NCBI GenBank assembly: GCA_902783025.1
Contig: CACZPH010000100.1
Location: 1 to 48,838 of the forward strand
Origin: an uncultured Eubacteriales bacterium
GTDB lineage: Bacteria; Bacillota; Clostridia; Christensenellales; Pumilibacteraceae
Direction of reading: 5' to 3'
DNA length: 48,838 bases
The notes below the pieces were generated by a model. That model had not been told where the DNA came from. It worked only from the letters and a program-made list of their open reading frames with translations, and made no database searches. Every line of letters begins with the position of its first letter. Within the stretch, counting starts at the first letter, position 1. The position numbers and the translations under genes are program-made. Shown piece after piece: positions 1 to 48,838 of this stretch.

Positions 1-320
<320 letters not shown>

Positions 321-412
321 TATTACTCTACCTCCTTTTAGTAGTCTTGCCCCGCTCTTTTCAAAGCCGGACAGTAAAATTTTGTTTTGTGCATAATTCT
401 ACACACTACGAC

Positions 413-441
413 ATTATACTAAAAAGTCAACTTTAAGTCAA
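413..441 (-). promoter_or_regulatory. Promoter of rpsL
   Basis: On the minus strand TTGACT (436-441) and a perfect TATAAT (413-418) are separated by exactly 17 bases. It points at rpsL and leaves a leader of roughly 85 bases. Confidence 0.88.
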
Positions 442-636
442 ACAAATTGAGGCATTTTTTTCGTTTGTTGCGGACTTTTTTTTAAAATTTGCGTTTTAGC
501 CGCGCTTGACATACAATATATTGAAAACGCGCACGCACGCGCATAAACGGAGACCCGCAAAAAGAGTTTTCGCCCTTTTACGCGTTTATATACGCGAGAA
601 GTTTTTGCGCTTTTGTCCGGAAAAGCGAAAAAAGGG

Positions 637-665
637 TTGCGCGAGGCATAAAAAAGTAGTATAAT
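637..665 (+). promoter_or_regulatory. Promoter of the lipoprotein gene at 702
   Basis: TTGCGC (637-642) and TATAAT (660-665) are separated by 17 bases and lie 37 bases before the ATG, giving a short leader with a CGGAGG ribosome binding site. Confidence 0.8.
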
Positions 666-701
666 CATTGTATATTTATTTTTACACTTTTCGGAGGAAA
701 A

Positions 702-2111
702 ATGAAAAAGCCATTAAGATTTTTGCTATGCGTTTTCGCCGTGTGCCTTGCGGGCTGTATCGGCGCGTGCGGTTCGAATCCTACGTCTCAACCCTCAACG
801 CCGGTCGACGATACGCCCGTCGTTCAGCCGGACAATCCGCCGGTCGTCGAGCACGTCCATAACTACGGGACTCTGGTCGAGTACGATTCGTCGTCTTGTC
901 CCGATACGCCGGGTCATATCGCTTACTATCACTGCGAAGAATGCGGCAAATACTTCGACGAGGACAAGAACGAAGTCGAGTCGATCGAACTTCCGCCTGC
1001 GGCGTCGCACGAGAAAAAAACATCGTTCTATATCTGCGCGGGTTGCCGCAAATTCATTTTGTCTTCGCCCGAACAACTCACGTCCGTAGCCAAGATCCGC
1101 CGCGAATCGTTTAACGTCGTATTGTTCCCGGGCGAATACAACGTGGGCAGCCTCCGGATAGAAAAAGATTCGAAAGTAGAATCCCAACAGGTTTTTAACT
1201 TCGAGATAGAAGGCGAAGGCGACGTCGTTATCAACGCGAAATCCTTATACGTGGGCAAAGGCATTACCCTGAACGTCGTGACGGAAAATAAGGTCACCGT
1301 AAAATCCGACAATATCGAGATAGACCGGGGATCCGAACTCAATCTTACCTGCCGCAAGGACTTTAAGCTCGAATGCCGGCATTACGAAGTCGACACCGGA
1401 GCGCGCGCTACCGTGATCGCCGAAGAAGACGCGGACGTTACGTTCGACGGTCAGCTCAACGCGTGGGGCGAATTCAACGGCAAAAACATCAATTTTATCA
1501 ACAACCTCTCCCCCTCCGACGGCACCGCTTACGGCACGGAAGGCTACATCGCTTTCCCGCACGATATCTGCGTATTCACCAACGGCTCGCTCAACCTTGA
1601 CTCCTGCCTTATCACGATAGTCCGCAACGACGAGCTTCCAACCGGTATTTACGCGGCTGTCGCGCCGGATCTCGCGCCTTACGACGGCGAAGGTCCGCTC
1701 GCGTTCGTCAACGTCAAGAACACCGTTTTCGACTGCAACGGCAGCAGACCCATTCAGGCGCGCGGCGACGTTTCCATCGACGGCTGCACCTTCAATTCGC
1801 CGTACTACTACGCGGCGCAATTCACTTCGGATTGCGAACAAAGAACGACCGCGAAGATAGTAAACTCGACGGTTGTCGACACGCGCGACTACCAGGAGGG
1901 CAGGATCCAGAGATGCTTAAGCTTCGCTTCGGGCGAAACCTTCTATAATCGTAACGTCGACGTAATATTCGATAACGTGACCTACAAAGGCAAAAACGAA
2001 TTCCACTCGTGGTATTTTGCCGGCACGAGAAACGAAGAAGATACGTTTACGTTCAAAAACGCCGCGGGCGAAGAGATCGACAAACTCATCGTCGAAGCGG
2101 ATCCGGAATAA
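702..2111 (+). CDS. Putative surface lipoprotein with zinc-ribbon-like cysteines and a beta-helix-like body
   Basis: I do not recognise a named family. The 469-aa product has a lipoprotein signal (MKKPLRFLLCVFAVCLAGC, with Cys19 as the acylation site), followed by a Ser/Thr/Pro-rich spacer, so it should be anchored to the outer face of the membrane. Residues about 50-125 contain two CxxC pairs, in YHCEECGKYF and FYICAGCRKF, reminiscent of the short cysteine repeats in many clostridial surface proteins; they could bind zinc or form disulfides. The rest is a ladder of short hydrophobic strands (VVINAKSLYVG, LNLTCRKDFKL, FDGQLNAWGEFNGKNINF, VSIDGCTFNS) typical of right-handed parallel beta-helices. 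It is transcribed alone, with its own promoter and terminator. The start is fixed by the CGGAGG seven bases upstream. A role in surface carbohydrate binding is possible but is inference. Confidence 0.85.
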   Translation: MKKPLRFLLCVFAVCLAGCIGACGSNPTSQPSTPVDDTPVVQPDNPPVVEHVHNYGTLVEYDSSSCPDTPGHIAYYHCEECGKYFDEDKNEVESIELPPAASHEKKTSFYICAGCRKFILSSPEQLTSVAKIRRESFNVVLFPGEYNVGSLRIEKDSKVESQQVFNFEIEGEGDVVINAKSLYVGKGITLNVVTENKVTVKSDNIEIDRGSELNLTCRKDFKLECRHYEVDTGARATVIAEEDADVTFDGQLNAWGEFNGKNINFINNLSPSDGTAYGTEGYIAFPHDICVFTNGSLNLDSCLITIVRNDELPTGIYAAVAPDLAPYDGEGPLAFVNVKNTVFDCNGSRPIQARGDVSIDGCTFNSPYYYAAQFTSDCEQRTTAKIVNSTVVDTRDYQEGRIQRCLSFASGETFYNRNVDVIFDNVTYKGKNEFHSWYFAGTRNEEDTFTFKNAAGEEIDKLIVEADPE

Positions 2112-2123
2112 TAACAACGTAAT

Positions 2124-2159
2124 AAAGCGGAGAAACGCCGATCGTGTTTCTCCGCTTTT
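2124..2159 (+). terminator. Intrinsic terminator, probably shared by converging genes
   Basis: A 13-bp perfect stem (AAAGCGGAGAAAC pairing with GTTTCTCCGCTTT) is followed by a T-rich stretch on the plus strand. It stops the lipoprotein gene and may also serve the converging gene that ends at 2186, although the T run on the minus strand is broken. Confidence 0.85.
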
Positions 2160-2185
2160 GTTTTACATCTTTTTCCCGGAATATC

Positions 2186-3271
2186 TTATTTTGCGGTTTT
2201 CTCCGCCGTTTCTTCCTTCGGCTCGTTTTTCTTTCGCGCGGTATTGACCGCCGTCGCAACGGCAAAAGCCGCAAGATCGAAGACGATCGGGATATAATAT
2301 GTGCCGGCGCGCCAAAGCACGAGCGTCGAGCCGAGCGTCGGAGAGGAAAGGACTGACGCGAAAACGAGCGAAAACGCGACTTCGGTCGTGCCCGCCGAGC
2401 CGGGAAGAGGTATCACGTTGGAAATATACACCGCGGCGAGAAACAGAGCGTAAAACTCAAACGCTTCGGCGATATCGAACGCCGCGCCCGATAAAAGCAA
2501 GTACGAAAGATAAGGTAAAATTCCGCTTCCGAACATATACGCCGCATACGTCAGCATCGGCGGAATAAAGACGTAAAACCTCCGCGCGACTTCGGCTATC
2601 TGCGCACGGTAAGCGCCGAACCATTCGAGTTTTTTCTCGATAAACTCCGCTTTGTCGAAATTTTTCCTGAATTTGCCTATAAGCCACGCGAGAAACGGAA
2701 AGAATTTGCGCGAGAGCGCCGGGCAAAACGACAAAAGACATATCGCGCCGAATACCGCCGCGTTAAAAGCAAGCCCCACCGACACTACGGCGAAAAGATA
2801 TACCGTTACGCCGTTTATCGTGACGGTACGGCCGCTTATCGCGAGCGCCGTCGCAAAAGCCGCATAGACCACTATCGACGTAAAACTGTACACTACCTGA
2901 CATTTTACCAGTCCCGTCACGGTATCCGACGGGGGAACCGACGCGCCGTACTGGTAGTACGCCATGAGCGGAAAATGCCCGGCTCTGAGCGGAGTTACGG
3001 ACGAGCCGAGCCTGCCCGAAACGGTGTTTATAATACATTTTCCGTACGGCATGGCGCCGCAAAAAGTACGATAAACGTAAAAATCGATAAGCGACAGCAA
3101 GCACACAAGCGCGAGACTTGCCGCCGTAACGCAAAAAAAGTCGCTCCACTTTATCGCCGACAGCGACTGCGCGGTCACGACTTCGCTACGCGTAAGATAA
3201 ATTACGGCGAGCGCGGTCAGCACGAGTATCAAAGCGCCGTTGATCGCGTATTTTACAGCGTTTTTTTTCAC
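2186..3271 (-). CDS. Flippase-like / LPG-synthase transmembrane-domain protein (YbhN/MprF-N family)
   Basis: This 361-aa polytopic membrane protein has about eight hydrophobic segments and resembles the integral membrane domain shared by YbhN, AglD and the N-terminal flippase half of MprF (Pfam LPG_synthase_TM). Landmarks are GRLGSSVTPLRAGHFPLMAYYQYG (about residues 87-110) and SNVIPLPGSAGTTEVAF (about 286-302), which match the two conserved loops of that family. Family members move or modify lipid-linked substrates; this one lacks the MprF catalytic domain, so it would be a transporter or flippase of unknown substrate. The start is GTG at 3269-3271, and it overlaps the stop of the upstream gene as GTGA, so the two are translationally coupled. 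The C-terminus is a lysine-rich cytosolic tail. Confidence 0.85.
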   Translation of the reverse strand: MKKNAVKYAINGALILVLTALAVIYLTRSEVVTAQSLSAIKWSDFFCVTAASLALVCLLSLIDFYVYRTFCGAMPYGKCIINTVSGRLGSSVTPLRAGHFPLMAYYQYGASVPPSDTVTGLVKCQVVYSFTSIVVYAAFATALAISGRTVTINGVTVYLFAVVSVGLAFNAAVFGAICLLSFCPALSRKFFPFLAWLIGKFRKNFDKAEFIEKKLEWFGAYRAQIAEVARRFYVFIPPMLTYAAYMFGSGILPYLSYLLLSGAAFDIAEAFEFYALFLAAVYISNVIPLPGSAGTTEVAFSLVFASVLSSPTLGSTLVLWRAGTYYIPIVFDLAAFAVATAVNTARKKNEPKEETAEKTAK

Positions 3272-4044
3272 GCTTTATCCTCTTTTTCGTCGTCGCGCGC
3301 GGGTTTCGCGGGTTTGACTCTGCGGAAAAATTTCCACGTAGTCCCGTCCTTATCCTGGGACTTGTATTCGTCGAGTTTTTCGCCGAGTTTGGCAGCGGGT
3401 CCGAGCGAGAAGAGGAAGCGCACTTTTTCTTTGATTTTTTCGCCGCTCAAGCGCACGGAAAGCTTGAATTTTTCGTATTTTACGGTCAGTCCGTTTACTT
3501 TCGCCCACTCCGTAATGCGCGCCACTATCTTAAACGAATATATGATATCTACGGCGAAAACGCCGAAAAACACCCCGATAAAAAACGAAAATTCGATATG
3601 ATTAGCCAAAAATTCTATCGCGCCAATTATACGCGAGTGCAGCACGAGGTAATAAAACGCGCCTATCGCGCCCCAAAAGAAAGTGAACAACGGACAGATT
3701 ATTCCCTGAACGTTGCCCCATTGGTTGGAGTAATCCCAGAGTTTGACCTTGAGTCCCTTGATAAACACAAGCCCGGTAATATATTCGATAAGGGTCATGC
3801 TTACCGTTATGAGCGCGATCACGAATACCGTTCTCCACGCGGATGAGGCAATAAACGAATAATCTATCGAGCACAGCAGAAAAAGCCCTACCAGTCCTAC
3901 TCCGTACAAGGGAACGTAAGGTCCTACGAAGAAACCGGGGTTTATCCATCTTCCGTGGGCGACGCGCCTGTAAAACAGTTCGAGCACCCACCCGAGTAAA
4001 CTCCCGATAACGAATATTAAAGCAAGCTCCAAAAATATTACCAT
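3268..4044 (-). CDS. CmpB-like putative ABC-transporter type IV membrane protein
   Basis: This 258-aa membrane protein of the family Pfam names ABC_trans_CmpB (PF06541) has about five membrane segments. The N-terminus carries the signature GSLLGWVLELFYRRVAHGRWINPGFF followed by GPYVPLYGVG, and a second conserved block KLWDYSNQWGNVQGIICPLFTFFWG follows at about residues 100-124. The family's biochemical function is not established, and no ATPase gene is adjacent. The start ATG at 4042-4044 has a CCGGAG ribosome binding site. It overlaps the flippase-like gene by four bases, so both are made together and possibly act together in the membrane. The C-terminal 60 residues are charged and cytosolic. 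Confidence 0.85.
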   Translation of the reverse strand: MVIFLELALIFVIGSLLGWVLELFYRRVAHGRWINPGFFVGPYVPLYGVGLVGLFLLCSIDYSFIASSAWRTVFVIALITVSMTLIEYITGLVFIKGLKVKLWDYSNQWGNVQGIICPLFTFFWGAIGAFYYLVLHSRIIGAIEFLANHIEFSFFIGVFFGVFAVDIIYSFKIVARITEWAKVNGLTVKYEKFKLSVRLSGEKIKEKVRFLFSLGPAAKLGEKLDEYKSQDKDGTTWKFFRRVKPAKPARDDEKEDKA

Positions 4045-4088
4045 ATCAATCTCCGGATAGTATGCGCTTTATTCCGTCCGAATCATAC

Positions 4089-4119
4089 AAAACCCCGCTT
4101 TCGCTTAAGTCGGGGTTTT
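4089..4119 (-). terminator. Intrinsic terminator downstream of dnaB
   Basis: AAAACCCCG (4089-4097) pairs with CGGGGTTTT (4111-4119) and reads into TTTTG on the minus strand. It separates the pepF-typA-dnaB run from the CmpB-like gene pair. Confidence 0.8.
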
Positions 4120-4127
4120 GAACAAAA

Positions 4128-5708
4128 TCAAATAAAATCGTCGAGATTTTCGGTAGGATTGTTAAGTTCTTCCTTAAGCTCGTCGCTGCTCTTGATGTCT
4201 ATTTTGTCGGCGAGATTTTCGAGCCCGTCGTCTTGATTTCCTTCGTAATCTCCGCCCATCGAGAAACTGCCTTCTCCCTTCGGCGCGGTCTTTTCGAGCT
4301 GACGGGCGCTCTCGGATTCGTTTATGTCCTCGAAGGTCGTGTACATACCTCTCCACATTACCGGGACTCTGCCCATTTCGCCGTTACGGTGCTTCGCCAC
4401 ATGGATCTCCACGCGGTTGCGCACGTCTTCCGGAACGGATTCGTCGCGCGCGTCGTGTTCGCGGTAAATAAACAGTACGATATCCGCGTCCTGTTCGATA
4501 GATCCCGATTCGCGCAGGTCGGTAAGACGCGGTATCTTATCGTTTCCGGTACGCTGCGTCGACACACGGTTAAGCTGCGAAAGCAGCAATATCGGCACCT
4601 GCAATTCCTTGGCGGCAAGTTTCATGGCTCTCGATATCTCCGAAACGTCCTGCTGGCGCGAATCGACTTTTTTGCCCGAACTCATAAGCTGGAGATAGTC
4701 GACCATTACCATATCGAGACCCTTCTCTCGCTTTAGTCTGCGGCACTTGGAAAGTATCTCGACCGGCGTGGTGTTGGCGTTGTCGTCGATAAAAATCTGC
4801 GCCTGGGCGATACGATTGCGCGCCGCGTGGATACGTCTCCACTCGTCGGCGGTAAGCTGACCTTTGTTGGCTTTGCTCATATCGACCTTCGCGACCGAAC
4901 AAAGCATACGGTTGGCTATCTGCGTGGACGACATTTCGAGCGAAAACACCGCGCACCTGAAAGGATCGACGTTGCCCGACGGCGTTTTGCGAACGTTGGA
5001 AAGCGCCGCGTACGTGATAAAGTTCATTCCAAGCGAAGTTTTACCTTCGCCGGGGCGCGCGCCTATTACGATAAGATCGGACGGATGAAAACCGTTGAGT
5101 ATCGCGTTAAGTTTCTTGTATTCGATCGGAACGCCGCTGACTCCGCCCGGATTCTTGTATATTTCCTCCAGCCTTCCCACCGCGTCGTCCACAGCCTCGT
5201 ACATCGGCGTAAGCGTTTTGCGTCCTTCCTTCTCGCTGAGAGCGTATATTTCGCGTTCGGCAAGAGCGAGCGCGTCGTCGTCGGGATCGGACGAAAAAGC
5301 GGTATCCATGACTTTGCCCGTCGCTTCGATAAGTCTGCGGAGCATCGAATTTTTCTTGACGATGTCCACGTAATATTTGAAGTTGTCGGCGGACGGTATC
5401 GCGTCGGTAAGCGACGACAGGTAATTTATGCCGCCTACCGCGTCCATTTTACCCATCGCCTCGACTTCCTGCACGAGCGTAACGATATCTACCGGCTGAT
5501 TTCGCACGTAAACGTTGAGCATGGCGGTAAAAATATCCTGATGCGCGCGCTGATAAAAATCCTCGCTCTTAAGGTCGGACAAAATCGCCACCGGGGCGTC
5601 TTCGCTGATAAGCACGCAGCCGAGAACGGATTTTTCCGCTTCGTCGTTATGCGGCAAGATCCGCGCTTTTACGTTGGGATGCGTTGCTTTTTCTTGACTT
5701 GCGGGCAT
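4128..5708 (-). CDS. dnaB: Replicative DNA helicase DnaB (DnaC in Bacillus nomenclature)
   Basis: This is the hexameric 5'-3' helicase that unwinds DNA at the replication fork. The 526-aa product has the N-terminal DnaB domain (about residues 15-120, PHNDEAEKSVLGCVL) that contacts primase, then the RecA-like motor with Walker A GARPGEGKTS (near residue 217), Walker B MVMVDYLQLM and the SQLNR and RLTDLRESGSIEQDADIVLF motifs. It is longer than the usual 440-460 aa because of a longer N-terminus and a 70-residue acidic C-terminal tail. The ATG at 5706-5708 has an AGGAGG site that overlaps the end of typA, leaving a 15-base gap, so the two are co-transcribed. There is no sign of an intein. Confidence 0.97.
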   Translation of the reverse strand: MPASQEKATHPNVKARILPHNDEAEKSVLGCVLISEDAPVAILSDLKSEDFYQRAHQDIFTAMLNVYVRNQPVDIVTLVQEVEAMGKMDAVGGINYLSSLTDAIPSADNFKYYVDIVKKNSMLRRLIEATGKVMDTAFSSDPDDDALALAEREIYALSEKEGRKTLTPMYEAVDDAVGRLEEIYKNPGGVSGVPIEYKKLNAILNGFHPSDLIVIGARPGEGKTSLGMNFITYAALSNVRKTPSGNVDPFRCAVFSLEMSSTQIANRMLCSVAKVDMSKANKGQLTADEWRRIHAARNRIAQAQIFIDDNANTTPVEILSKCRRLKREKGLDMVMVDYLQLMSSGKKVDSRQQDVSEISRAMKLAAKELQVPILLLSQLNRVSTQRTGNDKIPRLTDLRESGSIEQDADIVLFIYREHDARDESVPEDVRNRVEIHVAKHRNGEMGRVPVMWRGMYTTFEDINESESARQLEKTAPKGEGSFSMGGDYEGNQDDGLENLADKIDIKSSDELKEELNNPTENLDDFI

Positions 5709-5723
5709 AAAATTGCCTCCTTG

Positions 5724-7571
5724 TTACTTGTTTTCTTCCTTTGCCATAGCCTTTTTGCGGGCTTCGGCTTTGGCTCTGAGTTCCGCGTCGAGTATGGTCT
5801 TGCGGATACGGAACGACGTGGGCGTAACTTCGAGATATTCGTCGTCGCCTAAGTATTCGATAGCCTGTTCGAGCGAAAGATTGAGGTGCGGAACGAGTCT
5901 TAACGCGTCGTCGCTGCCCGAAGCACGCATATTTGAAAGCTGTTTTGCCTTACATACGTTGACTACGATATCGCCGCCCTTGGGGTTTTCGCCCACGACC
6001 ATACCCTCGTAAACTTTTACGCCCGGACCGATAAAGAGCGGACCGCGCTGCTGCGCGTTGAATAATCCGTAAGTTATCGATTCGCCGGTCTCGTACGCTA
6101 TGAGCGAACCGCACGAACGGCGCTCGATGTCGCCGCGATACGTATCGTACTTGTCGAATACCGAAGTGAGTACTCCTTCGCCCTTTGTGTCGGTAAGGAA
6201 TTCGGATTTATAACCGAAAAGTCCGCGCGACGGAACCGAAAACTCCATACGCATACGGTTTTCGCCGAAAGGCGTCATGCCTTTGAGCTCGCCGGCTCGC
6301 TTGCCCATTTTCTCGATGACCGCGCCCACGCAGTCCGCGGGAACGTCGGCTACCATGTCGTCGATAGGTTCGCAAACCACTCCGTCTATCGTCTTGAGCA
6401 GGACTCTGGGCATCGAAACCTGAAATTCGTAGCCCTCGCGACGCATATTTTCGATAAGGATCGAAAGATGCATTTCGCCTCTGCCCTTGACGGTAAAGCT
6501 CTCGCTCGTTTCGCCGTCTTCGACCTTGAGGCTAACGTCCTTGATAGCTTCCTTGTACAGTCTTGCGCGAAGGTGGCGCGACGTTACGAATTTGCCTTCT
6601 TTGCCGGCAAACGGCGAATCGTTGACTCTGAAAGTCATTTCTACGCTCGGTTCGCTTATTTTGGGAAACTCTATCGGCGTGGGATCGGCCGGATCGCACA
6701 GCGTGTCGCCTATGGAGACGCCCTCTACGCCGCTTACGCAAACTATATCGCCTACCGTCGCCCTGTCGACCGTAACGCGGCGCAAGCCTTCGAATTGATA
6801 AATATTGGTAACTTTGGCGCGTATTGCCTGATCGGGCGCGTGGTAATTGGTAAGAATTACCGGTTCGTTTTGTACAAGAGTGCCGCACTCTATTCTGCCT
6901 ATTCCTATCGAGCCGACGAAATCGTTGTAATCGAGTGCGGAAACAAGCATTTTTACGGGTGCGTTCGCGTCGCCGGACGGCGCGGGGATATGGCGCACTA
7001 TCGCCTCGAAAAGCGGTATAAGATCCTTGCCCTGCTCGCCTTCTACCGTGCTTGCCGTGCCGTTACGCGCCGAGCAGTACACGAAAGGACTGTCGAGCTG
7101 CTCGTCGGACGCGTTGAGTTCCATGAGAAGTTCCAGAACTTCGTCTTTGACTTCGGCAAGCCGCGCGTCGGGGCGGTCTATCTTATTTATAACGACCACT
7201 ATCGGGTGGTTGAGTTCGAGCGCCTTCTGGAGTACGAAACGCGTCTGCGGCATAGTGCCTTCGTACGCGTCGACCACCAAAATTACGCCGTTTACCATTT
7301 TGAGTATCCGCTCTACCTCGCCGCCGAAATCCGCGTGTCCGGGCGTGTCGACGATATTTATCTTGTAGTTGCCGTACTTTACCGACGTGTTTTTAGCAAG
7401 TATGGTAATACCTCTTTCACGCTCTATGTCGTTGGAGTCCATTACGCGCTCTTCGACCGCCTGGTTGGAGCGGAAAACGCCGCCCTGTTTCAAAAGCGCG
7501 TCCACAAGCGTCGTCTTGCCGTGATCGACGTGCGCTATAATCGCTACGTTTCTTATTTGTTCGTTAGTCAT
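5724..7571 (-). CDS. typA: Ribosome-associated GTPase TypA/BipA
   Basis: TypA is a translational GTPase that helps 50S subunit assembly and stress or cold adaptation. At 615 aa it has the family length. GTPase motifs are intact: G1 AHVDHGKTT (about residues 13-21), switch I RERGITI, G3 [15 protein letters not shown]4 NKIDRPDAR and the G5 SA region. It is followed by EF-G-like domains III and V ([22 protein letters not shown]) and the TypA-specific C-terminal block ([23 protein letters not shown] and [22 protein letters not shown]). The start ATG at 7569-7571 has an AAGGA site. It lies 47 bases after the lipoprotein gene and 15 bases before dnaB, with no terminator on either side. Confidence 0.97.
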
Positions 7572-7618
7572 ATCGGGTCCTTAAAAAGTTAAGATTTCAT
7601 CATTTTCCGTATTATCGT

Positions 7619-8602
7619 CTACGCGTTTTCGTCGGTATTGCCGCTTTCGTTTTCGCTCTTTTGGGGAGCTTGCTCGCTCTCGTGCGTTTCCTCTACGCTT
7701 TCGTACAGGTCCGAATCGGGCGTCTTACGGAAAACGCGAGGAGGGATCGGAGCGAAATCCGCTCCGCGTTTGATTACTTTTTTCAGCATAATGCGTTTGC
7801 GTTCGGTTTCGGTCTCGTCGACAAGCACGCCCGTCGCGGCGCCGCTTTTGCGCGACTTAAGAAGCGCGATAACGACGAACGCTCCCGCCGCGAGCGCGAT
7901 AAACACGTACCACGTGATGAAATTCGGCTGTCTGCGGGTGTAAGTTATATTATTTTTCGGAGAGCTTGACGGCTCGCTCAGGTCGAGTTCCGCGACGAAA
8001 TATCCGCCTTGTCTGCTCTTATCGGAAGACATGAATAATTTCTTTTGGAAAGCGTACTTTACGGTAATGTCGCCGACCGTCCCGCTCGTTCCCATCGCCG
8101 AAGACAGCGAGGGTACGGCTTTCGCCCCGTACTGATACCCTTTCTTGAGTACCGCCACCACGCGACTGAGCCCGCTGTAGCTCATCGGATCTCCCGAAAC
8201 GCCGGAATTGTAAAAGGTCGCGTAATCGTACAACGGATTTTCCGTCTCGAAAACGTATTCGGAATAGAAAAATCCGTCGTTTCTGCTCCTGAGCGTAGGC
8301 GCTTCTTTCGGCATAAAGTTCTCGTCCTGGAGCACGCTCAGGGTAATATTGCCGGTCTCGGTCGACTCGGTATAATAACTGAGATCGCTCAGCAGCGGAT
8401 AGCCGCATACGTCGAAAACTTCGGAAAGATACTCGTTGAGATCGATCACGTCTTCGCGCTTCACTCCGCTTAAGTTTACGTTGAATTCGTACTCGAAAAC
8501 CCCGCCTCTGTCGATCTCGGTCATCGTGACCGAAGCGCAGGACGAGAAAAACGTCAGCGTAAAAAGCGCGACAAGTAAGCATATTATCCGCTTAATCTTC
8601 AC
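7619..8602 (-). CDS. Putative lipoprotein with a C-terminal membrane anchor
   Basis: No family is recognised. The 327-aa product starts with a lipoprotein-type signal (LVALFTLTFFSSC, Cys22; the -3 Phe is atypical), has an extracytoplasmic beta-rich domain of about 205 residues, one transmembrane helix at about 233-254 (WYVFIALAAGAFVVIALL) and a charged cytosolic tail of about 70 residues. This lipid-plus-helix topology resembles clostridial DUF3153-like lipoproteins, but that is only a resemblance. Its ATG lies 11 bases inside the end of pepF, so it is translated together with it. Because it sits between pepF and typA it is probably constitutively expressed. Confidence 0.8.
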   Translation of the reverse strand: MKIKRIICLLVALFTLTFFSSCASVTMTEIDRGGVFEYEFNVNLSGVKREDVIDLNEYLSEVFDVCGYPLLSDLSYYTESTETGNITLSVLQDENFMPKEAPTLRSRNDGFFYSEYVFETENPLYDYATFYNSGVSGDPMSYSGLSRVVAVLKKGYQYGAKAVPSLSSAMGTSGTVGDITVKYAFQKKLFMSSDKSRQGGYFVAELDLSEPSSSPKNNITYTRRQPNFITWYVFIALAAGAFVVIALLKSRKSGAATGVLVDETETERKRIMLKKVIKRGADFAPIPPRVFRKTPDSDLYESVEETHESEQAPQKSENESGNTDENA

Positions 8603-10364
8603 TCATAGCCTCCAATTCTTTGAGCGTGGCGCTCATTTCTTCCATCGCGTCTTCGAACGGCTTCTGAGTGCAAAGGTCCACGCCGGTAAGCTTGAGTATC
8701 TCGTACGGCGAATCGCTTCCGCCCGCGCTGAGGAATTTTTTGTATTGATCGAAATATCCGGGAACAGTAAGGATATTCTTCGCGATGGAAATAGCGCTCG
8801 TGATGCCGGTAGCGTATTTGTACACATAGAACGAAGTATAGAAATGCGGTATGCGCGCCCATTCGTAAGCGATCTCCTTGTTGTGCTTTACCGCCTTGCC
8901 GTAATACTTCTTGTTGAGTTTGTAATACGTCTTGTTGAGCGCGTCGGGAGTAAGCGCCTCGCCCTTGTCGTCCATCTCGTGCGCGATCTTTTCGAATTCG
9001 GCGAACATCGTCTGACGGAAAAGCGTCGTGCGGAACATATCGAGATAGTACGAAAGCAGGAATTTCTTGAGTTCCTTGTCCTTCGCCTTAGCCAGCATAT
9101 CTTTGAGAAGCAAAACTTCGTTGACGGTCGACGCGACTTCGGCTACGAAAATCTCGTAATTCGCCTTAGCGTACGGCTGAGTATGATTGGAATAATAAGT
9201 ATGCATCGAATGCCCGAGTTCGTGCGCTATCGTAAAGATATCGTGTACGGTAGCCGAGTAATTGAGCAGTACGAAAGGCTTGGTCCCGAAGCAACCGCCG
9301 CTGTACGCCCCGCTGCGCTTATTCTCGGTTTCGTATACGTCCATCCATCTCTCGTCGTAAGCGCGCTGAAGCATACCCGCGTATTCCTCGCCGAGGGGCT
9401 TGAGTCCCGTCTTGACCATTTTGAAGGCTTCTTCGAAGTCCACGGAAAGTTCCGCCGACGTGATAGGCACGTACATATCGTACATATTGAGCGTGTCTAC
9501 GCCGAGGACTTTTTTGCGGAGCGCGACGTATTCGTGCATCGTCCCGAAGTTCTTATGAACGGCCTTGAGAAGATTGTCGTATACTTTCTCCGGGACGTTT
9601 TCGTTGAACATCTTCATTTGCATACAGGACTTAAATCCTCTTGCGCGCGCGATGAAGTTGTCTTTTTTGACGTTGCCGGCGTAAGTCGCGGTGATCGTAT
9701 TGATAAGATCGATATAACCTTTGTAGTAAGTCCTGAACGCCGCTCTGCGCACGTTCTGGTCCTTGTTCTGAAGAAAGAACGAATATCTGCCGTGAGTGAG
9801 TTTTTCCTTCTTGCCGTTGACTCTTATCGAGCCGAGTTTTACGTCGACGTTGTCGACCTGTCCGAAAATCTCCGAAAAAGACTCCAAAGGTACCGCCGCC
9901 ATCGCGAGCAGTTTTTCTTCCTTGTCCGACAAAACGTGCCGTTTAGAACGCTTGAGTTCCTTGATCTGATAGTCGTAAGCGGCAAAAGAAGGATCGGAAA
10001 TAAGCGAATCGAGATACTCTTCGCTTTGAGCGGACAGTTCGGGAGAAATATACGCCGCAGCCGCCTGAAATCCCATGATAAGCTGAAAACATCTGTCGCG
10101 CATAGCGATATACTTGCCGTCGGCCGTATTCTGATCGGCTCTCATGTGCGCGTAAGAATATAACTTTTCGAGTCTCAGCGATACGGCGTCGGCCTTGTCG
10201 TAGCACTCTTTGAGCAGATTCCTGTCGCCGAGTTTGCCCGCGTATGCCGCGACGTCGCCGGCGTGAGCCGAAACGTCCTTAAATTCCTTCTCCCAGTCTT
10301 CGTCGGTCGCAAAGATCGACTCGAGATCCCAGGTGTACTGCCGCTTTACTTCACTTCTTTTCAT
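8592..10364 (-). CDS. pepF: Oligoendopeptidase F (M3 zinc metallopeptidase)
   Basis: This is a cytosolic M3B-family metallopeptidase that cuts peptides of roughly 7-17 residues. The 590-aa length is typical. The zinc site is intact: HELGHSMHTYYSNH supplies the HExxH histidines and catalytic Glu (about residues 379-383), and the third ligand lies about 25 residues later in YEIFVAEVAST. The N-terminal helical domain (RSEVKRQYTWDLESIFATDEDWEKEF) is the PepF signature. It overlaps the upstream small membrane protein gene by 14 bases and the downstream lipoprotein gene by 11 bases, which implies one message and coupled translation. ATG start with an AGGAG site inside the previous gene. Confidence 0.96.
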   Translation of the reverse strand: MKRSEVKRQYTWDLESIFATDEDWEKEFKDVSAHAGDVAAYAGKLGDRNLLKECYDKADAVSLRLEKLYSYAHMRADQNTADGKYIAMRDRCFQLIMGFQAAAAYISPELSAQSEEYLDSLISDPSFAAYDYQIKELKRSKRHVLSDKEEKLLAMAAVPLESFSEIFGQVDNVDVKLGSIRVNGKKEKLTHGRYSFFLQNKDQNVRRAAFRTYYKGYIDLINTITATYAGNVKKDNFIARARGFKSCMQMKMFNENVPEKVYDNLLKAVHKNFGTMHEYVALRKKVLGVDTLNMYDMYVPITSAELSVDFEEAFKMVKTGLKPLGEEYAGMLQRAYDERWMDVYETENKRSGAYSGGCFGTKPFVLLNYSATVHDIFTIAHELGHSMHTYYSNHTQPYAKANYEIFVAEVASTVNEVLLLKDMLAKAKDKELKKFLLSYYLDMFRTTLFRQTMFAEFEKIAHEMDDKGEALTPDALNKTYYKLNKKYYGKAVKHNKEIAYEWARIPHFYTSFYVYKYATGITSAISIAKNILTVPGYFDQYKKFLSAGGSDSPYEILKLTGVDLCTQKPFEDAMEEMSATLKELEAMSED

Positions 10365-10908
10365 TGCTGTTCTCCTCTTCTATGATTTCGTATTCAAGAA
10401 GCACGTTGCCGTGCGTCGTAAATTTGATTTTCGTGCCGTCGGGGATATCGACTAACGGACCCTGCGCGTAAACGAGCAGATCCCTCGATTCCTTTTCGCG
10501 CGGCTTGTACTTATGGTCGCACTCCACTCTGATTGTATAAAACTCCAGCCCTTCGCGGTCGCGGTCCTGCCATACGGTCTCGGTCACAACGCCGCGCCCT
10601 TCTTCCTTAAGTCCGCTCCTTATGTCGTCGAAAAGTCTCACGTACTTGCGGGTACGCGCGTATTTGATGCCGAGAAAAACGAACGAAAATACAGAGAAAA
10701 ACACGCTTATTCCTATGATGAGCGGCAAGCAAACGCTCGCGGGCGTCCTGTCGTGGTAAATTTCCACCGAAACGATAGAGTACGCCAGCATCCCCGCTAC
10801 GGCGAGAATATAGAGCGCGAGTAACGTGAAATACAAAATCAGCAGTCGCTTCTTGCTCCTGCGCGCCCAGAATTCTTCGAGTTCGGGAATTACCTGCATA
10901 AGCGGCAT
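10351..10908 (-). CDS. Small membrane protein with two N-terminal helices
   Basis: A 185-aa product without a recognised family. Two hydrophobic helices (about residues 22-46 and 58-82) are followed by a cytosolic, beta-rich, charged domain (about 95-185) containing GRGVVTETVWQDRDREGLEFYTIRVECDHKYKP, a pattern like small DUF-type membrane proteins of Clostridia. It is the first gene of the run that continues into pepF, the 327-aa lipoprotein, typA and dnaB. The start is ATG at 10906-10908 with an AGGAG site directly upstream and a promoter 20 bases further on. Confidence 0.8.
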   Translation of the reverse strand: MPLMQVIPELEEFWARRSKKRLLILYFTLLALYILAVAGMLAYSIVSVEIYHDRTPASVCLPLIIGISVFFSVFSFVFLGIKYARTRKYVRLFDDIRSGLKEEGRGVVTETVWQDRDREGLEFYTIRVECDHKYKPREKESRDLLVYAQGPLVDIPDGTKIKFTTHGNVLLEYEIIEEENSNEKK

Positions 10909-10927
10909 ACTCTCCTTTTTAAAAATT

Positions 10928-10955
10928 ATTATATCACATATTTTTTTACTTTCAA
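10928..10955 (-). promoter_or_regulatory. Promoter of the 185-aa-pepF-typA-dnaB transcription unit
   Basis: TTGAAA (10950-10955) and TATAAT (10928-10933) with a 16-base spacer lie just upstream of the first gene. Confidence 0.75.
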
Positions 10956-11180
10956 AACGTTTTTCGGGTGTTTAATTAAGTTTTTATATTATTATTTACT
11001 TACTTTACCGCTATGAAAGCGAAAACGCAGAAGCCGCGGGTGTGATCAAAACGTTTCGTCGCGGGTATGCGATCCGACTTGTTGTGGCGAAGAAAAAATC
11101 AAAGCACAAGATATTGTAAAGTGCGAAAAAAACGAAAAAAACATTTGCAAAAACTTCCTCAATAGTGGTATTATATAATA

Positions 11181-11196
11181 CCCGACATACGTCGGG
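11181..11196 (+). promoter_or_regulatory. Leader hairpin before the DnaD-like gene
   Basis: CCCGAC-ATAC-GTCGGG is a perfect 6-bp stem with a tetraloop, lying between the promoter and the GAGAGG ribosome binding site. It would sit at the extreme 5' end of the transcript and could stabilise the message or bind a protein. Confidence 0.5.
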
Positions 11197-11220
11197 AAAG
11201 AAAGAAAAGCGAGAGGAAAA

Positions 11221-12645
11221 ATGCTGTCAAAACTTTCGGATCAGAGCGGAAAATCCGTAAGGATCACGCTCGACAACGCATTTATTACCGAATATATGCC
11301 GGACGCGCCCGACGATTACGTCAAAGTGTACCTTCTCGGCTATTCGATGGTATTTTCGGCAAGCGAAAACAATTCGCTCGCCTATTTGTGCTCGCGCCTC
11401 AACCTTACCGAAACCGACGTCCGCGCCGCGTTCGGCTACTGGGCGAGCGAAGGGCTCGTCAGCATTACCGCCGAAGATCCGCTCGAAGTCGAATACCTGC
11501 CCGTATCTTACGTTCTCGCGCCGGTCAGGAAGTTTTCGAAAAGCAAATACGCGGACTTCAACGAACAACTCAAAGCGGTTCTTCCCACGCGCCAGATACT
11601 GCCTAACGAATACAACGAATATTATTCGACTATCGAAGACCTTCATATGGAACCCAACGCTATGCTTGCGATAATCGCATACTGCGCAAGGCTCAAAGGT
11701 ACCGACATTTCGTCGCGCTACATTCTCACGGTCGCGCGCAATTTCGCCTCAAAGGGACTTCTTACCGAAAAGCGCGTTATGGACGAGCTCGCTCAATACG
11801 ACGCCTACACTCTCGAGACCGGCAAAATCATGAAGGCGCTCAAGAGCAAAAAAATGCCCGACCACGAGGATAAGAACCTATACCTGAAGTGGACGAAAAA
11901 TTACGGCTATAAGAGCGACGTTATCGCGGAGATCGCCGAAAAGTTCGTCAAAAAAGGCGACTTCGCGAAGCTCGACCGCACGCTCACGAAATTTTACGAA
12001 AACAAGCTGTTTACCGTCGCGGAAATCGAACGCTATCTTGCCGACAAAGACAAACTTTACGAACTGACTTTCGCCATCGACCGCACGATAGGCGTATATT
12101 ACGAACAAGTCGATTATATAGTCGAAAACTACGTGCTCAAATGGATAAATATGGGCTACGAACCCGAAACGCTCAAGACGATAGCGGAATACTGCTTCAA
12201 GCACAACGTGCGCACCATCGAAGGCATGAACGGCACGGTCGAAAAATTCTACAAGCAGGGCGTCGTGTCGGCTGACAGTCTGAGCCAATACGTTTCGCGC
12301 TCGGTAGCCGCCGACGAAGAGATCAAGAAAATTTTCGCCGAAGCGGGGCTCGATCGCATGATAACTTCGCGCGACCGCGACGCGTACCGCACCTGGACGT
12401 ATTCGTGGAAAATGCCGCTCGACGTCATTTACTACGTCGCGTCGCTGTCAAAAGGCGCGACCAATCCTATAGCATACATGAATACCGTTTTGTCGACTTT
12501 CTTCGGCAAAAACGTCGACTCGCTCGAAAAAGCCAAAGCGCAAAAGTTCGGCGGAGGCGAGCGGGACGAAAGTAAAGTCGAAAAAACTTATACCAGCGAA
12601 CAACTCAACGCCATATTCGACAACCTGTCGGCGGAGGATCTGTAA
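11221..12645 (+). CDS. DnaD-like replication initiation / primosome protein
   Basis: This 474-aa protein belongs to the DnaB/DnaD family of Bacillota, which remodels DNA at the origin or at stalled forks and helps load the replicative helicase. The N-terminus (about 1-95) looks like a winged helix (LAYLCSRLNLTETDVRAAFGYWASEGLVSI). Several DnaD_2-type modules follow, seen as an aromatic residue, a hydrophobic helix and a conserved ending: YYSTIEDLHMEPNAMLAIIAYCA (about 138-160), YLKWTKNYGYKSDVIAEIAEKF, and YRTWTYSWKMPLDVIYYVASLSKG with NPIAYMNTVLSTFFG at the C-terminus. More modules than in B. subtilis DnaD (232 aa) explain the length. Its stop overlaps the ATG of the loader gene as TAATG, so the two are coupled and likely form a complex. 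Confidence 0.85.
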   Translation: MLSKLSDQSGKSVRITLDNAFITEYMPDAPDDYVKVYLLGYSMVFSASENNSLAYLCSRLNLTETDVRAAFGYWASEGLVSITAEDPLEVEYLPVSYVLAPVRKFSKSKYADFNEQLKAVLPTRQILPNEYNEYYSTIEDLHMEPNAMLAIIAYCARLKGTDISSRYILTVARNFASKGLLTEKRVMDELAQYDAYTLETGKIMKALKSKKMPDHEDKNLYLKWTKNYGYKSDVIAEIAEKFVKKGDFAKLDRTLTKFYENKLFTVAEIERYLADKDKLYELTFAIDRTIGVYYEQVDYIVENYVLKWINMGYEPETLKTIAEYCFKHNVRTIEGMNGTVEKFYKQGVVSADSLSQYVSRSVAADEEIKKIFAEAGLDRMITSRDRDAYRTWTYSWKMPLDVIYYVASLSKGATNPIAYMNTVLSTFFGKNVDSLEKAKAQKFGGGERDESKVEKTYTSEQLNAIFDNLSAEDL

Positions 12646-13523
12646 TGGATTACAAAAGCGCTCTTTCCGCAATAATCACGCGTCGCCGCGACGAACTCGC
12701 CTCGGCTTCTTTGCGCTACGTCGATCTGCTTGCGGTCGACGACGTTTTGCGCGCGCTCGACTCCGAATACCGCGACGCCGCCGTCAAAGGCAACGAAAAA
12801 CTTGCCGAAAAAACCGATCTTAAGATCCGCGGCAGACTTAAAGAACTCGGCGAATACGATCGGGTTTACCCGAAGCCTCATTGTCCGCTATGTCTCGACG
12901 CGGGCTTTAGGGGGAGCGATATTTGCGACTGCGTAAAACGCTACGCCATATCGAAAAACGAGATACGTTTCCCGCTTTTTGATTTTTCTTCGTCGACTCC
13001 GGGCATTTTCGGCGAACACGCGAAAGAGTTCGAAAAAAGGCAAAAACTTCTCGAAACTCTGATGAACAAATTCCCCGCCAACAATAAGCGCACGATCGTT
13101 CTGCTCGGCAGTCCCGGCACCGGGAAGACTTTTCTCGCGTCGTGTTGCGCCGGCGCGGCGCTAAGCAAAGGAGCGTCCGTAACCTTTGCGTCCGCGTTCG
13201 AATTCGTCGAAGCGGCGCTGAAGTATCACACATCGCCGCTCTCGGCAAAGGACGGCGCTCTTAGCAGATTCGTCGACGCGGATCTGCTCGTAATAGACGA
13301 TCTGGGCACCGAACCCATATACAAAAACGTCACGAAAGAATACTTCTATCTCGTCGTCAACGAGCGGCAACTAAGCCGCAAACACACGATCTGCACGTCA
13401 AACCTCACTATCGACGAGATAGCCTCCAGATACGGCGAACGCACCGCGTCGAGACTGTTCTCCGGCAAAGAGTGCATAGCGTTCGAATTTTCCTACGCCG
13501 ACGCGCGTAAAATCAAGTTATAA
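12645..13523 (+). CDS. dnaI: DnaI/DnaC-type helicase loader ATPase
   Basis: This 292-aa AAA+ protein of the DnaC/DnaI/IstB group should load DnaB helicase. An N-terminal helicase-binding region is followed by a cysteine cluster (CPLCLDAGFRGSDICDCVK, about residues 85-103) resembling the zinc site of DnaI, then Walker A GSPGTGKTF (about 152-160), Walker B LLVIDDLGTE (about 213-222) and the sensor/arginine region TSNLTIDEIASRYGERTASRL. It is not an IS21 IstB: no transposase is nearby and the zinc cluster points to DnaI. Its start overlaps the DnaD-like gene by one base. The pair lies divergent from the unit that encodes the helicase itself. Confidence 0.9.
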   Translation: MDYKSALSAIITRRRDELASASLRYVDLLAVDDVLRALDSEYRDAAVKGNEKLAEKTDLKIRGRLKELGEYDRVYPKPHCPLCLDAGFRGSDICDCVKRYAISKNEIRFPLFDFSSSTPGIFGEHAKEFEKRQKLLETLMNKFPANNKRTIVLLGSPGTGKTFLASCCAGAALSKGASVTFASAFEFVEAALKYHTSPLSAKDGALSRFVDADLLVIDDLGTEPIYKNVTKEYFYLVVNERQLSRKHTICTSNLTIDEIASRYGERTASRLFSGKECIAFEFSYADARKIKL

Positions 13524-13541
13524 CCTGATACGTATACGGAA

Positions 13542-13569
13542 AAAGGACTGCTGGAGCAGTCCTTTTTTT
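13542..13569 (+). terminator. Intrinsic terminator between converging dnaI and mscS
   Basis: A 10-bp perfect stem (AAAGGACTGC/GCAGTCCTTT) with a TGGA loop is followed by TTTTTTT on the plus strand. The A run before it gives TTTTT on the minus strand, so it can work in both directions. Confidence 0.92.
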
Positions 13570-13580
13570 CGACGTGAGAG

Positions 13581-14603
13581 TTATTTGTTCGTGTTTTCCA
13601 TACGCTTTGAGACGGTCCGCTGCTGAACGTTGAACGACGAGGCTTTTTCCTCGTCCTGCGCCGACGCCTTCTTCGCGAAGTTTTCGGGCTGGTTGACCGT
13701 GACTTGCGGGAACGGAATATTGATACCGTTCTCGTCGAAAAGGATCTTTATCTCGCGGTTGAGCGCACGCTGTACCACGTAATAATCGCTCTCCTTGACC
13801 GTCGCGACAAACAGCAGATCCACGCTCGAATCGTTGAGTTTGTCCACGCCCTTGTAGTACGGTCCGTCGATTATCTCCGGAATAGCCGCCTTGAGTCTGT
13901 CGAGGTTGTTTTGAATAACGAGTTCGACCTGCGGAATAGATTCCTGGTACGCTATGCTTACCACGCAAGTCGTGACAGACAGTTCCTTCGTCTGGTTGAT
14001 TATCGACGAGATAGCGCTGTTATTGAGAATTTTGATATTGCCCTGCCAGTCGATGATCTTCGTTGTGCGTATACCTATTTCGTCGACCGTGCCGCGCCAA
14101 CCGTCGATTATTACGATGTCGCCGACCTGAAAATCGCCCTCGAAGACGATAAACACGCCCGCTATTATGTCGGAAATAAGGCTTTGCGCCCCAAGACCTA
14201 TTATAAGACTGAGAATGCCGGCGCTCGCCCAAAGCGCCGCCGCGTCCACACCCCACGCGTTGAGAATAAGCAGCAAGGCGATAATTGCCACGATGTACTT
14301 GACGAAGCTGTTGACAAGCCTTACTATCGTAGTGCCGCGGTTGGAACGCGCGAAAGTTTTGTGCGAAATAACGCGCAGCAGCCACGCGAGCGCCCACGCA
14401 ATGGCGATTATCCGGATCGAGGCAAGCAGCGCCGGGATCTTATTGTACGCCCCGGCAATAAATCCGTTATCGCTTATGGTCTGATTAAAAACCGAACTTT
14501 CGCCGTATATATACGGGTAAAACGCGTATATCGCCACAGTCGCCGCCACGAAGATCATCAGCACCACGAACGCCGCTACGTTAAATTTCTTCTTTTCTTT
14601 CAT
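13581..14603 (-). CDS. mscS: Small-conductance mechanosensitive channel, MscS family
   Basis: MscS channels open under membrane tension and release solutes on hypo-osmotic shock. The 340-aa product has three transmembrane helices in the N-terminal half. The pore-lining TM3 is recognisable as AALWASAGILSLIIGLGAQSLISDIIAGVFIVFEGDFQVGD, with the family's Ala/Gly packing pattern and conserved exit into the beta domain (GWRGTVDEIGIRTTKIIDWQGNIKILNNSAI). The C-terminal alpha/beta vestibule ends in INIPFPQVTVN, the usual final strand, followed by a charged tail. It lies 14 bases after the 390-aa Ig-like protein gene on the same strand, so both are co-transcribed. Confidence 0.95.
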   Translation of the reverse strand: MKEKKKFNVAAFVVLMIFVAATVAIYAFYPYIYGESSVFNQTISDNGFIAGAYNKIPALLASIRIIAIAWALAWLLRVISHKTFARSNRGTTIVRLVNSFVKYIVAIIALLLILNAWGVDAAALWASAGILSLIIGLGAQSLISDIIAGVFIVFEGDFQVGDIVIIDGWRGTVDEIGIRTTKIIDWQGNIKILNNSAISSIINQTKELSVTTCVVSIAYQESIPQVELVIQNNLDRLKAAIPEIIDGPYYKGVDKLNDSSVDLLFVATVKESDYYVVQRALNREIKILFDENGINIPFPQVTVNQPENFAKKASAQDEEKASSFNVQQRTVSKRMENTNK

Positions 14604-14617
14604 ATCGTAACTCCTTA

Positions 14618-15790
14618 TTATTGTTCAAGAGTCGTAAAGCTCTCGCTCAAAAGTTCTCTGCCGTCGACGTCGAACGCCTTAAGGACATATTCCGTCGCGG
14701 GCTGAAGTCCGCCTAACTCTTCTTCGTTCCCCGTATTTGTCCTCGCCGTCGCCGCTTCCTCTCCGCTCGCGTCGTAAACGGATACCGTTATCGTTTCCTC
14801 CGCCGTCGGATCACCGCCGCTTATCATGACCGCGACGAAATCGTTGCCGGGTACGACGGAAGCTTTGTATCCGCCGGTATCGTCATTATCTCCGGTTTCT
14901 CCGCCGTCACCCGTATTGTCTCCGTTGTTTCCGGTTTCTCCGCCGTCGCCCGTATTATCTCCGTTGCCGCCGGTTTCTCCGCCGTTCGGCTCTTCTTCAA
15001 GAGTCCTAAAAGCCTTTTTTATTACGGTTTTGCCGCCGCAGATTATCCTGAGTTCGTAATTTGTCGACGGAGCCAGTCCTCCGAATTCCTGAGGTTCTTC
15101 GGGAGAAACATCGATTTCGGTATCTCCGCGTTCGCCGATGAGCAGCGCGGTATATCGCTCGTTTTCCTTACCTTCCGGCACGCCGAACGAAAACGCCGCG
15201 CCGGTTATTTGCGGCTCTACGAAAAGATAATACGACTTTACCGTGCGGAAAGACTTTTTCGCCACTACTTCTTTGCCGTCGAGCACTTCGATGGTATATT
15301 GCATATTGCGAGCAAGCCCTTCTTCGCCGCCCGTACAAACTTCGCCGTCATAGACGACCGTTCTGCTTCTGTCGGTAAAGAAGTTGTATATCTTTACGGT
15401 AAGTTCTTTACTTATGCTACCGTCTTCCGCTCTCGCGATATCGTCGGGAGCGTCCAGCGTGTATTGTACGTAATCATTCCCCGTGATAAGGTCGAGATCC
15501 CACGGCGTGACGGTCTTTGCCGATTTCACGAGAATATTCAGCCCCGGTATGCTTATTACCGTAGCGGCGGCAACCGCGGCTATCGTCATCATTATACGGT
15601 TAAAGATCCCTCCCGCCTTCTTCGCCTTAGCGTAAGACTTGACCGGGTTGGATCTGCCGTGTTCGCTCTGCGCCTTGAGAGAATTCGCGGACGGCGGCGG
15701 CGTATAAGTCGCCTGGTCGTTGATTCCCTTGAGTTGCTTGGAGTTAGACGGGGAAATGTCGTTAAATTCACTTTCGTAATTATTTCTCAT
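14618..15790 (-). CDS. Membrane-anchored extracellular protein with Ig/Fn3-like domains
   Basis: No named family. The 390-aa product has a cytosolic N-terminus of about 64 residues, one transmembrane helix (about 66-86, IMMTIAAVAAATVISIPGLNILV) and an extracellular part with three Fn3/Ig-like modules. Two of them end with the same pattern, FGGLAPSTNYELRIICGGKTVIKKAFRTLEE and LGGLQPATEYVLKAFDVDGRELLSESFTTLEQ. A flexible linker of repeated GGETGNNGDNTGD units (coded at about 14880-14985) separates them. It is transcribed just ahead of mscS from a clear promoter. Such an ectodomain could tie the channel or the membrane to the cell wall, but this is inference from proximity only. Confidence 0.8.
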   Translation of the reverse strand: MRNNYESEFNDISPSNSKQLKGINDQATYTPPPSANSLKAQSEHGRSNPVKSYAKAKKAGGIFNRIMMTIAAVAAATVISIPGLNILVKSAKTVTPWDLDLITGNDYVQYTLDAPDDIARAEDGSISKELTVKIYNFFTDRSRTVVYDGEVCTGGEEGLARNMQYTIEVLDGKEVVAKKSFRTVKSYYLFVEPQITGAAFSFGVPEGKENERYTALLIGERGDTEIDVSPEEPQEFGGLAPSTNYELRIICGGKTVIKKAFRTLEEEPNGGETGGNGDNTGDGGETGNNGDNTGDGGETGDNDDTGGYKASVVPGNDFVAVMISGGDPTAEETITVSVYDASGEEAATARTNTGNEEELGGLQPATEYVLKAFDVDGRELLSESFTTLEQ

Positions 15791-15817
15791 TACTTCTTCC
15801 GCGTCTTTTTCTTCAAA

Positions 15818-15846
15818 ATTATACCATACTGCGCCGTGAAAATCAA
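15818..15846 (-). promoter_or_regulatory. Promoter of the Ig-like protein-mscS unit
   Basis: TTGATT (15841-15846) and TATAAT (15818-15823) with a 17-base spacer, 28 bases before the ATG. Confidence 0.82.
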
Positions 15847-15856
15847 GGCGCTACGT

Positions 15857-15883
15857 AAAAAATCGCGGCGACGTCGCGATTTT
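15857..15883 (-). terminator. Intrinsic terminator of the phosphopantetheinyl transferase gene
   Basis: AAAATCGCG and CGCGATTTT form a 9-bp stem with a 7-base loop and a following TTTT on the minus strand. The stem begins inside the stop codon of the gene. Confidence 0.75.
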
Positions 15884-16472
15884 ATTCGATTATTTTCGCG
15901 GTTTTGACCACAACGTCGAACGGCGCTCGCGCGGTAACGCTGCACGCGTAGCCGTCTATATCCGCTCTCTTACGGTAATACTCGCCGCCTTCCCACTCGA
16001 CCGCTCCGTCAAGAGGAACGGCGGGGATATTCTTAACGCCGCGGGTTATACCCTTGCCTACAGCCTTAGCGAGGCTTTCTTTAGCGCAAAAAGCGTCAAA
16101 AAAATCAAGCCCTTTCTCGCCGTCGCTAAGACAAAAATCAATGAGTGAGGCGGGTTTTTTCACGCGCTTTTCGATATCGAGCCCGACTTCCGCCGACTTG
16201 CTTACCGCAATGGCGACGAGCCCCGAAGTGTGCGAAACCGAGAAAAAAGCGGCGTTTGAGTACGGCTTGCCGAAAGGTCCGTAGCCGTCGACTTCGCCCG
16301 CGTACAAGGCTATCAGACAGCCCGCGCCTATGCAAAGAAGTTTGTCTTCTCCCTTCAGTCTGTTCGCCCTTTCCGCGCGCTCTTTGCCCGCTATCCGCTC
16401 CGCCGCGGCGTAATTTTTCGCCACCTCGTCGGCGGTAAGTATAATTAAGTTTATTTTCTCCGCTTTTTTCAC
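15882..16472 (-). CDS. 4'-phosphopantetheinyl transferase (Sfp/AcpS superfamily)
   Basis: The enzyme moves the phosphopantetheine arm from coenzyme A to a serine of carrier proteins. The 196-aa product shows the superfamily motifs FSVSHTSGLVAIAVSKSAEVGLDIEKR (about residues 79-105, with the metal-binding GLDIE) and FDAFCAKESLAKAVGKGI (about 128-145, with the W/FxxKESxxKA pattern). At this length it is an Sfp-like single-chain form rather than a 120-aa AcpS. The open frame extends upstream to a GTG at 16517, but that codon lies at the -10 box, before the expected transcription start. I therefore choose the GTG at 16470-16472, which has a GGAG site nine bases upstream. No polyketide or peptide synthase gene is adjacent, so it may serve fatty-acid synthesis. 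Confidence 0.88.
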   Translation of the reverse strand: MKKAEKINLIILTADEVAKNYAAAERIAGKERAERANRLKGEDKLLCIGAGCLIALYAGEVDGYGPFGKPYSNAAFFSVSHTSGLVAIAVSKSAEVGLDIEKRVKKPASLIDFCLSDGEKGLDFFDAFCAKESLAKAVGKGITRGVKNIPAVPLDGAVEWEGGEYYRKRADIDGYACSVTARAPFDVVVKTAKIIE

Positions 16473-16507
16473 TTTTCCCGCTCCGCCGCGTATACAAGTA
16501 TATAATA

Positions 16508-16536
16508 AGAATAGCACTTCCGCGGATTTTTGTCAA
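16508..16536 (-). promoter_or_regulatory. Promoter of the phosphopantetheinyl transferase gene
   Basis: TTGACA (16531-16536) and TATTCT (16508-16513) with a 17-base spacer. It overlaps the longest possible reading frame and so decides the start codon in favour of 16472. Confidence 0.78.
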
Positions 16537-16657
16537 CGTTTGCCGCAAAAGACGCCCCGAAGCGCCGCGGTATAAAAAGCCGTTATTTTACCTATAAGCG
16601 TTTGGTTATGGCAAAACGATTTTGATAAAAAAAACTTTAAAACTTTCGTGAAAACTA

Positions 16658-16686
16658 TTGACTTAAGGCGGCGAAATAATTATAAT
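16658..16686 (+). promoter_or_regulatory. Promoter of gdhA
   Basis: TTGACT (16658-16663) and TATAAT (16681-16686) with a 17-base spacer, 36 bases before the ATG; a second overlapping TATAAT follows. Confidence 0.88.
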
Positions 16687-16707
16687 ATAATCTGTTTTTG
16701 ATTTTAG

Positions 16708-18057
<1,350 letters not shown>

Positions 18058-18072
18058 CGAAACGAATATACG

Positions 18073-18105
18073 AAAAAAGCAGTTCGATGAGAACTGCTTT
18101 TTTTT
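18073..18105 (+). terminator. Bidirectional intrinsic terminator
   Basis: AAAAAAGCAGTTC-GATGA-GAACTGCTTTTTTTT gives a perfect stem with T runs on both strands. It ends gdhA and the converging gene at 18113. Confidence 0.92.
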
Positions 18106-18112
18106 GTAATTT

Positions 18113-18574
18113 TTATTCGATTTGCGCTTTGCTTTCTTTTGCCTGTCGGATAAGACCGACCAGATACAAAACGAACGGAGTAAGGTAAACCAAAACGAAT
18201 ACTATCGCCGTAATTACGCCCGTTACGTTAGTCGATCTGACAAGCACGAATACGCACAGCGCCGCGATCAAAAAGTCAAACACCATCTGCACGATGATAA
18301 AAGGCTTGACGATCTTATTTTTGCCTGCCATAATGGCGGTCAATATTCCGCAGATAAAAAGCAGGAACATTATCAGCGCCGCAAAGCCGCTGACCGCGCC
18401 GAACGCGCCGAGATTGACTTCGCCGCCGTTTTCGCTACCGCTGATACCGCTTGCCACGCCGCTTACGACAGCCGCGCAAGTCGCCACAAAAAGAGCAAGA
18501 AGACCGAGAACGACCATGCCGAGCGCGCTGAAAACCGTCTGCAAAATTCCGCCCGTTATAATCAACTTTTTCAT
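18113..18574 (-). CDS. Small four-helix membrane protein
   Basis: A 153-aa product with four predicted transmembrane helices (about residues 5-30, 55-75, 88-108, 115-140) and no recognised family; small proteins of this kind are common beside clostridial transporter genes. It lies 44 bases downstream of the sugar symporter gene, with no terminator between, so it is probably transcribed with it. ATG at 18572-18574 with a GGAGG site. Nothing in the sequence shows its role. Confidence 0.72.
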   Translation of the reverse strand: MKKLIITGGILQTVFSALGMVVLGLLALFVATCAAVVSGVASGISGSENGGEVNLGAFGAVSGFAALIMFLLFICGILTAIMAGKNKIVKPFIIVQMVFDFLIAALCVFVLVRSTNVTGVITAIVFVLVYLTPFVLYLVGLIRQAKESKAQIE

Positions 18575-18618
18575 AAAACGAATACCTCCGTTTGTATTAT
18601 TGATTTCAATAAGGCGGA

Positions 18619-20151
18619 TTATTCCTGCTCTGCGTCCGATTTTTCCGCGTTTTCCGTCACGTTTTCTTCCGCGGGCTCTTCGCTCGCTTTATCCTGCTCC
18701 GTTTGAGCGGCGGGTTCGTCGTCCTTGCCGTCGATAGCGCCCTCGGCGAAGAAGTTTTCGCCTTCCTTAACGATCTTCTTCATTACTTTCTTCTCGTCGT
18801 AGAACATAAGGATAACCGCTCCGAGCACGCAGAACGCTACCGATACCGCGCCTACGATTATCATACCGAGTACGGAAGCGGTGATGTCGTTGCTGTCGGT
18901 TGCCTGAGTCGTGCCGATAATGGCGAGCGACGTAAAGAGCAGCATTGCGAGCGACTGACCGAATTTCATGGCAAACGTACGAGCCGCGAAGAACATACCT
19001 TCTCTGTTTTCGCCGGTGTCCTTAGCGTCGGCTTCGGCAACGTCGGCTACGATGGACTGCGGGATTATACCGAGAAGAGCCATCGGGAACGCCGCGATGA
19101 CGCAGATAGCGACGCCGTAAACGATACCCGGAATAACGGAAGTGCCGATTATGCCGATAAGCGTCGCGATAACGTACGCAAGCGCAAGACCTAAAAATCC
19201 GAAAATAGTGAGTTTCTTCTTGCCGAATTTCTTGACGAGTTTGCTTACGAACGGATAGAAGCACGCCGAAAGCACCGTCATACCGCCGAGGAAATACATC
19301 GTCCAGGATTCGTCGAGGTTCATCGACACCTTAACGAAGAACGGAAGTCCTGTCTGGAAAAGGGTAAGACCCACCCAGTACATGATGTCCGATCCCGCGA
19401 ATACGCGGAAATCCTTGTTCTTAAAGGTAGCCGCGAGCGACTTGAACATATCCGCGTTGCTCGGCTCCGCGTCGACGAATTCCTTTTCGTTGAGAAGGAA
19501 GGTCGGGAGCAGCATACATACCGCGGAGATGACCGCGAGCACGATAAAGCAGATACGATAACTCCAGGCAAATCCCACCGCGCCTTTGAGCATTCCCGCG
19601 AATACGAAAGGCGTATACGCGAGCATCGTGCCGGCAAAGAACGTGAGCGAAATAGCCGTCGAAATAAACATTCTGTCTTCCTGCGTCTTACCGAACTCGG
19701 AAATGAGCGCGTTGTAAGGCGTGCAGTACATTGTCATAAACAAATAGAACAGTACGATGAATACGGAGATCCACACTATATTCCAGCCGCTTTTTTCGCC
19801 GCCGGGCGCGCAGAAAAGCAAAACCGTCACGATAGCGAGCGGAATAGCCGCGTACTGCATAAACGGTATACGTCTGCCGCGCTTGTTCTTGCTTCTGTCG
19901 GACAGCGACGCGATAAGCGGATCGGTGACCGCGTCGAATATTCTCGACAAAGCGGTGATAAGACCGAGTATCGTCAGGAATCCGCCTATTACGAGTCCGG
20001 GCCAGATATACTGGACCGCGCCGCCGGCTATATCGCCGCTTGTAGGAAGGTAAAAGGTCACGAACCATGCGCCTATGATGCCGCTGAGCGTAGACCAGCC
20101 TAACTGTCCGATAGCAAATATTATCATTTGCTTCTTGGATAATCTTTTCAT
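18619..20151 (-). CDS. GPH-family (glycoside-pentoside-hexuronide) cation:sugar symporter
   Basis: This 510-aa MFS protein has about 12 transmembrane segments and matches the MelB/XynB group. The N-terminal block AIGQLGWSTLSGIIGAWFVTFYL and the loop-2/3 signature SRIFDAVTDPLIASLSDRSKNKRGRRIPFM, with the conserved Asp residues used for cation and sugar binding, are diagnostic. The C-terminal 50 residues form an acidic, low-complexity cytosolic tail (about 460-510) instead of the regulatory IIA-like domain found in LacS. The substrate cannot be told; no glycosidase gene is adjacent in the window. It has a promoter of its own and is followed by the small membrane protein gene. Confidence 0.9.
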   Translation of the reverse strand: MKRLSKKQMIIFAIGQLGWSTLSGIIGAWFVTFYLPTSGDIAGGAVQYIWPGLVIGGFLTILGLITALSRIFDAVTDPLIASLSDRSKNKRGRRIPFMQYAAIPLAIVTVLLFCAPGGEKSGWNIVWISVFIVLFYLFMTMYCTPYNALISEFGKTQEDRMFISTAISLTFFAGTMLAYTPFVFAGMLKGAVGFAWSYRICFIVLAVISAVCMLLPTFLLNEKEFVDAEPSNADMFKSLAATFKNKDFRVFAGSDIMYWVGLTLFQTGLPFFVKVSMNLDESWTMYFLGGMTVLSACFYPFVSKLVKKFGKKKLTIFGFLGLALAYVIATLIGIIGTSVIPGIVYGVAICVIAAFPMALLGIIPQSIVADVAEADAKDTGENREGMFFAARTFAMKFGQSLAMLLFTSLAIIGTTQATDSNDITASVLGMIIVGAVSVAFCVLGAVILMFYDEKKVMKKIVKEGENFFAEGAIDGKDDEPAAQTEQDKASEEPAEENVTENAEKSDAEQE

Positions 20152-20213
20152 TGTTCCCTCTCTTTTTGCCTTAAAGCAAGGCTTTTTTATCGAACGTAAG
20201 TTCGTCGTTTATT

Positions 20214-20243
20214 ATTATACTGTAAAAACCCGTCATTTGTCAA
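20214..20243 (-). promoter_or_regulatory. Promoter of the GPH symporter gene
   Basis: TTGACA (20238-20243) and TATAAT (20214-20219) with an 18-base spacer, upstream of the symporter. An inverted repeat CGAAC-GTAA-GTTCG at 20191-20204 lies in the leader and could be an operator. Confidence 0.82.
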
Positions 20244-20264
20244 CGAAAACGCGCCGATTAAGAT

Positions 20265-21398
20265 TTATTTATTACGTTTGTCCGATCGGGCGGATTTGGA
20301 TTTTTCGTCCTCGTTGATCATTTTCTGATTTTCTCTGATGCCGCCGAGGAAGTTATCCCGCACTTCCTTGACCGACGCGAGTCTGAGCATCGTGCGGAAA
20401 AGCAGCCTGCGCTGCCGGGCGGGAAGCGACCAGAACGCCTTGACGAGGACGGATTTTTTCTTGTCGAGTTCCGTCAGCGTGCTCGCTTTTGCCGCCACAA
20501 GCATCTTGTCCAGCCCGTCGATAAAGTCCTTAAGATCTTCGCTTGAGAGCGCGGCGAGAGCCGAATGTATCTCGTTTATCACCTTTTCGCTCGCCTTGGT
20601 GCGCCTGCTGCCGACGTACTTTGTCCCGGAAATCTGCCACGAGAAAGAATCGTGCTGATTTACTCCCTTGTACGAACTGAGCACGACTTCGTACTTACCG
20701 AAATGCGAAAAAAGCCTTCCGACGATCGAATCCTGCGGCACCACTTCGGTAATACGCTTGCAAAGCGCGCCGTCCCACGTTTCGTTGAGCACGCCGGTGC
20801 CGTCCATGCTGTATACGTGAGTCACGGCTTTTTGCGTGGCGGGCAAGGCGTGATAAAACGAATACATCGCGAGATGTCCGCCCTTACTGTGCCCGGTAAT
20901 ATAATTGCGCTTATCCTTTTTTACTACGCTTTCGAGATATTCGACGGCGCTTTTTTGCGCGGGAACGGTGTGATCCACCACCATATTGAAGTTTTCGCGC
21001 CAGCCGATAACCGTATCGTCCGTGCCCGAAAAAGAAACTATCCTGAAATCCGCGCCTTCGATCGTTATGGCGCAAAACTGCTCCACGTTGCGCTCGTCAA
21101 CGTAGTTTTCGTACCTTTTGAGCACAAGTTGCCCGAAGCGCACGGACGAGGAAAGGAGCGAAAACAATTCCACGATATCGGAGTTTATTATAAGTCCTAT
21201 CCGCTCGACGCGTTTGCCCGCGGCTATATAATCGGCAAAAGCCTTCTCTATCGTTTTGCCTTCGTCGCCCGCGTCCACCACTCCGCCGAAGTCGATGAGC
21301 GAAAACATAGCGAAAAGCGTGACGTCTATTTCGTTGAGTCCGTCACGCTCGAAAGGCAGATCGCCGCGCCAGATAACGTAATCCTTAAAGTTAGCCAT
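20265..21398 (-). CDS. DUF2974/Mbeg1-like alpha/beta hydrolase
   Basis: This 377-aa cytosolic protein resembles the DUF2974 (Mbeg1-like) lipase-fold family. The start MANFKDYVIWRGDLPFERDGLNEIDVTLFA is the family N-terminus, and GHSKGGHLAMYSFY (about residues 176-189) is a GxSxG-type nucleophile elbow with Ser178 as likely nucleophile. The last 120 residues are charged and helical, beyond the usual domain. The frame is open to 21512, but the promoter lies inside that stretch, and the ATG at 21396-21398 has a perfect GGAGG site, so I use the shorter form. The natural substrate of the family is unknown. Confidence 0.85.
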   Translation of the reverse strand: MANFKDYVIWRGDLPFERDGLNEIDVTLFAMFSLIDFGGVVDAGDEGKTIEKAFADYIAAGKRVERIGLIINSDIVELFSLLSSSVRFGQLVLKRYENYVDERNVEQFCAITIEGADFRIVSFSGTDDTVIGWRENFNMVVDHTVPAQKSAVEYLESVVKKDKRNYITGHSKGGHLAMYSFYHALPATQKAVTHVYSMDGTGVLNETWDGALCKRITEVVPQDSIVGRLFSHFGKYEVVLSSYKGVNQHDSFSWQISGTKYVGSRRTKASEKVINEIHSALAALSSEDLKDFIDGLDKMLVAAKASTLTELDKKKSVLVKAFWSLPARQRRLLFRTMLRLASVKEVRDNFLGGIRENQKMINEDEKSKSARSDKRNK

Positions 21399-21416
21399 AT
21401 TGTCCTCCGTATATCG

Positions 21417-21446
21417 ATTATACCACCAAACGCCCGCAGTATTCAA
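21417..21446 (-). promoter_or_regulatory. Promoter of the DUF2974-like gene
   Basis: TTGAAT (21441-21446) and TATAAT (21417-21422) with an 18-base spacer, 18 bases before the ATG. Confidence 0.75.
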
Positions 21447-21518
21447 GGAAAATACGATAAATAACGAAAAACGGACCGCGTTTTGCCGCGACCCGCTTAT
21501 ACTTTTCGACATAAACCG

Positions 21519-24500
21519 CTATTCTTCGTATATAAACGAATAAATCAGTTCTCCGAAATACTTGGACAGCACTAACTTACTGCGCTGTACGACGCGTTTT
21601 ACGGCGCCTTTCTTGGTACGTATCCTGTATTTGATCACGGCGGAAGCGCCCTCTTCGGTCAGTTTTTGCGCAAGCGCGTTTACGGCGTCGTCGACGTCGG
21701 CGGGATGAACGATCCCCTTAAAGCATCCGCTTACGTAATCGACAAATTCGTCGTATGTCGAGCAATCAAGCAATCCGACGGTTTCGCGGCTGGCAAAGAA
21801 CACTTCGCCGTCGCCGCTCGTTCCGCATATAAGCACCGCGCCGGGAAGTCCGCTCGTCACGTCGCGGAAATTGAACGACAACTGAGTCCGCGAAGCGTTG
21901 CTGATCGAATCGTCATACTGCTGATACGACGATCCTTCGCCGTTTATCTTGACCGAATACATCGCCTTGTCGGCTTTTTCCATAAGCGAAGTGAGCGTAT
22001 CCGCCTGAGCGGGGAACGCACAATAACCCATCGATACGCCGAAAGCGTACGAATTGCCGCTCGCCTTGCATTCGTGAGTCTGCATGGCGAAGCGCGCTAT
22101 CGACTTTTGCGCGGCGGCAAGATCGTCATACGGCATAAATATTACGAATTCGTCGCCGCCGGTTCGCATAGCGATCGCGTTTTTGCCGAAATGTTCTCTC
22201 ACTTCCGTGGCAAGAGCGATAAGGACTTTATCTCCCACGTCATGGCCGTAAACGTCGTTAAAACGCTTGAAATCGTTGATGTCAAGCTCGATAAGCATGG
22301 CGGGCGAATCGGGATGAGCGCTGATAAAGCTCTGAATGCCTCGCTCTCCGCCGCGACGATTGAGAAGACCGGTAAGCATATCGGTTTCGGCGAGTTCCGA
22401 GATAAGCTTCTGTTCCTCTCCCACGTCGATTATCATCTCGAATTTATACTTTGTTCCGCCTATCTCGATAAGAGAGTCTTTGACCGAATAATATTTGCGT
22501 TTCTTTTCGCTGAAAAAACCGAATTTCGAACTCTTGACTTCCGTAACGTCTTTGCAGAATCCGCAGGATCGTTCGCCCTTGTGAAACAACTCGAAGCACG
22601 TCATATCCGACAGGTCGCGGCTCGGCTGTACGCCGTACTCCTTTCTGCCGTAAGGATTAAGATAAACTATCTTATGCGTGTCGAGTCTCGAAATGCAGAC
22701 GGTTTCGGGCACATTGCCGAAAACGCCCTCGAAATACGCTATCACGTCAAGCTCCCCGACGTCGTGCGAAGACAGCCCGGCGAGCAAACCGAAAAGATCG
22801 TTTTCGTTTATACCCGCGTCCTTAAAATAGAGTATAAGTTCGGCTCCGTTACTGCCGGGAACGAATTGAGCCGTTTGCGCCATCCAGTTGTAATCGCCCG
22901 TTTCGGAACGAATGCGGAAATAGTTGACCACAAAGCCGTTGCCCGAACGTGCGATATCGCGGCGGAACGTCTCCACGTCGTTAAGCGCGGCAAAACGTTC
23001 CCTGTCGAGCGGATGCACGTATTCGGCGCAAAACTTATCGGTATGTTTCCCGATGCCTACGACTCTGTTTCCCACCGGAATAAAATGCGAAGTGCTGACC
23101 AGCGAACGCACCTCGTCTTTGGGTACGTTGAGCACGTAAATTTCGTTACAGCACAAATACAGCGAATTGAGCGCCGCGTCGACGCTTTCTTTCGCGGTCT
23201 GCGACTTCGTGACTCTCGATAATTCCACGACGTAAAGTTTCCTGCCGCCCATCCCGGCAAGAAAAGTTATGCCGAATTGTAAAAATCTGTTGCGATACGC
23301 GTAAATTATCGAATGTTGTTCGCCTTCTTTCATTTCGGCGGATACGAACACGCGGACTTTGTGAGCGAGGGAAGAACCGGGATCGTTGATACGCGATTCC
23401 GCCTCCGCTTCGCCCGTCACGCCGAGAGAAGCCGCTTCTTCCAAAAAAGTCCTGTTGGCGTAAAGCACCTTGAAATACGAACCGTCGTCTTCGAAAATCA
23501 CTATCGGCTTGTCGGTCACTAAATTGACTTTTCCTACCGCGTCGTAATAGGCGCGCATTTTATCGTCTTCTATTACGTAACCCTTGGCAAGACACCTTCT
23601 GATCGTTTTGTCCCACACGTGAGGTCTTCCGAAGTAAAAACCCTGCGCCTTCTGACAGCCTACGCTCTTGAGAAGCGCGGCTTGCTCGGCGTTCTCCACG
23701 CCTTCGCAGATCGACTGCGCGCCTATGCGCGAGATCATATCTATACTTGAATTAAGCACTCTTTCGGTGCGCTCGGATAAGCGCGCGAGAGTGTTCCTGT
23801 CGAGTTTTACGTCCGTAAAGCTTACCCCGGACAATACCGAGATCGACGAGTATCCGCTTCCGAAATCGTCCATTATTATACCGAATCCCGCGTTACGGAG
23901 CGCGCTTATCGTAGCGGATACGTGTTCGGAATCATACAGGAAAACGTTTTCGGGTATTTCGAAAGAGATCATCGAGTGCGGCACGCCGTATTCGGCGGTT
24001 TTGCGTAAAGCGTACTCGCATACGTCGAACGCAAAGAAATCCGAACCGGAAAGATTGACCGATACGGGCACCGTCGGCCGTCCCGTCTCGGCCTGCTTCG
24101 CCTGCATGCGGCACACCGAATCGATGACGTACTCGTCGAGCTTGCTGAGCATTCCGCATCTTTCGAGCGGCGCGATAAAATCGTCCGGGAGCAAAAGCCC
24201 GAACTCCGGATCTTCCCATCTCGACAGCGCCTCCATACCGCAAACGGTCTTGGTGAGCATTCTGACGACCGGCTGGTAATATACGTAGATATTGCCTTTT
24301 TCTATTGCGGATTCGAAATTGTTCTTTATAAACTCGTTAAGCCTGATGGTGTCGTCTATCCTATCGTCGTACACGTCGAAATCACGGTCGTGCCTGCTTA
24401 CTAACTGGCAAGCCGTGCGCGCCTTTTCGCACATGGAATAGACGTCTTCGAGATCGCTCGGACGATATACGCCCGCCCTTACGCCGATATATTTGCGCGT

Positions 24501-25556
24501 GCGGCGCATACGCAAAAGATCGAGCGCCCCGGCGAGTTTTTCTTCCGTATTTTCGTCCTCGGTAAACACGACGAAAGATTCGAAGTCTACTTTTGCGACT
24601 ATCGAATCGGGATACGCTTCGCCGATCACGTCGGCAAAGCTGCGCATAAGAGTATTCTCGTCCCTGCTCGTGAGCGCGTTAAACGAATGAAGTCCGTTAA
24701 AAGTGAAATAAATGCATACGGTTTTCTTGCCTTCGCGTTTGCGTTCCGCCACATACTGCGGCGCGGCGGCAAGCAGGAAATTAAGATTCGGGAGTTGAGT
24801 CGTGGTATCGAAAAACTTGTTGTCCTTGACCGACAGCCGCATCATAAAAGCGGGTTTGCCTCCCCAATCGAGTTCCTTGACTGTAGCGGACAGCCAGCGT
24901 CCCGAACGTCTTTCGTAAAGGAGCTGAGTCCCTTTGCCTATCATCGAGGCAAAATCAAACGCTTCGGTAGCGTCTTTGCCGTAAAAATACCGCCAAAAAG
25001 ACGCGCCGTCTTCGTGCCCTTCTACCGGCGGAATAAGATCGCAAAAAGCCTTGTTGTAATACAAAACGGTCGCGTCCGATCTGGAAACGACGACGGTTGG
25101 CTTACGATCTTCGCCGTAAAAAGAATGCGCTATTTCCTCAAAAGTCTTTTGTCCTTTAGTAACTTTGACTATATCGCTGACGTCCTCGTAGCGTATAACG
25201 AGCAATTCTTTTCCGTCCGCGCATTTCACCGTTTCGCCTCGGGCATGGATCGTCCTCTGCTTTCTCTTGCCGTTGCGTTCGCGGAACACCGCGTCGTACT
25301 TCTTGCCTTTCTCCATATAGTCGCGGATCGCGCCTTCTATTTTGGCCCTGTCCTCAATGTCGACAAATTCGAATTTGCGGGAGGCGAACATCTCCCGTAT
25401 TTTTTCGCGCGCCTTGCCTATCATGTCGCAGAATCCGTCGGATACGGCATAAACGCGCGGTCCGCCCGCAGAGGCGCATTCGAGCATAACGAAAGGGATC
25501 GGCGAACTTTCGATCGTCGATACGTCTTGTTGTGTAAAATCAAACTTTCGTTTCAT
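21519..25556 (-). CDS. Large PAS/degenerate-GGDEF/EAL/PAS/GGDEF cyclic-di-GMP enzyme
   Basis: A 1345-aa soluble protein that may both make and break cyclic-di-GMP. From the N-terminus: PAS-like sensors (about 10-240), a degenerate GGDEF domain (about 250-400, with VDFESFVVF where the GGDEF loop belongs), an EAL phosphodiesterase (about 410-665), two or three more PAS-like regions (about 680-1040, the last with SCGFC), a full diguanylate cyclase (about 1050-1215, RTGGDEFVIF near 1130) and a C-terminal PAS-like domain. The EAL domain keeps the metal and catalytic residues: MEALSRW, VNLSG, FEIPE, DDFGSGYSS, VKLDRN, CEGVEN and QGFYF. The cyclase lacks the RxxD inhibitory site five residues before GGDEF. 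No transmembrane segment is seen. It has its own promoter, after the terminator of the fibre-linked operon. Confidence 0.92.
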   Translation of the reverse strand: MKRKFDFTQQDVSTIESSPIPFVMLECASAGGPRVYAVSDGFCDMIGKAREKIREMFASRKFEFVDIEDRAKIEGAIRDYMEKGKKYDAVFRERNGKRKQRTIHARGETVKCADGKELLVIRYEDVSDIVKVTKGQKTFEEIAHSFYGEDRKPTVVVSRSDATVLYYNKAFCDLIPPVEGHEDGASFWRYFYGKDATEAFDFASMIGKGTQLLYERRSGRWLSATVKELDWGGKPAFMMRLSVKDNKFFDTTTQLPNLNFLLAAAPQYVAERKREGKKTVCIYFTFNGLHSFNALTSRDENTLMRSFADVIGEAYPDSIVAKVDFESFVVFTEDENTEEKLAGALDLLRMRRTRKYIGVRAGVYRPSDLEDVYSMCEKARTACQLVSRHDRDFDVYDDRIDDTIRLNEFIKNNFESAIEKGNIYVYYQPVVRMLTKTVCGMEALSRWEDPEFGLLLPDDFIAPLERCGMLSKLDEYVIDSVCRMQAKQAETGRPTVPVSVNLSGSDFFAFDVCEYALRKTAEYGVPHSMISFEIPENVFLYDSEHVSATISALRNAGFGIIMDDFGSGYSSISVLSGVSFTDVKLDRNTLARLSERTERVLNSSIDMISRIGAQSICEGVENAEQAALLKSVGCQKAQGFYFGRPHVWDKTIRRCLAKGYVIEDDKMRAYYDAVGKVNLVTDKPIVIFEDDGSYFKVLYANRTFLEEAASLGVTGEAEAESRINDPGSSLAHKVRVFVSAEMKEGEQHSIIYAYRNRFLQFGITFLAGMGGRKLYVVELSRVTKSQTAKESVDAALNSLYLCCNEIYVLNVPKDEVRSLVSTSHFIPVGNRVVGIGKHTDKFCAEYVHPLDRERFAALNDVETFRRDIARSGNGFVVNYFRIRSETGDYNWMAQTAQFVPGSNGAELILYFKDAGINENDLFGLLAGLSSHDVGELDVIAYFEGVFGNVPETVCISRLDTHKIVYLNPYGRKEYGVQPSRDLSDMTCFELFHKGERSCGFCKDVTEVKSSKFGFFSEKKRKYYSVKDSLIEIGGTKYKFEMIIDVGEEQKLISELAETDMLTGLLNRRGGERGIQSFISAHPDSPAMLIELDINDFKRFNDVYGHDVGDKVLIALATEVREHFGKNAIAMRTGGDEFVIFMPYDDLAAAQKSIARFAMQTHECKASGNSYAFGVSMGYCAFPAQADTLTSLMEKADKAMYSVKINGEGSSYQQYDDSISNASRTQLSFNFRDVTSGLPGAVLICGTSGDGEVFFASRETVGLLDCSTYDEFVDYVSGCFKGIVHPADVDDAVNALAQKLTEEGASAVIKYRIRTKKGAVKRVVQRSKLVLSKYFGELIYSFIYEE

Positions 25557-25614
25557 ATGCTCTTTGGCTCCTTGTGCCGCTTATGCGGCCATTACCGGTC
25601 TTTTTGTCGCGCTC

Positions 25615-25643
25615 ATTGTATCACAACGAAGAATAATTGTCAA
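25615..25643 (-). promoter_or_regulatory. Promoter and leader hairpin of the 1345-aa GGDEF/EAL gene
   Basis: TTGACA (25638-25643) and TACAAT (25615-25620) with a 17-base spacer. The leader contains a GCCGC-ATAA-GCGGC hairpin (25577-25590) just before the AAGGAG site. No c-di-GMP riboswitch is present here. Confidence 0.8.
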
Positions 25644-25755
25644 ATAATTATACTTACATTTTTAGCGCAAATGTTAATTAAAATTGTCCGGCACGCGGTT
25701 TTCGGCAAATACGTATGTGTTTTTTCGGTATATAGCGCCTTTTGTAAAAAAATCA

Positions 25756-25801
25756 AAAAAATTTTAAAAAACAAACGCGCGGAGCGATCCGCGCGTTTGT
25801 T
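25756..25801 (-). terminator. Strong intrinsic terminator after the fibre-linked operon
   Basis: AACAAACGCGCGGA and TCCGCGCGTTTGTT form a 14-bp perfect stem with a four-base loop, followed on the minus strand by TTTTTTAAAATTTTTTT. It lies directly after the 536-aa EAL-like gene. Confidence 0.93.
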
Positions 25802-25805
25802 CGTA

Positions 25806-27416
25806 TCAATTTTGTTCCGCCGTTTCCGGTTTTTCTTCGGATTTTTCTTCGGATTTTTCTTCGGATTTTTCTTCGGGTTTTTCTTCTCGGTTTTCCTCCG
25901 CTTTGGGTGGAGTTTCGGGTTTCGCTTCCGCTTCTTCCTTCGCTTTCGCACGGGCGCGGCGGGCGTTTTTGAGATCTTCCGCCCACGGCGTAAACATAAC
26001 GTCGCCTATATAGTCCTTAGAATCCTTGGGCTTGGAGAACGCGTATCCCTGCATATAGTTGATGCCGATAGATCTGAGCATATCCATTTCGTAAGCGTCC
26101 TCGACTCCGAGCGCTACGATAAGAATACCGTTTTCCTTGGCGTATTCGGTCATGACTCCGATGGTATTTTTTACTATCGACGACGAATCGATCTTGCTCC
26201 AGAACCCTTTCTCTATCTTGATGACGTTGATGGGAAGATCCTGAAGCGCGGTAAGCGAAGCGAACTTCGAGCCGAAGCCGTCCAGACAGATCTTCGCTCC
26301 CATCTGCGAGAGTTTATCGATGTTGTCCTTTACCGTCGACGAAATATTATACATTCCCAGATCGGATATTTCAAAGACTATCCACGACGGCTCGACGTGA
26401 TATTTTCGAACTATTTTACGTATCTCTTCAAAAAGATTGACGTTGAGAAGCTGACGTTCGGAAAGGTTGCAGCCGATCGTAAACGACTGATCGTAATTCT
26501 CGCGCCAGGACAAAAGTTGAGAAACCATTTGTTCGAAACACCACAAGCCTACCCAGTAAATATCGCCGGTCTGCTCCATTATGCTGAGGAACTGCTGAGG
26601 CGGCAGTACGCCTTTCGTCTTGTGCGCCCAACGCATAAGCGACTCGGCGGAAACGACTTCGAACGTATTCGTGTCGACTATCGGCTGATACAAAAGTATA
26701 AATTCCTTGTCGCGGATAGCCTCGCGGATCTCCTGATAATACTTGTACTCTTCGGTGTCCTCGTTGCCGTATTGCTGCGAATAGAGAACGAAACGGTTTT
26801 CGCCCTGCCGCTTGGATACGACCATCGCTATGTCGAGGCACTTGTCAAGTTCTTCAAAAGTTTTGCCCGCCTCCGGGATCAGCGCCGCCGCCACGTTGAC
26901 GTCAAGGTTTATTTTGAGTTCCATACCGACCGTGTACGTCTTGTTGAGCGACGAAATAATAAGCCTGCAAATGCTCTCTACCGAGGTGTTTTCGTCCACG
27001 TGAACGAGCACGTAAAGACTATGCTGAGATTTTTCGCCGATCTTGACTCCCCACGGCTCGAGCTTGAGCAAAAGAGATACGACCTCGCCGACGACCGTCT
27101 TGTACTGCGCTTCGCCGAGGACCTTAAGAAGGTTTTCGTGCTGGCGCAAGTCTACCTGATAGATAGAATATTTGAGCTTCCTTTGCGGCTGTGCGGCAAC
27201 CGAATTGACAATTTGTCGGAAATGATCGCGGGGGATCAGTCCTTTTTCGTTGACGCGGCTATTAAGCAAACCGTAATCCTTCTTGGCGCGGAAAAACATT
27301 AGGACGCTCAGTCCCGCCAGCACTAAGACGGCGACTATCGTAAACAATATGTACGTCCCGGTATCGAACGGCAATCCGTCCGTCGACGCCGCCGCAATTA
27401 TACTATTTTTTACCAT
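25806..27416 (-). CDS. Membrane-anchored degenerate GGDEF-EAL protein, probably catalytically dead
   Basis: A 536-aa protein with one N-terminal transmembrane helix (about residues 20-42), a degenerate GGDEF-like domain (about 60-215, no GGDEF motif) and an EAL domain (about 235-490). Several catalytic positions are changed: EAL is ESL (Glu kept), the paired aspartates DDFG are DGFG (second Asp lost), and EGVE is LGVED (catalytic Glu lost), while CNLSERQ, FEIS, IKIEKGF and MQGYAF remain. It should not hydrolyse c-di-GMP but may still bind it as a receptor or inhibit a partner, as in other degenerate EAL proteins. The C-terminus is a cytosolic, repetitive EEKS/EEKP tail. Its start overlaps the active EAL gene upstream by 14 bases, so both are coupled. 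Confidence 0.9.
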   Translation of the reverse strand: MVKNSIIAAASTDGLPFDTGTYILFTIVAVLVLAGLSVLMFFRAKKDYGLLNSRVNEKGLIPRDHFRQIVNSVAAQPQRKLKYSIYQVDLRQHENLLKVLGEAQYKTVVGEVVSLLLKLEPWGVKIGEKSQHSLYVLVHVDENTSVESICRLIISSLNKTYTVGMELKINLDVNVAAALIPEAGKTFEELDKCLDIAMVVSKRQGENRFVLYSQQYGNEDTEEYKYYQEIREAIRDKEFILLYQPIVDTNTFEVVSAESLMRWAHKTKGVLPPQQFLSIMEQTGDIYWVGLWCFEQMVSQLLSWRENYDQSFTIGCNLSERQLLNVNLFEEIRKIVRKYHVEPSWIVFEISDLGMYNISSTVKDNIDKLSQMGAKICLDGFGSKFASLTALQDLPINVIKIEKGFWSKIDSSSIVKNTIGVMTEYAKENGILIVALGVEDAYEMDMLRSIGINYMQGYAFSKPKDSKDYIGDVMFTPWAEDLKNARRARAKAKEEAEAKPETPPKAEENREEKPEEKSEEKSEEKSEEKPETAEQN

Positions 27417-29625
27417 TGTTTCGCTCCTTTACATATTCGTATACCTTTTCGCGCGGCATGCTCTTCGCGTAGTAGTAGCCTTGGATCATATCGCAGCCGA
27501 GTTCTTTCAGAATTTCGACCTGTTCGGCTTTTTCGACGCCCTCGGCAATACACTCGAGCTTGAGGTCGCGCGCGATATTTATAATGTTTTTTACCAACGC
27601 TCTGTCGGTCTCGCTATCCACGATACCGTCGATAAACGCCTTGTCTATCTTGATCGTGCGGACGGGAAGTTTCTCAAGATAAAGCATCGAAGAGTACGCA
27701 ATACCGAAGTCGTCGATCTCCGCGTCGATACCGTTTTTACGTAATATCTCGAGTTTGAGAATAACTTCCTGCATCGAATACATCATCGTGCCTTCGATTA
27801 TTTCGATATGAACGGATCCGGGTTTAAGTCCGCGCGCACGGAATTCGGTAAGGAATTTTTCGATAAAGCCCATTTGCATAAGCTGTATAGGCGAAATGTT
27901 GATCGCTATCGAAACTTTGAAATCCTGCAATATCTTGGCGTAATCCATCGCGCGCTTGTAAATAAACTCTCCGAGTTCGACTATACAACCGTTCTTTTCC
28001 GCCGCCTCGACGAATTCCTGGTTGTGAAGTCCCATTTCGTTGCCGCCGATTATGCGGATGAGCGCTTCGACGCCTTTTACCTTGTCGGTCTTGAGATCGA
28101 TCTGCGGCTGATACCATACGTCGATATTGCCCGAAGAAAGCAACTGCATCATGCCTTTGCGCGTCGTAATGTCGAAAGTGCCGGACTTGAAGACGTTTGT
28201 TCGCAATACGTAATACGTCTGCGCCGCGGAAGTGGAAGCGTTATTGAGCGCACGGAACGCCATATTGATAACGGAATCGAGCGGCGTGTCTTCTTTGAGC
28301 GAGTCGAGTACGACCGCGCCCATACGAACGTCTGGCTTTATGACGTGCTGTTCGAATTCGATGAACGACGATATCTTTTCGGATATTTTGTTTATGTTTT
28401 TGATAAAGGCTTCGCGGGTGTTCCTGTCCTTGACGAACAGAATTACCTGACCGTTGACCTTATACATAATACCGTAATCCTTCAGATCGTCGGCGACTTT
28501 CTTTATCGCGACTTTAAGTCCCGAATCGAATACCTGCTCGCCGAACAGCATACGGTAATAGTTTGCCGACGGCAAACCGAACGCGACTATCATGCCTCCG
28601 TTGTAGTCTTCGGTCTTGACGTACTTGTTCCAGACAGGCAAGAAAACTTCGCCGTTATGCAGTCCGGTTGTCGGATCGGTATTATGTTCTTCGAGAAGGG
28701 CTTCGTATTCGTGCGCCATTACAGTAGCGTCGGATCCTACGAGTCTGTATTCCCCTATGCCCGCCGCCGGCGAAAACATAAGTACGCGCGGATTGCCTTG
28801 TTTGTCTTCGATCGCCAGCCTTATCGGCTCGGACGACGTCACCTTGTCTTCGAAATGGAAAAGCGAGGATTCGACGGTTTCTTTGATTTTGTCTTTGTCG
28901 AATTCGGCGGCGAATTTCTCGTCGATATACTTTACCTTGAGAGCGCGCGACATAACGAAGAAATACGAATCTACGTTTTTGACCTTGTACAGCGCTTTGT
29001 ACCTGTCGAGATAGAACTTGCGGCACAGCAGCATACACAGAGTAAGCAATACCAAAAACGCTATTATTTCGATTATGCTGACAAGCAGCGTGCTCGTCTG
29101 AGTCTGCGCGGTGGCGGATTCCGGAAGAACGCAAAGGATCTTGTCCGCCGCGCTCGCGCCTTTGTACTCGATATCCGCAAAATAATATTGACGCTCGCCC
29201 TCGCTCGTCCGCTGAACCACGACGTCGCAATTCTTAAAGGCTTCCGTGACCTTGTCGGGAGTCTTGAGCGTATTGCCGAGCCACGAAATAAACGCTTTTT
29301 TCCCGCCCGACATCATGCTTTCGTCGGTAGACGCTATAACTTCGCCATCCGGCGAAAGAATAGCGACCGACTCAAACTCGTACATTGAAAGTTCAGTCAC
29401 TATTTCGGAGTAGTTTTCTTCCGTACGCGCCTTGACCGTGTTGCCGTTATCGTCGGTCATTTCGTCAAGAACGGTGGTCGCGAGAACTTCGGCGGTGGAC
29501 TTGTTGACGTTTTGCGAACGCTGGGACACGACCGTCTGCGTAATCGCGCTGAATACGAATCCCGCGCCCACCATAAGCGCGGCGGTTACGAGGATCGTGA
29601 TTATGATTTTGGTTATATACTTCAC
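27403..29625 (-). CDS. Membrane sensor with an intact EAL c-di-GMP phosphodiesterase
   Basis: A 740-aa protein with TM1 (about 5-27), an extracytoplasmic sensing domain of about 150 residues, TM2 (about 180-203), a PAS-like and degenerate GGDEF region (about 210-455, with DPTTGLHNGEVFLP) and an EAL domain (about 475-735). The EAL active-site set is complete: GVEALIR near 521, INISPIQ, IEIIEG, DDFGIAYSS, IKIDKAF, AEGVEK and IQGYYYAK. It should lower cellular c-di-GMP in response to an outside signal. It overlaps the signal peptidase gene by four bases (ATGA) and the dead EAL gene by 14 bases, so it is translated as part of the same operon that a c-di-GMP riboswitch heads. Confidence 0.92.
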   Translation of the reverse strand: MKYITKIIITILVTAALMVGAGFVFSAITQTVVSQRSQNVNKSTAEVLATTVLDEMTDDNGNTVKARTEENYSEIVTELSMYEFESVAILSPDGEVIASTDESMMSGGKKAFISWLGNTLKTPDKVTEAFKNCDVVVQRTSEGERQYYFADIEYKGASAADKILCVLPESATAQTQTSTLLVSIIEIIAFLVLLTLCMLLCRKFYLDRYKALYKVKNVDSYFFVMSRALKVKYIDEKFAAEFDKDKIKETVESSLFHFEDKVTSSEPIRLAIEDKQGNPRVLMFSPAAGIGEYRLVGSDATVMAHEYEALLEEHNTDPTTGLHNGEVFLPVWNKYVKTEDYNGGMIVAFGLPSANYYRMLFGEQVFDSGLKVAIKKVADDLKDYGIMYKVNGQVILFVKDRNTREAFIKNINKISEKISSFIEFEQHVIKPDVRMGAVVLDSLKEDTPLDSVINMAFRALNNASTSAAQTYYVLRTNVFKSGTFDITTRKGMMQLLSSGNIDVWYQPQIDLKTDKVKGVEALIRIIGGNEMGLHNQEFVEAAEKNGCIVELGEFIYKRAMDYAKILQDFKVSIAINISPIQLMQMGFIEKFLTEFRARGLKPGSVHIEIIEGTMMYSMQEVILKLEILRKNGIDAEIDDFGIAYSSMLYLEKLPVRTIKIDKAFIDGIVDSETDRALVKNIINIARDLKLECIAEGVEKAEQVEILKELGCDMIQGYYYAKSMPREKVYEYVKERNNGKK

Positions 29626-30422
29626 TTGTCCTCCTCTCCTTGCGCTTTTTCGTCGCCGGTTTTTTCGTCGGGCTCTGCGGAAACGACGGGATCGTCGTCG
29701 GTTTCGTCTGTTTTTTCGCCGTTTTCAACGCAAGCAGTCTCGCTTGACGGATCGTTTGAGGCGGCCGAAGACGCGGAGTCCAAACCTAATTCGGCTCTTA
29801 ACTCCGCTTCTATGCGTTTGCGTTTTTCTTCTTCCGATTCTTTTGCTTTTTGGTTTTGCTTTTCGGTCTTTATTTTGTTTGCCTCGACCACTATCGAGCA
29901 AACTTCAATTCCGGCTATTACCAGAACGCCGGCGATAAGCACGACGAAAACTATCGTGCGGTTGTTTGTGAAAAAACCCAAAATCGCGCCGAAAAACGCG
30001 GATTTGCCTACTTTTTTCGCAAACGGGTGACTGGGAACTTTGTCACGGATCGGATTGGTTTTTTCATTTACGCCCTGCGTCCAAATAGTGCCGTCGTCCT
30101 CGATTTCGACTATGCGGTGGCAAATAAACTGCCCGTACATTTGCGACGAAGAGTCTTCGTTCTTGAATACGACGTCGTCGCCGACTTTGAGCGTAGACGC
30201 GTCGCAGTCCTTGGCTACTACGAGTTCGCCCACATGGATTTCGGGCTCCATCGATCCCGACTGAATAATATGGAAAGAGTAACCGAAAAACTTAACGTAG
30301 CCGTTTTTGCGCACGGAAATACCGGTATAGACGAGTATACCTATGCAGATCACCAATACGGCGACCGCGATCCCGGTCACGATTTTTCCGGCTAACGTTG
30401 ATTTTTTGTCGCTCTTTGCCAC
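29622..30422 (-). CDS. sipW: SipW-type (ER-type) signal peptidase I
   Basis: A 266-aa membrane peptidase of the SipW/S26B group, which uses a Ser-His rather than Ser-Lys pair and in Bacillus processes TasA and TapA. TM1 is at about 13-34; the box FFGYSFHIIQSGSMEPEIHVGELVV places nucleophile Ser57; QFICHRIVEI places His102; WTQGVNEKTNPIRD is the third conserved box. TM2 (about 148-170) is followed by a long charged cytosolic tail of about 90 residues ending in acidic repeats, which SipW itself lacks. The likely substrates are the SipW-type precursors encoded 6-12 kb upstream. It lies 13 bases after the DUF2357/rod gene and overlaps the EAL sensor gene by four bases. Confidence 0.93.
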   Translation of the reverse strand: MAKSDKKSTLAGKIVTGIAVAVLVICIGILVYTGISVRKNGYVKFFGYSFHIIQSGSMEPEIHVGELVVAKDCDASTLKVGDDVVFKNEDSSSQMYGQFICHRIVEIEDDGTIWTQGVNEKTNPIRDKVPSHPFAKKVGKSAFFGAILGFFTNNRTIVFVVLIAGVLVIAGIEVCSIVVEANKIKTEKQNQKAKESEEEKRKRIEAELRAELGLDSASSAASNDPSSETACVENGEKTDETDDDPVVSAEPDEKTGDEKAQGEEDK

Positions 30423-30435
30423 TTATTGCTCCTGC

Positions 30436-33400
30436 TTATCTTTTCTTTTTGCCGTTTTTGCTTTTGCGCTCTAAGGACTCGGCAACTTCCGCGTTGAGTC
30501 TTCGCCTCTCCGCGATAACCGCTTTTTCCTGCTCGATCTCTATCGCCTTGCGACGAAGGACCGAACGCGTCTTCTTCATGTTGAGCCTCGTGAGCAATTC
30601 GTCCGCCGCCTTTGCCGCCTGAGCGGCCTTCTCTTCGACAGCCGCCGCTATTTGCTCCTTCTTTTCTTCGATTTTGGCTTCGATTTGCTCTTTTTTCTCT
30701 TGAACCTCTTTGCGGCGCTTTTCAAACTCTTCTTTCGCCTTGGCGGCTAAAGTCTTGCGTTCCGCTTCTTCACGAGCTTTACGCTCCGCTTCTTCGCGTG
30801 CTTTACGCTCCGCTTCTTCGCGTGCTTTGCGTTCCGCTTCTTCCGCGGCTTTGCGCTCGGCTTCTTCGCGTGCTTTACGTTCCGCTTCTTCGCGTGCTTT
30901 GCGTTCCGCTTCTTCATGTGCCTTTCGCTCGGCTTCTTCACGTGCTTTGCGCTCCGCTTCTTCACGAGCTTTACGTTCCGCTTCTTCTTGAGCCTTACGT
31001 TCCGCTTCTTCGCGTGCTTTGCGCTCCGCTTCTTCACGTGCTTTGCGCTCCGCTTCTTCACGTGCTTTGCGCTCGGCTTCTTCTGCGGCTTTGCGTTGCG
31101 CCTCTTCACGTGCTTTGCGTTCCGCTTCTTCTGCGGCTTTGCGTTCCGCTTCTTCGCGTGCTTTGCGCTCGGCTTCTTCGCGGGCCTTACGTTCCGCTTC
31201 TTCAGCGGCTTTGCGCTCCGCCTCTTCTTTGGCTTTACGCTCTGCCTCTTCTTTGGCTTTACGTTCCGCCTCTTCTTGGGCTTTACGCTCTGCCTCTTCT
31301 TGGGCTTTACGCTCCGCTTCTTCCGCGGCCTTGCGCTCCGCTTCTTCCGCGGCTTTACGCTCCGCTTCTTCTGCGGCTTTACGCTCCGCTTCTTCGCGTG
31401 CTTTACGTTCCGCTTCTTCAGCGGCTTTACGCGCCGCCTCCTGATTATCCGTTATGACAGCACGCGCGCCTTTTTGTAATGCTTTTTCCTTTTCTATTTC
31501 GATAGCCTTACGACGAAGTACGAAACGACGTTTTTTAATCAAGCGCCCATACGTATCGCCGGCTTGACCTTCTTCTGCGGGTTCCGGTTCGGATTCTTTT
31601 GCCTTGCGCTCGGCTTCTTCACGGGCCTTGCGTGCGGCTTCTTCCGCGGCTTTACGCTCGGCTTCGGCTTTTCTTTCTTCTTCTTTGGCTTTGCGTTCCG
31701 CCTCTTCTTTGGCTTTGCGCTCTGCCTCTTCTTGGGCTTTGCGCTCTGCCTCTTCTTGGGCTTTACGCTCTGCCTCTTCTTTGGCTTTGCGTTCCGCCTC
31801 TTCTTTGGCTTTGCGTTCCGCTTCTTCTTTGGCTTTGCGTTCCGCTTCTTCTTTAGCGGCCTTTTCCGCCGCCAAACGTTCTTCCTCCGCTTGCTTTTCG
31901 GCGGCTATGCGTTCGCGTTCCGCTTGCTTTTCGGCGGCTATACGTTCGCGTTCCGCTTGTTTTTCCGCGGCAAGGCGCTCACGTTCCGCTTGCTTTTCGG
32001 CGGCTATGCGTTCGCGTTCCGCTTGCTTTTCGGCGGCTATGCGCTCGCGCTCCGCTTGCTTTTCGGCGGCTATGCGCTCACGTTCCGCTTGTTTTTCCGC
32101 GGCAAGGCGCTCGCGCTCTTCTTTTTGCCTTTCGGCCTCGAGGCGTTTTTCTTCTCTTATGCGTTCGAGTTCGAGGCGTTTTTCCTCCGCTTTGCGGCGC
32201 TCCTCTTCCTGCTTCTTGACTTTGTTGAGTTTTGCCTTCAGCCGCTCGAGCTTTTTGCGTTGAGCCTCTTCGCGCTTAAGCGCAAGTCCGGCTTCCTCCT
32301 CCTTGAGTCGGCGCAGTTGAGCATAAGACGAAACGACTTTTTTCTGGTGACGTATCTGCGCTTCGAGCTCGTCAAGTTCGTTTTCGTAAAGGACGTCGTC
32401 TTCGAAATTGACGTGCAAAACGTCGTCGTACATCGCGTTGTTGATATTGGTAACGCGGCGGTAAAGGCTTCGAAGATTGACTTCCTGCGGGACCCCGGTC
32501 TCTTCTTCGTCGTTAAAGGCGTCGGAAAGATCCTCGAGTTCGGTTATCATTTTGCGGATACGTTCGCGGTAAAACTCGTTTACGTCCGCGGCGGAAACCG
32601 AACGATTAAGTCCGGGTTTGTCAATGGTAAGCTTTGTGTGCGGGGTGATCTTGTAGCGTTTTTTCGTTATGCGGCGGGGCTTTGCCTGCGCGTAAATCGC
32701 CTTGCGGATCTCGTCGTTAGCCGTCATGACCTCGACGGAAGCGGCGACGAGCTTGGTAAGATCGTTAAAATACCCGTCGTCGAACGGCAACGGCGTGTCC
32801 ACGACGTTGACCGAATAGCCTACCGTGTTGTAGCTCGAAAGCATCAGCCACAAGTGATAGCAATTAGTGTAATCGGTGTTGCCTACCAGAATATTGGTGC
32901 GCTGAATGGGCGGATAAACGGGTTTCGCCTTGCGCATGATACGCGCAAACTCCGTCGAATCGAGCACGCGGATCTTCTGCCTGATAAGTTCGAGTTTATC
33001 GATAAGGTCGTCGTTGACTTTGCTGATCGCCTCGTCGCCGGAGGGCGTTTTGATCGCCATCTGGAGTTTGTAGTTTACGTCCGCTTCGCCGAACTTAAAA
33101 GTCGAATGATACGACAGCGACGTGTTGTTTTTGATTTTGGACTGTTCGATTATCGTTTCGTATCTGCGCTCGACAAAGACTTTGAGCCGCTGTAAAAGCG
33201 CGTAAACGAAACGGTTTTCGTAAATAGCGACCTCTTCCTCAAACGTCCTCGTCATGACGGAGGAGGGCAAAACCGATCCGTCGTCGCGGATCTGTCTTAT
33301 ATACTGGGTATGAGTGGAAAGATGTCGTACCGCCACGCCGTCAACGCGCTTGGCTTTTTCGATATTGACAAGCTCGCGCTCGTCGCGAATAGTGTTTTTG

Positions 33401-33681
33401 GGGCGTTTAGCGATTTTTTCTATCGACAAAAGGCCGTCCTGGATAGCTTCTATCCAGTCGGCGTCGATGCTGAAAGACTGCATAAACGCGTTTTGCGCGA
33501 GAGTGTTATTGCCTTTCGAGACGGCGTCCAACAAGGCGCGATAAAGAACGTTATCGCCCGCCATGTCGTACTTTTCGTCCATAAGCTTGCCGACCTCGAA
33601 AGCGTCGATCGTAGAAACGATTTGTTCGCTGAGGTTGGGGACCTGGGACTCAAGATTGGGGGTGTACTCCTTATCTTCCAT
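30436..33681 (-). CDS. DUF2357-like protein with a very long charged helical rod
   Basis: A 1081-aa cytosolic protein. The first about 450 residues resemble DUF2357, the domain that partners McrB-like ATPases; the typical ENRFV helix is present (EEEVAIYENRFVYALLQRLKVFVERRYETI, about 147-176). From about 450 to 1030 the chain is a Glu/Lys/Arg/Ala rod: seven AAEKQAERER units of 11 residues, then dozens of EEAERKAx octads, the composition of stable single alpha-helices or TolA-like rods. A motif, VLRRKAIEIE, occurs twice (near residues 718 and 1042), once in the middle and once at the end. I see no PD-(D/E)xK nuclease region such as McrC or CoCoNuT proteins carry. The gene starts three bases after the AAA+ gene, so both should form one complex. 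Function unknown. Confidence 0.85.
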   Translation of the reverse strand: MEDKEYTPNLESQVPNLSEQIVSTIDAFEVGKLMDEKYDMAGDNVLYRALLDAVSKGNNTLAQNAFMQSFSIDADWIEAIQDGLLSIEKIAKRPKNTIRDERELVNIEKAKRVDGVAVRHLSTHTQYIRQIRDDGSVLPSSVMTRTFEEEVAIYENRFVYALLQRLKVFVERRYETIIEQSKIKNNTSLSYHSTFKFGEADVNYKLQMAIKTPSGDEAISKVNDDLIDKLELIRQKIRVLDSTEFARIMRKAKPVYPPIQRTNILVGNTDYTNCYHLWLMLSSYNTVGYSVNVVDTPLPFDDGYFNDLTKLVAASVEVMTANDEIRKAIYAQAKPRRITKKRYKITPHTKLTIDKPGLNRSVSAADVNEFYRERIRKMITELEDLSDAFNDEEETGVPQEVNLRSLYRRVTNINNAMYDDVLHVNFEDDVLYENELDELEAQIRHQKKVVSSYAQLRRLKEEEAGLALKREEAQRKKLERLKAKLNKVKKQEEERRKAEEKRLELERIREEKRLEAERQKEERERLAAEKQAERERIAAEKQAERERIAAEKQAERERIAAEKQAERERLAAEKQAERERIAAEKQAERERIAAEKQAEEERLAAEKAAKEEAERKAKEEAERKAKEEAERKAKEEAERKAQEEAERKAQEEAERKAKEEAERKAKEEERKAEAERKAAEEAARKAREEAERKAKESEPEPAEEGQAGDTYGRLIKKRRFVLRRKAIEIEKEKALQKGARAVITDNQEAARKAAEEAERKAREEAERKAAEEAERKAAEEAERKAAEEAERKAQEEAERKAQEEAERKAKEEAERKAKEEAERKAAEEAERKAREEAERKAREEAERKAAEEAERKAREEAQRKAAEEAERKAREEAERKAREEAERKAREEAERKAQEEAERKAREEAERKAREEAERKAHEEAERKAREEAERKAREEAERKAAEEAERKAREEAERKAREEAERKAREEAERKTLAAKAKEEFEKRRKEVQEKKEQIEAKIEEKKEQIAAAVEEKAAQAAKAADELLTRLNMKKTRSVLRRKAIEIEQEKAVIAERRRLNAEVAESLERKSKNGKKKR
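30753..31860 (-). repeat. 24-bp tandem repeat arrays inside the rod gene
   Basis: Two blocks (about 30753-31440 and 31602-31860) consist of imperfect 24-bp units encoding EEAERKA plus one variable residue (Lys, Arg, Gln, Ala or His context). The two blocks are split by a unique stretch (about 31445-31600) that codes the first VLRRKAIEIE motif. Such arrays change length easily by slippage or recombination. Confidence 0.9.
31868..32125 (-). repeat. 33-bp tandem repeat array inside the rod gene
   Basis: Seven 33-bp units encode AAEKQAERERI or close variants. The 11-residue period differs from the 8-residue period of the neighbouring arrays, so the two arrays arose separately. Confidence 0.9.
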
Positions 33682-33684
33682 GCG

Positions 33685-35247
33685 TTATGCCTTTCTGATA
33701 AGTTGTTTGATGTACTCGACGCACTGCGGAAGTTGATTTTTGCCGAAGAGCGAATCGAGCAGAGAAATAAGTCCGTTGAGTTCTTTCTTGAGGAAGACGA
33801 GGTTTACGCCGTTAAGCTTACGGAGAATTTTACTCATAAGCAGGAAGTCGATAGCTTCCGTTTCGGTTCCGCCGCACGCGACGAAAACGGGAATAAACGC
33901 GTAAATCTGTCTTAAGATACGGTTACCGAAAGTAACCTTGAAGTTGTCGAACATAAAGTTATCGACCTTCGCCAAAGCGTCCTTCGCCTTGTCGGAAACC
34001 TCGATCTCCTTGCGAGCCTTGGTAAACAAATACTCGAGGTAATCGTACGATATCTTCATGGGCGGCGTGATAGGTGCGTCAAAGTAATCGGCTCTCGTAT
34101 TGAGATCGATGGTAATGGTACGGTCGTAAACCTTATCGGTAATGGTAAACGTCGAGTCGTCCTGGTTAGCGGTGCCGACAAACCACAAGGATTGCGGCAC
34201 GAGGACTTTGCCTTCGACGATATGTTTGGGGTCGGATTCGTTGGGAACGGGCACGACGTCGATGAGCCACTCGTCCTTGTCGGGCATTTCCATAACGGAC
34301 AAGAATTCCGCGAAGTAATATTCGATACGCGCGAGGTTCATTTCGTCAAGAACGATAAACGACGGGTCGTCGCGGTACGTCGCCTCGTAAAGAGCGACCA
34401 AAAAGTCCGTTTCGTTAAACGTCTTGGTAAATTCGTTGAGATAGCCTATAAGGTCGCCGCGGTCACGCCATGACGGCTGAATGGACACGATCGACGTGGG
34501 GTGCTCGAAAAATCTGCCCATTGCGTAAGGCAAACTCGTTTTACCGGTACCGGATATACCTTCGAGAATAAGCACTTTAGTCGTCGCCATACCCGCGAAG
34601 AAATAACGTATAACGTCTTTTTTGTAATAGAGTTTCTGCTGCGAAGCGGCAAAATTAACGAAGCTGTCGACGAGCTGCGAAAGCGTTACGCCGTCGGTTT
34701 CGGCAGTCGAAACAAACGGCTCGGCAAATTCGAACTGTCTGTCGATAGCCGACAAACGGGCGAATCTCGACGGACCCGCGGGAAGAGCCGGTCCCTCGCC
34801 TTGCGCGCCTTCGTTTTTGACCTCGGTCGCGGTGATTTCCTGTCCGCCCTGCTCAAGACCGTTGTAGTTGGCGTTGAGCTTCATAGCGTAAATTCTGTTT
34901 TTCTCGATGGTAAGCTTGGCTATTTTGTCGTTAGCCTTGGCGATCTCTTCGAGAAGCTGATCTTTTTCGACTTCCTTGGCGCGGAAAATGATATACCTGC
35001 GTATTATCTGCACGAGGCGGAAAATTACGAAAAACCAGAATACCAGTCCTACGATAAACGTAATTACGAAAAGTAACCAGCCCGCCCAGTTGAAGTCCAC
35101 GGCAGCGTCGATGAATTTGTTGAACGCGCGCGGAATGTTCGTCGTAAAAATATTGGCGAACGCCAGGAAAAGATCGCGGAAAAAGAAACCCACGTCCTGA
35201 AAAAACTGCATCAGGAAAGCAACGTAATATCTTGCGAATTCTGCCAT
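33685..35247 (-). CDS. Membrane-anchored McrB-like AAA+ ATPase
   Basis: A 520-aa AAA+ protein of the McrB/AAA_5 type (DNA- or protein-remodelling NTPases). Residues 1-85 hold a hydrophobic/amphipathic segment (about 5-30) and a clear transmembrane helix (about 55-80); a coiled coil follows (about 88-120). The ATPase core has Walker A GISGTGKTSL near 230, the McrB-like QPSWRDRGDLIGY just after it, Walker B FIVLDEMNLARIEYYFAEF near 297 and the sensor block FVGTANQDDSTFTITDKVYDRT near 358, which matches the McrB GTxNxxD...D.A.xRR pattern, although it has Asp-Arg in place of Arg-Arg. McrB lacks a membrane helix, so this version acts at the membrane. It lies three bases before the DUF2357/rod gene and 63 bases after a SipW-like peptidase gene. 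Confidence 0.88.
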   Translation of the reverse strand: MAEFARYYVAFLMQFFQDVGFFFRDLFLAFANIFTTNIPRAFNKFIDAAVDFNWAGWLLFVITFIVGLVFWFFVIFRLVQIIRRYIIFRAKEVEKDQLLEEIAKANDKIAKLTIEKNRIYAMKLNANYNGLEQGGQEITATEVKNEGAQGEGPALPAGPSRFARLSAIDRQFEFAEPFVSTAETDGVTLSQLVDSFVNFAASQQKLYYKKDVIRYFFAGMATTKVLILEGISGTGKTSLPYAMGRFFEHPTSIVSIQPSWRDRGDLIGYLNEFTKTFNETDFLVALYEATYRDDPSFIVLDEMNLARIEYYFAEFLSVMEMPDKDEWLIDVVPVPNESDPKHIVEGKVLVPQSLWFVGTANQDDSTFTITDKVYDRTITIDLNTRADYFDAPITPPMKISYDYLEYLFTKARKEIEVSDKAKDALAKVDNFMFDNFKVTFGNRILRQIYAFIPVFVACGGTETEAIDFLLMSKILRKLNGVNLVFLKKELNGLISLLDSLFGKNQLPQCVEYIKQLIRKA

Positions 35248-35310
35248 GTTGAAATTACACCTTTCTTATAAGTCTTTTAGGACGAACAACAAAGGGTTGC
35301 CGTCCTTGGT

Positions 35311-36189
35311 TTATTCCTCGGTTTTGTCTTCCGTAGGAGTCTGTTCCTCTTGTTTTGCCGCCATTTCCTTGAGAAGTTGAGCGCGGATCTGTTCGCGCAT
35401 TTCTTCTTCCTTCTTGGAGTTTTCGGCGGCGGCTTTGGCGTAAGCCTCTTCGCCCGCCATAACGTATCTGCGCTTGTTGTACTGCACGATATTGAATACG
35501 ACGAGCCCTATGCAATAGAGCATAATGAGCGCCGCGGGAAGCAAAACGCAAATCAAAAATCCGGTCTTGCTCTGAAGGAACAAAATGACGTTACCTATTC
35601 CGCTCGCCTTGCCCTCGAATTTGCCCTGAACGTCGTCGATAGTGCGCATAATAGAGTCCGCGGTAGGGTTGTTGTCGCCCTTGGTATAATAGCCTACGAC
35701 TCTGCCTTTCTCGTCGACTACTACCTCGATAATGCGGTGGGTGTCGAGAGCTTTCTGCGCGTGAATAGTATCCCAGAATGTAATGACGTCGCCGACTTTG
35801 TAACTTGCCTTTTCGGTGTTGTCGCCGGCGATCTTTACTTTGATGACGTCGCCGCGCGAGAAGTTGTCGGACTTTACCTTGCCGCTGCTGAAGTCTTTAG
35901 CCATGGAGTCCGACTCCACGGTATAGTACGCGTAACCGAAGAAAGTCGGATAACCGCGATTGCTCGATACGAGCGAGTTTACGACGATGATAACGGCAAA
36001 CAGCATGATTATCACGCTGAGCACGTTGATCGCTATCGAAACTATTTTTCCCGCTTTGCTTTGAGTCGCCGGCGCGGCGGGCGTAACGGGCGCCTCGGGC
36101 TCGTCCTGGGGCGCCGCCTCGACGGGATCGCCTGCGGTATGCTCTTCTTCCTTGATCTCTTCGGAAGCGTTAAGCTCTTTGTCTTCCAT
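35311..36189 (-). CDS. SipW-like signal peptidase I with an acidic N-terminal extension
   Basis: A 292-aa Ser-His signal peptidase, first gene of its operon. A 45-residue Pro/Glu-rich cytosolic extension precedes TM1 (about 47-71). Ser95 in the box FFGYAYYTVESDSM is the nucleophile, but the usual SGSMxP is SDSMAK, so the Gly and Pro are lost. His151 (DTHRIIEVVV) and the GDNNPTAD box (about 171-178) are intact. TM2 (about 208-232) is followed by a charged helical tail. It differs strongly from the second SipW-like enzyme at 29622, so the two may serve different precursors. ATG at 36187-36189 with GGAGG, downstream of a c-di-GMP-I riboswitch. Confidence 0.88.
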   Translation of the reverse strand: MEDKELNASEEIKEEEHTAGDPVEAAPQDEPEAPVTPAAPATQSKAGKIVSIAINVLSVIIMLFAVIIVVNSLVSSNRGYPTFFGYAYYTVESDSMAKDFSSGKVKSDNFSRGDVIKVKIAGDNTEKASYKVGDVITFWDTIHAQKALDTHRIIEVVVDEKGRVVGYYTKGDNNPTADSIMRTIDDVQGKFEGKASGIGNVILFLQSKTGFLICVLLPAALIMLYCIGLVVFNIVQYNKRRYVMAGEEAYAKAAAENSKKEEEMREQIRAQLLKEMAAKQEEQTPTEDKTEE

Positions 36190-36247
36190 AATTCCTCCGT
36201 TTTATATTTTATCCGGTATTTGTCGGACAGGCAAAACGGAAAAATTT

Positions 36248-36310
36248 GCAACTGGCTGCCATTTAAGGCCCTTTAGCTTTGCGTCGCAAACTTTCGTTTG
36301 TTTTGCCGAT
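36248..36310 (-). promoter_or_regulatory. Cyclic-di-GMP-I (GEMM-I) riboswitch no. 3, before the peptidase/AAA+ operon
   Basis: On the minus strand the aptamer reads GGCAAA, a hairpin ACAAAC-GAAA-GUUUGC, then GACGCAAAGCUAAAGGGCC and the 3' part GGCAGCCAGUUGC. These are the conserved GEMM-I elements: the GNRA loop, the GCAAAG segment with the intercalating adenine, and the AGCCAG(G)UUGC receptor. G20 of the pocket is G. No poly-U terminator follows. Instead UCCGUUUU (36233-36240) can pair perfectly with AAAACGGA at the ribosome binding site (36196-36203), and GUUUUGCC (36230-36237) can pair with the aptamer's own GGCAAAAC (36300-36307), so control is probably translational. Confidence 0.9.
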
Positions 36311-36340
36311 TTATTTCCAACAAAGTATAAAATATAAGTA

Positions 36341-36370
36341 ATTATAACACACGCTTTTGCCGCTTGTCAA
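36341..36370 (-). promoter_or_regulatory. Promoter of the peptidase/AAA+/rod/SipW/EAL operon
   Basis: TTGACA (36365-36370) and TATAAT (36341-36346) with an 18-base spacer. Transcription would start about 25 bases before the riboswitch aptamer. Confidence 0.85.
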
Positions 36371-36404
36371 TGGATATTTTAAATTATCACGTACGCGCAA
36401 GCGC

Positions 36405-36438
36405 AAAAAGCGATTTTTTGCGGTAAGATCCGCTTTTT
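36405..36438 (-). terminator. Possible terminator after the 1201-aa gene
   Basis: AAAAAGCG and CGCTTTTT pair across an 18-base loop that can itself fold as GCGG/CCGC. The T run is short, so some readthrough into the next unit is possible. Confidence 0.5.
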
Positions 36439-36439
36439 C

Positions 36440-39400
36440 TTAAGTGGTAGCCGTAACGGAAACTTCCGTTTCGGTCGAAGTAAGAGCTGTAGAGTTGAGA
36501 GTTACGGTGTACGAATCGCTCTGTTTGCTTCCGTATGCCTTGATGTCGGCGTCGCATGTAAGAGTGATAGCGTAATTCTTGTCGCTGAACGTCGTCACGC
36601 CTTCGCCGTCGGTCGTAGACGTATAGGTATATACGTGATCGTACGAAGCGGTCTTATCGGAAGGTAGTCTGTAATAGTACTGCGCTATCTGCGTGCCCAG
36701 ATCGGACGAGTAAAGCGTATAGTTGAGCGCGTCCTCTTCGCTCGGAAGCGTCGCGCCGCTTACCGAAATCGAAGTGCCGCTCGTAGCGTCGAGCGCGGCG
36801 GTAACCGTTTCGGCGTTAACCTTGACGGCGTAATTGGCGTCGCGCTTGGCGTCGATAGTGATCGAAGCGGTCGAGTAGATCGTAAGCGTGTACGTTTTGC
36901 TCAGCGGCTGGAACAAATACTTGAGTTTGACTTGCGCGGACGAAGAAATCGTATAAGAGTACGTAAATATCGTGGTATCTTCGGTTTCGCCCTTGAGTAC
37001 GAAAGTTATCTCGCGCGTTATGGTCGCGCCGTCCGCAGAATACGTGTCTACCGTCGTGGCGACGTAAGTCGTGGTCTCGTCGGTAACTTTGTTGCGGTCT
37101 ATCATCGTCTCGCGGTACGTTACTTTCTTGGTGTAGGACTTGGGCGAGCACGAGAGTATCGAACTGCCGTTGTAGGTCACGTTTTCGCCTAAATACGAAG
37201 GCGAAATATTCGTCGTCGTGCCCGTCTGCGTGATAGCGAGCCCGCTGCGCTCGAATATCGCCGAGCCGCTGAATCCGCTCGCGATCTTGACGTTGGCATT
37301 GTTTACGCTGTCTACCTCGTCGCTCGTCGCGGATACGAACGCCGCGCCGTCGAAATATTCGAACGTATTGACGTTTTCTTCCCATTTCTCAACGGTGGAA
37401 ACACGGCTGAGGTCCTGCGCGTTACCCGAAATATCGAGGTAGAACAGGTACGCGCCGGTGCCGCCGTCTACCGAGCCGAGCGCGTACTCGCCCTTGTTGG
37501 CGGGTATCTCGAAATAGTAGACCGCATACTCGATCATGTCGGGTTCGGTAATCCATTTCATATCGAACAGTTCTTCGCCCCTGTTCGGCGAAGAGGTCGT
37601 ACCTGTATCAGAGTACGTATTATCGTCGGCATAGAGATAGATATATTCGTCTTCGGATTCTTCGTCGAGGTTTTTGTATATTTTGCTTATTTCTTTGATG
37701 TCGTTGATAGTTACGTCGTCTTCGCCTTCCGCCGTTTTGTTACGGATGATGTGGTGCAAAGAGAAGAAACTGTCGTTGCCGGAAAAGTACGTTCCCGCGA
37801 AGAAGTTGATATAACCGCCCGCCTTGAGGTGGAAGTCGATAGCGTCGGTGGGCATTTCGTAATTGAGCTTTTCTTCGCCGTTTATCTTAACTCTCGGAGC
37901 GACTACCTTGCTGTTTTTGTCGATGGTCGCGTCCATAAAGTGGAGCCCGTAAACTGTGGACTTACCGTTAAGACCGTTGTCGAGGACGTTTTTCGCCGCG
38001 TCGTACTTTTGGAGTTTCGTGTGATCTATCGTGGCGGTCGGCAATTCCGAACTGTACGCCGTATGATTCTGATTATTGTTATCTTTAATCCTGACGTACC
38101 CGCCTGATTCGGCCGTACGTGTAATAACTTCAATCGACTTGGTATAATTGAGTGTTATCGAATTCCGATACCGGCTATCGGTATACCATGTCGTATATCC
38201 GCTTTGTTGATATAGTGGATTAGCGTACATCGCTTTGTATATATTGGTCGCGGCGTATTGCGAAATACGGATATCGCCGGATTTGTTGGGGAAACTATTC
38301 GGGTTTTTGTATTGCGAGCCTGCGATAACGTAACCGGTATTACTGTCTTCGTTTACCGCGTAGTTGGTTTCCGAAACGGAGTTGAGCGGGAAATACGTCG
38401 GGTTGGTGTTTACGCTGGACGGTCTGGTTTCGGTAAAAGTCGAAGCGGTGCTTCTCGTAGTGTTACGCGTACTATTTGACAAAGTCCACGATCCCGATCC
38501 GCCGTACAGATAGTACGTTCTGTTGCTGTTCCCGTATCTGATAGTAGTCGAATATCTGTTATTGCTATACGTCCACTTCGTTGTCGCGGTCGATGTAAGC
38601 GAAAGAGTTCCCGCGTTGTTGCCGGTAGCGGTTCCGGTAAGATAATACTTGGCGCCGTCTACGTAAGTGTATAAGTAGTCGCCTTCCGCTATGAACTTCG
38701 TAGCGTTCGTCGCCGAAGTCGCGCTGGAGTTAGCTGTCAGGCTTGTAAAAGACAAATAATACGTACTTGCATACCAGCTGCCGGAAGAATAAGAAAGAGT
38801 ATAGCACGTTCCTAATCCCGAATAAGTAACGGTCTTGGTATATTCTTCGTTTTGCGACACGCCGTACAAATAGTAATATGTCGTGTTATCATTACTACTG
38901 CCATATTTGCTGAACGAATACGATGAATCCTTAACGCCGTTTACCGAGTAAGTATAGTTATAGAAATCGCTACTGTTCGCAGTTCTTTGGTTGCTTGTAA
39001 CGCCGGTAGTGGGATTATACGTTTCGCTCGTAACATATGTGGGCTTGGTGGCGGATTTTGCCGCGGTGTAGACGTTACCGATACGCTTAAACATGCTCTC
39101 CATCGCTATGGAGCCGCCCCACGAAGCGCCGAGTTCGTCCGCCGTGATCTCGAAGGCGCCCTGAGTCGTTTCGTAGATTTTGACCTGGTTTACGTCGAGG
39201 TTCTTGACCTGATCGTCCGCGCAATACCCCACGAGTCCGTAGTTGGACATATTTTCGTTGTCGCTCATGGCGTCGGAGGTGTAAGGCGAAATGCCGCTCG
39301 CCACGGTCACGGTCGCGCCGCAAACGCCTACGCCGCTTACTTCGCCGTTTACGTAGCCGGCGACTATTCCGATCACCGAAGTCTTGGGATCGGGCTCCTT

Positions 39401-40045
39401 GGTCTCTACGGTAATATCCTTGAGATAGAAGTCCTTAGCGACCAAAGTCGCGCTGTCGTACGGAAGGTCGGCGGGCGTAACTTCTCCGGTCTGTGCGTTG
39501 CGGATACCGCCGCCTACTTTGCCGTCGTCCGAGTAGCTTCCCACCACGCCGAAAAATCCGATTATCTGCACTCCGGTTTCGCCTCTTGCGGGCGCATCGG
39601 TGAGCGCGTCGTTACTTACCGTAAGATTGCTGATTACGTGGCCTTTGCCGTCGAAGTTGCCGACAAACGGGTATCTGAGCGTTCCGGCGGGCGGCAAAAC
39701 GTAATTGGTGCCGTCGCTTCTCTGCATATCGAGGTCCTTGGACACGTAAAAATACGTAGTGCGCACCTGCGTTCCGTCGTCGGTCGCTTCGTTGAAGTAG
39801 CCGAGCTGCTGAAGCCACGCAAAGTAATACAGCTGAATGGGACGCGCTATTTCGTAAGGATTGTTTTCCGTGCCGTCGCCGCTCTCGAAGTACGAGCCGT
39901 GAACGGAAGCCGTCATCTTAACGTCGGACTGAATACCTACGTTGAGCCACGCAAAAGTCGGCATAGCGAAAATCGCCATAACCAGCGCTAAAATCACAGC
40001 CATAACCGAAAGGAAATATTTAGTTGTCTTTTTGCTTTTTTTCAA
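36440..40045 (-). CDS. Giant adhesin-like surface protein with SipW-type signal peptide
   Basis: A 1201-aa secreted protein. The signal MKKSKKTTKYFLSVMAVILALVMAIFAMPTFAWL ends in the TFAW motif seen in SipW substrates. Residues about 60-240 hold a NPYEIARPIQLYYFAWLQQLGYFN block and a GLUG-like stretch (VGNFDGKGHVISNLTVSN), common in clostridial adhesins. Residues about 330-660 are extremely rich in Ser, Thr, Tyr and Asn, with repeated YYLYG/YYLTG...WTYSNN units that look like beta-trefoil or lectin-type repeats. The rest is beta-rich with poly-Thr/Ser stretches and no C-terminal anchor or sortase site. It starts with TTG (40043-40045) behind a GGAG site, which gives the required Lys-rich signal start. 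It lies 31 bases after the 304-aa gene in the same unit. Confidence 0.88.
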   Translation of the reverse strand: MKKSKKTTKYFLSVMAVILALVMAIFAMPTFAWLNVGIQSDVKMTASVHGSYFESGDGTENNPYEIARPIQLYYFAWLQQLGYFNEATDDGTQVRTTYFYVSKDLDMQRSDGTNYVLPPAGTLRYPFVGNFDGKGHVISNLTVSNDALTDAPARGETGVQIIGFFGVVGSYSDDGKVGGGIRNAQTGEVTPADLPYDSATLVAKDFYLKDITVETKEPDPKTSVIGIVAGYVNGEVSGVGVCGATVTVASGISPYTSDAMSDNENMSNYGLVGYCADDQVKNLDVNQVKIYETTQGAFEITADELGASWGGSIAMESMFKRIGNVYTAAKSATKPTYVTSETYNPTTGVTSNQRTANSSDFYNYTYSVNGVKDSSYSFSKYGSSNDNTTYYYLYGVSQNEEYTKTVTYSGLGTCYTLSYSSGSWYASTYYLSFTSLTANSSATSATNATKFIAEGDYLYTYVDGAKYYLTGTATGNNAGTLSLTSTATTKWTYSNNRYSTTIRYGNSNRTYYLYGGSGSWTLSNSTRNTTRSTASTFTETRPSSVNTNPTYFPLNSVSETNYAVNEDSNTGYVIAGSQYKNPNSFPNKSGDIRISQYAATNIYKAMYANPLYQQSGYTTWYTDSRYRNSITLNYTKSIEVITRTAESGGYVRIKDNNNQNHTAYSSELPTATIDHTKLQKYDAAKNVLDNGLNGKSTVYGLHFMDATIDKNSKVVAPRVKINGEEKLNYEMPTDAIDFHLKAGGYINFFAGTYFSGNDSFFSLHHIIRNKTAEGEDDVTINDIKEISKIYKNLDEESEDEYIYLYADDNTYSDTGTTSSPNRGEELFDMKWITEPDMIEYAVYYFEIPANKGEYALGSVDGGTGAYLFYLDISGNAQDLSRVSTVEKWEENVNTFEYFDGAAFVSATSDEVDSVNNANVKIASGFSGSAIFERSGLAITQTGTTTNISPSYLGENVTYNGSSILSCSPKSYTKKVTYRETMIDRNKVTDETTTYVATTVDTYSADGATITREITFVLKGETEDTTIFTYSYTISSSAQVKLKYLFQPLSKTYTLTIYSTASITIDAKRDANYAVKVNAETVTAALDATSGTSISVSGATLPSEEDALNYTLYSSDLGTQIAQYYYRLPSDKTASYDHVYTYTSTTDGEGVTTFSDKNYAITLTCDADIKAYGSKQSDSYTVTLNSTALTSTETEVSVTATT

Positions 40046-40076
40046 AGTTGCGTTTGCTCCGTTTTGTCTGCGTTTG

Positions 40077-40991
40077 TTATAATACCGAGGCTACGAAACT
40101 GCTCATATCGTCTTCGACGATAAGGTCCTGGGTGTTGGCTATATCGTCGAGGCTCATGTTTTCGTCGCCGTATCTGCGCGCGAGTTCCGCGCTGTAATCG
40201 ATTACAAAGTAAACCGTTGCGGTAGCCGTTCCGTCGCCGTTGCCGATCGCGTTGTTGTAATCGGCTTCTACGATTACCGAATTGGCCGTCGTGTAAGTTA
40301 CGTCGTCGCCGCTGCCCTGAAAGGTCACAAAGGTCTTGGAGTCGTACGCTCCGCTGTCGTAAGCCGCGACGGCTTTGCGGTAAACCTTATCGTTGATGTC
40401 CGTGTACCCGGTAAGATCCGAACTGTCGGCGAAGGAGTCTACGTCCACGCCGCCTTTGTCGTAAATCGCGGTAAACTTGGTTACGTTGGTAAAATACGCG
40501 TTCAGGCCGCCGTCGTTGTTGAGCGCGGACAGCGCGCTGTTGCGGTTGAGCGTAAATATGATCTTTCCGCTGCCGCCCGGCTTGATGACCTCCGCCGTCA
40601 CGTCAAACCTTATGACAAACGGCGTATATTTGTTACGCTCTACGAATATCAGGTCGTACTGATGCATCAGAATGCCGTCGTTGAGGTTTATCTTCTGCGG
40701 ACTGTCGGGACGGACGAATTCGTTGCCGCTCCGCACTATTACCTGCTTGTCGGTGCCGCAGTCGCCGTCGATGTCCCACATATATCCGTTAGCGACAATG
40801 TTGACGTCGTAGGTGTCGGCGCTGACGTCCATGCCCGCGCCCTTGGTGTTGTCGTTGTAGGCAAACCACGCCAGAGTAGCGGTCGCGAAAATCGTCGCCG
40901 CAAACGCGAGAACGATTATCGAATATACTAATTTGCCGATACGCGTCTTACGCAAAGACGCGACTTTTTCGGCAAACTTCATAAATTTCAT
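40077..40991 (-). CDS. TasA/camelysin-like secreted protein with SipW-type signal (304 aa)
   Basis: A 304-aa precursor whose signal (about residues 1-43) has a long basic start and a hydrophobic core ending in ATLAWFAYND, like the SipW-processed TasA/CalY family. The mature part is beta-rich: GMDVSADTYDVNIVANGYMWDIDG, then a strand pair around VIRFDVTAEVIKPGGSGKIIFTLNRN typical of TasA-like jelly-roll domains (lkN.G or K..G.I.F patterns), and a C-terminal helix-forming acidic end. It is a probable minor or adaptor subunit of the fibre, made together with the 1201-aa protein. ATG at 40989-40991 with GGAGG, downstream of a riboswitch and its terminator. Confidence 0.85.
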   Translation of the reverse strand: MKFMKFAEKVASLRKTRIGKLVYSIIVLAFAATIFATATLAWFAYNDNTKGAGMDVSADTYDVNIVANGYMWDIDGDCGTDKQVIVRSGNEFVRPDSPQKINLNDGILMHQYDLIFVERNKYTPFVIRFDVTAEVIKPGGSGKIIFTLNRNSALSALNNDGGLNAYFTNVTKFTAIYDKGGVDVDSFADSSDLTGYTDINDKVYRKAVAAYDSGAYDSKTFVTFQGSGDDVTYTTANSVIVEADYNNAIGNGDGTATATVYFVIDYSAELARRYGDENMSLDDIANTQDLIVEDDMSSFVASVL

Positions 40992-41018
40992 GTCCTACCC
41001 TCCGACATCACCAGGCAA

Positions 41019-41056
41019 AATAAAAAACAGCCGTACAAATACTTGCAACTGGCTGT
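41019..41056 (-). terminator. Riboswitch-controlled terminator before the 304-aa gene
   Basis: ACAGCC (part of the aptamer's 3' strand, 41051-41056) pairs with GGCUGU (41027-41032), with inner pairs GU/AC and GCAA/UUGU around a GUAU loop, followed by UUUUUUAUUUU. Because the stem uses aptamer bases, ligand binding should prevent it, making an ON switch. Confidence 0.82.
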
Positions 41057-41114
41057 CATAAATACCTTTTAGACCCTATAGTTTTGCGCCGCAAACTTTC
41101 GCTTGTTTTGCCTA
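41045..41114 (-). promoter_or_regulatory. Cyclic-di-GMP-I (GEMM-I) riboswitch no. 2, before the 304/1201-aa genes
   Basis: The minus strand reads GGCAAA, hairpin ACAAGC-GAAA-GUUUGC, GGCGCAAAACUAUAGGGUCU and UAUGACAGCCAGUUGC. The pattern is GEMM-I with G20 and the GCAAA adenine kept, but GACGCAAAGC is GGCGCAAAAC, two changes next to the binding core. The terminator at 41019-41056 overlaps its 3' end. A second copy of the UUUUGCC anti-aptamer element lies at 41014-41020. Confidence 0.9.
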
Positions 41115-41145
41115 TTATGGAAACTCTCCATATTTTTACTGTTAG

Positions 41146-41174
41146 ATTATAACATAGTATATGCGTTTTGTCAA
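41146..41174 (-). promoter_or_regulatory. Promoter of the 304/1201-aa unit
   Basis: Perfect TTGACA (41169-41174) and TATAAT (41146-41151) with a 17-base spacer, about 30 bases before the riboswitch aptamer. Confidence 0.92.
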
Positions 41175-41274
41175 TAAAAAGTCGCGAAAAAAATAATTTT
41201 TTCTCCGATTTTTTTTACTTTTTCCCCTTTAGGGGAAAGGGAGAAGGCGGCGGGGGCGAAAATAACTATCCTTT

Positions 41275-41470
41275 TGTCATCCTGAGCCCGCAGGGCGTGA
41301 GGATCTTCGGACTTTTGCTACTGCACCGCTTGAGTGAAAAGGGCAGGTATTCCGCTACACTACTTTGAATAATCGGTGCGACGGTATAATGCCGTAGATT
41401 CTTCGCTTCGCTCTGAATGACATGAGGATGAAAGCTCTGAACGACAAAGGGTAACGCTCGGGATGACATA
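41275..41470. repeat. Interspersed GTCATTCTGAGC-type repeat, copy 1
   Basis: The left end reads GTCATCCTGAGC...GAGGATCTTCGG, and the right end, read on the other strand, is GTCATTCAGAGCGAAGCGAAGAATCTACGG, so the element has imperfect inverted ends about 190 bases apart, like a small non-coding mobile element. A second related sequence lies at 43926-44030. Confidence 0.65.
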
Positions 41471-41511
41471 AGATTTTTTCGCTGATAAACGACTTTGGGA
41501 GTTCAAAAGCG

Positions 41512-41578
41512 CATACGTATTGCGTTAAGCGGCGAAAAAGCGCATACGTATTGCGCGCAAAAAGCCATACGTATTGCG
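41512..41578. repeat. Three spaced copies of CATACGTATTGCG
   Basis: Exact 13-base copies start at 41512, 41543 and 41566; each contains the palindrome ATACGTAT. They lie between the TasA-like gene's terminator and the next fibre promoter, so they may be binding sites for a regulator. Confidence 0.8.
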
Positions 41579-41685
41579 TAAAACGGAAAAAGAAAGCGGA
41601 AAACGCGCGCTTGTTTTCCCTTTACTTTTGCCTGTCGGGTCGTAAATAATAATCTTTTTGCAATAGAATACGAAAAAAGAGTACG

Positions 41686-41717
41686 AAAAAACCCACCGCA
41701 TTAGCAGTGGGTTTTTT
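41686..41717 (-). terminator. Intrinsic terminator after the 249-aa TasA-like gene
   Basis: CAAAAAACCCACTGC and GCGGTGGGTTTTTT pair around a short loop, with a T run on the minus strand and an A run that allows function on the plus strand too. Confidence 0.92.
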
Positions 41718-41739
41718 GTTGGTTTAGTTATGCTGTTGA

Positions 41740-42489
41740 TTAGTCAACTCCAAGAGTAACGGTGATGTCATACTCGTCGGGAGTAAGGCCGGTGTTAGCG
41801 GTCTTGCAGGCTGCGTTGGTACCATCGAAATAAGCATAAACCTTAATGGTCTGCGCTTCGGTGGTTACTTGGTTGCTGATAGCAGTATCAGAGCTACCGG
41901 CGTTCTTAACAACGACACCTGCGTTAGCGCCGATTACAAGAACGGTAACAGCGTCGGCAAGTTTGTCTTCAGCACTGTCGGTTCCCTTTACGGTAACGGT
42001 AACGCCTTTAACCTTAAGGTTGGTAGCAGCAGCGACATCTGCGGACGGACGAAGTCTTACTTTGTATTCGGTAAGAAGAGTGTACTTGGTAAGATCTCCG
42101 GAAGCTACTTTGTTCCACTTCTGGCTTGCTGCTTTTGCGTGGTTGTTGGGATCATCGCTGAAGGTGTATGCCCATACGGGAGTGGTAGCGCCTGCATAAG
42201 CAGTCATATCCGAACCGTCGTCCTCAACCGATGCAGCCGGAACTACGGGATAGATACCGGTGGTCGTGCTGGAAGCTGTAGCTTCGATCTGAGCTTCGGT
42301 GGTGCTGAATTCTCCGGTAGACGTAACGATCTGCAAGAATTTCGTATCGCTCTTTGCTTTAATGCTCATGCCCTTAGCGGTTACGGTGGTGTTCATCGAG
42401 AACCATGCGAAGGTGCTTGCCGCGGTTACGGAAATCGCGAGTACAAGTGCGAAGATTGACAAAATCAAACTTCTGTGTGCTTTTTTCAT
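41740..42489 (-). CDS. TasA-like fibre subunit with SipW-type signal (249 aa), probable major subunit
   Basis: A 249-aa precursor with the signal MKKAHRSLILSIFALVLAISVTAASTFAWF (SipW-type STFAWF ending). The mature part of about 220 residues is beta-rich and Thr/Ala/Val-rich, has no cysteine in its first 150 residues and only one near the end, and ends in the strand EYDITVTLGVD, as in TasA/camelysin-like subunits. Codon use is unlike neighbouring genes: it prefers GTA/GTT, GCT/GCA and ACC/ACG with few rare-looking tcg/cgc codons, a sign of high expression. It has a strong GGAGG site in an A-rich leader and a strong terminator behind it. It should be the main polymer subunit, comparable with TasA, but this is inference. 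Confidence 0.87.
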   Translation of the reverse strand: MKKAHRSLILSIFALVLAISVTAASTFAWFSMNTTVTAKGMSIKAKSDTKFLQIVTSTGEFSTTEAQIEATASSTTTGIYPVVPAASVEDDGSDMTAYAGATTPVWAYTFSDDPNNHAKAASQKWNKVASGDLTKYTLLTEYKVRLRPSADVAAATNLKVKGVTVTVKGTDSAEDKLADAVTVLVIGANAGVVVKNAGSSDTAISNQVTTEAQTIKVYAYFDGTNAACKTANTGLTPDEYDITVTLGVD

Positions 42490-42535
42490 TTTTTTGTTCC
42501 TCCAAAAATTTTTTTATTTTTTGTTTTTTTGATAT

Positions 42536-42560
42536 ATAAGGGCCGAATGGCCGTTATACC
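42536..42560 (-). promoter_or_regulatory. Intergenic hairpin before the major subunit gene
   Basis: Between the accessory gene and the TasA-like gene the minus strand reads AACGGCC-ATTC-GGCC followed by CTTATATATC and a long A-rich stretch, not by a T run. It is therefore not a terminator; it could be an RNA-processing or stabilising element raising the amount of the downstream message. Confidence 0.5.
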
Positions 42561-42564
42561 GATT

Positions 42565-43350
42565 TTAGCCGAGATACGACTTGAATGTCATATCTATTTC
42601 GAGTGTGCCGTCGATGATCGAGTCTACGCAATCTTCGTCCCAGCCCTCGATCCACATTACAACCGTGTACTTGTGTATCTGGTTGCGCTCTATCGAATCA
42701 ATAAAGAGCTTTGCTACCCTGCTTCCGGTAAGGAAAGGCGTGGTTGCGTAGGGCTTTACGTAGTCGCGCTCGGACTCTATGCCGTCTTCCTTGAGCTCGG
42801 TTCCGTCGTCAACCATTGCGTTGTCCGCGGTGAGCACTTCCGCCGTTCCGTCGTCCTTGGGCGCCGCGAAGATCTCCGTCGTACGTTCGCCCGAGGCGTC
42901 CGTAATGAGCATGATCCTTATCGCTTTCTCGATGCCGCGCGTCGCTTTGTTGATGTTGACCTCCGCGGAGTATCCGATCGCTATCTCCGAAGTGTTTTTG
43001 AGATAGAACGAATATGCGAAATACCTTCCGTTTGCGGTGTCGCTCTTAAGCCCGCTGCCCTCGTCGATATCTTCGGGTATGAACTTGTACGTTGTGTCCG
43101 TTATGCCCTTGATACCTTTGGTCGCCAGGACGCTCGTCGCGTCTACTCCGCTGAACGCGCCCGTTTCACTGAGCGAGAGCGAAATCGACACGTCGTTGTC
43201 GACCGATACGACGAAGTTTCCTACATTGTTGCCGTATACGCTCAAGCCCGTCAGTGCGATCAGCAGTACGCCGGTCACGATTATCGCGAACCAGGATATA
43301 CGTTTCAAGAACAAACGCAACGACCAACGATCTAATAACTTTTTAAGCAT
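42565..43350 (-). CDS. Membrane-anchored TasA-like accessory protein (261 aa)
   Basis: A 261-aa protein with a basic start and a transmembrane or signal segment (about residues 20-40, WFAIIVTGVLLIALTGLSVYG) and a beta-rich outer domain. It contains GRYFAYSFYLKNTSEIAIGYSAEVNINKAT (about 105-135), the pattern of a TasA/camelysin strand pair, and ends in IIDGTLEIDMTFKSYL. The signal has no TFAWF-type ending, so it may stay in the membrane as an anchor or nucleator, a role TapA has in Bacillus; this is inference. The frame opens at a TTG (43362) within the ribosome binding site; the ATG at 43348-43350 with GGGAG is the start. It is the first gene after riboswitch no. 1 and precedes the major subunit by 75 bases. 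Confidence 0.83.
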   Translation of the reverse strand: MLKKLLDRWSLRLFLKRISWFAIIVTGVLLIALTGLSVYGNNVGNFVVSVDNDVSISLSLSETGAFSGVDATSVLATKGIKGITDTTYKFIPEDIDEGSGLKSDTANGRYFAYSFYLKNTSEIAIGYSAEVNINKATRGIEKAIRIMLITDASGERTTEIFAAPKDDGTAEVLTADNAMVDDGTELKEDGIESERDYVKPYATTPFLTGSRVAKLFIDSIERNQIHKYTVVMWIEGWDEDCVDSIIDGTLEIDMTFKSYLG

Positions 43351-43358
43351 GCCTTCTC

Positions 43359-43401
43359 CCAAAAAAAATTACCGTCCGATACCCACTGGTATCGTCGGCA
43401 A
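43359..43401 (-). terminator. Riboswitch-controlled terminator before the accessory gene
   Basis: UUGCCG-A-CGAUACC-AGUG-GGUAUCG-GA-CGGUAA gives 13 pairs (one G-U) and runs into UUUUUUUU. The first bases (UUGCC) belong to the 3' strand of the aptamer, so ligand binding should weaken it, making an ON switch. Confidence 0.85.
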
Positions 43402-43462
43402 CTGGCTACCTATATCGTTAGGCCCTTTAGCTTTGCGTCCTTGTCTTGCGACAAGTTTGCTA
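43397..43462 (-). promoter_or_regulatory. GEMM-I riboswitch no. 1 with A at position 20, before the TasA-like unit
   Basis: The minus strand reads AGCAAA, hairpin CUUGUC-GCAA-GACAAG, GACGCAAAGCUAAAGGGCC and UAGGUAGCCAGUUGCC, a clear GEMM-I aptamer. By alignment with Vc2 the pocket base 20 is A where the other two copies have G. G20A versions are known to bind 3',3'-cyclic AMP-GMP as well as, or instead of, c-di-GMP. Confidence 0.9.
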
Positions 43463-43474
43463 TTGAACGAGTTT

Positions 43475-43503
43475 ATTTTACAATATTCTTTTGGCTCTGT
43501 CAA
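43475..43503 (-). promoter_or_regulatory. Promoter of the accessory/TasA-like unit
   Basis: Perfect TTGACA (43498-43503) and TAAAAT (43475-43480) with a 17-base spacer, just before the aptamer. Confidence 0.88.
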
Positions 43504-43925
43504 GTGTTTTTTAAAAAATTTTTAAACTTTTTTTCGATTTTTTTCTCCTCTTTTTATTATTTTTTGCCGTTATTCGAATATTTATTTATACTGCTTTGCC
43601 ATATTTGTAAATTTTCCGCCGCTTTGCAGGCGGGATCGTGAGATACTTTTGAGCCGCGCCTACTTAATATTATGCGCCTTAAGCGCAAAACTTGCAAAAA
43701 GAAATTTTCGCCGCTACGCAAAATCGGCAAAAAAGTTTTCGTAAAGCCTCCGTCGCCCGCGCGTGCCGCGCAAACGCGCGTATCATAAATTAAGCGCACG
43801 TAAGCGCACGCGCCGGCGCACAACGCGCGTGCGCGCGAAAAGGTGAGGCGTCCGCTTGACTTTTAACAGCGATAACATAAGGATAATTATTCTTCTCAAA
43901 GTAAGCGATCGGCACTCTCGCCGCT

Positions 43926-44030
43926 GTCATTGAGCGAAGCAAAGAATCTTCGGTATTGTACTATTGCGCCGCTTATGCGGAATACCGCACCCGAATACCC
44001 CCTCACAGTCGGTCCGCGGCGACTCGCCGC
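43926..44030. repeat. Interspersed GTCATTGAGC-type repeat, copy 2
   Basis: GTCATTGAGCGAAGCAAAGAATCTTCGGTATTGTACTATTGCGCCG matches the end and part of the middle of the repeat at 41275-41470, including the GCGAAGC...GAATCT core. The other end is not clear. Confidence 0.6.
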
Positions 44031-44054
44031 TCTCACTGAGCGAACGGCTCAGCG

Positions 44055-44085
44055 AAAAAAAGGACGAGGCTTTTACTCCTCGTCC
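44055..44085 (-). terminator. Intrinsic terminator of the coiled-coil membrane protein gene
   Basis: GGACGAGG and CCTCGTCC form an 8-bp perfect stem around an 8-base loop, followed by TTTTTTT on the minus strand. Confidence 0.9.
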
Positions 44086-44135
44086 GTCGCGTTGCGCCAC
44101 CTTCCCCATCGAAGGAGGACGGCTTGAAATAACTT

Positions 44136-45215
44136 TTACTCATCCGTCGGCTCGTCGGGAAAAGCCGCCTTAAACGCTTCTTCGACCACCCGATACGCGT
44201 CGTATCTGTCGCGGCGGTATTTGCCGTACCTGCCCGCTATCTCAAACAATTTGTTTATATTCTCGTTTTCAGCCGCCGTAAGTTCGCTTTTGCGCTTGCG
44301 CTGATCGGCGGATTTTTCGCGCAAAACGGGATACGTATCGCGTTTTGCGATCAAAAAGTCGGTAAGATTCCCGCCCGCGTAACCGAGCGCCGAGGCAATC
44401 GGAAGAAGTCTGTCGCGGAGCCTGAACGCCTGCGCTTCGGCTTCCGTGCGCTCCGAAATCATCTTCGACCTGCGCTCCGAAAGGCGCTTGTACTCCGCGT
44501 ATTCTTTCTCAAACGCGTCAAAAGCCTGCTTGCCGCTACGGCTCTTTGAATATTCCGCCGCAAACGGAACTTTAGTAAACAACTCCGCGTCCGCCGCCGC
44601 GAGTTTTTCCGCCGCCGAACGCATTTCCGCCGCCGCTCTCGCCATGCGCCTTACGTACAGATACCCGAACGCGCCCGCCGCCGCCGAAAACAGCACCGCG
44701 GCGATTATCATAGCGACGGTCATTGCGTCCACGGCGAATATTACCGCCATAATTACCGACGAGACCGCAAGCACAAACGCCAGCAACGCCGGAACAAGAA
44801 GTTCGAACGCCGATTTGGCTTTCGTCCTGCGATGGACCGCTTCCGAAAGTTTGAGCGCGTTTTCCGCTTCGTCGCGAAACTTTGCCGCGGCGCGCATTCC
44901 GCGCAATTCGTGTTCGTAAACGCCGAGATTTTCGTATTTGCCGACGAATTCGGAGCTTGCTTCGTACTCTTCGATGTCGTCCTTGCGCGCAAGCCTGTCT
45001 TCCGCCGCCTTAAGCTCGTCCACCGCCGCCGAAAAAGATCCCGCGTCCAGCGGTCTGATCTTTTCTTCGAAGTCCTTAAGCATGGCGGGATAGTCTTCCG
45101 TCATATCTATCTGCTCTTCGATAGCCTCGTTAGCCGCCTTGAGAAGGGCGCGAGCCTCGTAAAAATCCGTCTTAAGCGTATTACCAACCGCATTAGGGTT
45201 TTCCTTTTCTCCCAT
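44136..45215 (-). CDS. Membrane protein with coiled coils on both sides of a helical hairpin
   Basis: A 359-aa product without a recognised family. A charged helical region (about residues 10-140) leads to two or three transmembrane helices (about 143-200), followed by another long helical region rich in Ala, Glu, Lys and Arg (about 200-345). Both coiled coils are probably cytosolic. The open frame begins at a TTG (45236), but that stretch holds the ribosome binding site (CGGAG), so I use the ATG at 45213-45215. It is transcribed alone from its own promoter, divergent from the ABC exporter genes. Its position next to the fibre locus could be chance. Confidence 0.75.
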   Translation of the reverse strand: MGEKENPNAVGNTLKTDFYEARALLKAANEAIEEQIDMTEDYPAMLKDFEEKIRPLDAGSFSAAVDELKAAEDRLARKDDIEEYEASSEFVGKYENLGVYEHELRGMRAAAKFRDEAENALKLSEAVHRRTKAKSAFELLVPALLAFVLAVSSVIMAVIFAVDAMTVAMIIAAVLFSAAAGAFGYLYVRRMARAAAEMRSAAEKLAAADAELFTKVPFAAEYSKSRSGKQAFDAFEKEYAEYKRLSERRSKMISERTEAEAQAFRLRDRLLPIASALGYAGGNLTDFLIAKRDTYPVLREKSADQRKRKSELTAAENENINKLFEIAGRYGKYRRDRYDAYRVVEEAFKAAFPDEPTDE

Positions 45216-45246
45216 AACGTACTCCGTTTTTTGCAACTTTTACACA

Positions 45247-45276
45247 AGTATAAAACATTTTTCGCGGCTTTGTCAA
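45247..45276 (-). promoter_or_regulatory. Promoter of the coiled-coil membrane protein gene
   Basis: TTGACA (45271-45276) and TATACT (45247-45252) with an 18-base spacer, 31 bases before the ATG. Confidence 0.8.
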
Positions 45277-45367
45277 CGCTTTAGCCGAAAAACCGATTTA
45301 TTTTAGCGCAAAACGCCGACAAACAGCAAAAATAATCGGAAAAAAACGGTTTTCGCCGCGCTTTTAG

Positions 45368-45396
45368 TTGCTTTTTGACCGAAAATATTATATCAT
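45368..45396 (+). promoter_or_regulatory. Likely promoter of the ABC exporter genes
   Basis: TTGCTT (45368-45373) and TATCAT (45391-45396) with a 17-base spacer. A 12-base palindrome CCGCCGCGGCGG (45414-45425) follows in the leader, next to the AGGAGG site, and may be an operator or a hairpin that affects translation. Confidence 0.6.
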
Positions 45397-45440
45397 AGTT
45401 ATCATATTATTTACCGCCGCGGCGGAAAGGAGGGCACGGC

Positions 45441-47225
45441 GTGCTTTTCGGTAAATACATAAGCAAATATTATCTCAAGTACGGCTGGATCCTGCTTTTC
45501 GGCATAGCGGCGCTTATCGTCGTCGACATCCTCCAACTCGAGATCCCCAACATGATAGGCGCGGTTGTCAACGGCATGAACGCAAAACCCGTGGTAATGC
45601 ACGGCAAAACGTTTGACTTCGGGCTCGATTTTCTGCTGTATAATATATGTTTGCCGTTTATCGTCATCGTCCTCGTAATGTTTGCGGGGAGGTTTTTGTG
45701 GCGCATTTGCTTCATCGGCACCGCCTTTAAGGTCGAACGGGATCTGCGCGGCAAAATGTTCGACAAAGCGAAAGACCTGCCGCAGGAGTTCTATTCGGTA
45801 AATAAGGTCGGCTCGCTCATGTCGCTGTTTACCAACGACCTCGAAACGATTCAGGACTGCTTCGGGTGGGGCGTAATGATGCTGTTCGACACGCTCTTTC
45901 TCGGAACGCTCGCCATTATCCGTATGGCGCAGGTAAGCTCCGTCCTTACGCTCTTTTCGCTCCTTCCCATGCTTTTCCTTCTCGCCGCCGCTCTGGTGCT
46001 GGGAAGTTTTATGGAAAAGAAATGGGACCAACGTCAGGCGGTCTTTTCGGAAATAAGCGACTTCGCGCAGGAAAGTTTTTCGGGCATAGCGGTCATCAAA
46101 TCCTTCGTAAAGGAAGGCAAAGAACTGCTCCGCTTCAAAAAACTCAACGACAAAAACGAAAAAGCCAACGTCGACTTTACGCGGCTGAGCACGCTTTTCG
46201 AACTCTTTATTGCGCTGTTTATCGAGTCGGTCATCTGCATTATTCTCGGCCTCGGCGGATATTTCGTGCACGAAGGCGCTTTCTCCGTGGGCGATCTTAT
46301 AGCGTTTGTCGGCTACTTCGACGCGATCATCTGGCCGATACTTGCCATCAGCGAACTTATCGGCATGACTTCGCGCGGAAGAGCCTCGCTCAAACGCGTT
46401 TCGGCGCTCCTTGACGAGAAAAACACCGTTTGCGACTCCGATACCGCCGTTCCGCTCGAGTCGGTAAAAGGCAATATCGAATTCCGCCATCTCAATTTCA
46501 CGTACCCCGGAAGCGAAAGACAGGTTCTTTCGGACGTTTCTTTCACTATCAACGCGGGCGAAAACGTCGGCATAACGGGCAGGACGGGAAGCGGCAAATC
46601 CACTCTCGTCGACCTTATTCTCAGGATATATAACGTCGAAAGAGGTTCGCTCTTTATCGACGGGCACGACGTAAACGACGTTACGATAAAATCTTTGCGT
46701 TCTTTTTGCGCGTGCGCTCTGCAGGATAACTTTCTCTTCGGCGACACGGTAAAAAACAATATCGCTTTCGCTCTCGACGAGCCCGACGACGAAACCGTAA
46801 TAAAACGCGCCAAACAAGCGGGCGTTCACGACGATATTATGGGATTTAAGGACGGATACGATACGATTCTGGGCGAGCGCGGCATTACGGTCAGCGGCGG
46901 TCAGAAACAGCGTATAGCCATCGCCCGCGCGTTGTGCAAGGACGCGCCTATCCTTATTCTCGACGACTCGGTTTCGGCGGTCGACACGGCCACCGAGCGC
47001 GGCATTATCGATTCGCTCAAGACCGAGCGCAAGGGCAAAACGACTATTCTTATCGCGCACCGCATTTCGTCGGTCGAAAACATGGACAAGATAATTTACG
47101 TTTCGGACGGAAAAATCGCGGACGTGGGCACGCACGCGGAACTTTACGCGCGCTGCGAAGAATACAAAAATTCGGTGGATCTTCAGAAACTCGAAGCCGA
47201 AAAGGAGGAGATCGAAAATGCATGA
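45441..47225 (+). CDS. Heterodimeric ABC exporter, half 1 (degenerate ATPase site)
   Basis: A 594-aa half-transporter with six transmembrane helices (about residues 1-320) and a C-terminal ATPase domain, of the MdlA/YheI/BmrC type that exports drugs, lipids or peptides. Walker A is GRTGSGKST (about 378-386), the signature is VSGGQKQR and Walker B is LILDDSVSAVD. The residue after the Walker B aspartate is Asp instead of the catalytic Glu, as in the degenerate-site subunit of heterodimeric exporters such as BmrC or TM287. It begins with GTG (45441) behind AGGAGG and overlaps its partner by eight bases. Confidence 0.94.
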   Translation: MLFGKYISKYYLKYGWILLFGIAALIVVDILQLEIPNMIGAVVNGMNAKPVVMHGKTFDFGLDFLLYNICLPFIVIVLVMFAGRFLWRICFIGTAFKVERDLRGKMFDKAKDLPQEFYSVNKVGSLMSLFTNDLETIQDCFGWGVMMLFDTLFLGTLAIIRMAQVSSVLTLFSLLPMLFLLAAALVLGSFMEKKWDQRQAVFSEISDFAQESFSGIAVIKSFVKEGKELLRFKKLNDKNEKANVDFTRLSTLFELFIALFIESVICIILGLGGYFVHEGAFSVGDLIAFVGYFDAIIWPILAISELIGMTSRGRASLKRVSALLDEKNTVCDSDTAVPLESVKGNIEFRHLNFTYPGSERQVLSDVSFTINAGENVGITGRTGSGKSTLVDLILRIYNVERGSLFIDGHDVNDVTIKSLRSFCACALQDNFLFGDTVKNNIAFALDEPDDETVIKRAKQAGVHDDIMGFKDGYDTILGERGITVSGGQKQRIAIARALCKDAPILILDDSVSAVDTATERGIIDSLKTERKGKTTILIAHRISSVENMDKIIYVSDGKIADVGTHAELYARCEEYKNSVDLQKLEAEKEEIENA

Positions 47226-48838
47226 GTACTTCCCTCTTCTCGTTATAGGCGCTATCGTGGGCGTTCTTTCGGCGGCTTTCCTTATAGCCTACTTCACCGT
47301 CAAAAACAAAACGCACGAGTCGGAATTCGAACGCAAAATGACCGACGGCGCGATCCTTAAGCGGCTGTTGCGCTACGCAAAACCGTACAAGCTCAATTTC
47401 GTCGCGGTGTTCTTCCTTATGGGAATAGCCATCGCTTACGAAATAGCCTCGCCGCTTATCATGGGACAAATAGAAGAAACGATCAAGGTCGACGGCTTCG
47501 CCGTGTCGGATCTCGTTTCGCAAGTGATCCTGTACGCAAGCATCGTTATCGTTTCGCTCGCCGCAATGTACTGCCAGACGATGATTTTGCAGCGCACCGG
47601 TCAAAAGATCATTTCCGCCTTGAGAAAAGAAACTTTCGAGCATATCGAGAGCCTTTCGCACTCGCAACTCAGCGAAACGCCGGTCGGGACTTTCGTAACG
47701 CGCGTCACCAACGACGTGGACGGCATTTCGCTCGCCTTTACGAATATCCTTGCCGAACTGCTGAAAAATATGTTTATTCTGCTCGGCATAACGATCGCGA
47801 TGCTGATAATCAACTACGTTCTGGCGCTCACCGTGCTTTGCTTCGTGCCGTTTATCGTGCTGTTTACTTTTCTGTTCCGCTTTTTCTCGCGCAAAGCGCA
47901 CCGCAAGGTCAAAAACGCCAATACGGATATAAATATTTTCCTTTCCGAACATCTGTCGGGAATAAAAGTCGTGCAGACCTATAACAAAGAAGAGAAAAAA
48001 CGCGAAGAGTTCGAAGTCAAGAACAAAGCGCTCGAAAAGGCGCGGCGCGAACAAATGTTCGTCTTCGGCGTGTTCCGCCCGGTAATTTACGTGCTGTATA
48101 TCTCGTCCGTCCTCCTGCTCGTTTTCCTGTGCGCAAAAGGCTACCTCGACGGTGCGCAGATACTCGGCAAAGCGGTAAACGGCGGCACGCTCGTAACCTT
48201 CTATATGTACGTATCCAAGTTCTTCAACCCCGTGCAGACGCTTGCCGAACAGTTCAACCGCCTTCAGTCCGCGTTCGCTTCGGCTGAAAAAATATTCTTT
48301 ATTCTCGACACCGCGCCGATAGTCGTCGACGACGAAAACGCCGTCGAACTTACCGACGTAAAAGGCGAAATAGAATTTAAGGACGTGTGGTTTTACTACA
48401 AGAAAGACGAATGGGTGCTCAAGGGCGTGTCCTTCAAGGTCCCCGCCGGAAATACCGTCGCTTTCGTGGGCTCCACGGGCAGCGGCAAAACTACGATCAT
48501 GTCGCTGTTGTGCCGTAATTACGACATTCAGAAAGGCGAAATACTGCTCGACGGCGTAAATATCCGCCGCTACACCGTTTCGTCTTTGCGGCGGCATTTC
48601 GGACAAATGCTCCAGGACGTTTTCCTTTTCAGCGGTACGATACGCAGCAATATCACTCTCGGCGAAGACTTTACCGAAGAACAGATCGAACAAAGCTGCA
48701 AATTCGTAAACGCCGACAGCTTTATCGACAAACTCCCCTCCCGCCTCGACGAAGAAGTGCGCGAGCGCGGCAATAATTTCTCGGCGGGACAACGCCAGCT
48801 TATTTCTTTCGCGCGCGCCGTGATCCACAAACCCGAAG
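47218..48838 (+). CDS. Heterodimeric ABC exporter, half 2 (runs off the right edge)
   Basis: The first 540 codons of the partner half-transporter. It has an extra N-terminal helix (about residues 5-28), six transmembrane helices (about 55-345) and an ATPase domain starting at about 380 with GSTGSGKTT as Walker A and FSAGQRQLISFARAV as signature, typical for MdlB/YheH/BmrD. The window ends just before Walker B (after IHKPE), so the catalytic Glu expected in this half cannot be checked. ATG at 47218-47220 with AAGGAGG, eight bases inside the end of the first half. Confidence 0.94.
   Translation, partial: MHEYFPLLVIGAIVGVLSAAFLIAYFTVKNKTHESEFERKMTDGAILKRLLRYAKPYKLNFVAVFFLMGIAIAYEIASPLIMGQIEETIKVDGFAVSDLVSQVILYASIVIVSLAAMYCQTMILQRTGQKIISALRKETFEHIESLSHSQLSETPVGTFVTRVTNDVDGISLAFTNILAELLKNMFILLGITIAMLIINYVLALTVLCFVPFIVLFTFLFRFFSRKAHRKVKNANTDINIFLSEHLSGIKVVQTYNKEEKKREEFEVKNKALEKARREQMFVFGVFRPVIYVLYISSVLLLVFLCAKGYLDGAQILGKAVNGGTLVTFYMYVSKFFNPVQTLAEQFNRLQSAFASAEKIFFILDTAPIVVDDENAVELTDVKGEIEFKDVWFYYKKDEWVLKGVSFKVPAGNTVAFVGSTGSGKTTIMSLLCRNYDIQKGEILLDGVNIRRYTVSSLRRHFGQMLQDVFLFSGTIRSNITLGEDFTEEQIEQSCKFVNADSFIDKLPSRLDEEVRERGNNFSAGQRQLISFARAVIHKPE

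Follow-up and report, generated by a model that had tools for sequence, protein, structure and literature searches.

In the genome of an uncultured Eubacteriales bacterium (assembly GCA_902783025.1; family Pumilibacteraceae, order Christensenellales), a surface-protein locus carries three GEMM-I riboswitch aptamers, and one of them has A at the position that corresponds to G20 of the Vc2 aptamer. According to two studies, A20 is the hallmark of the Geobacter aptamers for 3',3'-cyclic AMP-GMP (cGAMP) (PMC6456294, PMC9481103). Does this aptamer sense cGAMP as well, or is its ligand c-di-GMP? A first-pass annotation of the window (the entire 48,838-nucleotide stretch of DNA that we analyzed, from contig CACZPH010000100.1) proposed that it senses cGAMP or else that it has relaxed specificity. 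We considered the aptamer and its terminator, the cyclases of the genome, and the base at position 20 across the order.

One of three GEMM-I aptamers has A20

The entire 1.72 Mb genome contains three matches to GEMM-I (c-di-GMP-I, RF01051), and all of them are in this locus (Table 1). Copy 1, which lies ahead of the gene for T1, aligns over model positions 1-87 in a whole-model match (E = 5e-10) that exceeds Rfam's gathering cut-off of 35 bits. Its Rfam score is the highest of the three (copies 2 and 3 score 61.9 and 60.4 bits). The first-pass annotation had placed this aptamer at 43397-43462, which is the core of the slightly longer real one.

The covariance-model alignment bore out the reading of A at position 20 in copy 1, which is the mark of GEMM-Ib, and of G in copies 2 and 3. 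Might a better alignment move the A elsewhere? It stays at position 20, because moving it breaks two pairs at the base of P2, G21-C46 (43460/43435) and C22-G45 (43459/43436), which fix the register; the alternative alignment was ruled out on this basis. Copy 1 also has the ligand-contacting bases A47 (43434) and C92, and its GNRA tetraloop in P2 is GCAA. The base equivalent to C92 is C in all three aptamers, in both the covariance-model and the R1 alignments. Copy 1 is unusual in that J1/2 is apparently 7 nt (UUCAAUA) where 6 are usual, and in that its short P1 has about 3 pairs when read in the canonical register.

Table 1. Features of the riboswitch locus, with positions in the window
Feature	Position	Strand	Basis
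Sigma-70-type promoter TTGACA-17-TAAAAT, just 5' of copy 1	43475..43503	-	11/12 consensus positions; predicted
GEMM-I aptamer, copy 1 (A20)	43394..43471	-	RF01051, 62.7 bits; R1, 76.1 bits
A at Vc2 position 20, copy 1	43461	-	cmscan alignment (model position 11) and R1 alignment
C92 equivalent (model position 83), pairs with ligand G; also inside 5' arm of terminator	43398	-	Alignments; fold
Intrinsic terminator of copy 1, UUGCCG.CGAUACC/GGUAUCG..CGGUAA, then eight U	43361..43401	-	Sequence and fold
T1, 261 aa, N-terminal membrane helix and beta-rich domain; first gene under copy 1; start codon 43350, RBS GGGAGAAGG	42565..43350	-	Orthologs behind GEMM-I aptamers
T2, exported protein, 249 aa, TFAWF-type (SipW-like) signal segment; 3' of T1	41740..42489	-	Sequence and relatives
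GEMM-I aptamer, copy 2 (G20), then terminator CAGCC..GGCUG-U6	41041..41122	-	RF01051; sequence
T3, exported protein, 304 aa, ATLAWF signal segment	40077..40991	-	Sequence and relatives
T4, exported surface protein, 1201 aa	36440..40045	-	Sequence and relatives
GEMM-I aptamer, copy 3 (G20), ahead of SipW gene	36244..36317	-	RF01051
SipW-type signal peptidase 1	35311..36189	-	NF046067, 4.8e-24; TIGR02228, 1.2e-14
SipW-type signal peptidase 2	29622..30422	-	NF046067, 3.6e-18; TIGR02228, 1.7e-17
PAS/EAL/GGDEF protein, 1345 aa; GGDEF motif and canonical selectivity Asp (NDVYGHDVGD)	21519..25556	-	Domain search and motif reading

The genes of the locus

The genes behind copy 1 had been described as a TasA-like unit. 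This is fair for the locus, given its TFAWF and ATLAWF signal segments and its two SipW-type peptidases, but it finds no support for T1 itself. T1 has no matches in Pfam or NCBIfam, no sequence match in PDB, and no confident Foldseek match for its AlphaFold2 model (pLDDT 84), and we rejected the idea that it is a homolog of TasA or camelysin. The model for T2 was poor (pLDDT 44), and we did not use it.

Orthologs of T1 lie behind GEMM-I aptamers in many Christensenellales MAGs. More broadly, homologs are found in Christensenellales and other Clostridia, many of them behind such an aptamer. We examined two other species of this genus, and both lack T1 as well as GEMM-I aptamers; across the family, T1 is present in only 3 of 74 genomes. 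The locus may therefore be mobile, or it may be lost often. The window also contains, at 43925-43949, the sequence TGTCATTGAGCGAAGCAAAGAATCT, which we take to resemble a dispersed intergenic repeat found in many bacteria.

Copy 1 is a predicted ON switch

Copy 1 is followed by an intrinsic terminator with a single hairpin (UUGCCG-A-CGAUACC-AGUG-GGUAUCG-GA-CGGUAA and then eight U; -17.6 kcal/mol when folded alone), and then by the RBS and ATG of T1. We call this terminator from its sequence and fold; the hairpin is absent from the output of a consensus terminator scan. Both C92 and C93 are within the 5' arm of the hairpin. Because the terminator takes up these bases, ligand binding and termination should compete, so we predict an ON switch. 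Without ligand, the nascent RNA would form the hairpin (43401-43361) and transcription would end before T1. When a cyclic dinucleotide is bound, the aptamer would retain the 3' strand that includes C92, and transcription would run into T1 and T2. ON logic with a terminator that overlaps the C92 strand is established for pilM of Geobacter (PMC9262584).

Copy 2 has the same layout as copy 1, while copy 3 has no clear terminator after it. Within the region of copy 3 (36190-36317), GGCAAAAC of the aptamer could pair with the downstream GTTTTGCC, and CCGTTTT could pair with AAAACGG at the Shine-Dalgarno sequence. The lack of a clear terminator and these possible pairings suggest that copy 3 might control translation.

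The cyclases of the genome appear to be ordinary

Hypr GGDEF enzymes have Ser in place of the Asp that contacts the base (PMC7288161, PMC6456294). The genome contains six GGDEF matches, and the GGDEF motif is intact in four of these. All four have the canonical Asp of GHxxGD (NDVYGHDVGD, NDTGGHLQGD, NDTGGHDAGD, and NDTFGHAVGD), and none has the Ser of Hypr enzymes at this residue (D344 of PleD). The first of these is the only intact GGDEF in the window and lies near residue 1130 of the 1345-aa protein, just as the first-pass annotation had it; comparing its selectivity residue with Hypr enzymes, as was proposed there, gave Asp. The statement that the window has no Hypr-type cyclase agrees with our results and extends to the intact domains of the genome. 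We also found no match in the genome to SMODS CD-NTases (the DncV type; PF18144). The assembly is 88.7% complete, so some cyclase could be missing from it.

A20 is widespread in Christensenellales and changes repeatedly

Across the order and the T1 loci, we aligned 139 distinct aptamers. Of the 138 in which position 20 could be called, 112 have G, 25 have A, one has C, and none has U; one more was unread at this position. All 25 A20 aptamers have the G21-C46 pair. In 16 other genomes with A20 aptamers, all 80 intact GGDEFs that were read have Asp, excluding from the count some lower-scoring GGDEF domains of six genomes (G164, G194, G218, G077, G202, and G365) that were unread. The intact GGDEFs that we checked in genomes with only G20 aptamers have the canonical Asp as well. 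We had looked in the 17 genomes for Hypr GGDEFs that track with A20, and there were none among the intact domains examined. We also considered an association of A20 with C93 (21/25 versus 67/112 of the G20 aptamers; Fisher p = 0.023, ignoring relatedness), but we did not use it.

T1 allows orthologous aptamers to be compared. On a tree of those T1 proteins whose genes have an aptamer just upstream, position 20 requires 5 changes between A and G for 6 A-bearing rows, and it requires 6 such changes in a wider set; gene and leader could in principle have separate histories, but they adjoin. At least four of the changes are within well-supported clades. These separate the window from L194, L080, L196, and L197; L131 from L067, which belong to one genus and whose intact GGDEFs are all canonical; L199 and L209 from L108; and L119 and L129 from L210. 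The base at position 20 thus changes frequently, with no visible change in the cyclases.

We noticed several unusual arrangements during the survey. At L209 (5553-5912), from a Christensenellaceae MAG, three complete GEMM-I riboswitches lie in tandem before T1; position 20 is G in the first two and A in the third. In two other genomes, a single 5' half-aptamer with A20 is followed by multiple 3' halves (AYAGCCAGTTRCC): three at L122 (6942-7200, in G365) and two at L120 (5667-5826, in G202). Each of these 3' halves has its own terminator and U-run, and large exported proteins are encoded downstream. In such an arrangement, several terminators would have to share one 5' half, each in its turn. 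When we searched 396 genomes of the order for this pattern, these two were the only ones that had it, and a reversed control gave no hits. At L079 (1834-2006, in G393), two GEMM-I aptamers that are 4 nt apart are unusual at ligand-contacting bases: one has C20 and one has U92. Finally, at L254 (5848-5925), from an Acholeplasmataceae MAG, a GEMM-I aptamer with G20 and U92 precedes a homolog of T1; we would expect its U92 to favor a ligand with adenine as the contacted base.

Which dinucleotide does copy 1 sense?

Published measurements show that the effect of A20 varies. The A20 aptamers of Geobacter show up to ~1600-fold selectivity for cGAMP (about 1600-fold for Gm0970; PMC8835794), and the A20G substitution turns Gm0970 into a c-di-GMP binder (PMC6456294). 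Desulfobacca acetoxidans has similar c-di-GMP-I aptamers within 7 kb of each other that differ at base 20; the A form binds cGAMP markedly better and binds c-di-GMP perhaps slightly less well (PMC9481103). In Cd1, changing the equivalent base (G11A or G11C) has little effect on c-di-GMP binding (PMC9262584). The same paper states that bases in lower P2 influence selectivity, and it cites Keller et al. 2018 for the binding of c-di-GMP by cGAMP riboswitches via a protonated adenine. Together, the D. acetoxidans and Cd1 data, as against those from Geobacter, indicate that A20 allows an aptamer to bind cGAMP, but that this base alone does not abolish its recognition of c-di-GMP.

Lower P2 differs between copy 1 and a Geobacter RNA. 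The published ligand contacts (PMC7288161, PMC6274999) are G21, C46, and A47 of Vc2, and A14, C15, and A41 of 4YAZ, whose P2 runs from C15 to G40. An offset of six maps C15 and G40 onto positions 21 and 46, so we infer that the Geobacter RNA has C21-G46. This pair, which is seen in 4YAZ and is not an established requirement for the class, is absent from copy 1 and from all 25 A20 aptamers. By these bases, the A20 aptamers of this group appear to resemble the engineered G20A variant of Vc2 and not the Geobacter RNA.

Because copy 1 has A20 on an otherwise c-di-GMP-I pocket (G21-C46 and C92), its RNA most likely accepts c-di-GMP as well as cGAMP. In the cell it would answer to c-di-GMP, which is the expected product of the genome's GGDEFs, possibly at a shifted threshold. 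Extrapolating from other RNAs is weaker for copy 1 than it might be because its J1/2 length and P1 differ. Overall, we think that copy 1 is probably a functional GEMM-I ON riboswitch whose specificity is relaxed or whose threshold is shifted, and that its ligand in the cell is most likely c-di-GMP. Two considerations weigh against this: the selectivity of the Geobacter aptamers shows that A20 can matter greatly, and a cyclase could lie in the missing part of the genome.

If copy 1 responds to c-di-GMP, what is A20 for? We tentatively consider two sub-cases, and our confidence in them overlaps. One possibility is that A20 tunes the switch: with lower affinity for c-di-GMP or faster release, T1 and T2 would turn on at higher c-di-GMP than the genes that are controlled by G20 aptamers. 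This would fit the A, G, and G aptamers within 7 kb here, the tandem triplet at L209, and the perhaps slightly weaker c-di-GMP binding of the natural A form (PMC9481103). But in five genomes (G087, G303, G194, G218, and G164), we found only A20 aptamers, so staging is not the general rule, and the affinity changes at the equivalent base of Cd1 are small (PMC9262584). The other possibility, which we hold no more firmly, is near-neutral drift: for c-di-GMP, G20 and A20 would serve equally well, and the variant itself would be without function. The repeated interchange of A and G at one orthologous site, with no correlated change in cyclases, is consistent with drift, but G is replaced almost only by A, which implies that the position is constrained.

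It is unlikely that copy 1 is a true GEMM-Ib sensor of cGAMP, in a locus that answers two dinucleotides and with a cyclase that is unrecognized or encoded in sequence that the assembly lacks. The Geobacter hallmark is there, the retention of C92 leaves the A20/C92 pair that is expected for cGAMP, the recurrence of A20 before T1 could reflect selection, and the assembly is incomplete. However, none of the intact GGDEFs examined from this genome and the 16 other A20 genomes is of the Hypr type, the genome has no SMODS protein, the Geobacter C21-G46 pair is missing from the A20 aptamers, and A and G alternate between congeneric species with the same type of GGDEF. These observations leave the first-pass proposal of cGAMP sensing unsupported, while its alternative of relaxed specificity gains support from the A20 aptamer of D. 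acetoxidans (PMC9481103) and the Cd1 mutants (PMC9262584).

A still less likely scenario is that cGAMP serves Christensenellales as an additional signal. Its source would be an enzyme outside the Hypr GGDEFs and the SMODS CD-NTases, and its sensors would be A20 aptamers with G21-C46 that arose repeatedly at this one surface-protein locus, beside aptamers for c-di-GMP. Finally, the short P1 and 7-nt J1/2 might indicate that copy 1 is in decay and no longer functions, but this is very improbable, as it has the best Rfam score of the three and its promoter, terminator, and RBS are intact.

A20 is often taken as a sign of cGAMP signaling, but since it recurs here at an orthologous site, in genomes whose intact GGDEFs, as far as examined, are all ordinary, A20 should not be used alone to annotate cGAMP riboswitches. 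The sister loci that differ by A or G at one base are a natural test set for the role of that base in the cell.

Comparison with known systems

The context of copy 1 recalls the SipW-TasA loci for matrix fibres in Bacillus, which also have SipW-type peptidases beside small exported proteins with TFAWF-type signals. In contrast, T1, T2, and T3 have no sequence match or confident fold match to TasA, and the locus described here is predicted to be under riboswitch control.

Among riboswitches, copy 1 shares its whole fold, G21-C46, and C92 with the c-di-GMP-I aptamers Vc2 and Cd1 (RF01051), and differs from them by A20, the 7-nt J1/2, and the short P1. With the GEMM-Ib aptamers of Geobacter (4YAZ, pilM, and Gm0970) it shares A20 and C92, and like pilM it is a predicted transcriptional ON switch whose terminator captures the C92 strand. 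It differs from them in its context, a SipW-linked surface-protein locus instead of metal-reduction genes, and in its genome, where no Hypr GGDEF was seen; and where 4YAZ has C21-G46, copy 1 has G21-C46.

A natural parallel is cluster 3 of D. acetoxidans (PMC9481103), where, as here, a single A20 copy lies within 7 kb of otherwise similar G20 copies; in that cluster there is pairing with AdoCbl riboswitches and binding was measured, while our comparison is based on sequence. The engineered G20A variant of Vc2 (PDB 4YB1) likewise has A20 on a pocket with G21-C46 and C92, and copy 1 is a natural RNA of this kind with another J1/2 and P3.
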